64,000 bases of DNA, taken from contig QCHK01000006.1 of assembly GCA_003279635.1 (NCBI GenBank), positions 49,001 through 113,000 on the forward strand, given 5' to 3'. A program made the position numbers and the translations under genes. The stretch comes from Prochlorococcus sp. AG-402-B05 (GTDB lineage Bacteria > Cyanobacteriota > Cyanobacteriia > PCC-6307 > Cyanobiaceae). This document shows, piece after piece, positions 1 to 64,000 of this stretch (positions are counted from its first letter, which is position 1; every line of letters begins with the position of its first letter). Under the pieces are notes generated by a model. That model was given only the letters and a program-made list of their open reading frames with translations. It was not told where the DNA came from and made no database searches.

Positions 1-60
1 GAGTTGTCCGTAAGAAACCCAAGGTTGCAAGTGAATTAGAATTTCATTTTGCTCTAAATT

Positions 61-86
61 TTGACCATTTGGCTATGGATGGTCAA
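61..86 (-). terminator. hairpin downstream of the symporter gene
   Basis: An 8-bp perfect inverted repeat (TTGACCAT / ATGGTCAA) with a 10-nt loop lies immediately after the stop codon of the symporter gene. On the minus strand it is followed by only a weak T-rich stretch, so it may be a 3' end stabiliser rather than a strong intrinsic terminator. The remaining bases 1-60 show no convincing gene. Confidence 0.4.
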
Positions 87-87
87 C

Positions 88-1839
88 TTATTGAGTTATT
101 AGTCTTGTTTTTTTCATTAAAAACACACAACTGACCGCAATAGAGAGTGCAATCCAAGCACTCATTTGTTGATGTAATAAGAAAGCTCCAATGCTGAGTA
201 ACCCACCATAGAGAATTCCTGAACCTAAAATGAAGCGACATCCGAGCAATAAAAAAGAATCAACTGGATCAATATTCAATTTTTTCCTTATTTTGCTCCA
301 ACCAGGGCCTGGGGGTTTTACCTGCATTACAAATTTATTGAGTGTCTCCTCAGACTCTGGCTCAGTAAAAAATAAAGTAAGCAACCAAATCACGGCTGTA
401 AATGAAGTTGTGAATAAAAGTCTTTTTCCGAAATCTTCAATTGTAAACGAAGGAGAAACGGAGGTAATTAAACCCATAAAGAAACCACTTAACATCGCCG
501 AAAGTTCTGCCAGAGCATTAACTCGCCACCAAAACCACCTAAGCACAAGAACAGCGCCTGGGCCTGTACCTATCGCAATAACAAGTCTAAACATTGAACC
601 AATACTGTTATTAAATAAAGCTGTTACGACTCCAATTAGAAGCAAAAAAATACTTGCAAGCTGACCCATAAGAATCATTTCTCTGGGGCCAGCCGATGGC
701 CTCAAAAATCTTTTATACAGATCATGAGCAAGATAACTTGCCCCCCAATTAAGTGACGTGCTTACGGTACTCATAAATGCAGCAACCAATGAAACCAGGA
801 CTAATCCAAGTCCAACAGGTGGTAAGTATGTAACAGCGAGGTTTGGATAACTTAATTCCCAGTCAGTTTGTTGAGGCAAGAGGACTAAACCAGCTAAGCC
901 AACTAAAATCCAAAGCCAACTGCGAACAAGATAATTAACAATTAAAAAAACTATTCCTGCCAAAGTTGCTTGTTTTTCATCTTTTGTAGCCAATAAACGT
1001 TGAATAAATTCCCCACCACCATCACTACGTCTAAAACTCCACCACTGCAAAGAAATAAAAGCGAAAAAAGTAGTAATACTTATTCCTGAGCTATCCAACC
1101 AATTGAACCCATTTTTATTTAATGTCCATGGAAATAAAGAAAGCAGCTCAGGTCGATCTAATGCCTCTAGCCTTGTCAACAAATCCGTCATACCACCTGA
1201 GGCATCAAGTGCAACAAAGCAAACAGCAAATGCGCCTAAAATAGCTAATACTAGTTGTACAAAATCATTAACCACTACTGCCCAAAGCCCCCCTATTACA
1301 GTGTAAACAAGCAAAAACAAAGCAACAAAAATCATTAAAAGTATCGTGTCAGTAAAGGATCCAAATACAATATGTCCATCTACTACACCTAATGTTTCAG
1401 ACACTTTACGCATTGCCAAGAAAGCATAACCAATCCCAATACAATTGATTGGAACTGAGAGTAAGAAAGCTTTTATACCTCTTAAGTAAGCTGCTGCTCG
1501 CCCCCCATAACGTAATTCAGTGAAGGCTGCGTCAGTCAATACTCCACTACGCCTCCACAATGGAGCGAATATAACTGTCATGGCAACATGTGCAAGGCCA
1601 AAACTCCACCACTCCCAGTTTCCCGCTAAGCCTCTAGTCCCAACAATACCGGCAACATAAAGAGGTGTGTCAATCGAAAACGTTGTTGCAGCCATAGACA
1701 TACCTGCAAGTAATCCATTCAGACGACGACCAGCAACAAAATAATCTGCTTCATTATGATTTTTTAGAGAGATATAAATTCCTAATACTAAGGAAAAGAT
1801 CAAATAAACAAATAAAATAAACCAATCAATGAATGTCAT
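88..1839 (-). CDS. sodium:solute symporter (SSS family)
   Basis: Inner-membrane secondary transporter of the SSS superfamily, which couples Na+ entry to uptake of a small organic solute. The protein is almost wholly hydrophobic, with about 13 predicted membrane segments. A family-typical N terminus (FAGRRL-like loop, then an AATTFSIDTPL segment near residue 55) matches the SSS core. The substrate cannot be read from the sequence. I prefer the ATG at 1839, preceded in frame by a TTG at 1851. The gene is last in a minus-strand run after rlmN, 30 bp downstream of it. The C-terminal 90 residues are a charged loop followed by two hydrophobic segments, longer than in minimal family members. Confidence 0.85.
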   Translation of the reverse strand: MTFIDWFILFVYLIFSLVLGIYISLKNHNEADYFVAGRRLNGLLAGMSMAATTFSIDTPLYVAGIVGTRGLAGNWEWWSFGLAHVAMTVIFAPLWRRSGVLTDAAFTELRYGGRAAAYLRGIKAFLLSVPINCIGIGYAFLAMRKVSETLGVVDGHIVFGSFTDTILLMIFVALFLLVYTVIGGLWAVVVNDFVQLVLAILGAFAVCFVALDASGGMTDLLTRLEALDRPELLSLFPWTLNKNGFNWLDSSGISITTFFAFISLQWWSFRRSDGGGEFIQRLLATKDEKQATLAGIVFLIVNYLVRSWLWILVGLAGLVLLPQQTDWELSYPNLAVTYLPPVGLGLVLVSLVAAFMSTVSTSLNWGASYLAHDLYKRFLRPSAGPREMILMGQLASIFLLLIGVVTALFNNSIGSMFRLVIAIGTGPGAVLVLRWFWWRVNALAELSAMLSGFFMGLITSVSPSFTIEDFGKRLLFTTSFTAVIWLLTLFFTEPESEETLNKFVMQVKPPGPGWSKIRKKLNIDPVDSFLLLGCRFILGSGILYGGLLSIGAFLLHQQMSAWIALSIAVSCVFLMKKTRLITQ

Positions 1840-1869
1840 AAGATTCCACAAGACATATATATTTCCTTC

Positions 1870-3107
<1,238 letters not shown>

Positions 3108-3165
3108 TTATAAGTGGAAGAATTAAATATTAGAAAGTTTAAAAGAATAATGTAGAAAAATTCAT

Positions 3166-7284
<4,119 letters not shown>

Positions 7285-7315
7285 CTATTCAAAAAAAGTG
7301 GATTTGTTCTAAGGT

Positions 7316-9223
7316 TTATGAGGTAGCTGCTACCGCATCAATAATCGTATGGTTCATTACGACTCGGCCAACTGTAGTCAATATATAACGGCTAATTAAA
7401 CTTCCATCTTCATCTAATCGGTCACGTCGATATGTCCATTCCTCAACACGTGTACCATCTTTCAAAGTTTCTGACTTAAGCGGTTTCTGAAGCTCATCCT
7501 CATCCTCAATTTCACCAGAAAATCGAACCCAAACCCAATCATGTAAATCTATTCTTTTATCTTCAAGAGCTTGTAAAACGTCTTCAAGTGATGCATAGGT
7601 ATTTGAATAATCTCCAAACTTCGGCTGATTTGCTTGAGGCTGAATTGCGGTTAAGTAGTAAGACCCTAAAACCATATCTTGAGATGGGGTAACTATTGGA
7701 TCACCAGTTGCAGGGGAAAGTATGTTGTTACTCGCTAGCATTAACATCCTTGCCTCCGTTTGCGCCTCAATTGCCAAAGGTACATGAACAGCCATTTGAT
7801 CTCCATCAAAATCAGCATTAAAAGCTGGACATACCAATGGATGTAGCTGTATGGCTCGTCCAGCAACTAATTTAGGTTCAAAAGCTTGAATACCTAATCG
7901 GTGCAAAGTAGGAGCACGGTTGAGCAAGATAGGATGACCCTCTATGACTTCCTGTAATACCTGCATTACTTCATCGTCTGCTTTCTGTATCAATTTCTTT
8001 GCAGCTTTGATGTTATTGACGATGTTCTGGCGAATCAATCGATGAATTACAAAAGGCTGAAAAAGTTCTATAGCCATTTCCTTTGGCAATCCACATTGAT
8101 GCATTTTCAACTTGGGGCCAACTACTATTACCGAGCGACCTGAATAATCAACTCTTTTTCCAAGCAAATTCTGTCTAAATCTACCTTGCTTACCCTCGAT
8201 AATATCGCTTAATGATTTCAAGGGGCGATTATTTGCGCCAACAACAGTTCTTCCCCTTCTACCATTATCAATAAGTGCATCTACAGCCTCTTGTAGCATC
8301 CTTTTTTCATTTCTGACTATTATTTCTGGAGCTAGTATTTCCTGAAGACGAGCAAGACGGTTGTTCCTGTTAATAACTCTTCGATATAAGTCATTTAAAT
8401 CTGAGGTAGCGAATCTACCTCCATCTAATTGCACCATAGGCCTCAAATCAGGAGGTATTACAGGTATCGCATCTAAAACCATCCATTCTGGACTTGCACT
8501 TGTAGCAATAAAGTTATCTATTACCCTTAGTCTTTTTATAAGCTTAGCCCTTTTTTGACCTTTACTTGTTGCAATATCTTCTCGTAATTGTTCAGCAACT
8601 TCTTTTAAATTTAAATCTTCAAGTAATTGTTTTAAGGCCTCTGCACCTATGCCAACGATGGGTTCATTCTCAATAGTTGAATCCTCAGCATAAATCTCGT
8701 CTTCAATCTCAAGCCATTCATCTTCTGTTAATAGCTGCTTATATTTTAGATCTTTACTATCTCCAATATCTAACACCACATAACAATTAAAGTAAACAAT
8801 TTGCTCAACATCTCTAAGAGGCATGTCTAACAAAATAGCTACATAGCTAGGAATACCTTTTAGATACCAAACATGGGAGACAGGAGCGGCTAATTTAATA
8901 AACCCCATTCTATGTCTCCTTACCCGACTTTCTGTTACTTCAACACCGCACCTCTCACAAACAATTCCACGATGCCTAACCCTCTTATATTTCCCACAAT
9001 GACATTCCCAATCCTTTGAAGGACCAAAAATCTTTTCACAAAATAACCCATCCATTTCAGGCTTCAGTGTTCGATAATTTATTGTTTCTGGCTTAGTTAC
9101 TTCCCCTACGACCTGACCATTAGGCAAAGTCCTTTGCCCCCACTCCATTACTCTTTCAGGCGAAGCTAATTTTATTTTTACATAATCAAAATGATTTTCC
9201 GTACGTAGATTGCTATTAGTCAT
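7316..9223 (-). CDS. rpoC1: RNA polymerase gamma subunit (N-terminal beta', RpoC1)
   Basis: N-terminal half of beta', called gamma in cyanobacteria, containing the catalytic centre. The N-terminal zinc site is C74, C76, C89, C92. The invariant magnesium-binding NADFDGD motif supplies D471, D473 and D475. The split from RpoC2 after residue 635 is the diagnostic cyanobacterial arrangement. It sits between rpoB and rpoC2 with short gaps, so the three are co-transcribed. Confidence 0.99.
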
Positions 9224-9265
9224 GAGAAATTAGTGTGATTAGATGATTTGTTTAAGTTGAGTCGA

Positions 9266-12200
9266 TTACTCCTCGTATTCTTTACCTAATGATTCATAAG
9301 TAGGTCTACTTGGCGTACTTCTACGAGGATTGACATCTTGCATTAGATCAACTTCTTTTCCATCATCTGTATAAACTCCAATATCTAATCCCAATGACTG
9401 AAGCTCTCTCATTAAAACTTTGAAAGATTCTGGAGTCCCAGGCCTTGGAATTGGCTTACCTTTAACAATTGAATTGAGAGCCTCATTCCGACCTTGCATG
9501 TCGTCAGACTTTACAGTTAAAAGTTCTTGCAAAGTGTATGCTGCCCCATAAGCCTCAAGTGCCCATACCTCCATTTCCCCTAGTCTCTGTCCACCTTGTT
9601 GAGCCTTTCCACCTAAAGGTTGTTGAGTAACTAAAGAATACGGACCTGTTGATCGAGCATGAATTTTATCATCGACCAGGTGGACAAGTTTTAGGAAGTG
9701 AGCGTAGCCAACGGCAACTGGTTGATCAAAAGGTTCACCGGTTCGACCATCCTTCAGGAGTAACTTCCCAGGATCATTGGGGTTGAATACCCATGATTTA
9801 CCTGGTTGCTTTGCAGCCTCTTTTAAATAGGCTTGTACAGTATGGTTAGACATTTCTGGTCCATACATCTCATCAAATGGGACAATTTTAACTCGGCAAT
9901 CCAAGTTTGAGGCAGCCCAACCCATAAGGAGCTCAAAGACTTGCCCTACATTCATTCTGCTTGGGACCCCAAGTGGGTTGAGGCATATGTCCACAGGAGT
10001 ACCATCAGGAAGATAAGGCATATCCTCTCTTGGCAGTATTCTGCTTATAATCCCTTTATTACCATGCCTTCCAGCCATTTTATCGCCAACTTGGATCTTC
10101 CTGCGTTGCGCTACATAGACTCTTACAACCATATTTGCGCCAGGTGGCAACTCGTCACCTTGCTCTCTTGTATAGATTCTTACATCAACTACTCGTCCTC
10201 TCTCAGTTGAGGGAACTCGGAGAGAGTTATCTCTTACATCTCTAGCTTTTTCCCCAAAAATAGCTCTTAAAAGTTTTTCCTCAGGCGGCTGATCTGATTC
10301 TCCTTTAGGGGTCACTTTCCCAACAAGTATGTCACCACTCTCAACATAAGCCCCTATTCGTATTATTCCCATTTCATCCAAATTCCCAAGGTTTTCTTCA
10401 GAAACATTTGGGATTTCTCTTGTTATTTCTTCCGGACCAAGCTTTGTTTGTCGAGCTTCTATTTCATATTTTTCTATATGGACAGAAGTATATAGATCAT
10501 CTTTAACTAACCTTTCACTCACAAGGATTGCATCTTCATAGTTGTAACCTTCCCATGGCATGTATGCAATTAATACATTTTGACCAAGAGCTATTTCCCC
10601 TCCTTCACATGCCGAACCATCAGCTAAAACTTGCCCGACAATTACTGGGTCACCATTAAAAACTATAGGCCTATGATTTAAACAAGTATCTTGATTAGAT
10701 CTCTGATATTTTTGCAAGTAATGAGTGTGATCATTACCCTCATCATCAGTAACGACAATTGCATTAGCGTCAACATAAGTCACTGTTCCATTTACTTTTG
10801 AAATTGGAACCATGCCAGAGTCTCTAGCAACTTGGGTCTCTAAACCAGTCCCAACTAAAGGCCTTTCTGGACGCAAAAGAGGAACTGCTTGTCTTTGCAT
10901 ATTTGAACCCATCAAAGCTCTATTAGCATCATCGTGTTCCAAAAATGGAATTAAAGATGCAGCTACAGAAATAACCTGAACAGGCGATAGTTGGACAAAA
11001 TCAACTTGTTCAGGAGAAACCGTTTCAAAATCTTGTCGATACCTAACTGGAACAAGTTCTGCAATTATTTTCCCCTCTTCGTTTGTAGCCACATCACCTG
11101 GTGCAACCCTACATTCATCTTCTAGATCTGCAGAAAGATAAATAGGATCACCTTCCTTAATTAATCGACCATTTTCAACCTTCCAAAATGGTGTTTCGAT
11201 AAAACCGTATTCATTTACTCGTGCGTGAGTTGCTAAAGAATTAATCAGACCTGCATTTGGTCCTTCAGGTGTTTCAATCGGACAAAGTCTTCCATAGTGA
11301 GATGGATGAATATCACGAACGGCAAAGCCAGCTCTTTCACGCGTTAAACCTCCTGGTCCCAAAGCAGAGATACGTCTTTTATGGGTTAATTCAGCTAATG
11401 GATTGGTTTGATCCATAAATTGACTTAATTGACTTGAACCAAAAAATTCTTTTATTGCTGCTACTAAAGGTTTTGGATTTACCAATTGCGCAGGAGTCAG
11501 TGAATCTGTCTCCCCAACAGTCATCCTCTCTTTAATTATCCTTTCAAGTCTATTTAAGCCAACTCTAACTTGATTCTGTAGAAGTTCACCAACTGACCTA
11601 ACTCTTCTATTACCTAAATGATCAATATCATCCAAAGTTGCTCCACCAACGTCTAATTCTAAATTGATTAAATAATCTAAAGTAGAAAGAACATCTTCGT
11701 TAGTAAGTGTTCTTACATTGTCAGGAATAGTTAAGCGTAATTTCTTATTTATTTTATATCTACCAACCCTTCCTAAATCATATCGTTTTGGATCAAAAAA
11801 TCTTGTTTGGAGTAACTGTTGACCACCACTTACTGACGGTGGCTCGCCTGGCCTTAACTTTTTATAAAGCTCTAACAATGCTTGGTCTTCTGAACTTATA
11901 CCTTCTTCATTTGCTGCATCTATTGACTTTTTATAAAACTCAGGATGTCGTAATTTATCTATAACATCATTATCTGATAAGCCCATTGCCCTCATTAAGA
12001 CGTGAGCATTTATTTTTCGTGTTTTATCTACACGAACATGCAGCAAATCGTTTTTATCAGTTTCAAACTTTAACCAAGCTCCACGATTAGGAATAACGCT
12101 TGCATTGTAAGTTCTTCTACCATTTTTATCTTGCTCATCTTTAAAATAAACTCCTGGACTTCGAACGATTTGATTGACTATTACTCTCTCAGCACCATTA

Positions 12201-12553
12201 ATGATAAAAGTTCCACGTTCAGTCATTAAAGGCAGTTCACCTATGAAAACTTCTTGTTCTTTAATTTCTCCGGTTTCTTTATTAACTAAACGACAAGTGA
12301 CATACATTTGAGAAGCAAACGTTGCATCTCTTCTTTTTGCTTCTTCTACATCATGCCTAGGACGCTTAAGCTTATATTCTGAGCCTATAAAGTGGAGTTC
12401 AAGCTTGCCTGTATAGTCTGTAATGGGAGAAAAATTGTCTAATTCCTCTATCAAGCCTTTATCCAAAAACCACTTAAAACTTGATCTTTGCACCTCAACC
12501 AGATCAGGCAGATATGTAGCTGCTTTGGCTACCTGAATCGCGCTTCTGCTCAT
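9266..12553 (-). CDS. rpoB: RNA polymerase beta subunit
   Basis: Beta subunit of RNA polymerase, 1095 residues, about the short cyanobacterial/plastid length that lacks the E. coli lineage-specific insertions. Recognisable segments include the rifampicin-pocket region ([18 protein letters not shown], about residues 380-400), the GYNYEDA segment, and the C-terminal clamp that contacts beta'. First gene of rpoB-rpoC1-rpoC2. A leader of about 250 bp separates it from tatD. Confidence 0.99.
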
Positions 12554-12711
12554 TCGAGAACCTGGGTTTATATGTAGAGAACGGTGTTTATGTCTTGTCC
12601 TTTAGTTCGAAAAATAATGATCTTTAGTAAGAAAAAACAAAAAACAATCTACTAGAAGACTGAGTTTTGAAATTGAATTTACTTAATCAACGAACAAACT
12701 GACTAAAGGTA

Positions 12712-12726
12712 GAACCTTAAAGGTTC
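12712..12726. promoter_or_regulatory. 15-bp 7-1-7 palindrome in the rpoB leader
   Basis: GAACCTT-A-AAGGTTC is a perfect palindrome about 160 bp upstream of rpoB and 80 bp downstream of the tatD stop. It could be an operator or a short RNA hairpin in the rpoB leader. No U-tract follows on either strand, so it does not look like an intrinsic terminator. No other feature is evident in 12554-12807. Confidence 0.3.
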
Positions 12727-12807
12727 AAGCGCAGATACCACGCATATGCAAGACAATAGTTAATTTTACACTCAAATCAGATAATAAACTAGAGAAAATA
12801 ATGATAT

Positions 12808-13599
12808 TTAAGGCAACGCAAACAATTCCCTTGCGTTTTGAGTGGTTTTTTGAGCAATTTCAGAAAAGCTTTCACCCCTAATCTCTGCAATTTTATCCAC
12901 CACGTGCTTTACGAAAGACGGTTCATTCCTTTTTCCTCTATGAGGGACGGGTGACAAGAAAGGACTATCGGTTTCTACTAGAAATCTACTTTTCGGAACT
13001 TCTTTAGCGCATTCATGAATATCAAAAGCGTTTTTGAAAGTTACATTTCCACTGAAGCTTATATGAAAGCCAAGATCAAGAAAATCTCTCATTTCTTTGA
13101 CATTGCCGCTCCAGCAATGCATCACCCCTTTTGGACAGCAACCAGCTTTAGAAAGCTTAGAAAATACTTCTAACATTGCTTTTGCGGCATCTCTACAATG
13201 AACAATGACTGGCAAATCCAATTCAAAAGCCAAGTTTAATTGCGGCATTAAAACTGAAAGCTGCTCGTTCAAGTTCTCTGCTTTAAAAAGATCAAGTCCC
13301 AATTCTCCTATTGCAACAACTCGACTGTCATCAAGCGCTGCATTTTTTAAAACACTTGCGGTATCAGGTCCCCAGTGATGTACATCTAAAGGATGTACTC
13401 CTACGGAATATCTCATCTCCTGAAATTGATCAGCCATTAATTTAATAGCAGGGATTTCAGAGGGCTCTACGCAAGCATGCAATAGAGCTTTAACTCCTTG
13501 TTGCCTCCATCTTTCAGCAACTTTTTCTCTATCTTCATTGAAGTTAGAAAATACGATATGACAGTGACTATCTATTATTGAACTTTCGGAATTCCTCAA
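12808..13599 (-). CDS. tatD: TatD family metal-dependent hydrolase/deoxyribonuclease
   Basis: TIM-barrel amidohydrolase-fold nuclease of the TatD family; E. coli TatD is a 3'-5' exonuclease on damaged DNA and RNA. The N-terminal DSHCH gives the first His-x-His metal pair (about residues 11-13). VIVHCRDA near 137, GVMHCWSG near 160 and VETDSPFLSP near 208 supply the other metal ligands. The 263-residue length is normal. It lies between rpsT and rpoB on the same strand, 58 bp after rpsT. Confidence 0.92.
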   Translation of the reverse strand: MRNSESSIIDSHCHIVFSNFNEDREKVAERWRQQGVKALLHACVEPSEIPAIKLMADQFQEMRYSVGVHPLDVHHWGPDTASVLKNAALDDSRVVAIGELGLDLFKAENLNEQLSVLMPQLNLAFELDLPVIVHCRDAAKAMLEVFSKLSKAGCCPKGVMHCWSGNVKEMRDFLDLGFHISFSGNVTFKNAFDIHECAKEVPKSRFLVETDSPFLSPVPHRGKRNEPSFVKHVVDKIAEIRGESFSEIAQKTTQNARELFALP

Positions 13600-13657
13600 G
13601 ATGCAAAATAAAATATTTTTACAATAATAGAGGTTAGTTTATTTTTTCTCAAAAAAC

Positions 13658-13951
<294 letters not shown>

Positions 13952-14062
13952 TTAGTGTTTTAGTCTTATTTCAATCCACACTACCTCAAGACCATGAAGA
14001 AGATCTACATAAATCAAAATTAAGGCATAAGATAAGCAAATTGAACCCATAGCCAAAAGTTC

Positions 14063-15412
14063 ATGACGCAAATAATTAATAAAGGTGAGGTTCAAGAAAC
14101 CCCTTCAAAAAAACTGACTATAAAAACGGCTAACAATATTGATCAGGCTCAGCTTGAACTCAAGGCAATTACTGACAGAACATCTGGAATCATTCAAAAT
14201 AAAGCTATAAAAGTAGTTGACGATATTCTTAAAAGCGTTAGTGAAAGAGGGGATGAGGCCCTTAAAGAATACACCTCTCGCTTTGATGGATTTCTAGCGG
14301 AAAAATTTCAAGTTCCATCAGATTTAATTCTTAAGGCTTGGGAAGAGACTCCCAAGGAGTTACAAAGTTCACTTTTATTGGCAAAAAAAAGAATTGAAAA
14401 ATTTCATAGTCTTCAAGTACCAAAAAATATTACTTATACTGGTCTCCATGGTGAAACATTAGGACGTAGATGGAGTCCTGTTGAAAAAGCGGGTATATAT
14501 ATTCCTGGCGGAAGGGCCGCCTATCCAAGCACCGTTTTGATGAATGCTATTCCTGCTTATGTGGCAGGAGTAAATCAAACCATCATGGTCTCGCCGGCCA
14601 ACTCTCAAGGAGACTTAAACCAAACCGTTCTAGCTGCAGCACATATTACTGGTATCAATAAAGTCTTTCGTGTAGGAGGTGCTCAAGCCATTGGAGCGCT
14701 TGCTATTGGCACTCAATCAATCCCAAAAGTAGATGTAATTACTGGACCAGGAAATATTTATGTAACTTTGGCAAAGAAAAAAGTTTATGGAAAGGTAGGA
14801 ATTGATTCTCTCGCTGGTCCAAGTGAGATCCTAATAATCGCTGATCAATCGGCAAAATTGGAACATGTTGCATCCGATATGTTAGCTCAATCTGAACATG
14901 ACCCTTTAGCTTCGGCAATACTAATAACTACTAATAAAAAATTAGCAGAAAAGTTACCTGCAGAAATAGAACGCCAATTAATTAATCATCCAAGATTTGA
15001 TATATGCCAAGAATCAATTTCTAAATGGGGTTTAATAGTCCTTTGTGATAATTTAGAAAATTGCGCAAAATTAAGTAATTCGTTTGCTCCAGAACATCTT
15101 GAATTACTTGTAGAGGACCCAAAAGAATTATCAAAAAGCATCAAAAATGCTGGTGCAATATTTATGGGGCCATGGAGCCCAGAAGCTATTGGAGATTATC
15201 TTGGGGGGCCAAATCACACTCTTCCTACTTCAGGGACTGCAAGATTTGCTGGTGCTCTTGGAGTAGAAACTTTTATGAAAAATACTTCAATTATAGACTT
15301 TTCAAGAGAAGCCTTTAATGAGAATAAAAATGCAGTTGTGCATTTAGCTAATAGCGAGGGGTTACATAGTCACGCAGAATCTATACGAATTAGAGATTCT
15401 AAATATTATTAA
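14063..15412 (+). CDS. hisD: histidinol dehydrogenase
   Basis: Zinc enzyme catalysing the last two NAD-dependent oxidations of histidine synthesis, histidinol to histidine. Conserved blocks include the Gly-rich segment [18 protein letters not shown] (about residue 140), [15 protein letters not shown] near the C terminus, and [11 protein letters not shown] with metal-binding His. The 449 residues include a slightly long N terminus of about 20 polar residues. It is convergent with rpiA and the two coding regions overlap by 14 bp. Confidence 0.97.
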
Positions 15413-16109
15413 ATGATTCAACACCCACTTCGTCATTTTCTACTTTCCCAACTAATACTTGATTTGTCAGATTGACAAAAAGTCCATTTTCAAGGACACC
15501 TGGAATGTTGTTAATTTGACTCTCCAAAAGTTCAGGTTGATCTATACCATTCCTAAAAGATAAATCAAGTATCAAATTCCCCTGATCAGTAACTATAGGT
15601 CCAGCCTTCTTCTGGGCCATTCTTAGTGTTCCTTTTCCTCCAAGATCTTGTAATGTTTTTTGTACTTGTTTCCAAGCAGAAGGAAGAACCTCTACAGGCA
15701 ATTTGAAATCAAGGTTTAATTTTTCAACAAGTTTTGTGGAGTCAACCACAACTATAAATTTCTTAGCCAAAGCAGCAACGAGTTTTTCCTGTACATGACA
15801 AGCTCCTCCTCCTTTAATTAATTGAAATTTCGGATCAACTTCATCTGCGCCATCAATTGCAAGATCAATTCCTGAAACCGAGGAAAGAGACTTCAGTGGA
15901 ATTCCTAATTCAGAAGCAAGAACTTCACCCTGAAAAGATGTAGTGACTCCAACAACATCTTTTATTGCTCCTGATTTTATTTTCACAGCCAGAGCTTCAA
16001 TCATTAAAGCTGCTGTAGACCCAGAGCCAAGGCCAAGAATCATACCGTTTTCAATTTGATCTACAGCAGCTAGAGCAACTGCTTGTTTCATTTGATTTTG
16101 GAGATCCAT
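15399..16109 (-). CDS. rpiA: ribose-5-phosphate isomerase A
   Basis: Interconverts ribose-5-phosphate and ribulose-5-phosphate, an essential step of both the Calvin cycle and the oxidative pentose phosphate route in a photoautotroph. The motifs GLGSGSTA (about residue 26), [10 protein letters not shown] (about 85) and [13 protein letters not shown] (about 98) match the RpiA active site. 236 residues is normal. It is 36 bp downstream of the HtrA protease gene on the same strand. Confidence 0.97.
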
Positions 16110-16145
16110 TTAGTCATATCTTTTCCAAAGACAGTAGCAAGATTT

Positions 16146-17375
<1,230 letters not shown>

Positions 17376-17409
17376 CTAGTAATATTTGGTTGCCTGACGG
17401 TACCTCTTT

Positions 17410-17470
17410 AAATAGGGGCGGGTCAAAACTTAAACCGCTCGGGCATCCTGCCCGACTTCGACACTGCCTT
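17410..17470 (+). promoter_or_regulatory. GC-rich structured leader of the rimP-nusA-infB operon
   Basis: A GC-rich patch in an AT-rich genome. It contains a perfect 7-bp hairpin at 17439-17455 (TCGGGCA, loop TCC, TGCCCGA), preceded by a weaker GCGG/CCGC pairing at about 17418-17437. It lies directly before the likely TTG start of rimP, so it could be read as an RNA leader, for example one controlling the NusA-IF2 operon. The reading frame is open back to 17390, but that upstream peptide does not look like RimP. Function is inferred. Confidence 0.4.
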
Positions 17471-17941
17471 TTGTCTAATCAAACCGTTTCAGAATTGAAG
17501 ATTCTTTCAGTAAAGTCAGCTAGTAATTATGGCTTTGAGGTAACTGATTTTCAGATGTTTACTCATCTAAACCCATTATCAATTCAGATAAATATCCGAC
17601 ACAAAAATCCTGACAAGAACGTCACTATTGATGACTGTTCTATCCTCAATCAATATATTGATGAAGCTATCCAAGATTCTTCAATACTTGATCAACCTTT
17701 CAATCTTGAAATCAGCAGCGAGGGAATTGGTGATTTCTTAACAGAGGCAAAAGATTTTCAAACTTTCAAAGGTTTTCCTGTTGAAGTTAGTTATCAGGAT
17801 TTAAAAAAAATTGAACAACAAACAAATGGTTTGCTTCTAAAAAGGACAAATAATGAACTCCATATAAATCAAAAGGGGAAAACTCAACGAATACCGTTCG
17901 AAGACGTTATTCAAGTCCGACTAACAACACCCTCTGGTTAA
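17471..17941 (+). CDS. rimP: ribosome maturation factor RimP
   Basis: Assists 30S subunit maturation. A RimP-like N-terminal alpha/beta domain contains a DDCSILNQ block, then NLEISSEGIGDFL (the family's LEVSSPGxxRPL motif in a diverged form), then a short C-terminal SH3-like domain. I start it at the TTG at 17471 because family similarity begins there; an in-frame ATG at 17390 would add 27 unusual residues encoded by a structured GC-rich leader. First gene of rimP-nusA-ylxR-infB, 55 bp before nusA. Confidence 0.85.
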   Translation: MSNQTVSELKILSVKSASNYGFEVTDFQMFTHLNPLSIQINIRHKNPDKNVTIDDCSILNQYIDEAIQDSSILDQPFNLEISSEGIGDFLTEAKDFQTFKGFPVEVSYQDLKKIEQQTNGLLLKRTNNELHINQKGKTQRIPFEDVIQVRLTTPSG

Positions 17942-17996
17942 AATCTAGATAGTAATTATCTAACCCAATCATTCTCATCTTTATATCCCATCATCG

Positions 17997-19484
17997 ATGG
18001 CTCTTGTTCTACTCCCAGGCTTAAATAACTTAATTGAAGACATTAGTGAGGAAAAAAAGCTTCCATCACAAGTCGTCGAAGCTGCTTTGAGAGAAGCACT
18101 TCTAAAAGGTTATGAACGCTATCGAAGAACTCTTTATTTAGGCATCAGCGAAGATCCTTTTGAAGAAGATTATTTTAGTAACTTTGATGTTGGTTTAGAT
18201 CTAGAAGAGGAGGGGTATAGAGTTTTAGCCAGTAAAATAATAGTTGAGGAGGTTGAGAGTGATGATCATCAAATAGCAATTGCAGAGGTTATGCAAGTTG
18301 CTGATGATGCTCAAGTTGGTGATACTGTTGTACTAGACGTAACTCCAGAGAAAGAAGATTTTGGAAGAATGGCTGCAGCTACAACTAAGCAAGTTTTAGC
18401 CCAAAAATTGAGAGATCAGCAAAGAAGAATGATTCAAGAGGAGTTTGCTGACCTAGAAGATCCAGTGCTAACTGCCAGGGTCATTAGATTTGAAAGGCAG
18501 TCAGTAATTATGGCAGTAAGCTCTGGTTTAGGTAGGCCAGAAGTAGAGGCAGAGCTTCCAAGACGAGATCAATTGCCAAATGATAATTATCGAGCAAACG
18601 CAACGTTTAAAGTATTTCTCAAAGAAGTCAGTGAAATTCCTAGGAGAGGACCTCAACTTTTTGTTAGCAGGTCAAACGCTGGATTGGTTGTTTATTTATT
18701 TGAGAATGAAGTTCCTGAAATTCAAGAAGGTTCAGTGCGTATAGTTGCTGTTGCTCGTGAAGCAAATCCACCTTCTAGAGCAGTAGGTCCCAGAACAAAA
18801 GTAGCTGTTGACAGTATTGAAAGAGAGGTGGACCCCGTTGGAGCATGTATTGGTGCTAGAGGGGCTCGAATTCAACAAGTAGTAAATGAACTTCGTGGAG
18901 AAAAAATAGATGTAATTCGTTGGTCTTCAGATCCTGTTCAATACATCTGCAATTCATTAAGTCCTGCAAAAGTTGAAGTGGTTAGACTTGTTGATCCAGA
19001 AGGTCAGCATGCTCATGTCTTAGTTCCTCCAGATCAACTTAGCCTCGCAATCGGTAGAGAAGGGCAAAATGTAAGACTTGCGGCAAGGCTTACAGGATGG
19101 AAAATAGATATCAAAAATTCACAAGAATATGATCAAGCCACTGAAGATTCGGAGGTTGCGGAATTAATTTCTCAAAGAGAAGAAGAAGAATCTTTACAGA
19201 GAGAAGCTGAGAAGAGATTAGAGGCAGAACAGACAGCTAGAGCTGAAGAAGATGCACGCTTAAGAGAGCTTTACCCCCTACCAGAAGACGAAGAAGACTT
19301 TCAAGATGATCAATTGTCAGACATCGATAGCAATGAATCTGAATCTGATTTTGAATCTTCTGAAAGTGATTCAAATTTCGATACTAATGAAACGGAAGCT
19401 GAAGAAAGTGATGCAGAGGAAACAATCAAAGAAACGGTTACTGCTGAAGATAAAATAATCACAGAAGAGGAAGGAACCCGGTGA
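17997..19484 (+). CDS. nusA: transcription termination/antitermination factor NusA
   Basis: Binds RNA polymerase and nascent RNA and modulates pausing, termination and antitermination. An N-terminal polymerase-binding domain is followed by an S1-like region (about 110-200) and KH domains (about 210-370; VGACIGARGARIQ and LAIGREGQNVRLAARLTGW). A long Glu/Asp/Ser-rich acidic tail covers the last 110 residues in place of the E. coli acidic repeats. The stop overlaps the ylxR start by 4 bp (GTGA). Confidence 0.97.
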   Translation: MALVLLPGLNNLIEDISEEKKLPSQVVEAALREALLKGYERYRRTLYLGISEDPFEEDYFSNFDVGLDLEEEGYRVLASKIIVEEVESDDHQIAIAEVMQVADDAQVGDTVVLDVTPEKEDFGRMAAATTKQVLAQKLRDQQRRMIQEEFADLEDPVLTARVIRFERQSVIMAVSSGLGRPEVEAELPRRDQLPNDNYRANATFKVFLKEVSEIPRRGPQLFVSRSNAGLVVYLFENEVPEIQEGSVRIVAVAREANPPSRAVGPRTKVAVDSIEREVDPVGACIGARGARIQQVVNELRGEKIDVIRWSSDPVQYICNSLSPAKVEVVRLVDPEGQHAHVLVPPDQLSLAIGREGQNVRLAARLTGWKIDIKNSQEYDQATEDSEVAELISQREEEESLQREAEKRLEAEQTARAEEDARLRELYPLPEDEEDFQDDQLSDIDSNESESDFESSESDSNFDTNETEAEESDAEETIKETVTAEDKIITEEEGTR

Positions 19485-19756
19485 GTCAAACCCCCATTCT
19501 GCGTAGGTGTGTAGCTTGCAAAAAAGTTCTTGATCGCAAGTATTTTTTAAAAGTTACTAGAGATTTTCAGAATGGAGTGGTTTTCGCAGGCGGGATGGGA
19601 AGATCAGCCTATCTCTGTCCAACTGAGTCATGTTTTGAAGAAGCTTTGAAGCGTAAAAGATTACAAAAGGCTTTGAGATGTGATATTCACTCAAGCGTTT
19701 TCAATATGCTCCAAAAACAACTTAATACCTGCATTGATTCAGATACTGAGGCATGA
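19481..19756 (+). CDS. ylxR: YlxR family (DUF448) RNA-binding protein
   Basis: Small conserved protein found between nusA and infB in most bacteria. The CVACKKVLDRKYFLKVTR segment near residue 10 and GRSAYLCP near 45 match the YlxR fold with its basic RNA-binding face. Members have been described as RNA-binding and as regulators of gene expression; its role here is unknown. It starts with GTG inside the nusA stop, showing translational coupling. Confidence 0.92.
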   Translation: MSQTPILRRCVACKKVLDRKYFLKVTRDFQNGVVFAGGMGRSAYLCPTESCFEEALKRKRLQKALRCDIHSSVFNMLQKQLNTCIDSDTEA

Positions 19757-19816
19757 TGTTCATTAAGAGAACTCAGTCAACTCAAAAACCAAATCTAAAG
19801 TTCAAGCACAACATTA

Positions 19817-22800
19817 ATGACCAGCAGCGGCAAAATCAGAATTTATGAATTGTCCAAGGATTTAAGCCTTGACAATAAAGATGTGCTAGACGCAGCCCGA
19901 AAACTTGCAATAGCAGCAAAAAGCCACAGCAGCTCGATAAGCAGTCTTGAGGCAAATCAAATCAAAGATTTTCTAAAAAAAAGCAATACTTTAAAAACGA
20001 CCAGTAAACCCAGCAAGAAATTAGACAAACAAATTCTCTCCGTTAAAAAAAGTCATATCAAAACTCAAAAGGATCAGAAGACCGAACCTAAGCAAAAAAA
20101 ACCAGATCAATCAGAGTTTTCACAAGCAAAGTTAAATACCCCTTTAAAACCAAGTCAAACTTTAATTAAAAACCAAGGATCCTCTCAAGCTAATAACCAA
20201 GAAACTTTAAAAAATAAATTTCCTGCACAACAGCAAATAACGGCACCCTCTAAACCAAACAAACCATTACCACCAAAGCCAAGAGAAGAGGTAAAACCTC
20301 CTATTTCTAAGCCCTTCACTCAAGCCGAGAGGGCGACTCAACATTCCGAACAAAAAAAAGATGGCCAATTCAGAAACCAACCAAATAGATCTGAATTAGC
20401 TAAAAAACCAATTGGTCAACCACAGCAAATTAATTCTCAGGGACCAAAGAGACCGTTGGCACCACCAAGCAGACCAAAAATAAATATTCAAGATAAAAAA
20501 CATTTACAACCTAATAACCAAAAGGCAAAAACAAGAATTAATCAAGGTGATCTTTCTCCTCAGAAAGTTGGTCAAGGTAATATCCAAAAAATTAAAAGTC
20601 AAAATAAACAGAATTCACCATCAAGGACGCCTCAGCCTCCAGCTAAAGGAAATACTCTTGAACTTGTAGGTGCCCCAATACGAAGAGAAAAACCTGTAAA
20701 GAAACCTCCGACGAACGAAATAAGAAACAAGCCACCAATGCCATCAAGGCCTGGCGCACCAAAACCTCCAGTCTCAGCTAATCGTCAAGGATTATCAAAT
20801 CGACAAGGTCTTAATAACAGAATGGGAGGTCCAGGTCGACCTAGTTCCCCAAATCGACAAGGTCCTAATCGAGGTGGAGTAGTCAATAGAACTACTCAAG
20901 GTCAAAACCGTCCCGGAGCCAACAATCGAGCAGGAGCGCCAGTTCGTAATGGATCTCCAAATCGAGGTGGGATGCAAAATAGACCTGGAGTTCCTACCAG
21001 GTCATTAGGTGGGCCAAACCGTTCTAATAATCGACCAGGGGTTCCGTCTGGAATGAGAAAACCAGTTGCACCTAGTGAATTGATGCAACTGCAAAAGCCA
21101 CAAGCCAGACCAAATGCTCCACAAAGAAAAACTGATTCCCCAACTAGCCCTAGACCTAAAAGAGAAAACTCAACTGGAGCAAGGCCACCGGTAAACAGAC
21201 CAACTCCAGCAGCTCCTAAAAAGCCAGCTCATAGACCTGGTGGTACCGCTACAGCTCCAAGAAGGACAGGAAGACCTGATTGGGATGACAGTGCAAAGCT
21301 TGATGCTTTAAGAAATAAATCCCCTCAAAAACAGCGTCAAAAGGTCCACATCATTGGAGAAAATGATGATGCACTAACTGCAGAAAGAGGTGGATTCGCA
21401 GGGGAACAACAAGCTGTTGTTCTCTCAGCAAGCTTGGCACGACCATCTAAGCCCAAAGCTGGGAAGAGAAACAATGGGAAGCCTTTAACTGCTCTGAGAA
21501 AACGTAAAAAAGAAACAACTCGCCAAAGGCAACGAAGACGTGCGATGGAATTAAGAGCCGCTAGAGAAGCAAAACTCATAAGACCGGAAATGATTGTTGT
21601 TCCAGAAGACAATCTCACAGTTCAAGAGCTTGCTGACATGTTGAGTGTTGAGAGTTCCGAAATAATTAAATCATTATTTTTTAAAGGAATTATTGCAACT
21701 GTTACGCAATCACTAGATCTAGCAACAATCGAAACAGTTGCTGAGGAATTTGGCGTACCTGTTCTTCAAGATGATGTTGAAGAAGCAGCGAAGAAGACAG
21801 TTGAAATGATTGAGGAGGGAGATTTAAAATACTTAATAAGAAGACCTCCTGTCGTTACGGTGATGGGGCACGTTGATCATGGGAAAACATCTTTACTAGA
21901 CGCTATTAGAAAAGCAAGGGTTGCAGCAGGGGAAGCTGGAGGGATTACTCAGCACATTGGTGCTTATCAAATTGAGACTGAACATGATGGATCTACTAAG
22001 AAACTAACTTTTCTTGATACCCCTGGACATGAAGCTTTTACAGCGATGAGAGCTAGAGGCACTAGGGTCACAGATGTAGCGATTTTAGTTGTAGCTGCTG
22101 ATGATGGCGTTAGGCCTCAAACCCTCGAAGCTATTAGCCATGCAAGAGCCGCAAAAGTTCCCATTGTCGTAGCAATCAACAAAATTGATAAAGAAGGATC
22201 TTCTCCTGACCGCGTAAAACAAGAGTTATCAGAGCAGGATTTATTGTCAGAAGAATGGGGAGGAGACGTGGTTATGGTTCCCGTTAGTGCCATTAAAGGC
22301 GAAAACATTGATAAACTTTTAGAGATGGTTTTACTCGTAACTGAGGTAGAGGATTTACAAGCTAACCCAGACAGATTGGCTAAAGGTACAGTAATTGAAG
22401 CCCACTTAGACAAAGCGAAAGGGCCTGTTGCAACATTACTAATTCAAAACGGTACCCTTAAATCAGGAGATGTAGTCGCAGCTGGTCCAGTGCTTGGGAA
22501 AGTAAGAGCGATGGTAGATGAAAATGGATCTAGGATTAAAGAAGCAGGTCCATCTTGTCCAGTGGAAGCTCTTGGATTCAGTGAAGTACCAACAGCTGGA
22601 GATGAGTTTGAAGTTTACCCGGATGAGAAGGCTGCAAGAGCAGTTGTGGGAGAACGCGCCACAGATGCTAGAGCCGCAAAACTAGCTCAGCAAATGGCTT
22701 CCAGACGAGTTTCTCTTTCCTCGATGTCTGGACAAGCAAGTGAGGGTGAACTTAAAGAATTAAATATCATCCTCAAAGCTGACGTGCAAGGAAGTTTAGA

Positions 22801-23368
22801 AGCAATACTTGGTTCTCTAGAACAGCTTCCTAAAGACGAGGTCCAAGTAAGAGTATTACTATCAGCTCCAGGAGAAATCACTGAAACTGATATTGATTTA
22901 GCAGCGGCCTCTGGTGCAGTCATAGTTGGATTTAACACTTCAATGGCATCGGGTGCTAAGCGCGCAGCTGATGCTAATGGTGTTGACGTAAGAGATTACG
23001 AGGTTATTTATAAACTTTTAGAAGATATCCAATTAGCAATGGAGGGTCTTCTAGAACCAGAAATGGTAGAGGAAGCTCTTGGTGTTGCTGAGGTTAGAGC
23101 AATATTTTCAATTGGCAAAAGTGCCGTTGCTGGTTGCTATGTAACAAATGGAAAAATACAACGGAATTGTAGAGCCAGAGTCAAAAGAGGAAAGCAAATC
23201 GTTTTTGAAGGCGATCTAGATTCACTAAAAAGGAATAAAGATGACGTCAAAGATGTATCAACAGGCTTCGAATGCGGAATAGGCTGTGATCGCTTCGCGA
23301 ACTGGGAAGAGGGAGATCAAATCGAAGCCTTCAAGCTTGTTACTCAAAGAAGAAAATTGACTAATTAG
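19817..23368 (+). CDS. infB: translation initiation factor IF-2
   Basis: GTPase that brings fMet-tRNA to the 30S subunit and promotes subunit joining. The G domain shows [17 protein letters not shown] and NKID motifs (about residues 685-800), followed by domains II, III and the C-terminal fMet-tRNA-binding part. The N-terminal 500 residues are a long low-complexity Lys/Pro/Gln/Asn region with many NRQG/NRxG units, much longer than in E. coli. An IF2_N domain ([11 protein letters not shown]) sits at about 595. It ends the rimP-nusA-ylxR-infB operon. Confidence 0.98.
20760..21060 (+). repeat. degenerate Asn-Arg-Gly/Pro coding repeat in infB
   Basis: About 100 codons of infB consist of irregular units built on AAT-CGA-CAA-GGT or AAC-CGT/AGA-CCT-GGA (NRQG, NRPG, NRGG). 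The repeats are imperfect and in frame, typical of a disordered linker that changes length by slippage. Confidence 0.6.
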
Positions 23369-23424
23369 CTTCGCTTATTAGTTAGACCCTAAACCTGACT
23401 AGATAATTAATAAAAGCTCGACCA

Positions 23425-23691
23425 CTAATTTGATTCCTCTTTACTCCTATCTTTAAACAACAAAAAACCCAAAATTACTAATGCTGAGGTTTGTATTGCA
23501 AGATCATTGATAGATACAGTATCCCCTGCAATAATATTGGTAATCATAATAAATAAGCCTAAGGCCGCTGACCCAAAGAGTGCTATCCAAACAGCTCTTC
23601 TCAAGCCCCGATAAGGATTTTTAGTCTCCTTCAACAGTCGAGCTCTTAAATTCGGATCCAGATTGGAATCAGGCTTACTAGAGTTGCTCAA
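23425..23691 (-). CDS. DUF3493 small membrane protein
   Basis: An 88-residue protein with a charged N-terminal half (LRARLLKETKNPYRGLRRAVW) and two hydrophobic segments (about 36-53 and 62-78). This matches the DUF3493 family of cyanobacteria and plants, of unknown biochemical function. I use the TTG at 23691. The longer open frame to 23787 reads through the antisense of a tRNA and gives an artefactual N terminus. Confidence 0.8.
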   Translation of the reverse strand: MSNSSKPDSNLDPNLRARLLKETKNPYRGLRRAVWIALFGSAALGLFIMITNIIAGDTVSINDLAIQTSALVILGFLLFKDRSKEESN

Positions 23692-23724
23692 AAATAAAAT
23701 TAAAGATGATAAGTTTATTCTAGT

Positions 23725-23796
23725 GCCGGTGTAGCTCAGGGGTAGAGCAACTGATTCGTAACCAGTAGGTCGGTGGTTCAATTCCACTCATCGGCA
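23725..23796 (+). tRNA. tRNA-Thr (anticodon CGT)
   Basis: A 72-nt cloverleaf. Acceptor stem GCCGGTG pairs with CATCGGC (one G-T), discriminator A, no encoded CCA. The D arm is GCTC...GAGC. The anticodon loop TTCGTAA gives anticodon CGT, reading ACG threonine. The T arm is GGTGG TTCAATT CCACT. The last anticodon-stem pair is an A-C mismatch. Confidence 0.93.
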
Positions 23797-24055
23797 TAAA
23801 GTTTTTAAATAACTTTGCAGAGAATTTTCCTGAAAGAAGGTGATCTAAATAAAGCACTTATTTAAATATTTCTTCTTTTATGAAAACTGTAATTACTCCC
23901 GAAATGACTAAGACCTTCTCTTCGAAAAAAACTTTGACTAATGATTTGAAGAAAAGCGCCTAGGTATTCTGCTCATAACGAAAATGATCTCGATATGTTA
24001 GGGTCTTAGCGCTCTAAATGTATGTCATCGGTTTTTACCCTTACAAACAAAGGTT

Positions 24056-24802
24056 ATGACTTCTACTGCTCCTAACGAGAATGTTAAGGATAATTTAAAA
24101 GATCAAATTTCTTGCAAATTAGTCTCAGAAATAATTCGTGAGCGCATTCAAGCTAATGGAGCCAGATTCCATGCAAATGATAATATTTCTGATTTCATTC
24201 AACCTGGAGAATTAGAAACTCTTGAGAGAGAAGTTGCAACGAGAGTTAGAGATTTGCTGAAAACTTTATTGATTGATGTTGATAATGACCACAACACTCA
24301 AGAGACTGCAGAACGAGTTTCCAGAATGTATCTAAATGAAGTATTCAAAGGCAGATACCACCCTCAACCTAAAGTAACCAATTTCCCTAATGATAGAAAT
24401 TTAGATGAGATTTATACACTTGGTCCAATTACTGTTCGATCTGCATGTTCTCATCACTTTGTCCCAATTCTTGGAGATTGCTGGATAGGAATAAAACCTG
24501 GAGAAAAAGTTATTGGAATTTCTAAGTTTGCAAGAGTAGCTGATTGGGTTTTTTCTAGACCACATATTCAAGAAGAAGCCGTAATGATTCTTGCCGATGA
24601 AATAGAACGTTTGTGTGAACCTAAAGGCCTAGCAATTCTTGTTAAAGCTCAACATTATTGTATGAAATGGAGAGGAGTAAAAGAGCCAGAAACCAGCATG
24701 ATCAATTCAATTGTTAGGGGTGATTTTCGTCATGACGCAAGCTTGAAGCAGGAGTTCTTTGAGCTTGTTAAGCAACAGTCCAATTTCGGTAAAAATTATT
24801 AG
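24056..24802 (+). CDS. folE: GTP cyclohydrolase I
   Basis: Converts GTP to dihydroneopterin triphosphate, the first step of folate and pterin synthesis. The zinc ligands are visible as C131, H134 (SACSHHFVP) and C202 (QHYCMKWRG), with the same spacing as E. coli Cys110/His113/Cys181, so this is the zinc-dependent type I enzyme. The N terminus is about 50 residues longer than the minimal enzyme. It lies just before the metal island, but I see no convincing Zur box in its leader. Confidence 0.96.
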   Translation: MTSTAPNENVKDNLKDQISCKLVSEIIRERIQANGARFHANDNISDFIQPGELETLEREVATRVRDLLKTLLIDVDNDHNTQETAERVSRMYLNEVFKGRYHPQPKVTNFPNDRNLDEIYTLGPITVRSACSHHFVPILGDCWIGIKPGEKVIGISKFARVADWVFSRPHIQEEAVMILADEIERLCEPKGLAILVKAQHYCMKWRGVKEPETSMINSIVRGDFRHDASLKQEFFELVKQQSNFGKNY

Positions 24803-24865
24803 AAAGTTTTAAAAAACTATAAACTGATCTAAAAGAGTAACCGCAATACTCACGAGACTTTAAAA

Positions 24866-26059
24866 CTAGAAATTAAAAGTAGTTTTAACCAAAGCTCCAT
24901 TAACGTCCTCTTTACCATCTTTCTCGACGACAAAGATAACTGGGGTGACTGTGACACTATCGTTCACTCTAAAATCGTAAAAAGATTCCCAAGCTAAAGG
25001 ATCCTCATAGCCACTGTCATCTCTATGAGTTTCGGCTGTCCCAATACCAAATCCAAACTTATTACCTTCAATCCACGCATTATTCCATATGAAGCCAACA
25101 GACCATGTATTGCCATCCTCAACCTTATTCATTGCAGTATCAGGACTATCTTCGTTTTCAGGATTCTTCCAACCAATACCAGCACTCAAGCTATAGTCGT
25201 CTCCAAATTTATAGCTACCACTAATTCCATAAGAAGAGTAATCATTAACATCAGGAGAATCATCTGTATTCCCATTATCCGCTTGGGTATAGGCAGCTGC
25301 AAGAGTAAATTTCTCATCAACCCATGCCAACTGAGTTGTTATATGATCTTTTCCTTGATCAGACAAGAAGCCAATCGAAGGATTTGATGCATCTTCTGAA
25401 ACGAAAAGTGCAGAAGCAACCAACTTTTCATGTGACCAAGTAATTCCAGCTCCAACTCCCATCTTTTTGGAATAAGTATCATTTGCTCCCGCCTGGTTTA
25501 GTACAAATAAAACTCCATCACCTGGATAAGTACTAGGCCACACTCCAAGCAAATCATCTTGACGAAGCTTGGGACCAAAAGTTACTTGAATATCATCTCC
25601 AACAGGTAACTGATAATAAGCCTTATGAAGTTGTAACGAATCACTACTACTGAAAGCAGTATCTAATCTTGCCTCACCCATCATTCCAAAGGGTTCCATC
25701 ATGCCAAAATTGCCAATACGAACAGCAGTTTTAAGCATGTCTTGACCCGTAAAACTGGTCATAAACATTAGCTTTGTATCATAATGAAAAACTGTTCCAT
25801 CCTTCTCCTCAGAACTAGACATTCCACCCATTCCACTCATTCCACTCATTCCAGAATCGCTAACTCCATCTACCCCACCTAAAATAAAAGTTGTTTTACC
25901 CATAAACATAGTTGAAGGGTATGAATTTCCCATATTCATATGACTACTATGGTGATCATGATGACCTTTGTGCTTGTTATCACCTCCTGCTTCAACAGCC
26001 ATTGGAGCCATGAAAGCTAAGGCAGCAGGGATTGAGAGCAGTTGAGCAAAGAGTTTCAT
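24866..26059 (-). CDS. outer-membrane porin with His/Met-rich N-terminal segment
   Basis: Cyanobacterial Som/OprB-like beta-barrel porin. The signal peptide begins MKLFAQLLSIPAALAFMAPM, which matches other picocyanobacterial porin signals and favours the ATG at 26059 over the in-frame start at 26098. The mature N terminus is a His cluster (KHKGHHDHHSSH) then Met/Gly repeats (GMSGMSGMGGM), an unusual metal-ligand-rich region. The rest alternates beta strands and ends in ...VKTTFNF with a terminal Phe, the outer-membrane barrel signature. No SLH domain is visible. Its position beside the zinc genes suggests a metal-related channel (inference). Confidence 0.85.
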   Translation of the reverse strand: MKLFAQLLSIPAALAFMAPMAVEAGGDNKHKGHHDHHSSHMNMGNSYPSTMFMGKTTFILGGVDGVSDSGMSGMSGMGGMSSSEEKDGTVFHYDTKLMFMTSFTGQDMLKTAVRIGNFGMMEPFGMMGEARLDTAFSSSDSLQLHKAYYQLPVGDDIQVTFGPKLRQDDLLGVWPSTYPGDGVLFVLNQAGANDTYSKKMGVGAGITWSHEKLVASALFVSEDASNPSIGFLSDQGKDHITTQLAWVDEKFTLAAAYTQADNGNTDDSPDVNDYSSYGISGSYKFGDDYSLSAGIGWKNPENEDSPDTAMNKVEDGNTWSVGFIWNNAWIEGNKFGFGIGTAETHRDDSGYEDPLAWESFYDFRVNDSVTVTPVIFVVEKDGKEDVNGALVKTTFNF

Positions 26060-26353
26060 AAGTCTTAAAGCACTAGCAAAATTAGCAAAACTAGTCATAT
26101 CTCACGAAACTAGCTTCTCAAACTTGTTAAATGCATAAAATATGTGCTTTTAGATACAAAAGATTTTGTTTTTAGTCTTTGCCAGAAAAAAACTGAGAAC
26201 CAATTTCCATCAAAATATAGTCTCAACAAGAAGAGATAAAGAATAGTTGGATGATTTGATTAGTTTTCTGTTCTAATTTTTATGAAATACTCAATGACAA
26301 AGCTCGAGGCCAAAGTAGTCTACATACTAGGTGTACTAGCCAAAACTAGATAA

Positions 26354-26614
26354 ATGGACAAACTTAAGCCTATTCTCTCCACAATTATTCTTTCTTTATC
26401 ATTTTCACTAATAGGATGTTCAGATAATACTCAAACAAAAGGTACTCCCTCTCTTTTTGAGACAAAAATAGAAGCCGAAAAAGCAGCAAAGGATTTCAAT
26501 TGCACTGGAGCTCATAAAATGGGTGACAAATGGATGCCTTGTAAAAGTCATTCTGCTCATGAAGATAAAGAAAACAACAAGTCAAGCAATGAACATCACC
26601 ATCATCATCACTAG
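26354..26614 (+). CDS. DUF3721 lipoprotein ending in hexahistidine
   Basis: An 86-residue lipoprotein: signal peptide with lipobox SLIGC (Cys22), then a DUF3721-type motif (KIEAEKAAKDFNC, TGAHKMG, WMPC; about 39-63), then a polar linker and six terminal histidines. Cys50, His54, Cys63 and the His tail are plausible metal ligands. DUF3721 has no established function. It precedes a second DUF3721 gene by 15 bp, so the two are probably co-transcribed, divergent from the porin. Confidence 0.75.
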   Translation: MDKLKPILSTIILSLSFSLIGCSDNTQTKGTPSLFETKIEAEKAAKDFNCTGAHKMGDKWMPCKSHSAHEDKENNKSSNEHHHHHH

Positions 26615-26629
26615 ATTTTCGAACAATAA

Positions 26630-27073
26630 ATGACAAACAATAATAGTACTAATCAAAAAGAGATCGAAGGTCCTTCGCATTGTGGAAGCAAACCAAAAAA
26701 TATTGCATTTGGCATAGCACCACTTGGATTCATTTCCATTGGTATTGTTCCCATGGGGATTGTAAGCATTGGGATTGTTCCCATGGGCGTCGTTTCTATT
26801 GGCGCTGTAGCCATGGGAGTATTAAATGCCTCAATAGTAGGAATGGGAATATTTTCTGCCGGAATAACAACCATGGGTCTTAAGGTATGGAGTCCAGAAA
26901 ACAATGCTATTCAGGAGTCAATCAATCGTTCTAATTCTTCGTCTTCAAAAAATATATATGCATATCCAACTAAAGCTCAGGCAGAGATCGAAGCCAAAAA
27001 GATCGGATGCAATGGTGTCCATAAGATGGGTAAATTATGGATGCCTTGTGCAATCCATATAAACCCTAACTAA
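26630..27073 (+). CDS. DUF3721 protein with six decapeptide glycine repeats
   Basis: 147 residues. Positions 27-86 consist of six ten-residue units with consensus IGIVPMGIVS (Gly every 5 residues), a hydrophobic glycine-zipper-like or stacked-strand region likely to be membrane associated. The C terminus repeats the DUF3721 motif of its neighbour: TKAQAEIEAKKIGC, NGVHKMG, WMPC (about 114-140). There is no clear signal peptide. Function unknown; the shared C-terminal motif points to a paired metal-related role. Confidence 0.7.
   Translation: MTNNNSTNQKEIEGPSHCGSKPKNIAFGIAPLGFISIGIVPMGIVSIGIVPMGVVSIGAVAMGVLNASIVGMGIFSAGITTMGLKVWSPENNAIQESINRSNSSSSKNIYAYPTKAQAEIEAKKIGCNGVHKMGKLWMPCAIHINPN
26738..26827 (+). 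repeat. three tandem 30-bp units
   Basis: Three consecutive units of 30 bp starting ATTGGTATTGTTCCCATGGG, ATTGGGATTGTTCCCATGGG and ATTGGCGCTGTAGCCATGGG. They encode the decapeptide repeats of the overlying gene. Flanking units are more diverged. Confidence 0.8.
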
Positions 27074-27205
27074 TCTTGAGGTAATTAAGAATTTAAAGTT
27101 GTTGTATAAAGTTCTTGGCAATATATCTAAAAAAGACATAAATCATCCCCCTGTTTTTTAACAAATTAGGATTTAATTAACTTTCGAAAAGTGATCTTAA
27201 TTGTT

Positions 27206-27823
27206 CTAAGAATATATATCTTCAACTAATATTGAACCCTTTTCGCAAATTTGCTGCTGTGAAGGGAACTTTTTATCGGAACAACAACATTCTCCTCTAT
27301 CAGAATTGTTTATCCAATTAATGATCCCTGTTCGAATTGGTTGAGGACATACATCTCCTTCTTTGAGGTGATTAATTTCTTCGCTTGTTAAAGGATCAGC
27401 ATGTTCAATAAAAAGAGACTCTTTAAGTCTAAAAGAACATGTCTCATCCCATTGTTCAAAACAATTTATATGGTTTATAAAATCATTCCATGCCTCTTTT
27501 ATTGATCTATATCCCTTTCTTTTTAATTCTTTTCTAAAAACAGCTTTGATAAATTCATTAAAATTTTCTACTTCTTGAGATGTAAAAGGTTGAGTTCTTT
27601 GCGCTTTAAGTGCTGGCAATTGAAGATTATTTTCAATTAATTGAAGCCTTTGTTCAATTGTTTGAAATCTAGAATCTATCGACTCAACAGGAAGGTTCTC
27701 TATTTGATTAACAAAACAATCAGAGACATAACCAACCAATGACTTTCCCGAAATCCTTGCACTCTCTTTGATCTTTTCTAAGAGTTTTGGATCAATACTT
27801 ACATTGAGTTGCGCTCTCTTCAT
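27206..27823 (-). CDS. ribbon-helix-helix N-terminal protein with Cys-rich tail
   Basis: 205 residues. Residues 3-45 look like a CopG/Arc-type ribbon-helix-helix DNA-binding unit (AQLNVSIDPKLLEKIKESA, then a helix). A coiled-coil-like stretch (SRFQTIEQRLQLIENNLQL) follows, then a novel domain, and a tail with CCC at about 179-181 and another Cys near 193. It could be a small regulator whose Cys cluster senses metal, given its place between the DUF3721 genes and znuB. I do not recognise the family of the C-terminal part. Confidence 0.55.
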   Translation of the reverse strand: MKRAQLNVSIDPKLLEKIKESARISGKSLVGYVSDCFVNQIENLPVESIDSRFQTIEQRLQLIENNLQLPALKAQRTQPFTSQEVENFNEFIKAVFRKELKRKGYRSIKEAWNDFINHINCFEQWDETCSFRLKESLFIEHADPLTSEEINHLKEGDVCPQPIRTGIINWINNSDRGECCCSDKKFPSQQQICEKGSILVEDIYS

Positions 27824-27980
27824 GATTCAATCAATACAAGGAGGAATTAGAAATCACCTTGTTTATTTTATTCAAACTAAAATCAAATCGTTGTTATTTT
27901 CAGATTTCTTGATCTAATCCTATCTTTTTAGAGTCTGATCAAATATAACCAAAAAAATTATGGAGATTTTAAATTCAATT

Positions 27981-28766
27981 CTAATTACTCCTTGGAAGCA
28001 AGATCAATGAAATTACACAAAGAACACTAATAAGTGGGCCTGGAGGCAAATTCATAAACATAGCGAACGAAAAACCAATGATCGATAAAACTAATCCAAA
28101 TATGGAAGATCGAACCATCGCAACCCATAGAGAGCTAGCTTTCTGTAAACCCAACAAAGTTGGAGTTGAGAGTAACGCAATCACAAGGATGACCCCGACT
28201 GCTGACATTGAGCTCACGATGACAAGTGCAGTGGTAAATCCCAGAGCTAAATTAAAAAAAGACACATTAACGCCACTTGAGGCAGCTCCTTCTGGGTCTA
28301 AACCAATATGAACAAGCTTGTCGTACCCAAATAGCATTAGGCAAATGAATGCCGAGAACGCAATCAAAGTTCTTAATAAATCGCTCAAATTTGCAGTTAA
28401 TAAATCTCCAAACAAAACAGCCTCTAAATCAATCCTGATTCCAAGTAAAGGTACAAGCAAAACACCAAGTCCCATCGAACCAGCAAGAATTGTATTCATT
28501 ACAACTTCATAATTTTGATTTTTCTTATTTGTCAAACTCTCTGCTGCAATAGCTCCCACTAATCCGCTTAAGACTCCTCCAATAGATGGGTCAATCCCAA
28601 GCGCCATAGCCAAGGCAAGTCCTGGCAAAACACAATGTGAAATTAAATTGACTTGAAGAAGCCTTTTATGAGTTATCAATACAGTCCCCATGGCAGGGCA
28701 AAGCACTCCTGAAAAGGAAGTTATCAGAAGAGGAATTATCCACCAATTTGTATTGATAAAAGACAT
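27981..28766 (-). CDS. znuB: zinc/manganese ABC transporter permease
   Basis: Membrane component of an ABC-3 family metal importer, 261 residues with about 8 hydrophobic segments. The GLDPEGAASSGVN loop and the RSSIFG-type cytoplasmic contact typical of ZnuB/MntB permeases are visible. It is divergent from the zur-like gene and separated by it from znuC, but the set znuB, zur, znuC, znuA is contiguous. Zinc rather than manganese is favoured by the regulator and the His-rich ZnuA. Confidence 0.92.
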   Translation of the reverse strand: MSFINTNWWIIPLLITSFSGVLCPAMGTVLITHKRLLQVNLISHCVLPGLALAMALGIDPSIGGVLSGLVGAIAAESLTNKKNQNYEVVMNTILAGSMGLGVLLVPLLGIRIDLEAVLFGDLLTANLSDLLRTLIAFSAFICLMLFGYDKLVHIGLDPEGAASSGVNVSFFNLALGFTTALVIVSSMSAVGVILVIALLSTPTLLGLQKASSLWVAMVRSSIFGLVLSIIGFSFAMFMNLPPGPLISVLCVISLILLPRSN

Positions 28767-28818
28767 TAAGCAAATGATTCAGTATGTTCAGTAAAGAGAT
28801 CAAATTAAGATCTTGCTA

Positions 28819-29220
28819 ATGAATACAAGCAAGCCTGACATCACTAAGAGACAGCAACAGCTTCTCAATGAACTCAAAAAATGTACTGATGAGTTGAGTG
28901 GACAAGAACTGCATAGACAACTTCATAATGGTGAAAAGGCAATGGGTTTAACGACTGTATACAGGAACTTGCAAGCGTTAGTAAAGCAAGGCTTGATACG
29001 CTCGAGGCACCTCCCGAATGGCGAGGTCCTTTATGCCCCAGTTGAAAGAGATATTCATCATTTAACTTGCGTAAGCTGTGGAGAAACCACTCAATTGCAG
29101 GGATGCCCCGTCAAAACAATGCACGTACCCCAAAAAGCCTCTAAAAAATTTGAGCTGTTGTTTCATACTCTTGAATACTTTGGCCTCTGCCAAAATTGTT
29201 CCCAAGAATTGAATGCTTAA
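28819..29220 (+). CDS. zur: Fur-family regulator, probably the zinc sensor Zur
   Basis: Winged-helix N-terminal domain (TTVYRNLQALVKQGLI near residue 45) followed by a metal-sensing domain. CxxC pairs at C86/C89 and C126/C129 form the structural zinc site typical of Zur and Fur proteins, and His82/His83 are near the sensory site. Location inside the znu cluster makes it Zur. I start at the ATG at 28819; a TTG six bases upstream is also in frame. When zinc is bound Zur would repress the znu promoters (family knowledge). Confidence 0.88.
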   Translation: MNTSKPDITKRQQQLLNELKKCTDELSGQELHRQLHNGEKAMGLTTVYRNLQALVKQGLIRSRHLPNGEVLYAPVERDIHHLTCVSCGETTQLQGCPVKTMHVPQKASKKFELLFHTLEYFGLCQNCSQELNA

Positions 29221-29246
29221 TTGAAATGCATAAAGATACATCAGAA

Positions 29247-29942
29247 CTATATTTTCCATCTCAGATAATTAATTGAACTAAGTTTTTCCTGCACCTCTTC
29301 AGGGTTGCCAGAAGCCAAAATAATCTTATCAAGAACGACAACCTTGTCATAAGCATTTAAGGACGTCCCCCAATCGTGACTACTAACGAACACCGTCAAT
29401 CCCGAATCTGCTAACTGACGAATGATTAATAGGAAATCTTCTTTTGCAGGAGGGTCAAATGCAGAACAAGGTTCATCAAGTAGAAATATTTTGGCAGGAT
29501 TCATCAAGGTTTTTGCGAGTAATGCTCTTTGTTGCTGTCCACCTGATAAAGCATCAAGTCGCCTTTTTGCTAAATGAGATATTCCAACACGTTGAAGAGC
29601 CGCTTCTAATTCACAACAAGTTGATTTCGAATGATTGACTCGACCTAAAGAAACTAATCCTTCAACAGTAATTGGAAAATTCCAATTCAGCTTTCCCCTC
29701 TGAGGCATTAAAGCCACTTGAGATCGATTATTTCTCAATGGTTTTCCATCAACAGTAATTTCTCCTTGATCCGGCTTGCTACTCCCTTGAAGCAAGCTTA
29801 ATAATGTAGACTTACCTGCGCCATTCGGACCAACAAGAGCAGTCAAAGTACCTTGCTCAAGCTTTAGAGAAACCTTGCTTAAAGCAGGTTTGATATTACT
29901 CGAATAGGAATATGTCACGTTTTCAGCAATCAAACTAGACAT
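29247..29942 (-). CDS. znuC: zinc ABC transporter ATP-binding protein
   Basis: ATPase of the metal importer. Walker A GPNGAGKST (about 39-47), signature LSGGQQQR (about 132-139), Walker B KIFLLDEP (about 151-158) and the SSHDWGTSL switch are all present. It is divergent from znuA; the gap holds a Zur-like operator. An in-frame TTG at 29945 immediately precedes the ATG used here. Confidence 0.95.
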   Translation of the reverse strand: MSSLIAENVTYSYSSNIKPALSKVSLKLEQGTLTALVGPNGAGKSTLLSLLQGSSKPDQGEITVDGKPLRNNRSQVALMPQRGKLNWNFPITVEGLVSLGRVNHSKSTCCELEAALQRVGISHLAKRRLDALSGGQQQRALLAKTLMNPAKIFLLDEPCSAFDPPAKEDFLLIIRQLADSGLTVFVSSHDWGTSLNAYDKVVVLDKIILASGNPEEVQEKLSSINYLRWKI

Positions 29943-29992
29943 CAATTAGAGGATTTGCTGACAAGAAACATAATATACTTGCCAAGACCAAA

Positions 29993-30007
29993 TGAAAATG
30001 ATTATCG
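29993..30007. promoter_or_regulatory. Zur-like operator between znuC and znuA
   Basis: TGAAAAT-G-ATTATCG is a 7-1-7 imperfect palindrome close to the cyanobacterial Zur box (TGATAATNATTATCA as I know it); 13 of 15 positions agree, counting the free centre. It lies 25 bp upstream of the znuA ATG and about 50 bp upstream of znuC, so one box could repress both directions. Confidence 0.6.
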
Positions 30008-30031
30008 TTTTAGATACGCTAAATATTCTTG

Positions 30032-31534
30032 ATGTCGAATTTTTCTAATCAGTCCAAAAAGGCTAAACCCGTAATCAATAAAACAGTTCTCAAAAGTTCT
30101 CTTGTTGCTGGAGCATTTTTATTTTCTGGAATTAATCAGAGTGCACAGGCAAATTCAAAACCAATTGTTGCCGTAGAGCCATTAGTGTGCGATGTCGTTT
30201 CTGCGATTGCACCACCTTCAACACCTATAACCTGCTTAATTGATAGAAAACAAGATGTTCATGATGTCAAAATCACTCCAAGGCAAGCTCAAACACTAAA
30301 AAGTGCAAACCAAGTATTTACTCTTGGTTCAGAGATGACCCCTGCAATGAAAAAATGGTTAGATAATCCTTTAACTGTTGTTGTAGGCGTAAGTGCAATA
30401 GAGATAGACGATCATCATGACGATCACGATGATCATTCAGCTGCTAAGGATGACGACCATGACGACCATGACGACCATGACGACCATGGCGACCATGGCG
30501 ATGCCCATGGAGAGGGAGCTTTTGAATGGGCTGGTGTTTTTGATCTTTCAGCAGGAACATACAAATGGTCTTTTGCCAAAGTCGATGGAGACTATGCTGA
30601 TCCTGCAATGAAAATGGTTATTCTCAACTCTGGTGATATAGAAGCATCAGAAGAGCTTGCTAAAGAATTATTAGGGTCTCAGAATTCAGAAACTAAACGC
30701 AATAATGACAAACTTGTTGCGCAGGAAAAAGCATATTTTCTCTCATTTAATGAGAAGAAAGACATCACAACATTTACTGTAGAAATCAAAAAATCTGGTA
30801 AATATGCATTCTTTACTGAGCATATGCCTTTTGAATTTGAAGCCGACGAACATTTCTTTAAGGATATTTCAGGCGACGATGTTGAACCGATTGCTCAAGT
30901 CCCAGATGAAGGCGATCACCATCATCACCATGACCATGGTGGGCTAGATCCTCACATCTGGCATGACCCTCATAACATCATCAAGATGGGAAATGTTATT
31001 TCTAAAAATATCAATAAGAAAATTTCCTTCTTTGACAGAGAAACAAAAAAAGTTTTAAAAGAGAGGACTCAAGCCGTTAATTCTATTTTGGAAGATCTCG
31101 ATTTATGGACTCAAAAACAAGTTGCCACAATTCCTGCTGATCGAAGGACAATCGTTTCTAAGCACAAAGCGATGGAATATTACGGAGATGCATTTGGCTT
31201 GAAGACTTTGAGTCTATTAGATTTCGTTGGTGATTCTTCAAGCCTTAGACCAGAGACTATTTCAACGGTAATAGCTGAGCTGAAAGAAGAAAACGTGAAA
31301 GTATTATTCGCTGAGCAAAAGCCTCCTTCCAAGCTATTGAAAAACCTGAGCAGACAAACTTCCACCCCTATTGCAAGAAATCAGATCTTTGTTGATGGTC
31401 TAATGCTAGAAGGGAATACTGTTTCAGTAGCAGTACACAACACATGTACAATTGTTGATTCGCTTGGTGGAGAATGTGACGAGAAAGAGGGTGATGAACT
31501 TGAGAGTAAATGGAATGATTTAAGTAACCCTTAA
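30032..31534 (+). CDS. znuA: zinc-binding protein ZnuA with His-rich loops and an inserted domain
   Basis: Periplasmic zinc-capture protein of the cluster A-I family. A Sec signal (VAGAFLFSGINQSAQA, to about 41) is followed by the N-terminal lobe with ligand His78 (DVHD). The usual His-rich loop is greatly expanded: a DDH-repeat tract (about 127-160), then an extra domain of about 110 residues (about 164-277, FEWAGVFDLSAGTY to FFTEHMPFEFE), then a second His run (about 297-303). The canonical core resumes at DPHIWHDP. At 500 residues it is nearly 200 longer than ordinary ZnuA. The inserted domain resembles one in the COG0523 GTPase downstream. Confidence 0.93.
   Translation: MSNFSNQSKKAKPVINKTVLKSSLVAGAFLFSGINQSAQANSKPIVAVEPLVCDVVSAIAPPSTPITCLIDRKQDVHDVKITPRQAQTLKSANQVFTLGSEMTPAMKKWLDNPLTVVVGVSAIEIDDHHDDHDDHSAAKDDDHDDHDDHDDHGDHGDAHGEGAFEWAGVFDLSAGTYKWSFAKVDGDYADPAMKMVILNSGDIEASEELAKELLGSQNSETKRNNDKLVAQEKAYFLSFNEKKDITTFTVEIKKSGKYAFFTEHMPFEFEADEHFFKDISGDDVEPIAQVPDEGDHHHHHDHGGLDPHIWHDPHNIIKMGNVISKNINKKISFFDRETKKVLKERTQAVNSILEDLDLWTQKQVATIPADRRTIVSKHKAMEYYGDAFGLKTLSLLDFVGDSSSLRPETISTVIAELKEENVKVLFAEQKPPSKLLKNLSRQTSTPIARNQIFVDGLMLEGNTVSVAVHNTCTIVDSLGGECDEKEGDELESKWNDLSNP
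30452..30496 (+). repeat. 9-bp tandem repeat coding Asp-Asp-His
   Basis: Four exact copies of GACGACCAT followed by one GGCGACCAT. They encode (DDH)4-GDH in the ZnuA metal-binding loop and are flanked by further degenerate copies. Copy number could change by slippage. Confidence 0.85.
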
Positions 31535-31547
31535 CTTTTACAAATAC

Positions 31548-31582
31548 AATCCTGTCTACATTGATAAAATGCAGACAGGATT
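31548..31582 (+). terminator. hairpin between znuA and the next gene
   Basis: A 10-bp perfect stem AATCCTGTCT / AGACAGGATT, extended after one mismatch by CATT/AATG around a 5-nt loop. No T-tract follows, so it may stabilise the znuA 3' end or attenuate read-through into the downstream genes rather than end transcription fully. Confidence 0.45.
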
Positions 31583-31591
31583 ACAACAAAA

Positions 31592-31909
31592 ATGTTTCCA
31601 ACTAAAGGGTTTAACGCCTACAGACAACACTGGGAAGATCAGGCAACTTTTATGGATAAAGCGCCATGGGATAGAGATAAAATCTTAAAACTTACTATCT
31701 CAACTGACTTTGATGATAATTTAAAAGAACTTCAATTTTCAAATCATTCGCTTAAGAAAGAAAATGGAAAAAATACAGTAAGATTAAAAGTTCCTTACAA
31801 TTATTTTGAGCTAGATGATTTTGAATCAAAGTCACTAGATTTATTGGGAATACAAGAGAATTGGCTAACTGATATTTCTCTTGACAACTCTCATTGTTCA
31901 CATTGTTAG
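31592..31909 (+). CDS. small protein with C-terminal Cys-Ser-His-Cys
   Basis: 105 residues, no recognised family. Charged, soluble-looking, with an N-terminal aromatic patch (FNAYRQHWEDQATFMDKAPW) and a C-terminal HCSHC ending, a likely metal site. It ends 9 bp before the COG0523 GTPase and is probably co-transcribed with it and the WD40 gene. A client, metal carrier or adaptor for the GTPase is possible; this is inference. Confidence 0.6.
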   Translation: MFPTKGFNAYRQHWEDQATFMDKAPWDRDKILKLTISTDFDDNLKELQFSNHSLKKENGKNTVRLKVPYNYFELDDFESKSLDLLGIQENWLTDISLDNSHCSHC

Positions 31910-31918
31910 TTAAAGGAA

Positions 31919-33301
31919 ATGAGCATTAAGGAAAAAGTACCGGTGACCATATTGACTGGTTTCCTAGGATCTGGCAAAACTACTCTACTTAATCGAATCC
32001 TGAGAGAAGAACATGGTAAAAAAATAGCTGTTATTGAAAATGAATATGGTGAAGTTGGTATTGATCAAGGATTAGTAATCAATGCTGACGAAGAGGTCTT
32101 CGAGATGTCCAATGGTTGCATCTGCTGCACCGTACGTGGAGATTTAATTCGTGTACTAGGAAACCTCATGAAGAGGCGAGACAAATTTGACTATGTATTA
32201 GTTGAAACTACTGGCCTTGCTGATCCTGGCCCTGTCGCTCAGACATTCTTTATGGACGATGAAATCCGTGAGGAGTTTTCACTTGATGGAATAGTCACAC
32301 TTGTTGATGCAGCCCATATAGAGCAACAACTTGGTCGAAGTGAAGAGAGTTCGGAGCAAGTTGCCTTTGCTGACGTCCTTGTCTTAAATAAAACTGATTT
32401 AGTTTCAGATGAATCACTCGACAACTTAGAGTCACGGCTACGCGATATAAATCGTATGGCTCGTGTCATACGCAGTAAACAAGCAGACGTCTCAATTGAT
32501 ACTGTGCTAAATCTAAGTGCTTTTGATTTAGATCAAGTACTTCAGCGTCGTCCAACTTTTCTTGAACCAGAATACCCATTTGAGTGGACTGGTGTATTTT
32601 CACTTGAAGAAGGTCGCTATGAACTAACGCTCGAAGAAGGTCCAGACCCCACAATGTCTCTCGTCCTGTTATTAAACCAAGGCAAGGATGAGACATCACT
32701 CAACTCAGGGGCTGAATCATGCGTAAGACTATATGCCGAACAAGAACAACTTATGAATCCAGGGGATATGGTTCCAGTCGGCAAGCATGTGAGCCTTCAA
32801 CTGCAATCCGAAGGGACTAAGTCCTTCTTCATAGATGTTGATAAGGCAAGGGATATAGGTCTATTCACTCAACATACAGCCGAAGAATTTAATATGAAAT
32901 TAACGAAAGTAAATACTCCTTCTACAGACGAGATAGATAATGATCAGAACATCTCTACAATTTCTCCAATAGCTGAGAGGGTTTGGGTAGCTGAACACGA
33001 ACACGATGACGAAGTAGGTTCAATCGCTATCGAGCGAGAGGGTGATGTAGATCCGGAGAAACTCAATAGATGGCTAAGTCGACTTTTGTCTGAGAAAGGT
33101 GTGGATATATTTCGCACCAAAGGTTTCATTAGTTATGCGGGTGAATCTAAGCGAATAGTTTTTCAAGGAGTACACATGCTCTTCACAGCACAACCTGATA
33201 AAGAATGGGGCAATGAACCTCGCCGTAACCAACTCGTCTTTATCGGTAGAAATCTTGATGCAGCAGAAATGAGTAGGGAGTTTGACAAATGTCTGGTATA
33301 G
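31919..33301 (+). CDS. COG0523 (CobW-like) metallochaperone GTPase with inserted domain
   Basis: G3E-family GTPase that delivers metal using GTP. P-loop GFLGSGKTT (14-22), the metal-binding CICC motif at 67-70, ETTGLADPGP near 96 and NKTD (157-160) are clear. The CobW_C domain spans about 365-458 and is preceded by a His/Asp linker (EHEHDDE). Between the G domain and CobW_C lies an extra segment (about 219-331) whose ends, FEWTGVFSLEEGRY, DPTM and LFTQHTAEEF, mirror the domain inserted in ZnuA. Its location in the zinc cluster places it in the zinc subgroup. Confidence 0.93.
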   Translation: MSIKEKVPVTILTGFLGSGKTTLLNRILREEHGKKIAVIENEYGEVGIDQGLVINADEEVFEMSNGCICCTVRGDLIRVLGNLMKRRDKFDYVLVETTGLADPGPVAQTFFMDDEIREEFSLDGIVTLVDAAHIEQQLGRSEESSEQVAFADVLVLNKTDLVSDESLDNLESRLRDINRMARVIRSKQADVSIDTVLNLSAFDLDQVLQRRPTFLEPEYPFEWTGVFSLEEGRYELTLEEGPDPTMSLVLLLNQGKDETSLNSGAESCVRLYAEQEQLMNPGDMVPVGKHVSLQLQSEGTKSFFIDVDKARDIGLFTQHTAEEFNMKLTKVNTPSTDEIDNDQNISTISPIAERVWVAEHEHDDEVGSIAIEREGDVDPEKLNRWLSRLLSEKGVDIFRTKGFISYAGESKRIVFQGVHMLFTAQPDKEWGNEPRRNQLVFIGRNLDAAEMSREFDKCLV

Positions 33302-34362
33302 AAGCATTTAGTCCCAAGGGAATGCTTCATGAAGGTTGGTCTACGCAAGTTGACGACTATGCGATTGTCTGCGGCTGGGCACTAGAAGGTAAAACTTTTT
33401 TAGTAGGTGATGTCGCTGGTGGGCTTTACGCATTTGAGGGGAAATCTGGAAAACTCATTTGGCAAATAAAAGACATACATAAAGGTGGCTTACTCGCAAT
33501 GTCTATACATCCAAATGGAAAGACTTTTGCAACTGCTGGCCAAGATGGACATGTGAATATATGGGAAAGCAAAGAGGGTAAGGCAACTAAAGCTTTGGAA
33601 CTTGGGAAAGGATGGGTTGAGCACCTAAAGTGGTCCCCAGACGGAAAATTTTTAGCAGTAGTTTTTACTAAATACGTCTATGTTTTTGATGATAAAGGTC
33701 AAGAACATTGGCGATCAGAGGAGCATCCCAGCACTGTCAGCGCGATTGCTTGGTCTAATTCAAATGAATTAGCAACAGCAGGCTATGGCCAAGTAACTTT
33801 TTTTGATGTAGTAAACGACAAGATCAATCAAAAGTTGGAGTGGCGAGGCTCACTGGTATCAATGGTGCTTAGTCCAGATGGAGACATAGTGGCATGCGGC
33901 AGTCAGGATAATTCTGTTCATTTCTGGCGTCGTTCAACAGATGAAGATTCAGAGATGACAGGATATCCAGGCAAACCAAGCCACCTAGCTTTTGATCAAA
34001 CTGGCACAGTTCTTGCTACTGGGGGTAGTGATCGAGTAACGGTTTGGAGTTTTCAAGACGATGGTCCTGAGGGCACTGTACCTGGAGAGTTAATGCTTCA
34101 TACCGAACCCATTTCATGCCTTGCTTTCTCACATAGCGGGATGCTTTTAGCTTCTGGCGCGAGAGATGGTTCAGTTTTTTCTTGGTTCCTCCAAGCAGAT
34201 GGTCAGGGTGATCCAGTTGGTGGTGCATTTTCAGGTGACCTTGTAAGCCAAATCGCTTGGCACCCTGATGACACTGCCTTGGCTGCAATAAATGCAAACG
34301 GAGGAATTACGGTTTGGGATTTTAAGGTTCGGACGAAAACGTCACCTCAAGGATTCGAATAA
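33289..34362 (+). CDS. WD40 repeat beta-propeller protein
   Basis: 357 residues made of about seven WD40 blades. Recurrent units such as HPNGKTFATAGQDGHVNIWES, SPDGDIVACGSQDNSVHFW and HSGMLLASGARDGSVFSW are typical. It lacks a signal peptide, so it is probably a cytoplasmic scaffold. Its start overlaps the COG0523 stop by 13 bp, which implies coupled translation and a working partnership. The function of such WD40 partners is not established to my knowledge; a platform linking the GTPase to its client is my suggestion. Confidence 0.88.
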   Translation: MSGIEAFSPKGMLHEGWSTQVDDYAIVCGWALEGKTFLVGDVAGGLYAFEGKSGKLIWQIKDIHKGGLLAMSIHPNGKTFATAGQDGHVNIWESKEGKATKALELGKGWVEHLKWSPDGKFLAVVFTKYVYVFDDKGQEHWRSEEHPSTVSAIAWSNSNELATAGYGQVTFFDVVNDKINQKLEWRGSLVSMVLSPDGDIVACGSQDNSVHFWRRSTDEDSEMTGYPGKPSHLAFDQTGTVLATGGSDRVTVWSFQDDGPEGTVPGELMLHTEPISCLAFSHSGMLLASGARDGSVFSWFLQADGQGDPVGGAFSGDLVSQIAWHPDDTALAAINANGGITVWDFKVRTKTSPQGFE

Positions 34363-34508
34363 GGTCAAAATTTCTTATTTGCAATAGATACTCGAGGGCT
34401 GCTCGATTGCTATTGCCTAGAAAATTAAAAATTCAACAAGAGGAATTTTTACTGATGTATAAATATTCCACATAACTTATATATGGTTATATTCCACCAG
34501 AGGACTCA

Positions 34509-34652
34509 ATGAAAAAAACAATTCTTTGGCTTCAAGAATTACTCATTTCAATGGGAAATGCTCTATTTCATCCTTATAAAGATAACTCACCTCCAAGTTT
34601 TGAGGCACAGCCTTTCAAAGATGACCCTTACAAGAACCGAGGAATTGCATAG
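34509..34652 (+). CDS. 47-aa hypothetical protein
   Basis: Short open frame beginning MKKTILWLQELLISMGNALF and ending YKNRGIA, preceded by an AGAGGA ribosome-binding sequence and followed within 35 bp by a good terminator. The amphipathic N terminus may contact membranes. Family not recognised. Confidence 0.55.
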   Translation: MKKTILWLQELLISMGNALFHPYKDNSPPSFEAQPFKDDPYKNRGIA

Positions 34653-34683
34653 GTCAAGGTCAAAATTGTTTTAAATTTCAAAG

Positions 34684-34709
34684 AGAGGTTCAACTGGGCC
34701 TCTTTTTTA
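34684..34709 (+). terminator. intrinsic terminator
   Basis: An 8-bp stem AGAGGTTC / GGGCCTCT (two G-T pairs) with loop AACT, followed by six T. It closes the plus-strand run that ends with the 47-aa gene. Confidence 0.8.
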
Positions 34710-34779
34710 TTATCTTTTTACGAGAAGAGAAAGTAACGACCGAACCATAAAGAATTAGAGAATGTGCTTTAATAAGCCC

Positions 34780-34935
34780 ATGAACACACAGATTAAGAAG
34801 AAGTTAAGCACAAGCAATTCTGGCGTTAACTTAAAAAAAACCAACAAGAAACAACCTACTTGGCATTTTGAAGTTGAAGGTAGCGGTCAAAGAAAGAGAT
34901 ATTTAAGATCTCTCAAAGATAAAGCTGTAGCTTAA
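34780..34935 (+). CDS. 51-aa basic hypothetical protein
   Basis: Lys/Arg-rich small protein (MNTQIKKKLS... ending SLKDKAVA) with a WHFEVEGSGQRKRYLRSL segment that could bind nucleic acid. An in-frame ATG at 34762 would add six residues. Not recognised. No other gene is evident up to 35087. Confidence 0.45.
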   Translation: MNTQIKKKLSTSNSGVNLKKTNKKQPTWHFEVEGSGQRKRYLRSLKDKAVA

Positions 34936-35087
34936 TTTATAGCCTTTTAATAAAACAACTTCATCTAAATCAAAAACAACCCCTAGCTAACCAAAAGAGG
35001 GCAAAAGTCCATTTAGGATTTTTATTGAAATGGTACTTTCAAGAGATTTAAAGTATCGAAAGATCAAAAAAACCTTAAAAAAATTCT

Positions 35088-35717
35088 ATGAATTTAATAG
35101 CTAGTTATAGAAATAAAGGTTTTGAATCTGTTGCAGATGGTGTGATGTCATTTTTCGATCGTCGCACAGACTTGCATCGCAATGGAATCGCCTTCAGCAA
35201 TGGATCAAATAATGATTCAGATCCTGCAAAAATTTCTACTGATATCAGCCTTGTAGCCATAGATCGTAGTGACCCAGAAGCATTTGCACTCTCTGAAGTC
35301 ATTGTAAGAGGAGTCGATGCTGGGCTTCAAAAATACGTCCAAGATCGTCCTCTCTTTAATGAGTGCTCCCCAGAACAATCATTATTTGTCAATCCAATTT
35401 TCAACATACAACGTTACGCCCCTGGAGAAGGATTTAAAAAATGGCATTGTGACTGGACGATTAGCGAAGAAGAAACCGAACCGGTTCATAGAGTTTTAGC
35501 TTGGATTCTCTATTGCAATGATGTCGAATCTGGAGGTACAGAATTCCACTGGCAGGAATATCATGAGACAGCTGAACGAGGAAAATTAGTTATTTTCCCT
35601 GCTGGATTGACGCATATTCATAGAGGCAGAGTTAACAAAATTCATTCCAAAACAATTGCAACTGGTTGGATAAATGCAGGTTCAAGAGACTCATACATAT
35701 CCAGACTGGCAAGTTAA
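35088..35717 (+). CDS. 2OG-Fe(II) oxygenase (prolyl-4-hydroxylase-like)
   Basis: Non-haem iron oxygenase that couples 2-oxoglutarate decarboxylation to substrate hydroxylation. The jelly-roll core shows the iron ligands H120 and D122 (KKWHCDW) and a distal His in LTHIHRG (about 176-178), with basic residues after it (RVNKIHSK) for 2OG. 209 residues with a helical N-terminal half is normal. The substrate is unknown. It is isolated between small genes. Confidence 0.85.
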   Translation: MNLIASYRNKGFESVADGVMSFFDRRTDLHRNGIAFSNGSNNDSDPAKISTDISLVAIDRSDPEAFALSEVIVRGVDAGLQKYVQDRPLFNECSPEQSLFVNPIFNIQRYAPGEGFKKWHCDWTISEEETEPVHRVLAWILYCNDVESGGTEFHWQEYHETAERGKLVIFPAGLTHIHRGRVNKIHSKTIATGWINAGSRDSYISRLAS

Positions 35718-35975
35718 TTAATAGAAAAATATTCTTACACAATTATTTTTTCAAGGTAGAGACAAGATTGCTCCATCTCTCCATAGAGTCCATAAGCAAT
35801 AATTTTTCCCCCAATCAGACTTTATGCTTGAAAAGACAAAAAAGTTTCTGATCTAAATTGATAATAATTTTTGAAGAAACTTCAACAGATTGAGAATGAA
35901 TTGTGTATTATCAACAAACGTTCAGCTCTATTCGAGTCGCAGTTAGATTCAAGCCATGGAACGGGGACTTGAACA

Positions 35976-36131
35976 ATGACAATTTTTCTAATGGCTGAAC
36001 TAACTTACAGAGGACTTAAGTACTCTCAAAATAAATCTACTAAAAGCTCTCAAGAAGTGCACTTGCAATATTGTGGTCATGAAATCATGAGTAAGAGAAT
36101 CCATGAAGCCATGAAAGCTGAAATGGGTTGA
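35976..36131 (+). CDS. DUF4278 small protein
   Basis: 51 residues, or 46 from the second Met at 35991. The start MAELTYRGLKYSQ matches the LTYRGxxY opening of the DUF4278 family, common in cyanobacteria and of unknown function. It ends IHEAMKAEMG. The 258-bp gap upstream (35718-35975) is AT-rich with only a weak hairpin near 35770-35805. Confidence 0.65.
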   Translation: MTIFLMAELTYRGLKYSQNKSTKSSQEVHLQYCGHEIMSKRIHEAMKAEMG

Positions 36132-36299
36132 GAAAGAATTACAAAAAAGTCTTTCCATTAGTTAAATATAGTTTTTAATTATATATTTCTATTTTATTAT
36201 TTACAAACTAAATAATAAAATAGTTTATAAAAATATTGAATCAATCAATACAGATTTATTTAATTAATGCTTTAAAATTAAAATCTTTTCAAATTAAAC

Positions 36300-36509
36300 A
36301 TGCAATATGAGCCGGGGACGATAGATTGCCATGTCTTCCTAGAATGCAAAGAGCAAATAGAGAAGATGCTACTTAGATTATACAAAGTAGAGAATACTGA
36401 GCATATTTGCAACCAACTTCAATCTGTTTACCAACAAATAGAAGGTATGCATGAGTTAAAGAAAGTTAAGCGAAAAAAAATTTATACTAATCAAGCTTTA
36501 AGCAAATAA
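36300..36509 (+). CDS. 69-aa hypothetical protein
   Basis: Soluble, helical small protein (MQYEPGTIDCHVFLECKEQ... ending YTNQALSK) with two Cys near 10 and 16 and a third near 37. No recognised family. It is preceded by about 170 bp of very AT-rich non-coding DNA (36132-36299). Confidence 0.45.
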   Translation: MQYEPGTIDCHVFLECKEQIEKMLLRLYKVENTEHICNQLQSVYQQIEGMHELKKVKRKKIYTNQALSK

Positions 36510-36601
36510 ATTCAAAACTTAGTTTAATTTTTTATAGATTTTTAATTCTGTATCAATTAAGTCTTAACTTATTCAACTGAATTACTTATAACTGTGTTTA
36601 T

Positions 36602-36671
36602 CAGAAAACCCGTTCCAAAGTTTTCTGTAGGGAGGTCAGCACTACTGGGAAGGGTTTTGACCTCCCTCTAT
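36602..36671 (+). ncRNA. candidate small RNA with two hairpins
   Basis: Hairpin 1 is CAGAAAAC / GTTTTCTG (36602-36627, 10-nt loop). Two bases later hairpin 2 is a perfect 9-bp GGGAGGTCA / TGACCTCCC stem (36630-36666) with a 19-nt loop, followed by a T-rich tail. The block is far more GC-rich than its surroundings and lies between genes. Hairpin 2 alone could be the terminator of the 69-aa gene; the pair together looks like a free-standing small RNA. Confidence 0.45.
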
Positions 36672-36705
36672 TTTTAAAAAAACAATTATTAATTCAATAA
36701 ATTTA

Positions 36706-36912
36706 CTAATTAAATCCTAAGTTCAAAGTTCCCCAAAGATCAAATGCACCAAATAAAAAAGCTATAAAAACCAAGTCCCATGCTTTCTGCTTAATAGCCC
36801 AAGGCGCAAAAAATACTTCACCAAGGCCATGGAGAGCTGCTCCTATTCCTAGATGATCTAAAACCAGAAGGCCATGAGATAGTAAAAACAATCCGCTAGC
36901 AAAGTATCTCAA
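36706..36912 (-). CDS. 68-aa membrane protein
   Basis: Mostly hydrophobic small protein with two predicted membrane segments (about 2-22 and 44-62) and a loop containing HGLGEVFFAPWAIKQK. No recognised family. The facing 3' end of hairpin 36630-36666 may serve as its terminator too. Confidence 0.5.
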   Translation of the reverse strand: MRYFASGLFLLSHGLLVLDHLGIGAALHGLGEVFFAPWAIKQKAWDLVFIAFLFGAFDLWGTLNLGFN

Positions 36913-36934
36913 AAAGGTATCGTAAGTTATGAGT

Positions 36935-37045
36935 TTAATTTTTTTTTATGTTCGAAAAACTAATCGCTGTTTCAGGGAGAGATTTAAAGGTTTTGACCAT
37001 CAAGTCAACCAAAAGTTTTTTATTTTTAATGCCTGATTTACTCAT
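36935..37045 (-). CDS. possible 36-aa basic peptide
   Basis: Short open frame MSKSGIKNKKLLVDLMVKTF... ending SNIKKN. Only its Lys-rich, Prochlorococcus-like composition supports it; it may be chance. Apart from it, 36913-37266 holds nothing I can support and is very AT-rich. Confidence 0.25.
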   Translation of the reverse strand: MSKSGIKNKKLLVDLMVKTFKSLPETAISFSNIKKN

Positions 37046-37266
37046 AACCTAATAGCTTAATGTGATTAAATTTATAAATATTCTTTATACTCTTGTGTAT
37101 CATTAATTGCTTTGTGAGCTAAATAAAATAAAGCATATTTGATGACTTTTAGTATATTTCAATACTACTACTCTTGCCTAAAAGATAATTAATTCGATCA
37201 AAGTGAATCAATTAATACAGTTAGATACATTTATTCACGTAATATTTTGTACAAATAAAATTTTTA

Positions 37267-37776
37267 ATGAAACTGAATTTTGTACCGGTTAATATTTTTC
37301 GAGAGACTCCTGAAGTAACTTTTTTAGATGCCAGTGTTGAAGGTTCAAATGGTAGTGACGTCGTTATTCATCGAGGAGGAGCAACTTCCCCCCCTGATTT
37401 AAATAGATTCGAGCAATATTATGTACACTATCATCAAACAGATAATAATCTGGTACTTGAGGGAGATAGGATTTTCACGCTATTAAATCCTCTTTGGAAT
37501 GAACCTCATCACATAATTTATCTCAATAGATTCATGGGTGCACTACAAATACCTATAGGTACTTTTCATAGATCAATATCGGGAAAGGATGGAAGTATTG
37601 TTATCAATCAGGCAATCAGAGATAAACAATTTGAGGCGAAAACAGAATTTAATCCTATAAGTATTGAAAATAGAATTGATCTACAAAAAGCCAAATCTAA
37701 AGAACCTATTATCTGGTTATGGAAAGAGGGAGAAATCAAGAGAATAAAAGATTCTCTATTCCTGAAAGTAGCTTAA
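37267..37776 (+). CDS. cupin-like hypothetical protein
   Basis: 169 residues. The middle (HYHQTDNNLVLEGDRIFTLLN, then IPIGTFHRSISGKDG) has the beta-rich pattern of a cupin, with H, Q/E and a late His before a Gly loop, though not a canonical metal motif. It may be a sugar or small-molecule binding or isomerising protein. No neighbours give a clue. The protein ends 41 bp from the convergent Hli-like gene. Confidence 0.6.
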   Translation: MKLNFVPVNIFRETPEVTFLDASVEGSNGSDVVIHRGGATSPPDLNRFEQYYVHYHQTDNNLVLEGDRIFTLLNPLWNEPHHIIYLNRFMGALQIPIGTFHRSISGKDGSIVINQAIRDKQFEAKTEFNPISIENRIDLQKAKSKEPIIWLWKEGEIKRIKDSLFLKVA

Positions 37777-37817
37777 CTTTTCTATTCCTAAAAAAATTAA
37801 TTCAATACATATAGTAT

Positions 37818-37928
37818 CTAAGAAATATTTAGCTTAAATAAAATTTCTAATAATAAAATAAATAATACACCTGACATTGCAATCCTGCCATGAACTATTT
37901 CAGTTTTGCTTAGTCTCTCGAAAGACAT
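37818..37928 (-). CDS. 36-aa Hli-like single-helix protein
   Basis: MSFERLSKTEIVHGRIAMSG followed by a hydrophobic helix containing a second Glu. This keeps the ExxxGRxAMxG chlorophyll-binding signature but is shorter than typical Hli proteins and has His in place of Asn before Gly-Arg. Probably a minimal LHC-superfamily pigment binder in thylakoids; function by family only. Confidence 0.7.
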   Translation of the reverse strand: MSFERLSKTEIVHGRIAMSGVLFILLLEILFKLNIS

Positions 37929-38083
37929 GAACTAAAAACAATCTAGTCAATTTATAACAAACTTAATAAATAGAGTAAGTATCAAAAAATGCTTTTTCCG
38001 GTTAATTAAATTATTCAATTTTATTTATAAAAACAAAAGACTACGGTCAAAAGATATTGTATCTCTTATGACAGACTAAAATA

Positions 38084-38102
38084 GTATGATAAATAATCAT
38101 AC
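38084..38102. promoter_or_regulatory. palindromic operator-like site over a -10 box
   Basis: GTATGAT-AAATA-ATCATAC, a perfect 7-5-7 inverted repeat 19 bp upstream of the zinc-ribbon gene start. The left arm contains TATGAT, a good -10 hexamer, so a dimeric repressor here would block that promoter. The regulator is unknown. Confidence 0.4.
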
Positions 38103-38121
38103 ACAAAAGATTAAGTAATAA

Positions 38122-38265
38122 ATGAGTCCACTCTTTAAATGCCTTGGCTGTGGACAAAATATCGAAAGGTCAACAAAGACTTTTTGGAAAAAGAAAGGTC
38201 ATATTCTTTGCTCTACTTGCCAAGACAAAATAGAGAAAGAAACTGCTTTTACTCAAACAAAATAG
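38122..38265 (+). CDS. 47-aa zinc-ribbon-like protein
   Basis: Two CxxC pairs (C7/C10 and C30/C33) spaced as in a zinc ribbon, in a Lys-rich context, beginning MSPLFKCLGCGQNIERS. A small metal- or nucleic-acid-binding protein; not assigned to a family. It ends two bases before the convergent urtE gene. Confidence 0.6.
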   Translation: MSPLFKCLGCGQNIERSTKTFWKKKGHILCSTCQDKIEKETAFTQTK

Positions 38266-38267
38266 AC

Positions 38268-38975
38268 TTAAACACTAAGGAATTTCTCTACCACCGCTTT
38301 ACTTAATTCACTAGTTGGCCCATTTGCCACTATTCCTCCACGTTGCATTGCATAATAACGATTAGCTTGTCTCACAAAATGCAGATGTTGCTCAACTAAT
38401 AAAACTCCAACACCAGTCTCACTAATAATCCTTTTAACTGCTGACTCGATATCTTGAACGATATTCGGTTGTATTCCTTCAGTGGGTTCATCAAGTAAAA
38501 GCAACTTTGGTTTTCCCAGCAGTGCTCGCGCAATGGCAAGTTGTTGCTGTTGTCCACCGCTTAAGTCACCCCCTTTACGATCTAGAAATTGTTTTAAGAC
38601 AGGGAATAGTTCATATACAAGTTCATCAATCTTTTTATGCTTTGCTAAACCTCCAGGCAAAGCTTCCAATCCAAGCTGAAGATTTTCCTCGACAGTTAGA
38701 TAAGGTATTATCTCTCGTCCTTGAGGAACATACCCAATTCCTGAACGAGCTCTTTGATGAGGTGGCTTTCTATTTACTAAATCTCCATTAAAAATAATCT
38801 CTCCACGGCGTGGAGTTAATAAACCTATTAAGGATTTAAGCAAAGTTGTTTTACCTACTCCATTTCGACCTATAAGACAAATCATCTCACCTTGATTGAT
38901 ATTCATATCAACATCTCGAAGAATATGACTCTCGCCATAATATGTATTCAAGCCTTTTATCTGTAGCATAGTCAT
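38268..38975 (-). CDS. urtE: urea ABC transporter ATP-binding protein UrtE
   Basis: One of two ATPases of the urea importer. Walker A GRNGVGKTT, signature LSGGQQQQ and Walker B LLLLDEP are present. The EGIQPNIV segment is typical of UrtE/LivF. It overlaps urtD by 1 bp. Last gene of urtABCDE. Confidence 0.97.
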   Translation of the reverse strand: MTMLQIKGLNTYYGESHILRDVDMNINQGEMICLIGRNGVGKTTLLKSLIGLLTPRRGEIIFNGDLVNRKPPHQRARSGIGYVPQGREIIPYLTVEENLQLGLEALPGGLAKHKKIDELVYELFPVLKQFLDRKGGDLSGGQQQQLAIARALLGKPKLLLLDEPTEGIQPNIVQDIESAVKRIISETGVGVLLVEQHLHFVRQANRYYAMQRGGIVANGPTSELSKAVVEKFLSV

Positions 38976-39727
38976 TATTCTTCCTCCTCAGATTGTCCTA
39001 GATAAACCTCTATCACCAAAGGATCTTTTTGTATTTCGCTCATAGAGCCTTCCTTCAATACATGTCCTTGGTGTAAAACACTCACAGGACAATCAAGTCT
39101 ACGAATAAATTCCATATCATGATCAATAACTAAAACAGTATGATCACCCGCTAGAGATTTAAGAAGATCAGCAGTTAAATCTGTTTCTTCATCAGTCAAG
39201 CCAGCTACAGGTTCATCAACAAGTAACAGGTCAGGGTCTTGTCCTACTAGCATAGCGATCTCAAGCCATTGTTTTTGACCATGAGAAAGAGCTCCCGCCC
39301 TGATATTGGCTTTTGATTGAAGGTTGACAATACTCATCAAATGTTGAATTTCATCTAAATGCTTAACCTTTAAATTATCAATTAATAATGAAAAAGGAGT
39401 TTTAGGCCTGCTAACTGATAGAGCTAGATTTTCTTGGACAGATAGATTTTCAAATATCCTAGGACTTTGAAATTTTCTTCCAATCCCTTTACGCGCTATA
39501 CGAAACTCTTTTTGACCAAGCAATGATTTTTCTTTAAAAATCACATCACCTTTTGTCGGTAATACTTTTCCAGTAATTACATCTAAGAATGTAGTTTTAC
39601 CGGCGCCATTTGGACCAATAACTGCTCTAAGATCGCCTTTATTCAAAACCAGATCAAGATCTCTAAGAGCAAGAAATCCTTCAAAACTAACTGAGATTTG
39701 TTTTAGCTCTAGCAATGGAGAACTCAT
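38975..39727 (-). CDS. urtD: urea ABC transporter ATP-binding protein UrtD
   Basis: Second ATPase of the urea importer (LivG-like), 250 residues, Walker A GPNGAGKTT, signature LSHGQKQ, Walker B LLLVDEP. The His in place of Gly in the signature is the usual UrtD form. It overlaps urtC by 4 bp and urtE by 1 bp, so translation is coupled. Confidence 0.97.
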   Translation of the reverse strand: MSSPLLELKQISVSFEGFLALRDLDLVLNKGDLRAVIGPNGAGKTTFLDVITGKVLPTKGDVIFKEKSLLGQKEFRIARKGIGRKFQSPRIFENLSVQENLALSVSRPKTPFSLLIDNLKVKHLDEIQHLMSIVNLQSKANIRAGALSHGQKQWLEIAMLVGQDPDLLLVDEPVAGLTDEETDLTADLLKSLAGDHTVLVIDHDMEFIRRLDCPVSVLHQGHVLKEGSMSEIQKDPLVIEVYLGQSEEEE

Positions 39728-40851
39728 GATTTCACCTCACCTTGTTCATTAACTTCAAGACCTGGATATGTCTCCAGTTTTTTATTAATTCCAATTAAAA
39801 AGAGTAATTTCTTTAGACCTCCTTTTCTGAACCATCCAAGTACGCCTTCTGGGAGAGCTGTTACAACAAGAATAAATAATCCACCTTGAATAAACATCCA
39901 GCTTGCTGGTAATGCTTCACTAACTAAACTTTTTGCATAATTAATAAAAACAGCTCCAAGAATTGCGCCTAGTAAAGTCCCTCTTCCCCCAACTGCAACC
40001 CAAACAACCATTTCGATAGAGAACGGGACAGTCATAAATTGAGGAGAAACTATTCCAGATTGAACTGTGTACAAAGCTCCTGAAATACCAGCTAAGCCTC
40101 CTGCTATTGAGAAAATTATTGTTTTAAAAATTACTGGATTATATCCAGTGAAACGAACTCGAGCTTCATCATCTCTAATTCCAATAAGGATATTTCCAAA
40201 TCTATCTCGAACAATCCACCTCGCAAAAAACCATGCAAGTATCACTAAAACAGCTGATATCCAAAAGAACCATCTTTGCATTATTTCTGAACCTACCATT
40301 TGTCCAAAAAGTTGAGTCACGTCAGTTTTCAAACCATTTGTTCCATTAATCAATTTCTGTTGACCATTAAAGAAATTGAAAAAAACCAAAAGAGCCGCTT
40401 GTGTAAGGATTGAAAAATAAACACCTTTAATTCTATTTCTAAAAACTAAATAACCTAGAAGAGCAGAAATTATTGCTGGTAGCAACCAAATGGAAATAAG
40501 AGTAAAAATTGAGCTCTTAAAAGGTTCCCAGAAAAATGGAAGTTTTTCGACTCCATATAAACCAAAAAACTCAGGGATGCCATTTGGAAATTCTTCTGAA
40601 CTATTCAATTGGAGGAACATTGCAGTGCAATATCCACCTAGAGCAAAGAAAATTCCTTGCCCTAAGCTCAACATTCCTGTGAATCCCCAAATCAAATCAA
40701 CTCCTAGGGCCACTATTGCAAGAGATAAATATCTACCTAAGAGATTTAATCTAAAGACAGGAAGTAATGTAGGAGCAGCAATAATTAATGCAATGATTAG
40801 CACCCAAATAGTTAACTGAATCCAACTTTTTTTTGAAGAAAAAATACTCAT
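39724..40851 (-). CDS. urtC: urea ABC transporter permease UrtC
   Basis: LivM-like inner-membrane permease, 375 residues, with about 9-10 hydrophobic segments. It shows the branched-chain-permease motif GIRDDEARVRFTGYN and the GAVFINYAKSLVSEALP end region. It forms the channel with UrtB. It begins 3 bp after the urtB stop. Confidence 0.96.
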   Translation of the reverse strand: MSIFSSKKSWIQLTIWVLIIALIIAAPTLLPVFRLNLLGRYLSLAIVALGVDLIWGFTGMLSLGQGIFFALGGYCTAMFLQLNSSEEFPNGIPEFFGLYGVEKLPFFWEPFKSSIFTLISIWLLPAIISALLGYLVFRNRIKGVYFSILTQAALLVFFNFFNGQQKLINGTNGLKTDVTQLFGQMVGSEIMQRWFFWISAVLVILAWFFARWIVRDRFGNILIGIRDDEARVRFTGYNPVIFKTIIFSIAGGLAGISGALYTVQSGIVSPQFMTVPFSIEMVVWVAVGGRGTLLGAILGAVFINYAKSLVSEALPASWMFIQGGLFILVVTALPEGVLGWFRKGGLKKLLFLIGINKKLETYPGLEVNEQGEVKS

Positions 40852-40854
40852 AAA

Positions 40855-42012
40855 TTAAGACTCCACCATTCTTCCTTTTTGAGGGAACATCCCAGTTGGT
40901 CGGAATTGCAAGAATATGACTATTAGTGCAAATATCATTACTCTAGCCATACTTGTTGTCGCAAAAAAGTCTATTGTTGATGCTATAGGTGAAGGCATAT
41001 CTGGCCAAATAGTAAGGAGTCTCCCTGCTCCAATTAAATCAGTCATAATTCCTATAGAGAAAGAAGCAAGAATTGTGCCTAGCAAATTACCTACGCCACC
41101 AAGAACGACAACCATAAAACATCCCACAATATAATTTCCGCCAACATTTGGGCCTACTGACCCAAGAAGTGAAACTGCAACTCCAGCAACACCAGCAAGA
41201 CCAGAGCCAATCCCAAAAGTAATAATATCTACTGTTTCTGTTGATATACCTAAACAATCACTCATAGGTCTATTTTGAGTTACTGCTCTAATTCTCATTC
41301 CCCATGCTGTTTTATCGAGAAAGAAAATCACTACTAAAACAGATATTACGGTGATAAGGATTATTAATAAACGTGTTTTAGGAAAAGTAATTCCTACAAA
41401 ATCTATACCACCTCTCATCCAAGAAGGGGCAGTAACATCAACATTCCTTGCACTTGCACGACTAAGTTTACTGACTAAAGAAGATAAAATACCCCCAGTT
41501 GCGACACCTACTAAGGCAGAAAAGCCCCAAGTACATGCCCTTATTAATTTACCTTTTGCACCAGAGAGTAAGTAATCAGAAATAAATAATGGTGAAAACA
41601 ATCCTAAGAAAAGTGCTACAACCAAACCACTTGCATAAGCCAGAGGAACACTTCTAACAAATTGTTGAAGGATGAGGCTAACTCCCCATGTAGCTAAAAG
41701 TGTTTCAAGAGGACTTCCATAAAGACGTCTAATAACTGTTCGTTCTAAAAGAACCCCAACTGTTCCACTAACTAAAAAAGCAATCCCAATTGCAACTATG
41801 ACATACGAATCATAAAAAGGTTTTAAAAAAGAAACTTGTTTAAAAATTAATTGAGTTATGTATGTGGAATAAGCACCAAGCATCATTAATTCGCCATGAG
41901 CAAGATTGATGACACCCATTAAACCGAAGACAATTGCTAGTCCCAGTGCTGCGACAAGCAAAACTGAGCCAATAGCAACGCCATTAAAGAGGCTTTCAAG
42001 AAAAAGTTGCAC
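40855..42012 (-). CDS. urtB: urea ABC transporter permease UrtB
   Basis: LivH-like permease, 385 residues. MGVINLAHGELMMLGAYSTY near residue 32 and the RAVTQNRPMSDCLGI segment are typical of UrtB. It is separated from urtA by 76 bp containing a strong hairpin, which may lower its expression relative to the binding protein. Confidence 0.96.
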   Translation of the reverse strand: MQLFLESLFNGVAIGSVLLVAALGLAIVFGLMGVINLAHGELMMLGAYSTYITQLIFKQVSFLKPFYDSYVIVAIGIAFLVSGTVGVLLERTVIRRLYGSPLETLLATWGVSLILQQFVRSVPLAYASGLVVALFLGLFSPLFISDYLLSGAKGKLIRACTWGFSALVGVATGGILSSLVSKLSRASARNVDVTAPSWMRGGIDFVGITFPKTRLLIILITVISVLVVIFFLDKTAWGMRIRAVTQNRPMSDCLGISTETVDIITFGIGSGLAGVAGVAVSLLGSVGPNVGGNYIVGCFMVVVLGGVGNLLGTILASFSIGIMTDLIGAGRLLTIWPDMPSPIASTIDFFATTSMARVMIFALIVIFLQFRPTGMFPQKGRMVES

Positions 42013-42035
42013 TAGCTTGGTTGTTTTTTAAAGAA

Positions 42036-42059
42036 ATAAGGAGCCCGAAGGCTCCTTAT
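42036..42059 (-). terminator. perfect hairpin between urtA and urtB
   Basis: ATAAGGAGCC, loop of four, GGCTCCTTAT: a 10-bp perfect stem 29 bp beyond the urtA stop. On the minus strand it is followed by a TTTCTTTAAA stretch. It probably ends or processes most urtA messages while letting some read through to urtBCDE. Confidence 0.75.
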
Positions 42060-42088
42060 GAGAATCTATTTATAAGTCAGAAATTGAA

Positions 42089-43366
42089 TTACATCCTATA
42101 TTTTTCACCTTTCTTAGGATCAGTCCAATCACAAGCGTAACCTTTTGAACTTGGATGTTTTTGGTTCCATGCTTGTGGCTCAACTACTCCAGTTTCTTCA
42201 AGGATTGTAAATCCACCCTCTGCATTGATTTCACCGATTCTCACTGTTTGAGATAGGTGATGATTTGCCATGACTTCTACTGGCCCCTGAGGAGCATCGA
42301 ATGTCTGACCAACCAATGCTTCTCTAACCGCATTGTCATCAAATGTACCTGCATCTTCAACTGCCTGCTTCCAAAGATAAACCATGTTATAAGCAGATTC
42401 TTGAGGGTCAGCCACAACACGATCACTACCCCATCTCTTCTTAAAGTTCTTAGCAAATTGCTTAGAAGCTGGAGTATCAATAGACATCATGTAGTTCCAA
42501 GCACCATAGTGGCCCTCAAGGAACTCAGGTCCAATCGTACTAATCTCTTCTTCCGCAATGGAGTAGTTCATTACGTAATAACCATTAGAAGGAGTGATCC
42601 CTGCGTCCTGGATTTGTTTGAAGAAAGCAACGTTTTGGTCGCCATTCAAAGTGTTAACTATGATTCCACCATCAGGAAGAGCAACTTTTATCTTCGAGAT
42701 AATAGGTGCTACCTCAGTATTACCTAAAGGAAGATAATCTTCTCCAACAACCTTACCGCCAAGTTGTTTAACTTGAGCTTTAGTAATTGTGTTAGAAGTT
42801 CTTGGGAAAACATAGTCAGAACCAACTAAGAAGAAATCTCCTCCAGCAGCTGGTGAGCGCTTATACATGAAATCAGTAGCAGGCTCAGATTGCTGATTTG
42901 GAGTTGCTCCTGTATAGAAAATGTTATTGGAGCACTCTTGTGCTTCATATTGAATTGGGTAATAAAGGAATGCATCTTTTGATTCATAAACTGGAAGCAT
43001 TGCCTTTCGACTTGCAGAAGTCCAGCCGCCAAAGACTACTGGTACTCCATCTTGGTCGATTAACTTCTTGGATTTCTCTGCAAAGGTAGGCCAATCTGAG
43101 GCACCATCTTCAACGATATATTCAATTTTATAGCTTTTACCGTCGACTGTTACACCGCCAGCTGCATTAATTTCCTCGATAGCCATTTTCTCTGTATCAA
43201 CAAGAGTTGATTCGGAGATTGCCATTGTCCCTGATAGAGAATGGAGAATTCCAACGGTTACGGTGTCGTCAAAGTTGCCAGAGGAGTCTGATCCACCACA
43301 AGCAGTAACAGTTACGGCTAAAGAGGCAGTAGCTAAACCTGCAAAAATGCGCTTTGAAAGCTTCAT
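42089..43366 (-). CDS. urtA: urea-binding lipoprotein UrtA
   Basis: Substrate-binding component, anchored by a lipobox ending at Cys23 (LAVTVTAC). The mature part has the type I periplasmic fold of LivK/AmiC relatives: VGILHSLSGTMAISE near 38, VFGGWTSASRKAMLPV near 115 and YYPIQYEAQECSNNIFYTG near 135. First gene of the operon, with an NtcA-type promoter upstream. High-affinity urea capture is established for this family. Confidence 0.97.
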   Translation of the reverse strand: MKLSKRIFAGLATASLAVTVTACGGSDSSGNFDDTVTVGILHSLSGTMAISESTLVDTEKMAIEEINAAGGVTVDGKSYKIEYIVEDGASDWPTFAEKSKKLIDQDGVPVVFGGWTSASRKAMLPVYESKDAFLYYPIQYEAQECSNNIFYTGATPNQQSEPATDFMYKRSPAAGGDFFLVGSDYVFPRTSNTITKAQVKQLGGKVVGEDYLPLGNTEVAPIISKIKVALPDGGIIVNTLNGDQNVAFFKQIQDAGITPSNGYYVMNYSIAEEEISTIGPEFLEGHYGAWNYMMSIDTPASKQFAKNFKKRWGSDRVVADPQESAYNMVYLWKQAVEDAGTFDDNAVREALVGQTFDAPQGPVEVMANHHLSQTVRIGEINAEGGFTILEETGVVEPQAWNQKHPSSKGYACDWTDPKKGEKYRM

Positions 43367-43411
43367 GAATTACTAACTAAATTAGTTGTTTGCCCACCTT
43401 GGGGTTTAGGA

Positions 43412-43453
43412 AAAGTATCCAACTGAACACCCATCAATTGTATTAAATCGAAC
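43412..43453 (-). promoter_or_regulatory. NtcA-type promoter of urtA
   Basis: On the minus strand GTTCGATTTAATAC (43440-43453) fits GTN10AC. It is followed after exactly 22 bases by TACTTT (43412-43417), a -10 box of form TAN3T. This spacing is that of canonical NtcA-activated promoters. A second GTN10AC copy (GTTCAGTTGGATAC) overlaps the downstream part. It implies induction under nitrogen limitation. Confidence 0.6.
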
Positions 43454-43497
43454 AATTTTTGCTATTTCAGTAAACGAAGATACATTTTTGTATCTTT

Positions 43498-44115
43498 TTA
43501 TACTATTAGCGGCTTAGAAGGTATCTGATTAAACAAAAAATCTTCAATTATTTTCACCCCCTCCCCTGTTTTGGTATTAGTAAAGCACCAGGGAAGATTT
43601 TTCCTCATAAGCAGAGTATCTCTCTCCATTATTTTTAGGCTTGCTCCAACCATTTCAGCAAGGTCAATCTTATTGATCACTAATAAATCAGAACGTGTTA
43701 TTCCTGGCCCTCCTTTCCTAGGGATCTTATCTCCCGCTGCAACATCAATTATGTATATACATACATCTACTAACTCAGGGCTAAAACTCGCAGCCAGATT
43801 ATCGCCACCACTTTCAACAAATACTAAATCTAAAGTTGTAAATTTATGCTCCAACTCTTCAACCGCAATACGATTAATTGAGCAATCTTCCCTTATCGCT
43901 GTATGTGGGCAACCTCCAGTTTCAACTCCTTTGATACGTTCAGGTGCTAAAACCTTTGAATTTGTTAAAAATTTTGCATCTTCTTGCGTATAGATATCAT
44001 TTGTTACTACTGCAATCTCTAATCGATCTTTAAGGTTTTCACATAGTCTCTGAATAATAGCCGTTTTACCAGATCCTACTGGACCGGCTATGCCAACTCT
44101 TAATTTACTTTCCAT
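43498..44115 (-). CDS. ureG: urease accessory GTPase UreG
   Basis: GTPase that drives nickel insertion into urease. P-loop GPVGSGKT (11-18), the CPH nickel-binding motif ([11 protein letters not shown], about residue 69), SGGDNLAA and NKIDLA are visible. 205 residues is standard. Order on this strand is ureE-ureF-ureG, with a 1-bp overlap with ureF. Confidence 0.98.
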
Positions 44116-44798
44116 TAGCTTCGAAATAATCTTGAATAAAGTTCAATATGCGACTGTTGTGCCATAATCGCGCCGACATCACTGACCCAAATTTCTTTAG
44201 GATTCTGCTGCAATAAGTAACTTGCTTGAGACTTTATAAGTCTTAGGGATTTCTTTTGAAGCTGTTGAGCTTTTGTTGGCCCTAATGGCAAGAGTCTTAA
44301 AGCCGCACTCAATTGATTAGCTACCCAACTATATAAAAATCCTTCCACTAAATCAATTTGGGGTATTTCCCAGCAAACCCCTGCCCAAGACCAAGCTATC
44401 GGCCATATAAATTTTTTTTCATTGCCGGGAAGAGGATGATCTAGATCAATGAGAAGCTGTAATAGAGATTCACCCATTTGTATTTGTTGAGATCTGATAT
44501 CTGGCGAATCTCTTAATGAACCAAGCCAAGAATTCCACTCTTCAATAATTAATTTATGTTGAACATCTTTATAATCACTCCAATTCACTAAATCTCTCAT
44601 GATTTGAGCAATTGAGCTTGCCTCAATTGTTATCTGGCCTCGAGAGAGTTCACTTTCAATCCAACTGAAAAGTGTTGTCTCGTCATATACTTTTTTATTT
44701 TGAACAAGCCACTCCAATCCTTCGGAGTAACTAAAAGCACCCACTGGTAATGATGGGCTGATTAATTGTAAAAACTCAAGTTTCATAAACGGAATCAA
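44115..44798 (-). CDS. ureF: urease accessory protein UreF
   Basis: All-helical activation factor that with UreD and UreG forms the nickel-loading complex. The [16 protein letters not shown] motif (about 17-32) and the C-terminal Ser/His-rich tail ([10 protein letters not shown]) are typical. The TTG start overlaps the ureE stop as TTGA; an ATG at 44786 is an alternative giving a protein four residues shorter. Confidence 0.95.
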
Positions 44799-45268
44799 TC
44801 AAATCCCTTCTCATAAGCCCCTATCTCAGGAGAAAAAGGTCTTTGTAAACTTTCTATTTCAAAGCCATGGACTTCTAACATCTTCTTCATGACTACATCA
44901 TTGAGTAAATATAACTCTTTATCGTGCAACTCAATCTCAACATGTCTATTACCTAAATGATACGCAGCTTTTAACAATTTTAATCTATTTTCGGAGCTAA
45001 TTCTTATTACATCTTCGTGAGCGGCCACTATGCTTACAAAGACTTTTGGATTCTCACTTTTCAATACCTCTCCAGGGATCAAGCGACCTCCTCCTCTGGG
45101 CAAATTTAAAATGACATCAATTCCTTCTAAAGTTGATCGTTTTCCTCGAAGCTGAGTCCTCTCTTTTGAAGACAAGGAAAGTAAAAGGCTATGTTTTATC
45201 ACTGGAGCACTAATTCTCTCGGTGAGATAGATTAATTCCTGTGACAAGCTTAAATTCTTTCTAGGCAT
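44795..45268 (-). CDS. ureE: urease accessory nickel chaperone UreE
   Basis: Delivers nickel to UreG/urease. 157 residues with the N-terminal peptide-binding domain (REGKRSTLEG-like segment) and the metal domain containing YHLGNRHVEIELHDKELYL, whose His residues bind nickel. The His-rich tail of some UreE proteins is absent. It is divergent from ureD. Confidence 0.95.
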   Translation of the reverse strand: MPRKNLSLSQELIYLTERISAPVIKHSLLLSLSSKERTQLRGKRSTLEGIDVILNLPRGGGRLIPGEVLKSENPKVFVSIVAAHEDVIRISSENRLKLLKAAYHLGNRHVEIELHDKELYLLNDVVMKKMLEVHGFEIESLQRPFSPEIGAYEKGFD

Positions 45269-45349
45269 AAATTTTATAGGTTTTGTCCACCAAATCAGAC
45301 ATTTATTATTTTCTCAAAACTAAATGAGCAAAAACGATACAGCTATTCA

Positions 45350-46273
45350 ATGAAATCTCAATGGCATGGAACTTGTGATCTAAGGCTTTTCAAGAGCTCA
45401 AGGTCTAATAATAAAGATATTGTCAAAACAATTCATCAAGCGAAATGTACTGCTCCATTAAAAGTAATGAGAGTATTTAATGATAAAAAAGATGGGAGAT
45501 GTGAAATACCAATTCTCCATAGTGCTGGAGGAGTTGTTGGAGGTGATCAATTAACAATAAATGTAAAGGCCGAAGAAGATAGCAGTGCTATATGTTCTTC
45601 GGTAGCAGCTCAAAAAGTTTATGGAAGTAGAGGCAGATCAAAATTAAATCCGCAAGGGAGCTGGGCAAACCAAAAATGTTTTTTTCAAATTAAAAAAAAT
45701 TCTGACTTTGAGTGGATCCCTCAAGAATTAATTGTTTATCAGGGAGGTCTTTTTGAACAAAATATGACTGTTAATATTGATCCTTCATCAAGCTTTTTAT
45801 GTGTTGATTTGGTTCGCTTGGGACGAACTGCTGCAGAGGAACAACTTGGTAGTGGAGTATGGAGATCATCTTTGGAAATCTTTAGGGATAATAATCAAGG
45901 AAAACATTATGAATTTAGTGATCGCTTAGAACTATCTGGTGAAGTTTTAAAATCCATTCATGGCTTAGAACAGAAACCAGTATTTGGATCTTTAACTTGG
46001 ATAACACCTAAACAAATAAAGCAAAAAGATTTGTCTGATTTGCTAGTCGAATGTCGGCAACAAAGAGCTGGACTTGAGGGATTTATGACTTGTAGTCTTC
46101 TTGAAAATGGCATATCAGCTAGATACACTGGCTCATCAACACAATCAGCTAGATTTTGGTTTTATAGAATTTGGAGTCTTACTAGAATTTTAAGAAAATT
46201 AAGCATGCCTGAATACATGAGGATTTGGCCGATACAAGAAAATCCATCAAGAGATACAAAATGTACAGCATGA
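45350..46273 (+). CDS. ureD: urease accessory protein UreD
   Basis: Scaffold that binds apo-urease and recruits UreF and UreG. 307 residues; HSAGGVVGGDQL near 63 and EWIPQELIVYQGG near 123 are conserved, as are LVRLGRTAAEE and SARFWFYRIW near the end. First of ureDABC and divergent from ureEFG across an 81-bp gap that must hold both promoters. Confidence 0.95.
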   Translation: MKSQWHGTCDLRLFKSSRSNNKDIVKTIHQAKCTAPLKVMRVFNDKKDGRCEIPILHSAGGVVGGDQLTINVKAEEDSSAICSSVAAQKVYGSRGRSKLNPQGSWANQKCFFQIKKNSDFEWIPQELIVYQGGLFEQNMTVNIDPSSSFLCVDLVRLGRTAAEEQLGSGVWRSSLEIFRDNNQGKHYEFSDRLELSGEVLKSIHGLEQKPVFGSLTWITPKQIKQKDLSDLLVECRQQRAGLEGFMTCSLLENGISARYTGSSTQSARFWFYRIWSLTRILRKLSMPEYMRIWPIQENPSRDTKCTA

Positions 46274-46322
46274 ACTTTTAAGCTTTTTTTTGCTAGTAAA
46301 ATTTAGTTCTAACTATTAAACA

Positions 46323-46625
46323 ATGTACTTAAGCCCTCAAGAAAAAGACAAATTACTGGTAGTCACTGCTGCTCTTTTGGCAGAACGAAGATTAAATAGA
46401 GGTTTGAAATTAAATCATCCTGAAGCCGTTGCTTGGCTTAGCTTTCAAGTACTTGAAGGTGCTAGAGATGGGAAGAGTGTCTCAACCTTGATGAACGAGG
46501 GAACCACATGGTTAACAAAAGAGCAAGTTATGGAAGGCGTGCCAGAACTCATCCATGAAGTTCAAATAGAAGCTGTTTTTCCAGATGGAACGAAGCTGGT
46601 AACACTTCACAATCCAATTAGCTAA
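46323..46625 (+). CDS. ureA: urease gamma subunit
   Basis: 100 residues, standard Ure[22 protein letters not shown] at the N terminus and [19 protein letters not shown] in the middle are diagnostic. It forms the alpha-beta-gamma trimer with UreB and UreC. It is 49 bp after ureD and 8 bp before ureB. Confidence 0.99.
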
Positions 46626-46633
46626 CTAAAATT

Positions 46634-46954
46634 ATGTCTTATTTAATTCCTGGAGAACTTATTCCCGAAGATGGTTTTATTGAACTAAACAAAGGAAGAG
46701 AAACCACAACTCTAAAAGTAGCTAACACCTCTGATCGACCTATACAAATTGGCTCTCATTATCATTTCTTTGAGTCCAATAAAGGTCTAGAATTTGATCG
46801 CAAAAATTCTCTCGGCAAAAGGTTAGACATCCCAGCTGGTACTGCTATCAGATTTGAACCAGGTGACCAACGAGAAGTTAATCTTGTTCCTTATGGTGGA
46901 GACCGTAAAATTTTTGGATTCAACGGACTTATAAACGATTCACTTCAACAATAA
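46634..46954 (+). CDS. ureB: urease beta subunit
   Basis: 106 residues. [38 protein letters not shown] and [20 protein letters not shown] match UreB. Separate ureA, ureB and ureC, not fused, is the bacterial arrangement. It ends one base before ureC begins. Confidence 0.99.
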
Positions 46955-46955
46955 A

Positions 46956-48665
46956 ATGCCTTTCAAAATTTCTCGCCAAGCCTATGCAGAGACTTATGGT
47001 CCTACGAAAGGGGATCGCATTAGACTTGCAGATACCGACTTAATACTCGAAGTTGAACAGGATCATACTCACTATGGAGACGAAGTTAAATTTGGTGGAG
47101 GCAAAGTTATTCGTGATGGGATGGGACAATCACAACAAAGCAGAGACAATGGAGTAGTAGATACAGTTATAACAAATGCACTAATTTTGGATTGGTGGGG
47201 AATTGTTAAAGCTGATATTGGCATCAAAGACGGAAAAATCTCAGGTATTGGAAAAGCTGGAAATCCGGATACTCAAGAAGGTGTCAACATTGTTGTAGGT
47301 GCCAGTACAGAAGCAATCGCAGGAGAAGGAAACATTATTACTGCAGGAGCTATTGATAGTCATATTCATTTTATCTGTCCACAACAAATAGAAACTGCTT
47401 TAGCTAGTGGTGTTACCACAATGCTCGGAGGAGGGACAGGTCCAGCAACAGGTACTAATGCAACGACATGTACACCAGGAGCATTTCACATCTCAAGAAT
47501 GCTGCAATCTGCAGAGGGATTTCCTGTTAATCTGGGATTCTTTGGAAAAGGCAATGCAACTAACAAAGCAGCATTAGAGGAACAAGTAAGAGCTGGTGCT
47601 TGTGGGTTAAAACTTCATGAAGACTGGGGAACAACACCGGCCTGCATTGATTCCTGCCTAACTGTTGCAGATCAACTAGACGTACAAGTTTGTATTCATA
47701 CAGATACCCTAAACGAAGCTGGTTTTGTTGAAGATACAATTCAGGCAATAAAAGGGAGAACAATTCATACCTTCCATACAGAAGGAGCTGGAGGTGGTCA
47801 CGCTCCCGACATTATCAAAATTTGTGGAGAATCATATGTGATTCCCAGCAGTACAAATCCAACTAGGCCTTTCACTCTAAATACTCTTGAAGAGCATTTA
47901 GACATGTTGATGGTTTGTCATCATTTGGATCCCAAAATTCCAGAGGATGTTGCATTTGCTGAGTCAAGAATACGTCGTGAAACTATTGCCGCTGAAGACA
48001 TACTCCACGATTTAGGAGCCTTTTCTATTATTGCTAGTGACTCCCAGGCTATGGGTAGAGTTGGGGAGGTTATTAGCCGGACTTTTCAAACTGCTCATAA
48101 AATGAAAGTTCAAAGAGGGGCCTTACCAGAGGATAATCAAAGGAATGATAATCATCGTCTAAAAAGATATATCTCAAAGGTAACTATTAATCCAGCGATA
48201 GCCCATGGAATCAGTGATCATGTTGGTTCGGTAGAAGTTGGAAAACTAGCAGACTTAGTACTTTGGAAGCCTGGCTTTTTTGGAATTAAACCTGACTTAG
48301 TAGTCAAAGGAGGATGTATCGCATGGGCTCAAATGGGAGATGCAAATGCCTCAATTCCTACTCCACAACCTGTCCATGGTCGTCCAATGTTTTCTTCCTT
48401 TGGGAAGGCGATAAATCCTACATGCTTGACTTTCTTAAGCGAGAGTGCAATAGACGCTGGTGTTCCTGAACGACTAAAAATGGAACGCTCTTATGCGCCC
48501 GTTAAAGACACAAGAACAATATCTAAACAATCAATGAAATTAAATGATGCAAGACCCAAAATCGAAGTAGACCCCCAAACATATGAAGTTTTTGCAAACG
48601 GAGAGCTTTTGACTTGTGAACCAGCTGAATCACTACCACTTGCGCAAAGATATCTATTGCTTTAA
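46956..48665 (+). CDS. ureC: urease alpha (catalytic) subunit
   Basis: Nickel amidohydrolase splitting urea into ammonia and carbamate. 569 residues. [14 protein letters not shown] gives the first nickel ligands, [12 protein letters not shown] holds the lysine that is carbamylated to bridge the two nickels (about 220), and MVCHHLD carries the flap cysteine and active-site His (about 320). The last gene of ureDABC; it supplies ammonium from urea imported by Urt. Confidence 0.99.
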
Positions 48666-48688
48666 GTGATACTAAATTCCAAACGATC

Positions 48689-48916
48689 TTAGGCTACGAA
48701 TGAATCTTCTTTATTAGAAGCCGTTATTCGAAGACGTTGTTCTAAATTTGGTCCATATGACTCTATTCCCCAAATTTCCAACTGCGAACCATCTGGTGCC
48801 ATAGATGAAAATACTTCTTGGGGGAAAATAGCTCGTTCTAGAAAAAATCTATCCGGTCCAATGCATTTCAGTATGACCATGCTAGAAGTGATATTTTTGT
48901 ATGAGAAATCGACCAT
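48689..48916 (-). CDS. DUF1830 protein
   Basis: 75 residues. The pattern KNITSSMVILKCIGPDRFFLERAIFP followed by LEIWGIES in the middle fits DUF1830, a small cyanobacterial family of unknown function. The family's N-terminal Cys-x-Tyr-x-Asn appears as Phe-Ser-Tyr-Lys-Asn here. It is convergent with ureC, so probably not part of urea metabolism. Confidence 0.7.
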   Translation of the reverse strand: MVDFSYKNITSSMVILKCIGPDRFFLERAIFPQEVFSSMAPDGSQLEIWGIESYGPNLEQRLRITASNKEDSFVA

Positions 48917-49072
48917 AACCTAAAATTATTTGTTGAAATTAAAACAAACAAATAAAAAAGTATTTGTAATTTTTTATACAAATCATATAGTTGAGAATAT
49001 AAAATTTTTCTTAATATGTCCAAATCGAACGTCTCCTTTAAGACCCATTAGTTATAAAAAACTTAAAAATTC

Positions 49073-49252
49073 ATGATCTCCACAGCAACAAGAATAAGAA
49101 TAAAAAACATACTAAATCGACTAGAAGATAATCAATTAGTCACCCTAGAAGAAAGAATTTTCCTTAGTAAATTATCTAATATTTCTCCTTTGGTATCGGG
49201 ATGGGTTGCCTCTGCATTAGGTGCAGAGGCTAGTTCTATAGACAATGAATAG
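49073..49252 (+). CDS. 59-aa hypothetical protein
   Basis: Begins MISTATRIRIKNILNRLEDN and ends GAEASSIDNE, with a helical basic N terminus. No recognised family. Nothing else is evident in the flanking gaps 48917-49072 and 49253-49481 beyond AT-rich DNA. Confidence 0.5.
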   Translation: MISTATRIRIKNILNRLEDNQLVTLEERIFLSKLSNISPLVSGWVASALGAEASSIDNE

Positions 49253-49481
49253 TTATTAAAATCATGGAAACTCAATTGCCAATAAGATAATTAAAAATCA
49301 ATCAAAACTATCCTTAACCAAAATATATTTAAACAAGGACAATTTAATCAAAACAATAACTCGGAATAATTCCAGAATGTATCTGAACATACAAAATAAT
49401 TCCTATCAATGTAACAACTAATATACCGAATTTATTAACCAAATATAAAAATAAATTGCTCTTAATTTGTGTGAGGACACA

Positions 49482-50490
49482 ATGAATTTTTTCAGCGTTT
49501 GCTGGTAGCTCCTGCTGCATTGGGCCTAATGGCTCCAGTTGCAGTTAATGCAGATACTGCATTTTCATCAACCACATCTCTTTCTGGTGGTGCTGTTTTT
49601 ACTATCTGTTCTATTGTCGATGGAGGAACAACTGATACAGAAGAAGAACTCTATATGCAATATGGATAAGGAGTTGACGTAACTTCCAGTTTTACTGGTG
49701 AAGACATGCTCTACATTGGCATGGAAACTGGTAATGCTAGTGGACCATTAGCAAGCATGGACAGCTCAGTGGGAGATACTGGTGCTATTACATTGCTTCT
49801 TTGTACTATGCCTTCCCTGTTGGCGATCTTTCAGTAACTGCTGGACCGTTACTTGATCAGGATGATGTTATTGCTGCAACAACTTCTGCTTATTCAGATG
49901 CTTTCAGACTAGGCAGCATGCCCTACTCATTAACTGGTGGTGAAACTGGTCCTGGAGTTGGTGTTGCTTACTCTAACGACAACGGTGTTGTTGCTTCTAT
50001 AAGCTTCTTTTCTACTGATGGTGCTAGTTCAACAGTAGGAATCGGTACTGACAATGGTGATAATGTTTCTACATTCACTCTTGGCTATAACGGCGACGGA
50101 TTTGGTGGTGGTCTTGTGATCGCTTCTAACGACGGCGAAGCTGGAACATCTGGTTATGACACATTTGGTGGTGGTATCTACTACAGCCCTAAGTCAATCC
50201 CAGCGACAATCAGCGTTGCTTATGACACACAAGATCCAGAAACAGGTGAAGAGGTAACTGATTTGTTCGTTGGAGTTGACTACCAAGTTGGGCCTGGAAC
50301 ATTGAGTGCTGCTTACAATTCAACTGATATTGATGGCAGTGATTCTTTAGATTCAACAGGATTTGAAGTTTCTTACAGCTATGGACTTAATGACTATGTC
50401 TAATTAAAAGCTGGATTCTTCACTGTTGAAGATACAAGTACTGGTGATGATGACACTGGTTTCGTTGCTGAGACCTATTTCAGCTTCTAA
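49482..50490 (+). pseudogene. decayed Som-type porin
   Basis: Clear porin coding sequence broken at least four times. A one-base loss in the T run after the start (49485-49492) puts the signal peptide (QRLLVAPAALGLMAP) in another frame. An in-frame TAA sits at 49667. A single-base loss near 49795 shifts frame again before ALYYAFPVGDLSV. A further TAA at 50401 precedes the original end ETYFSF (stop 50488). An RBS (GAGGA) remains. Similar in layout to the intact porin at 24.9 kb but lacking its His/Met segment. Codon use still looks coding, so the decay is recent, or the assembly has errors here. Confidence 0.85.
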
Positions 50491-50702
50491 AGCTTAAAGT
50501 TTTATCCAATAAAAAAATTAATTTTATTAACTTAATTTATTATTTTCTTTTAGAAAATTATTTGATTTAATTATCCCTTCATAAGGGTCAAGTTTATTTA
50601 ATCTAATGATAGATTCATAAGGATCTGAACTACTTTGATAATTTTGTTTGGGTTTCTTTTCTTTATATTAATAGATAAATAATTGATTTTTATTTTCTTT
50701 AT

Positions 50703-50912
50703 TTATACCGCGATATCAGATCTTAAACATCTATCACGACTACCTTTGAACCATCTCATTTGACGAGTAATACGATGTCCATTGGGATAGAAATAATTAA
50801 GGTTTTCAGTTGAAGAAACCTTTTCATACCTATCAACTCTTTCTTGTAAATTATCTGTAATTATGTTAATTTGATTCCTCAGTAAATAACCAATATCTAC
50901 TATTGAAAACAA
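50703..50912 (-). CDS. 69-aa hypothetical protein
   Basis: Polar small protein (MFSIVDIGYLLRNQINIITD... ending RDRCLRSDIAV), basic, with an RITRQMRWFKGSR segment. No recognised family. The 212 bp after it (50491-50702) contain an orphan minus-strand frame described in the findings. Confidence 0.35.
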   Translation of the reverse strand: MFSIVDIGYLLRNQINIITDNLQERVDRYEKVSSTENLNYFYPNGHRITRQMRWFKGSRDRCLRSDIAV

Positions 50913-51030
50913 CTAATTCATTGATTGATGTCAATGAAGAACATAGTGACGATTCCAAAACGAAATAATTCAAAAAATATTAACTATATAAAATGAATTA
51001 TTAATTCAAGTTAATTTTTTAATACATTAA

Positions 51031-51055
51031 AAAAGCAGCTCAATGATCTGCTTTT
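51031..51055 (-). terminator. intrinsic terminator
   Basis: AAAAGCAG / CTGCTTTT, an 8-bp stem with a 9-nt loop. On the minus strand it ends in six T. It lies 32 bp beyond the stop of the 100-aa gene. Confidence 0.75.
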
Positions 51056-51086
51056 CTAAATAAGGTCAATTTTATTTGTTTGGAGC

Positions 51087-51389
51087 TTAGAAATATTTAA
51101 AAGGAAAAAATATCTTATCAGGACCTGCAAGCATTACCGAAGCAGCAATAAGAGCAGTAACTACTTGAACACCGATAAATTGTTTTTGAAGGTACTTATA
51201 AGAACCTGTTTCCGAAAGCTCAACTGATGGTTCATTCTCAGGTAATCCATAATAATAAATTTGAGAGATCTGAAAAAAGATCACTAAACCAGCAATTGCA
51301 GCTAAAGGATTAAATCCACCAAAAGTGATTGTAGAGAAAGGGATTGTTGAGTAAATCATTAAAAAAGCATCGCTCTTAACTTTAATCAT
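51087..51389 (-). CDS. 100-aa membrane protein
   Basis: Small protein with two hydrophobic stretches (about 12-40 and 74-88) separated by a polar acidic loop (GLPENEPSVELSETGSYKY). No recognised family. The tyrosine-rich ISQIYYYGLP segment may be an envelope or thylakoid feature. It has its own terminator. Confidence 0.55.
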   Translation of the reverse strand: MIKVKSDAFLMIYSTIPFSTITFGGFNPLAAIAGLVIFFQISQIYYYGLPENEPSVELSETGSYKYLQKQFIGVQVVTALIAASVMLAGPDKIFFPFKYF

Positions 51390-51446
51390 TACAGCATTAA
51401 TTTAAGGAAATGCTTCAATCGCTAATAGACTGAAATCTAAAATTAA

Positions 51447-51695
51447 TTAATTGTTTTTGGGTCTAGCTTTTGTAACCCTAATAGCCCTACCCATCCATTC
51501 CACATCTTGAAGATCATCGATTGCTTTTTGTTCTTGGGCATCGTCGCCCATATCAACAAAAGCGAAACCTCTTTTTCTCCCAGTTTCCCTTTCTAATGGC
51601 AGCTTGCAATTAGTGACTTCACCATAACTGCTAAAGACACCAACAATATCTTCAACCTCTGCATCAAACGAGAGATTCCCTATGTAAATAGTCAT
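51447..51695 (-). CDS. RRM-type RNA-binding protein
   Basis: 82 residues: a single RNA recognition motif with RNP2 IYIGNLS (3-9) and RNP1 RKRGFAFVDM (about 43-52). Cyanobacterial Rbp proteins of this kind are cold- and stress-related RNA chaperones. It lacks the glycine-rich tail found in some paralogues. Confidence 0.93.
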   Translation of the reverse strand: MTIYIGNLSFDAEVEDIVGVFSSYGEVTNCKLPLERETGRKRGFAFVDMGDDAQEQKAIDDLQDVEWMGRAIRVTKARPKNN

Positions 51696-51890
51696 TGGAT
51701 AACGGACCTAAGAAGTAATAATGAATGGTCCGAAAAGGGGAAAACCTCAATAATTTGGCTAAAAAGCAAAACTTGAAGAAAGCTATTTGGATAATTCAGA
51801 AAATATATTAGATCTTTTTACCCCAAAAAAGGTCAAAACAAAAATTTGCTTTATCGTCCTGTAAAATATTCTTACCATTTTTTTATTTTT

Positions 51891-52067
51891 TTGACTCAAG
51901 TAACTGTTGGAGAAAACGAAGGCATTGAATCAGCACTTCGCCGTTTTAAACGTCAAGTTTCCAAAGCCGGCATCTTTGGAGAGTTAAAGCGCCTGCGACA
52001 TCATGAAACACCTGTAGAGAAATATAAACGTAAACTGCAACAAAGGCGCCGAAGCAGAAGAAGATAA
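51891..52067 (+). CDS. rpsU: 30S ribosomal protein S21
   Basis: 58 residues, highly basic: [20 protein letters not shown] at the start and a C-terminal [15 protein letters not shown] tail. The TTG at 51891 is the start that gives the normal S21 N terminus; the open frame extends to an ATG at 51846, but those 15 codons are hydrophobic and unlike S21. Confidence 0.95.
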
Positions 52068-52122
52068 ACAAATCAAAAAGATTTCAAAGCTCAAATTTCA
52101 AGATTTTTATTAACTTGATCAA

Positions 52123-52347
52123 ATGGAAAGAGAAAACTGTTGGGTTTGGTTTAAAGGATCAATGAAAGAAGGAGGATCTTGGAAGGGTGGTTTTTCTTAC
52201 AAAAAAGATGGGAATCCAGGTGTTCTTATTCAAAACCCAGCTTATGTAAATTGCCGTGTTCCCGATTGGCGCATAAGTACTACTGAGCCAGTGGATAAAT
52301 ATAAAGGACCGACAATACCCGAAAACTCATCATGGAAAATTTTCTGA
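52123..52347 (+). CDS. 74-aa hypothetical protein
   Basis: Aromatic-rich small protein (NCWVWFKGSMKEGGSWKGGF, later CRVPDWRIS) with a beta-like pattern. No recognised family. It follows rpsU by 55 bp on the same strand and may be co-transcribed. Confidence 0.5.
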   Translation: MERENCWVWFKGSMKEGGSWKGGFSYKKDGNPGVLIQNPAYVNCRVPDWRISTTEPVDKYKGPTIPENSSWKIF

Positions 52348-52396
52348 ATTTAATAAGGTTTACTGAATAATTATTTTTCCTTTGATTACTGGATTT

Positions 52397-52909
52397 TTAA
52401 TTAGCTTTAACGATAGGAGCTAAATACTTAACAACAGCTGGAGTAATCAATAAAACCGCTACTAATCTAAATGCATGAATTGCTGCCACTGCAGCTCCTA
52501 CTCCAAGTTCTGCGCCAACTAGGCTCATACCGAGTGTTCCTCCAGGAGCAGATCCCAGTAAAGCTATTAAAGGATCAATTCCAAATAGACGAACTACTAA
52601 AAATCCCACAATTAGACCAGTTAGAATTAAAGTAATAGTGATCAAGATGGCTGGCTTCCAAAGAGTTTGTAACTCTGTAAGAGTATCTCTATTAATACCA
52701 GTGCCAATCACAGTCCCTACGCCAATACCAAGCAAAGTTTTGGTACCGATAGGCCATTGAGCAGTTTCGAATTGACCACTTATGCTTAAGCATCCTGCTG
52801 CCAAAATCGAGCCTAGAAGAGGAGCTGCAGGAATGCCGCTTAGCAGCATCAAACTTCCTAGAGCAGCTCCACTTAGAATGTATATGATCAAAGTCATCGA
52901 AGGATTCAT
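52397..52909 (-). CDS. AbrB-family (COG3180) half-size membrane protein
   Basis: 170 residues with about five membrane segments. The ILSGAALGSLMLLSGIPAAPLLGS start and the LGSAPGGTLGMSLVGAELG motif match one half of the COG3180 AbrB membrane family (the misnamed ammonia monooxygenase family). Many members are double this length by duplication; cyanobacteria carry single-repeat forms that probably pair. Substrate unknown. Confidence 0.75.
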   Translation of the reverse strand: MNPSMTLIIYILSGAALGSLMLLSGIPAAPLLGSILAAGCLSISGQFETAQWPIGTKTLLGIGVGTVIGTGINRDTLTELQTLWKPAILITITLILTGLIVGFLVVRLFGIDPLIALLGSAPGGTLGMSLVGAELGVGAAVAAIHAFRLVAVLLITPAVVKYLAPIVKAN

Positions 52910-53199
52910 GATCCAAGCATTAAATCTATATCTTCAGTCTGATCTATTTTTTGTTTTTTATACGAATTGGTCAATATCAATTTAAAAAGCCTCTCAAAAA
53001 ACTTTGCCTTTGAATTAAATTATTAAATTCTTCCTTTCAAAAAACATGAAAAAGACCTCTGCACCTAAGTTTTGAAAAGATTTGGAATGGAATTGAATTT
53101 TCTTCCTTTTAACTATTAATCTAATTTTCAATCAAAAAGGTCAACATATTGTTAGTGTTTATCTCTCAATGATTATTTTTGTTATCAATAGATGTTCTG

Positions 53200-54813
53200 A
53201 TGAAAGCTAATTCGACTTCTGAATTAAAACTGATTGGATCTAAATCAGAGGTTAAGATCTTGTACGTCAGACTGCCTTGTAATCCTATTTTCCCAATTGG
53301 ACCAATTTATTTATCTGATCATGTTCATAAATGCTTTCCAAAGATTCAACAATTAATTCTAGATTTAGCTTCATTACCTATTTTTGATGTAGAAAGAATA
53401 TTAATAAGCAGTATAAAAAGTTTTGAACCTACTCTATTAGTTTTTTCATGGAGAGATATACAAATTTATGCCCCTGTAGATGGGAGAGGAGGAAATCCAT
53501 TACAAAATTCATTTGAAGTTTTTTATGCTCGAAATCCCTTTAAAAAAATCCGAGGTGCTTTAGGTGGTTTTCAACTACTAAAAAGCCATTATGGAGAAAT
53601 ATGGAGAAACCAAAGATTAGTTAAAAAGGGATTAAAGTATGCAAAGAAATACAAGCCAAATGCTAATGTTATATTAGGTGGAGGTGCAGTTAGTGTTTTT
53701 TATAATCAATTAAAAAAGTCACTTCCTAAAGGTACTATTATATCACTCGGGGAAGGAGAATTATTAATAGAAAAATTAATAAGGGGTGAATCAATTATCG
53801 ATGAAAGATGTTTTGTGGTTGGTGAGTCTCCTAGAGAAAAATTAATTCATGAGAAACCAAATAATATAATCAAAACTGCATGTAATTATTCCTATATTCA
53901 ATCTATCTGGCCTGAATTTAAATGGTATTTAGAAGGAGGAGATTTTTATATTGGAGTTCAAACTAAAAGAGGTTGCCCTCACAACTGTTGTTATTGTATT
54001 TACACTGTTATTGAAGGTAAAAAAGTAAGAATTAATCCTGTAAGTGAGGTAATTAAAGAAATCAAACAACTCTATAACCTTGGTGTTCGTGGCTTTTGGT
54101 TTACAGATGCTCAATTCATACCGTCCAGAGGGCACATTCAAAATGCAAAAGACATCCTTCAAGCTATCTATGATGAAGGGTTACATGATATTCATTGGGC
54201 CGCATACATACGAGCTGACAATTTAGATGAAGAATTAGCTGAATTAATGGTTAGAACAGGTATGAGTTATTTCGAAATTGGCATAACTTCTGGATCCCAA
54301 GAACTCGTAAGAAAAATGAGAATGGGGTATAACTTAAAAACAGTACTGAAAAATTGCGAACTTCTAGCAAAAGCAGGTTTTAAAGCCCAAGTCTCGGTGA
54401 ATTACTCATTCAATGTTATAGACGAGCGCCCAGACACAATAAGACAGACAGTTGCCTACCATAGAGAATTAGAGAAAATTTTTGGGGCTGATATTGTTGA
54501 GCCTTCTATATTTTTTATTGGACTTCAACCTCATACGTTATTAGAAGAGTATGGCCTGAAAAAAGGTTTATTAAAACCTGGTTATAACCCTATGAGTTTA
54601 ATGCCTTGGACTGCAAGGAAACTCCTCTGGAATCCAGAGCCGATGGGCAAGGAATTTGGAAGGATTTGCTTAGAGGCCTTTGATACAAATCCAAATGATT
54701 TCGGTAGAACAGTCATGAACTTATTAGAGAGAGATTACGGAATTTCATCCTTAAACGAAGCATTAACTGTGGAGGCTAAAAATCGTCCCGTTCTTGCAAA
54801 AAGCCTTCGTTGA
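53200..54813 (+). CDS. radical SAM enzyme with B12-binding-like N terminus
   Basis: 537 residues. The N-terminal third resembles a B12-binding Rossmann domain (PNANVILGGGAVSVFY), followed by the radical SAM barrel with CxxxCxxC in RGCPHNCCYC (about 258-266). The family pattern of methylthiolation/anaerobic-ring-type Fe-S oxidoreductases is clear, but the substrate is not. I use the ATG at 53200 rather than a TTG at 53179. The 3' end overlaps the convergent CPBP gene by 79 bp. Confidence 0.85.
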   Translation: MKANSTSELKLIGSKSEVKILYVRLPCNPIFPIGPIYLSDHVHKCFPKIQQLILDLASLPIFDVERILISSIKSFEPTLLVFSWRDIQIYAPVDGRGGNPLQNSFEVFYARNPFKKIRGALGGFQLLKSHYGEIWRNQRLVKKGLKYAKKYKPNANVILGGGAVSVFYNQLKKSLPKGTIISLGEGELLIEKLIRGESIIDERCFVVGESPREKLIHEKPNNIIKTACNYSYIQSIWPEFKWYLEGGDFYIGVQTKRGCPHNCCYCIYTVIEGKKVRINPVSEVIKEIKQLYNLGVRGFWFTDAQFIPSRGHIQNAKDILQAIYDEGLHDIHWAAYIRADNLDEELAELMVRTGMSYFEIGITSGSQELVRKMRMGYNLKTVLKNCELLAKAGFKAQVSVNYSFNVIDERPDTIRQTVAYHRELEKIFGADIVEPSIFFIGLQPHTLLEEYGLKKGLLKPGYNPMSLMPWTARKLLWNPEPMGKEFGRICLEAFDTNPNDFGRTVMNLLERDYGISSLNEALTVEAKNRPVLAKSLR

Positions 54814-55598
54814 AAAAGCAACGTACCTAATAAAATTGTTATTCCAATAACGCTCCCTATGGGATTCACCATATCTCTGCTTGGTCCCAGCAAAAAATAT
54901 GGAGTATTAATTGAAAAAACAACCATTCCAGAATCAAATAGATACCAAATACCAACCAATCCACCATGCAATCCTATACATCCCCATAACGACCCTCTAT
55001 CAAGCGTTCTTCTTAAAGTTAAAACTAATCCAAAAAGAAATAAACCAGTAAAGAAAGGAATTAAAGCTAATAAACCAATATCAGATCGATAATGGGCAAG
55101 ACTAAAAATAGTGGATTGCAAAATAATTCCTCTTCTCACACCAAATAAAAGAGCCATTTCCTCCATTAACCAACCTCGAAAAACTATCTCTTCCGCAAAA
55201 ACAATGCCAAATATCAATAATATCGCGTTTAATAATTCAGTAAATTTGATATAGCCAAGTCTATCAATCCAGCCGCATATAAAACAAAACATACAAAGAA
55301 GAAATATCAGGAAAACTGAAAACATAAATCCACTAAAAAATATTTTCAATGCTATGAATTTATTATTGACAGCCAAACCTATTGATAGCCACAAATTATT
55401 AGTTTTCCATCTAATACTTCCCCAACTTGGTAGAACAGATAAAAACAGTATGAATGATATTATTGTACCTATAATACTCAAATTGTTGGAACTAATATCT
55501 CGATTAAAAAGGTAAAACAAACGACTAATAATTGATCCTGCTGGATATAAAAATAAAAATAGAGTAAGTGTTGGTATCCATTGCATCTTTTGATGCAA
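54735..55598 (-). CDS. CPBP family intramembrane metalloprotease
   Basis: Type II CAAX-prenyl-protease/Abi-like membrane protein, 287 residues, about 8 membrane segments. The EEIVFRGWL glutamate-glutamate-arginine motif (about 135) and FSLAHYRSD (about 165) supply metal and catalytic residues. In cyanobacteria such proteins are plentiful and mostly uncharacterised. Its last 26 codons overlap the 3' end of the opposite radical SAM gene. Confidence 0.85.
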   Translation of the reverse strand: MHQKMQWIPTLTLFLFLYPAGSIISRLFYLFNRDISSNNLSIIGTIISFILFLSVLPSWGSIRWKTNNLWLSIGLAVNNKFIALKIFFSGFMFSVFLIFLLCMFCFICGWIDRLGYIKFTELLNAILLIFGIVFAEEIVFRGWLMEEMALLFGVRRGIILQSTIFSLAHYRSDIGLLALIPFFTGLFLFGLVLTLRRTLDRGSLWGCIGLHGGLVGIWYLFDSGMVVFSINTPYFLLGPSRDMVNPIGSVIGITILLGTLLFQRRLFARTGRFLASTVNASFKDEIP

Positions 55599-55630
55599 CC
55601 ATCTATTCCATAAACTTTTAATTGATAATT

Positions 55631-56002
55631 TCAGCTTTCTAATTCAATTGTACTTGTCAAGCCTTTTGCCTTTAAAGATTCAGAGTAAAATTCAGCAGGT
55701 TCTAAGTCACAAGTAATCACAAGCCCAACACCATTATTATGCGTTTCCAACATAATATTCAAAGCATCCTGTTCACTTAATTGTGGAACTACCTGTCTTA
55801 ATATATCTACTACATAATCCATCGTATTGACTGGATCATTATGAAGTAAAACCTTATATTTGGGAGATATTTTTCTAACTCGCTGAACTTCCCGATCGAT
55901 AACAGCTGTATCTCTATCAGTTTGATTTGCAGGATCAACCATAATTAAACTGCCAAAATGAATAGCACTTTTCAACAAGGAATTTACCATGATATTACTC
56001 AT
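55631..56002 (-). CDS. clpS: ClpS adaptor of the Clp protease
   Basis: Delivers N-degron substrates to ClpAP/Clp[17 protein letters not shown] near 53 and the C-terminal [24 protein letters not shown] are conserved. The first 35 residues are a non-conserved extension. Its start overlaps the dapL stop as ATGA, showing translational coupling. Confidence 0.95.
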
Positions 56003-57225
56003 TTAAGTTTTACGATTCTTTGCATAGCTTTTTTAACATTTTCCCTGCTGTTGAAGGCAGACAATCTAAAATAGCCTTCTCCTGCGGCCCCAAATCCACT
56101 ACCTGGTGTACCAACAACATTTGCTTTTTCAAGCAAGAAATCGAAGAAGTCCCATGAGCTCATGTTTTTCGGTGTTTTTATCCATGCATAAGGGGCATTT
56201 ATCGCACCAAAAACTTCAAATCCTGCAGCAGTCAAATTGGCTTTAATTATTGCAGCGTTGTCCATATAAAAACTTACTAATTTTTTGATTTGTATTTTCC
56301 CCTCTTTTGAGTAAATAGCTTCAGCCCCTCTCTGAATAACGTAGCTCACACCGTTGAATTTAGTACTTTGTCGCCTATTCCATAAGGACCACAAATCAAC
56401 TGTTTCTATACCTGCTTTACCTTTTAAAGACTTGGGAATTACTGTAAAGGCACATCTTGTTCCTGTGAAGCCTGCATTTTTTGAAAAAGAGCGAAACTCA
56501 ATTGCACAATCTCTAGATCCCTCAATTTCATAAATCGAATGAGGAATCGATTCATCTTTAATGAAAGCCTCGTATGCTGCATCAAAAAGAATCAAAGAAT
56601 TATTTTCTTTTGCATATTTTACCCAAGAAACCAATTGTTCTTTAGTTGCTACTGCTCCAGTAGGATTATTAGGAAAACAAAGATAAATCAAATCAAATTT
56701 TTCTTTTGGAATGGATGCCTCAAATCCATTTTCTGAATTAATTGGGATGTAACTTAAACCTTTATATTCTCCGACTGAGTTAGCTTCTCCAGTCCTACCC
56801 GTCATCACATTCGAGTCAACGTATACAGGATAAACAGGATCCGTTACTGCAATTTTATTTTCCTTGCCAAGAATATCTAAAATATTACTACTATCGCATT
56901 TAGAGCCATCTGAAACGAAGATTTCATCAGCTGAAATCTCACAACCATGAGAAACATAATCATTCTCAGAGATAATTTCGCGAAGCCATTTATACCCCTG
57001 CTCTGGGCCATACCCTCTAAAGCCATCTTCTGTTCCCATTTCCTCAATAGCCGCTTTCATTGCTTCACGACAAGCCAAAGGTAGAGGTTCAGTAACATCG
57101 CCGATCCCTAGTCGGATCAAATCGGCATTAGGATTCTTAGAACTAAATTCTTTAATTCTCCTAGAAATCTCAGGGAAAAGATAGCCTGCTTTTAATTTCA
57201 GGTAATCAGCATTAACTTGTACCAC
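55999..57225 (-). CDS. dapL: LL-diaminopimelate aminotransferase
   Basis: PLP enzyme that makes LL-diaminopimelate from tetrahydrodipicolinate in one step, for lysine and peptidoglycan; this route is typical of cyanobacteria, plants and chlamydiae. [15 protein letters not shown] near the start, [18 protein letters not shown], and the PLP lysine in [13 protein letters not shown] (about 245) are conserved. 408 residues is normal. Confidence 0.97.
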
Positions 57226-57615
57226 TTAAAAATCGCCAAGATTTATCTTAAGGATAATCCCTTAAACAACTTTAAATCTCCAAACTTTGATGATTCCATA
57301 ATTAAGAACTGATTCTTTAATATGACCTCTTACTCAAAATAATTAAACAAAAGTGATCCTGTGTTAATATGAGTGTAGAATTGAGAAAAGGGTTTTATCC
57401 CCTAATGTTCTTAATTAACGTCATTTTTTCTTAAAGGGATACCTAGATTAAACGTTGGCAAACCCGGCGATTTCAACCGGATCATATTTAATTCCCATTC
57501 CGAACAGTATTCAAAAATCTCTTTAAGTTTTTAAGACGTTAAAAATTTCCAGCAGTTCTATTCGCAGTTTTTCTGCTAATCATTTTTTCATAGTTCAAAA
57601 CGCTCAACATTGTAT
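57226..57615 (+). promoter_or_regulatory. 390-bp intergenic region and long leader of rne
   Basis: No ORF or tRNA is evident. A TAATAT -10-like hexamer near 57364 would give a leader of about 240 nt. Within it a GGG..CCC hairpin (near 57400), a CCCGG/CCGG pairing (near 57465-57492) and U-rich stretches could be the autoregulatory RNase E cleavage region known for rne leaders in other bacteria. Promoter and autoregulation are inferred. Confidence 0.45.
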
Positions 57616-59538
57616 ATGCCCCAGCAAATTGTCATTGCTGAGCATTTGCGAATTGCCGCTCTGCTCACCGATGAGAGAATAGATGAGTTAATCGTCGCTC
57701 AAGGTAGTTACCAAATCGGAGATATTTTCTTAGGAACTGTTGAAAATGTTCTTCCAGGCATAGATGCTGCTTTTGTCAATATCGGTGAAAGTGAAAAAAA
57801 TGGCTTTATTCATGTAAATGATTTAGGTCCGCTTAGATTAAAAAAAGCAACTGCAGGAATAACAGAGTTGCTCGAACCAAGGCAAAAGGTTTTGGTTCAG
57901 GTAATGAAAGAGCCCACTGGGACAAAAGGACCTAGATTAACTGGAAACATAGCTCTTCCTGGTAGATATCTAGTACTCCAACCTTATGGACAAGGTGTAA
58001 ATATTTCGAGAAGAATAAGCACTGAAAGTGAAAGAAATCGACTGAGAGCATTAGGAGTATTAGTCAAGCCTCCCAGTACTGGGATTTTAATAAGAACAGA
58101 AGCGGAAGATATTTGTGAAGAATTTTTAATTGATGATCTTGAAAATCTTCTTAAACAATGGGAGCTTATTCAACAAGCATCAGATAGTTGCACTCCGCCA
58201 ATTCTTTTAAATAGAGATGAAGACTTTATTCATAGAATTGTTAGAGATCATACAGGTCAAAATATTACTCAAATTGTTGTAGATAATACTGAAGCAATTG
58301 GTCGAGTTAAAAACTTCCTAGGCAAGGATAGCAATGAATTAAAAATAGAATTACATAGTGATTCTGAAAATATATTGGAAAAATACAAAGTTATATCTTC
58401 AATTAATGATGCATTAAAACCCAGAGTGGATCTACCTTCGGGTGGATATATAATAATAGAGCCAACAGAAGCTTTAACAGTTATTGATGTAAACTCAGGT
58501 TCATTTACACGATCTGCAAATTCCAGAGAAACAGTATTATGGACTAATTGTGAAGCCGCTATCGAGATAGCAAGACAATTAAAATTAAGGAATATTGGCG
58601 GGGTTATTATTATTGATTTTATTGATATGGATACAAAAAGAGATCAACTTCAATTATTAGAACATTTCACATCTGCTATTAATGGAGACTCGGCTCGGCC
58701 ACAAATAGCTTCACTTACAGAACTTGGACTTGTTGAGCTAACTAGAAAAAGACAAGGTCAAAATATATATGAATTATTTGGAAAGGCTTCTCCTAATTCT
58801 CAAGGGCAAGGTTATCTTCCAAGCATTACTATTCAAGACATAAATCCAACAACCCCATCTGAAGTTGGTGTAATCAATTCAAATTTAATCTCATGTGAAG
58901 ATATACAATCTTCACATGAAAGTAATAACAAAAAAAAGCGTCTAAATAAAGAAAGAGATATAGAAACAAACTTAATCAATGAAGAACACAAATCATCTAC
59001 AGAGAGCTCAAAATCTATCTCGACTGATATAATCACAGAAGATATTCCTAAAGATAATAATAACAAAAGAAAAGAACCAACAATAATAAATATTAATATG
59101 AATTATAATGAAGAGATTGTATATAGTTTTATGGGATTAGATCCAATTTTACTTTTAGATAAACCTCCACTATCTGAAAACTATAAGATTAATATAATAA
59201 GACCAGGAGAAGAGCATGCTAAGGAAGAAAAAAATAGAATATCTGAGGATAATCAACAAAAAATAGTTGATGATTCTATTGGAAAACATCAAAATAATAA
59301 TAAGGATATTATTCGTCTTGAAAACAAAAATAATATTGAAGAAGAATCAACCAATTCTGACAAAAAAGAGAATATTGAAGAAGAAACTTTCGATGTAGAT
59401 TCAGATCAAGAAACAAATGAATTAATAAATATTGATCATAATTCAATAAGCGAAAAGAATGAATTTACCTCCACCGAGTCACAAGAAGTTAATGAGGATC
59501 CAAGACGAAAAAGAAGAAGGTCTTCAGCATCTTCTTAA
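57616..59538 (+). CDS. rne: ribonuclease E/G
   Basis: Endonuclease for mRNA decay and RNA processing. S1 domain (about 36-115), 5' sensor and DNase-I-like catalytic region with D293 (VIDVNSGSFTRS) and D336 (IIIDFIDMD). Where most cyanobacterial and E. coli enzymes have the CPxC zinc-link, this protein has SPNS (about 394-397). The rest is a disordered Lys/Asn/Glu-rich tail, ending in DPRRKRRRSSASS, which resembles the basic nonapeptide that binds PNPase in cyanobacteria. Residue numbers count from a TTG two codons upstream; I prefer the ATG. Confidence 0.96.
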   Translation: MPQQIVIAEHLRIAALLTDERIDELIVAQGSYQIGDIFLGTVENVLPGIDAAFVNIGESEKNGFIHVNDLGPLRLKKATAGITELLEPRQKVLVQVMKEPTGTKGPRLTGNIALPGRYLVLQPYGQGVNISRRISTESERNRLRALGVLVKPPSTGILIRTEAEDICEEFLIDDLENLLKQWELIQQASDSCTPPILLNRDEDFIHRIVRDHTGQNITQIVVDNTEAIGRVKNFLGKDSNELKIELHSDSENILEKYKVISSINDALKPRVDLPSGGYIIIEPTEALTVIDVNSGSFTRSANSRETVLWTNCEAAIEIARQLKLRNIGGVIIIDFIDMDTKRDQLQLLEHFTSAINGDSARPQIASLTELGLVELTRKRQGQNIYELFGKASPNSQGQGYLPSITIQDINPTTPSEVGVINSNLISCEDIQSSHESNNKKKRLNKERDIETNLINEEHKSSTESSKSISTDIITEDIPKDNNNKRKEPTIININMNYNEEIVYSFMGLDPILLLDKPPLSENYKINIIRPGEEHAKEEKNRISEDNQQKIVDDSIGKHQNNNKDIIRLENKNNIEEESTNSDKKENIEEETFDVDSDQETNELINIDHNSISEKNEFTSTESQEVNEDPRRKRRRSSASS

Positions 59539-59540
59539 AC

Positions 59541-60128
59541 ATGGAAGATAAAAAATCTCTTATTGCTGGAGTTGATGAAGTGGGAAAAGGTTGTTTATTT
59601 GGTCCTGTTTTCGCAGCAGCAGTTATCTTAAGCAAAGAGAATGAAATAGAGCTCTTAAATCAAGGTTTGAAAGACAGTAAAAAATTAAGTCATCGACAAA
59701 GAAATAACTTAGTTCCTTTGATAAAAACAAACTCAATAGCTTGGGCAATTGGACAAGGTTCAGCAAGAGAAATAGACGTTATGGGCATACGAGATGCTAC
59801 TGAGAAAGCTATGCTAAGAGCTTTAGAAAAATTTTCATCTCCACCAGACTTGATTATAGTAGACGGAATTTTACCCATTCGATTGTGGCTAGGGAAACAA
59901 AAGACACAAGTTCGAGGTGAAAGTCATTTCGCTTCAATTGCTGCTGCAAGTGTATTAGCGAAAGAAACTAGGGATGAATTAATTAAACGACTAGCTCGCA
60001 AATATAATTGTTATGGACTAGAAAAAAACAAGGGGTATGGAACTCAGATCCATAGAACAAACTTAATCAAAGAAGGTGCAACAAAACTCCACCGAAAAAG
60101 TTTTATCTCACGATTGGAAATAAATTGA
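59541..60128 (+). CDS. rnhB: ribonuclease HII
   Basis: Cleaves RNA in RNA-DNA hybrids and single ribonucleotides in DNA. The AGVDEVGKGCLFGPV start carries two active-site acids, and IIVDGILPI and ESHFASIAAASVLAKETRD the others. The common DxDG motif of the family is present as VDG. Two bases downstream of rne, so co-transcribed. Confidence 0.96.
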   Translation: MEDKKSLIAGVDEVGKGCLFGPVFAAAVILSKENEIELLNQGLKDSKKLSHRQRNNLVPLIKTNSIAWAIGQGSAREIDVMGIRDATEKAMLRALEKFSSPPDLIIVDGILPIRLWLGKQKTQVRGESHFASIAAASVLAKETRDELIKRLARKYNCYGLEKNKGYGTQIHRTNLIKEGATKLHRKSFISRLEIN

Positions 60129-60142
60129 TATTTATTTTGTAA

Positions 60143-60661
60143 CTAATTATCTTTACACCAATTATTAAAATCAACAATTAGCTGCTTCTGAACCCTTGCC
60201 TTAATTCCTAACAAAATACCATTCAATATTGATTGCCCAGTTTTCTCAAGCATTTTGGGAGGAATTAATCTCAATAGCTGAGGCTGACTGACCGTTACAC
60301 CCAAAAGAGCTTCGCCTTCAAGACCTGATGGTTTTGCCTCCAAAACTGCATCTAAAGTTAAATCGAAATCATCAACTAATCCCAAACCATCTAAGTGGCT
60401 TTCAGTTACATACATTCTAATTTTTTTCTCAGAATTTTCCACCCCGATTGATACGATTGGATTTATTTGAAGTTGAAAAACCTTAAAACTTGTGACTTCG
60501 TACTTAAAGCTTCCTGGCCCTAAAGGAGTCAATTTTTTTGGATCAAGCATTGCTCCTACAACTCTTTCCTGTTGTAGGAGATAATCAGGTAGTTGCTCCT
60601 GATTATTTTGAACAACTAGATCAATTTTTTGTCGTGCTGTAAAGGCAAGAGCCATTATCAA
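60143..60661 (-). CDS. DUF1997 protein
   Basis: 172 residues, beta-rich, begins MIMALAFTARQKIDLVVQNN and has a middle QPQLLRLIPPKMLEKTGQSILNG. It fits DUF1997, conserved in cyanobacteria and plants, function unknown. It is divergent from pheA. Confidence 0.85.
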   Translation of the reverse strand: MIMALAFTARQKIDLVVQNNQEQLPDYLLQQERVVGAMLDPKKLTPLGPGSFKYEVTSFKVFQLQINPIVSIGVENSEKKIRMYVTESHLDGLGLVDDFDLTLDAVLEAKPSGLEGEALLGVTVSQPQLLRLIPPKMLEKTGQSILNGILLGIKARVQKQLIVDFNNWCKDN

Positions 60662-60710
60662 AAACTTGCTCAGTTTAATCTTATCGGTTTTTACTCCTTT
60701 TTTTTATCTA

Positions 60711-61541
60711 ATGTCAACTCGAGTGGCCTATCTAGGGCCTAAAGGAACATACGCAGAAAAAGCCGCGAAAGCTCTAGCAGAGCTTGAGAAGCTTGACTCT
60801 CCAATTTTCTCCCCATGCAAAGGGTTAAGGTCTGTGGTGGATAATCTTGCAAACAATCTATGTGAAGCAGCCGTAGTACCAATTGAAAATTCAGTAGAAG
60901 GTGGGGTCACCACAACATTAGATTCTCTATGGAGACATGAAAATCTATTTATACATAGAGCCCTAGTACTCCCTATTAAACACTCATTAATGAGTAGCGG
61001 ATCAATATCAAAGATTTCAGAAGTCCTTTCCCACCCTCAGGCAATAGCTCAATGCAGCCAGTGGTTGAACGATAATATTCCAAATGCAGTTCATTTACCA
61101 ACTAATTCAACGGCAGAAGCGATAAGAATGGTAAGAGGTAGCTCGTTTAGAGCAGCAATAGGATCAAAAGATGCAAGTGAAGAACTGAATATTCTCGCTT
61201 ATCCTATTAATGATATTGAAGGAAATTGCACTAGATTCGTTCTTCTAAGTAAGAACAACATTAAAGTAGATGGGAATAGGGCAAGTATAGCTTTTTCTCT
61301 TAAGTCAAATAGTCCGGGTGCATTACTAAAAGCATTAGATTGCATAGCAAATCTTGGCTTGAATATGAGTAGAATTGAATCACGTCCTTCTAAAAGAGAA
61401 CTTGGAGAGTATATCTTTTTCATAGATCTTGATTTAAACAATAATAATAATAAAGACTTTGAAAAAATCACTAAAGAGTTATCTCCTTTTTGCAATCAAA
61501 TAATTAATTTTGGATGCTATTTCGGATCAGAAGTTGAGTAA
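60711..61541 (+). CDS. pheA: prephenate dehydratase
   Basis: Makes phenylpyruvate in phenylalanine synthesis. The catalytic domain has VAYLGPKGTYAEKAA at the start, VPIENSVEGGVTTTLD near 75 and NCTRFVLLS near 180. An ACT regulatory domain (RASIAFSLKSNSPGALLKAL, then ESRPSK) occupies the last 85 residues and suggests phenylalanine feedback. I start at the ATG at 60711, which gives the conserved N terminus; the open frame runs 15 codons further upstream. Confidence 0.95.
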   Translation: MSTRVAYLGPKGTYAEKAAKALAELEKLDSPIFSPCKGLRSVVDNLANNLCEAAVVPIENSVEGGVTTTLDSLWRHENLFIHRALVLPIKHSLMSSGSISKISEVLSHPQAIAQCSQWLNDNIPNAVHLPTNSTAEAIRMVRGSSFRAAIGSKDASEELNILAYPINDIEGNCTRFVLLSKNNIKVDGNRASIAFSLKSNSPGALLKALDCIANLGLNMSRIESRPSKRELGEYIFFIDLDLNNNNNKDFEKITKELSPFCNQIINFGCYFGSEVE

Positions 61542-61542
61542 G

Positions 61543-62475
61543 TTATCCTCTTGATTTGAATACTCCAAATTCCATCAAACCTATTGAAAAAGACCATCTC
61601 ATCATTAGTATTGTTGGGATTTCTCTAAATGCCTTTAGGAACGATCTAATGCCTAATTTCAAAATAGATGAAGGTCTTCTAAACCCCTCATATATAGATT
61701 CATTCCAAGACTGAATAGTGTATTTTGTCCAATTGGCAGACTCTACAGGGCTTCCACAGAAAGGGCTGCTTAATAAGTTGTTTTTAAATCCTTCAATACT
61801 TGAAAATTCAGGATGGGTCCATTGGATTAGTAATTGATTCATAATGAACTTTTCAAAAAAATTTAAAGGATGCTTAGTTAAATCTCTTTGATTCCAATCT
61901 GCAACTGCCAAAACTCCACCAGGCCTAAGGACTCTGAGCATCTCATCTGCAAAAGTTTGTTTATCTAAGATATGAGGCCCAGCTTCAACACTCCAAACCC
62001 CATCAAAGCTACCTTTCTCAAACTTTAAGTCAAGTGCATTCATCACTTCAAAACGACAAAAATCACGATTAGCTGTTAATTCACGCGCTCTTTTAATTTG
62101 TTCTTGACTTATTGAAATGCCAATGACATTGAATCCATAATAATCAGATAATATTCTTGAACTTCCGCCTATTCCACAACCTACATCTAACACCCTTGAG
62201 CCTTTTGGTAATTGATTTAAACCGCTCCAGCGAACTAATTCATGAACAAAATCAACCTTAGCCTTCCTAAAGTCTTTTTTTATTCTTGGTTTTTCGTAAA
62301 AACCAAGATGAATATGTTCCCCCCATAGATTTTCTAATAAACGATCATTAGTCCATGAATCATAAGAGGATGCAACGCTATTAACAGACTCATATCTACG
62401 ACTTTTCATAAGCCACTGATTAGTTAAAGTAAAGAAACAGAAAGCACCAAATATAAAACTCAATATACCTGGCAT
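61543..62475 (-). CDS. SAM-dependent methyltransferase (tocopherol methyltransferase-like)
   Basis: 310 residues: an N-terminal hydrophobic anchor (about 1-20), then a Rossmann methyltransferase core with VLDVGCGIGGSSRIL (about 95) and VIGISISQEQI (about 116), followed by the region typical of gamma-tocopherol/MPBQ-type methyltransferases. The substrate is likely a prenylquinone, but this is family inference. Confidence 0.85.
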   Translation of the reverse strand: MPGILSFIFGAFCFFTLTNQWLMKSRRYESVNSVASSYDSWTNDRLLENLWGEHIHLGFYEKPRIKKDFRKAKVDFVHELVRWSGLNQLPKGSRVLDVGCGIGGSSRILSDYYGFNVIGISISQEQIKRARELTANRDFCRFEVMNALDLKFEKGSFDGVWSVEAGPHILDKQTFADEMLRVLRPGGVLAVADWNQRDLTKHPLNFFEKFIMNQLLIQWTHPEFSSIEGFKNNLLSSPFCGSPVESANWTKYTIQSWNESIYEGFRRPSSILKLGIRSFLKAFREIPTILMMRWSFSIGLMEFGVFKSRG

Positions 62476-62477
62476 AA

Positions 62478-63140
62478 TTAATTGTTGGCTTGATCGGCGT
62501 TTGAGAAAGTATCTTTTAAAGCAGTTCTGGCAGCTAGTTGCTTTCTTGTGTGATCAAGAAGTTCATATTCTCTTTCCAAACGGTGAAATGTATTTGTTAA
62601 TTCTAATAAATTTTGCTGTTCACTTGCTACTGGACCGCCAAGATGAGCAGCTATCCAAAAAGACAATTCTCTGGGAATATCAGGCAAAGAATCAGGGAGT
62701 TCCTTCTCAGATTCAGTTAATTTTGAGGTAAGTGAAACTACATCCTTTAGAGCAATTGATACTGAGTCTTTTAGTTCCAATAGTTTGGTTTGATCTGAGA
62801 TTTGTTCATCATCGACCCAACTAACTAGTGCGTTAATAAAAGGAGTTTCACTAATAATTTCAAGAATTCGAAATCTTTGCTGTCCAATAGTCACAATATT
62901 ACTTCTACCATCTTGAGAAGTTTGATGCTTAATTATCTCAGCGCAACAACCTACATCTGCCATTTTTTTTGCAATTGGATCCCATCTAACAACTCCAAAA
63001 CGGCTATCCGATTTCAAAGCAGATTGAAGCATAACTCTGTAACGAGTCTCAAAAATATGAAGTGGCAAATACTCCTGAGGAAAAAGCACAACCTCAGGCA
63101 ATGGGAAAAGTGGTAGCTCCCTAACTGAAAGTTCGCTCAA
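62478..63140 (-). CDS. Lon N-terminal (LON substrate-binding) domain protein
   Basis: 220 residues. LPLFPLPEVVLFPQEYLPLHIFE at the start is the LON domain signature, followed by a helical bundle ending in LLDHTRKQLAAR. It has no ATPase or protease domain. Such stand-alone proteins are common in cyanobacteria with unknown role. It lies two bases upstream of the methyltransferase gene. Confidence 0.93.
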   Translation of the reverse strand: MSELSVRELPLFPLPEVVLFPQEYLPLHIFETRYRVMLQSALKSDSRFGVVRWDPIAKKMADVGCCAEIIKHQTSQDGRSNIVTIGQQRFRILEIISETPFINALVSWVDDEQISDQTKLLELKDSVSIALKDVVSLTSKLTESEKELPDSLPDIPRELSFWIAAHLGGPVASEQQNLLELTNTFHRLEREYELLDHTRKQLAARTALKDTFSNADQANN

Positions 63141-63200
63141 ATGGGTATTCCTAATTAAACATATCCTAGATAATCAATGTCTGGTTTGAGAGAAAAAGAT

Positions 63201-63521
63201 CTAGAGCTTAACTTCTATATCAACTCCACTAGGAAGATCTAACTTCATTAAAGCGTCTATTGTCTTTGCGGAAGGACTATAAATATCGATAATTCTTCTA
63301 TGTGTTCTTGTCTCAAAATGCTCTCTTGAATCTTTATCAACATGAGGTGAACGAAGCACACAATAAATTTTTCTTTTTGTAGGAAGAGGAATGGGACCTA
63401 TCGCTGAAGCAGCTGTTGTGTCTGCAGTCTCAATTATTTTATCGCAAGATAAATCTAGCATTCTTCTATCAAAAGCCTTTAGGCGAATGCGTATTTTTTG
63501 CTGTGCAATTGCAGTTGACAT
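63201..63521 (-). CDS. rpsJ: 30S ribosomal protein S10
   Basis: 106 residues. [34 protein letters not shown] central segment and [20 protein letters not shown] are diagnostic. S10 (NusE) also takes part in antitermination. It follows tuf, as at the end of the str operon. Confidence 0.98.
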
Positions 63522-63641
63522 AATGGGATTACCAAAAGCTAATTAAGTTTTCGAGGTTCTTTTAAGAGTGAACTAATTAGTTCATTTGTTTAATTAATTT
63601 AGAGGATGACCTGAATAAATTACAAGTCATCCTATGAATCA

Positions 63642-64000
63642 TTATTCAATAATTTTAGAAACTACTCCTGCTCCAATTGTACGTCCACCTTCGCGAATGG
63701 CGAATCGCATACCTTGTTCAATAGCAACAGGGGCTATCAATTCTCCTGTCATTTTTATTCTGTCTCCAGGCATAACCATTTCAACATTGCTGCCGTCATC
63801 AGATGTGAATGCAGTAATTTGACCAGTTACATCTGTAGTACGAATATAAAACTGTGGCCGATAACCAGCAAAGAATGGTGTATGGCGACCACCTTCCTCT
63901 TTTTTTAATACATAAACTTCACCTTCAAACTTAGTATGAGGCGTAATGGAACCTTTTTTAACAAGAACCATTCCCCTCTCTATATCTTCCTTCTGAAGAC
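63642..64000 (-). CDS. tuf: elongation factor Tu, 3' part (cut by window edge)
   Basis: C-terminal 119 codons of EF-Tu: [16 protein letters not shown] at the edge, then [21 protein letters not shown], ending [14 protein letters not shown]. This is domain III, which contacts tRNA and EF-Ts. The gene enters from beyond 64000 in the same frame. It precedes rpsJ by 121 bp. Confidence 0.97.

Follow-up and report, generated by a model that had tools for sequence, protein, structure and literature searches.

A shared inserted domain in ZnuA and a COG0523 GTPase of a Prochlorococcus zinc cluster, and its putative role in metal handling

The zinc cluster in the window (the entire 64,000-nucleotide stretch of Prochlorococcus DNA analyzed here) encodes a zinc-binding protein of an ABC transporter (ZnuA) and a COG0523 GTPase, each of which carries an additional stretch of sequence (Table 1). 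This raises the question of whether the two proteins contain the same domain, as the initial annotation had proposed, and if so, how it was acquired and what it does.

Table 1. Features of the zinc cluster, with positions in the window
Feature	Position	Strand	Evidence
znuB, ABC-3 permease	27981..28766	-	PF00950, E 5.3e-42
Fur-family regulator, probably Zur	28813..29220	+	PF01475, E 2e-17; Zur from position
znuC, ABC ATPase of the zinc cluster	29247..29945	-	PF00005, E 3.7e-32; name znuC from position
znuA, substrate-binding protein of a zinc ABC transporter; contains the inserted domain	30029..31534	+	PF01297, E 3.4e-47
His/Asp-rich stretch 5' of ZnuA insert, residues 126-162	30404..30514	+	Sequence
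ZnuA inserted domain, residues 163-287	30515..30889	+	BLASTP, profile-profile comparison, model, shuffles
HHHHHDH, His-rich stretch 3' of ZnuA insert, residues 297-303	30917..30937	+	Sequence
Small 105-aa ORF, downstream of znuA and upstream of the GTPase gene, C-terminal HCSHC	31592..31909	+	ORF
COG0523 (CobW-type) GTPase; contains the inserted domain and a GCICC motif	31919..33301	+	PF02492, E 8.1e-62; PF07683, E 6.8e-26
GTPase inserted domain, residues 217-336, located after the G domain and before CobW_C	32567..32926	+	BLASTP, profile-profile comparison, model, shuffles
WD40 beta-propeller gene, 13-base overlap with 3' end of the GTPase gene	33289..34362	+	ORF, Pfam

Homology of the two inserts

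The family membership of both host proteins is clear. ZnuA matches PF01297 in two stretches around the insert (161.6 bits; cut-off, 29), and the GTPase is a member of the COG0523/CobW family, with both its cobW domain (208.4 bits) and its CobW_C domain (90.4 bits) above the respective cut-offs and GCICC representing the CxCC motif. The Pfam limits of these domains (residues 8–184 and 367–459) place the GTPase insert between them, as annotated initially. In the ORF reading, znuA starts with a TTG codon at position 30029, and the first ATG is at position 30032; Tandem Repeats Finder detected a 9-base tandem repeat (30450–30501) within the His/Asp-rich stretch. The small ORF that follows znuA has no match in Pfam and NCBIfam.

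A BLASTP comparison of the entire ZnuA with the entire GTPase yields a single significant match (E 2e-7), which pairs FEWAGVFDL of ZnuA with FEWTGVFSL of the GTPase and FFTEHMPFEF with LFTQHTAEEF. The profile–profile comparison suggested with the initial annotation is likewise significant (probability 96.7%, E 3.4e-10, 105 columns), and the Smith–Waterman score of insert against insert (92) is reached by none of 5000 shuffles of the GTPase insert (maximum score, 60), with each insert scoring 21–29 against the remainder of the other protein. Separately made AlphaFold models, the second check proposed, agree in the order of elements except for one short strand. When the entire genome of the organism was searched with a profile of the ZnuA insert, it matched in exactly two places, ZnuA (1.2e-67) and the GTPase of the window (5e-6); the two other CobW_C proteins of the genome gave no match. 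The inserts of ZnuA and the GTPase are one homologous domain in unrelated hosts, which bears out the central claim of the initial annotation; only the end of the ZnuA copy had been set too early (residue ~277) and lies at about residue 287.

The suspicion that the domain belongs to no named family agrees with the outcome of the Pfam and NCBIfam scans, which gave no match at the cut-off. The only Pfam match of the ZnuA insert is PF24163 (E 0.13, 12.8 bits; cut-off, 27), the GTPase insert has none, and neither insert has a match in NCBIfam. A ZinT domain was not detected by Pfam in the whole proteins (E up to 1) or in the inserts (E up to 10), and ZrgA (PF10986) scores below its cut-off on ZnuA (17.9 versus 27.4 bits), covering only the His-rich residues 122–165. 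No description of the insert was found among the titles and passages by which the literature was judged. The models predict an unnamed beta-sandwich domain.

Carriers of the domain and a putative metal site

The domain is confined neither to cyanobacteria nor to ZnuA and GTPase hosts. Further ZnuAs with the domain come from proteobacteria, Nitrosopumilus, and haloarchaea, and it also occurs in COG0523 GTPases next to WD40 genes, in one membrane protein, and in free-standing lipoproteins of haloarchaea and bacteria that contain the domain alone; the neighbors of the carriers include many metal genes. SAR11 is a carrier as well. At one locus (L099), the gene alongside is a different one from WD40. 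Two further hosts are single sequences, a secreted protein of algal type (P0319) and a lipoprotein (P0350) that, as a whole, matches NCBIfam LytA far under the cut-off (E 0.00035). The host protein of Alicyclobacillus has no match to Pfam and NCBIfam over its whole length and a weak one of its C-terminal piece to DsbD_2 (E 0.063), and its HSILPDH fits HX4DH, which we take to be a motif of NicO/UreH-like transporters. Phages and viruses were rejected as carriers after three scans of viral contigs had yielded no relative; the diatom Zn/Co-responsive protein ZCRP-B was discarded as a relative because, according to the passages available, it is NikA-like.

Residue conservation was assessed in a pool of 643 matches (at least 85% profile cover, at least 30 bits) that comprises 472 distinct frames, as the same protein may count both as protein and as locus. 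The pool was built mostly from the best 120 of 1485, 120 of 1014, and 120 of 141 proteins and 80 of 272 loci, and all counts describe the matches listed, among which Prochlorococcus is heavily over-represented. The removal of copies with unknown letters or more than 85% identity within the same host type left 119 copies plus that of the window, with seven fragments relabelled by hand. In these 120 copies, D29 and H103 (insert numbering) are invariant, and E4 and E107 are conserved in 119 and 116 copies, respectively. The conserved residues are E166, W167, G169, D191, H265, and E269 in the ZnuA of the window and E222, W223, G225, D243, H319, and E323 in the GTPase. The histidine of FTxH, singled out early as a candidate ligand, is invariant in all 120 copies, and E4, D29, H103, and E107 are predicted from the alignment to form a metal site.

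The pool also bears on the proposal that the insert takes the place of the usual His-rich loop of ZnuA. In the window, the insert sits within the His-rich region and is flanked by His-rich sequence on both sides; therefore, it does not replace the loop. ZnuAs with one copy kept the loop in 70 of 73 cases, and almost all of those with two copies (133/134) lack the upstream loop, so that the insert is not simply a substitute for it. An 873-residue ZnuA (G488) that resembled a tandem fusion was set aside because it contains a run of unknown letters.

We favor, with about even confidence, the explanation that the insert is a mobile beta-sandwich module that provides its host with an extra metal-handling site. 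From the conserved residues, we infer that the glutamate, aspartate, histidine, and second glutamate would hold a metal ion and then pass it on to the host protein. Amid the His-rich stretches of ZnuA, the insert may help to capture more zinc when very little is available; in the GTPase, it may take or give the metal that this protein chaperones. The domain would have an equivalent use in the membrane protein and the free-standing lipoproteins.

It is unlikely that the insert is instead a docking module through which ZnuA and the GTPase bind one and the same protein, for example the permease or the WD40 protein. The GOLD domains of p24 and ACBD3, which are among the weak fold matches listed for the insert models, belong to a protein-binding type, and a WD40 frame follows the GTPase in all ten hand-chosen loci that were tested. 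Moreover, at least two insert matches (ZnuA and GTPase) are present in 33 of the 38 genomes of the window's family with any match, and the other five have one of GTPase length, with hosts assigned by frame length and place and not in all cases by sequence. Outside the cyanobacteria, however, five of six genomes searched whole have the insert in ZnuA but not in a GTPase, although the absence carries little weight in one of the six, which is a single-cell genome of 1.1 Mb. Because of this distribution and the different compartments expected for ZnuA and the GTPase, the common docking partner suggested initially is disfavored; lipoproteins consisting of the domain alone and the rank of the four acidic and histidine residues among the most conserved ones also argue against it.

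We consider it rather improbable that the ligand of the domain is a small organic molecule (a metal chelate or sugar, for example) and that metal is delivered only within such a complex. Sandwiches of the CBM35 type bind small organic ligands such as sugars, and with either insert model, the second-look search placed CBM35 chains among its better matches; in Pantoea, the gene of an insert-bearing GTPase lies near a transporter annotated as iron chelate uptake. The fold matches are weak, however, and a common sandwich says nothing about function; moreover, the chelate would be needed both outside and inside the cell.

Transfer of the module

In five of the ten ZnuAs from other lineages, the insert is 71–76% identical to that of the window, whereas the identity of the host is only 18–23%. 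The insert identities of the remaining five are 65%, 57% (P0244), and 34–37% (haloarchaea), and those of the GTPase inserts are 22–30%. The ratio of insert to host distances is only rough because the distances between unrelated ZnuA hosts are saturated (median, ~9 changes per column). Among 15 genes checked for GC3, two related gammaproteobacterial ZnuAs (L040 and L042) have a foreign GC3 that is confined to the insert. Topology tests of insert against host trees (19 hosts, 24 insert copies, three haloarchaeal ones excluded) were not significant, so that GC3 and the ratio of distances carry the case for mobility. The mismatch of distances across phyla and the foreign GC3 of the insert alone support the mobility postulated in the initial annotation, and it is very likely that the module moved without its host.

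Extreme constraint on an old domain, with no transfer of the module, would be an improbable cause of the high identity among ZnuA inserts across phyla. A plateau of identity would also account for the value of ~70% that is shared by the comparisons inside Prochlorococcus and those with five other lineages, and host-like groupings were not rejected by the tree tests. Yet the family can diverge further, as documented by P0244, the haloarchaeal ZnuAs, and the GTPases, and the insert rate within Prochlorococcus is ~0.78 of the host rate. Also the restriction of foreign GC3 to the insert and the patchy presence of the domain (7/369, 6/385, and 2/200 genomes, centre genomes counted) speak against constraint. 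That the insert has no ligand and acts as a spacer or stabilizer of the structure is very improbable; its location inside two unrelated proteins and the existence of duplicated copies would fit, but its polar residues are near-invariant across hosts that otherwise share nothing, and free-standing copies exist.

A wider version of the metal-handling explanation, which we put forward tentatively, would regard the domain as an E-D-H-E metal relay that is passed as a cassette from one His-rich loop to another among unrelated metal proteins of bacteria, archaea, and perhaps algae, and that may have the same use in importers, chaperones, membrane transporters, and surface lipoproteins. Prochlorococcus lives in a zinc-scarce habitat, and in many of its members, doubling of the domain and replacement of the upstream ZnuA loop might represent an adaptation to the zinc-poor ocean. 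A domain common to a zinc importer protein and the GTPase of a zinc cluster could link uptake with metal delivery. With carriers in SAR11, Nitrosopumilus, proteobacteria, and haloarchaea, it would represent a common, transferable answer to metal scarcity, and the motif (EWxG, D, HxxxE) could tie many proteins without a named domain to metal handling.

Comparison with known systems

Accessory zinc-binding domains are found also in other ZnuA-like proteins. AdcA carries a ZinT domain, which is comparable to the insert but fused C-terminally, and the inserts lack a ZinT match in the Pfam scans; ZinT is not known from COG0523 GTPases. The HMA domain common to the copper ATPase CopA and the chaperone CopZ/Atx1 is, like the insert, one metal domain in a transporter and a chaperone. 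However, it has a ferredoxin-like fold with CxxC and passes copper from domain to domain within the cytosol, whereas the insert is a predicted beta-sandwich with E/D/H/E whose two hosts, ZnuA and the GTPase, would be located in different compartments. The zinc chaperone AztD reportedly hands zinc directly to the binding protein AztC (PMC6689063), which resembles the role proposed here, but AztD is a separate protein and not an inserted domain.

The GTPase gene of the window lies near WD40 and znuABC genes, as do those of COG0523 subfamily 5 (Haas et al. 2009), which, according to the available passages, cluster with WD40, znuABC, and creatinase genes (PMC2770081); these passages do not speak of a further domain at the position of the insert. 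The PEP-CTERM exoprotein ZepA, which is encoded near znuA/COG0523 genes in some genomes (PMC10957091), binds zinc and has a beta-sandwich domain, the fold predicted for the insert, but is of a different build. The His-rich loop of ZnuA (PMC8786288) occupies the same part of the protein as the insert and presumably has the same task of gathering zinc near the cleft; unlike the loop, the insert is a folded domain of ~125 residues that occurs also in other proteins.

The inserted segments of ZnuA and the GTPase

The initial annotation had proposed that ZnuA and the COG0523 GTPase of the zinc cluster contain the same inserted domain, and sequence comparison indicates that the two segments are indeed homologous. 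In the window ZnuA, an extra segment splits the Pfam profile match to PF01297; in the GTPase, one is bordered by cobW on one side and CobW_C on the other. The entire proteins match each other in BLASTP (E 2e-7) and the inserts in a profile–profile comparison (probability 96.7%, E 3.4e-10). None of 5000 shuffles reached the pairwise alignment score of the two inserts, and no likeness was found between either insert and the remainder of the other protein. Across the window's own genome, the ZnuA-insert profile matches only ZnuA and the GTPase, and profiles built separately from the two inserts each match 152 frames in 82 loci. Among plasmids, the ZnuA insert retrieved 8 records by tblastn (E 3e-9 to 1e-3), all of which recur among the 11 retrieved with the GTPase insert.

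The overlap of the GTPase and WD40 genes is also present, with an equal length of 13 bases, in Nitrosopumilus (L085) and Pantoea (L124), which suggests that they form a conserved coupled pair. In L038 and similar Prochlorococcus loci whose ZnuA has two insert copies, the gap between znuA and the GTPase gene is too short for the 105-residue ORF.

Features of the window zinc cluster, its surroundings and other loci (plus-strand genes of the cluster in their order)
Feature	Position	Strand	Remarks
znuB, ABC-3 permease	window zinc cluster	minus	
znuC, ABC ATPase	window zinc cluster	minus	
Fur-family regulator	window zinc cluster		
znuA	window zinc cluster	plus	extra segment, residues 163-287
105-residue ORF	window 31592-31909	plus	in znuA-GTPase gap; C-terminal end HCSHC
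COG0523 GTPase gene	window zinc cluster	plus	extra segment, residues 217-336
WD40 gene	window zinc cluster	plus	
GTPase/WD40 gene overlap	window 33289-33301		13 bases
Sequence in znuC-znuA gap	window 29999-30016		TGATTATCGTTTTAGATA, similar to a Zur box
Two small DUF3721 proteins	window 26354-27073		adjoin cluster; first ends in six His, second has GLTT repeats
410-residue protein	window 24866-26098		His- and Met-rich N-terminal part; no Pfam match at E 1e-5; possibly an outer-membrane porin
Natrinema stand-alone copy	L113 7872-8423		directly 3' of urease gene run
Alicyclobacillus membrane protein	L123 5782-6693		plasmid; contains HSILPDH
NicO-like frame	L149 1-837		genome of the window's phylum; HGLDPDH; just 5' of insert-bearing GTPase
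873-residue ZnuA frame of genome G488	L114 4727-7345		two near-identical halves around a run of unknown letters; probably an assembly fault

Distribution and probable mobility of the insert

Within the window's genus, two matches to the insert are present in each of the 19 genomes with a completeness of 86% or more, its own among them; the 18 less complete genomes include four without a match and three with a single one. In the family, matches occur in 38 of 151 genomes (two or more in 33, one in 5, where the matching frame has GTPase length). Elsewhere, the insert is rare and scattered. In other families of the class, one genome out of 23 has a match; with the centre genome included each time, matches occur in 26 of 339 genomes of the phylum (for the most part in the window's family), 7 of 369 Gammaproteobacteria, 6 of 385 genomes of the class to which a Rhizobiaceae MAG belongs and 2 of 200 genomes of the phylum that includes Nitrosopumilus. 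Among the loci listed, the closest are from Prochlorococcus; their ZnuA inserts reach 99% identity to the window's. By title, five of the 80 loci kept (best 80 of 272) are non-cyanobacterial (SAR11-type, Halothiobacillaceae, another gammaproteobacterium, Rhizobiaceae and Nitrosopumilus), all with a ZnuA host; four stem from metagenome bins and one apparently from a single cell, which leaves room for binning errors. Plasmid-borne ZnuA hosts occur in Haloarcula, Halorientalis and Halorubrum, and GTPase hosts beyond cyanobacteria in Nitrosopumilus, a second genome of its phylum, a Myxococcota bin, Pantoea and Paraburkholderia.

Distance and composition, together with this patchy presence, make it very likely that the insert moves as a module. 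Two-copy Prochlorococcus ZnuAs are 60-66% identical to the window ZnuA in the host part and 69-73% in the insert, whereas those of the five non-cyanobacterial loci share only 18-23% of the host but 71-76% of the insert. The ZnuA of L097 falls in the same host range (insert 65%); values for insert and host are 57% and 20% in protein P0244, and 34-37% and 16-17% in three haloarchaeal ZnuAs. Median ratios of insert to host distance are 0.78 among Prochlorococcus ZnuAs, 0.08 when these are compared with other lineages, and 0.17 among the other lineages. Two ZnuAs from gammaproteobacteria share 71% identity in the host part; their insert GC3 is 0.34 and 0.35 versus about 0.5 in both flanks of the gene, a level reached by none of 2000 random codon sets. 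Among the 13 other genes of the 15 checked, insert GC3 leans low in the Nitrosopumilus ZnuA (41/2000) and one GTPase (116/2000) and high in the three haloarchaeal ZnuAs; the remainder show no deviation, which would fit an older acquisition or one from a similar genome. Host-like groupings of the inserts were not rejected by tree tests; transfer is therefore argued from the distances, the composition and the patchy presence. The His/Asp repeats that flank the insert would be a natural place for module exchange.

Predicted metal site and function

Among 120 non-redundant copies drawn from the matches listed (34 ZnuA, 80 GTPase, 6 others), D29 and H103 (insert numbering) are invariant, E4 is present in 119 (the remaining one has a gap), W5 and G7 in 118, and E107 in 116. 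A GTPase of the window's phylum (L151) has lost W and G but retains E, D, H and E. According to the predicted topology, the three residues E4, D29 and H103 each lie at a strand end, which would allow them to form a single site.

On three haloarchaeal plasmids, the domain alone forms a lipoprotein with His-rich ends and, judged by eye, a twin-arginine-type signal; the urease operon preceding the Natrinema copy may point to nickel, and no clear metal genes adjoin the lipoprotein in Halosolutus and Halomontanus. P0350 is likewise a lipoprotein with the domain only; P0319, a secreted protein with the domain, looks algal and may continue past an intron. In Alicyclobacillus, His-containing stretches flank the domain, cation transporters and metal regulators adjoin the gene, and HSILPDH fits the HX4DH motif; the HGLDPDH of the L149 frame we take to be the motif of NicO-like proteins.

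Most likely, the insert is an accessory metal site that would help its host to gather or pass on metal, because an ion is present in both compartments and a protein partner would hardly be common to both, because the domain also occurs free-standing, and because many neighbourhoods, though not all, contain metal genes. The metal may not be zinc in every host: for some, nickel is suggested by nearby genes for urease or HX4DH proteins. Docking confined to the GTPase, with the WD40 protein as partner, is possible: a WD40 frame lies 3' of the GTPase in all 10 loci tested, although none follows it in L099. Docking to a partner common to both proteins is less likely, because five of the six non-cyanobacterial genomes searched whole (G060-G063, G359) have the ZnuA insert without a GTPase insert, and only Nitrosopumilus (G064) has both.

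Among the matches listed, a His-rich stretch precedes the insert in 70 of 73 one-copy ZnuAs and is missing from 133 of 134 two-copy ZnuAs; one follows it in all 207. This pattern is in line with the domain doing the work of the His-rich loop. The two-copy Prochlorococcus ZnuAs fall within one clade of eight in the host tree, together with one-copy proteins, so the independent events behind this pattern may be few.

The literature searched, which covered few subscription papers, yielded no description of the insert, and the available parts of two studies of how marine picocyanobacteria take up zinc and nutrients do not mention it (PMC8786288, PMC9337993). The former states that Prochlorococcus almost entirely lacks CK_2462, the ZnuA cluster of picocyanobacteria; if so, the insert-bearing ZnuA of many Prochlorococcus genomes would be filed outside it. 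The neighbourhood of the window's GTPase gene resembles that of subfamily 5 COG0523 GTPases, which, in the text available, adjoin WD40 and znuABC genes (Haas et al. 2009, PMC2770081).
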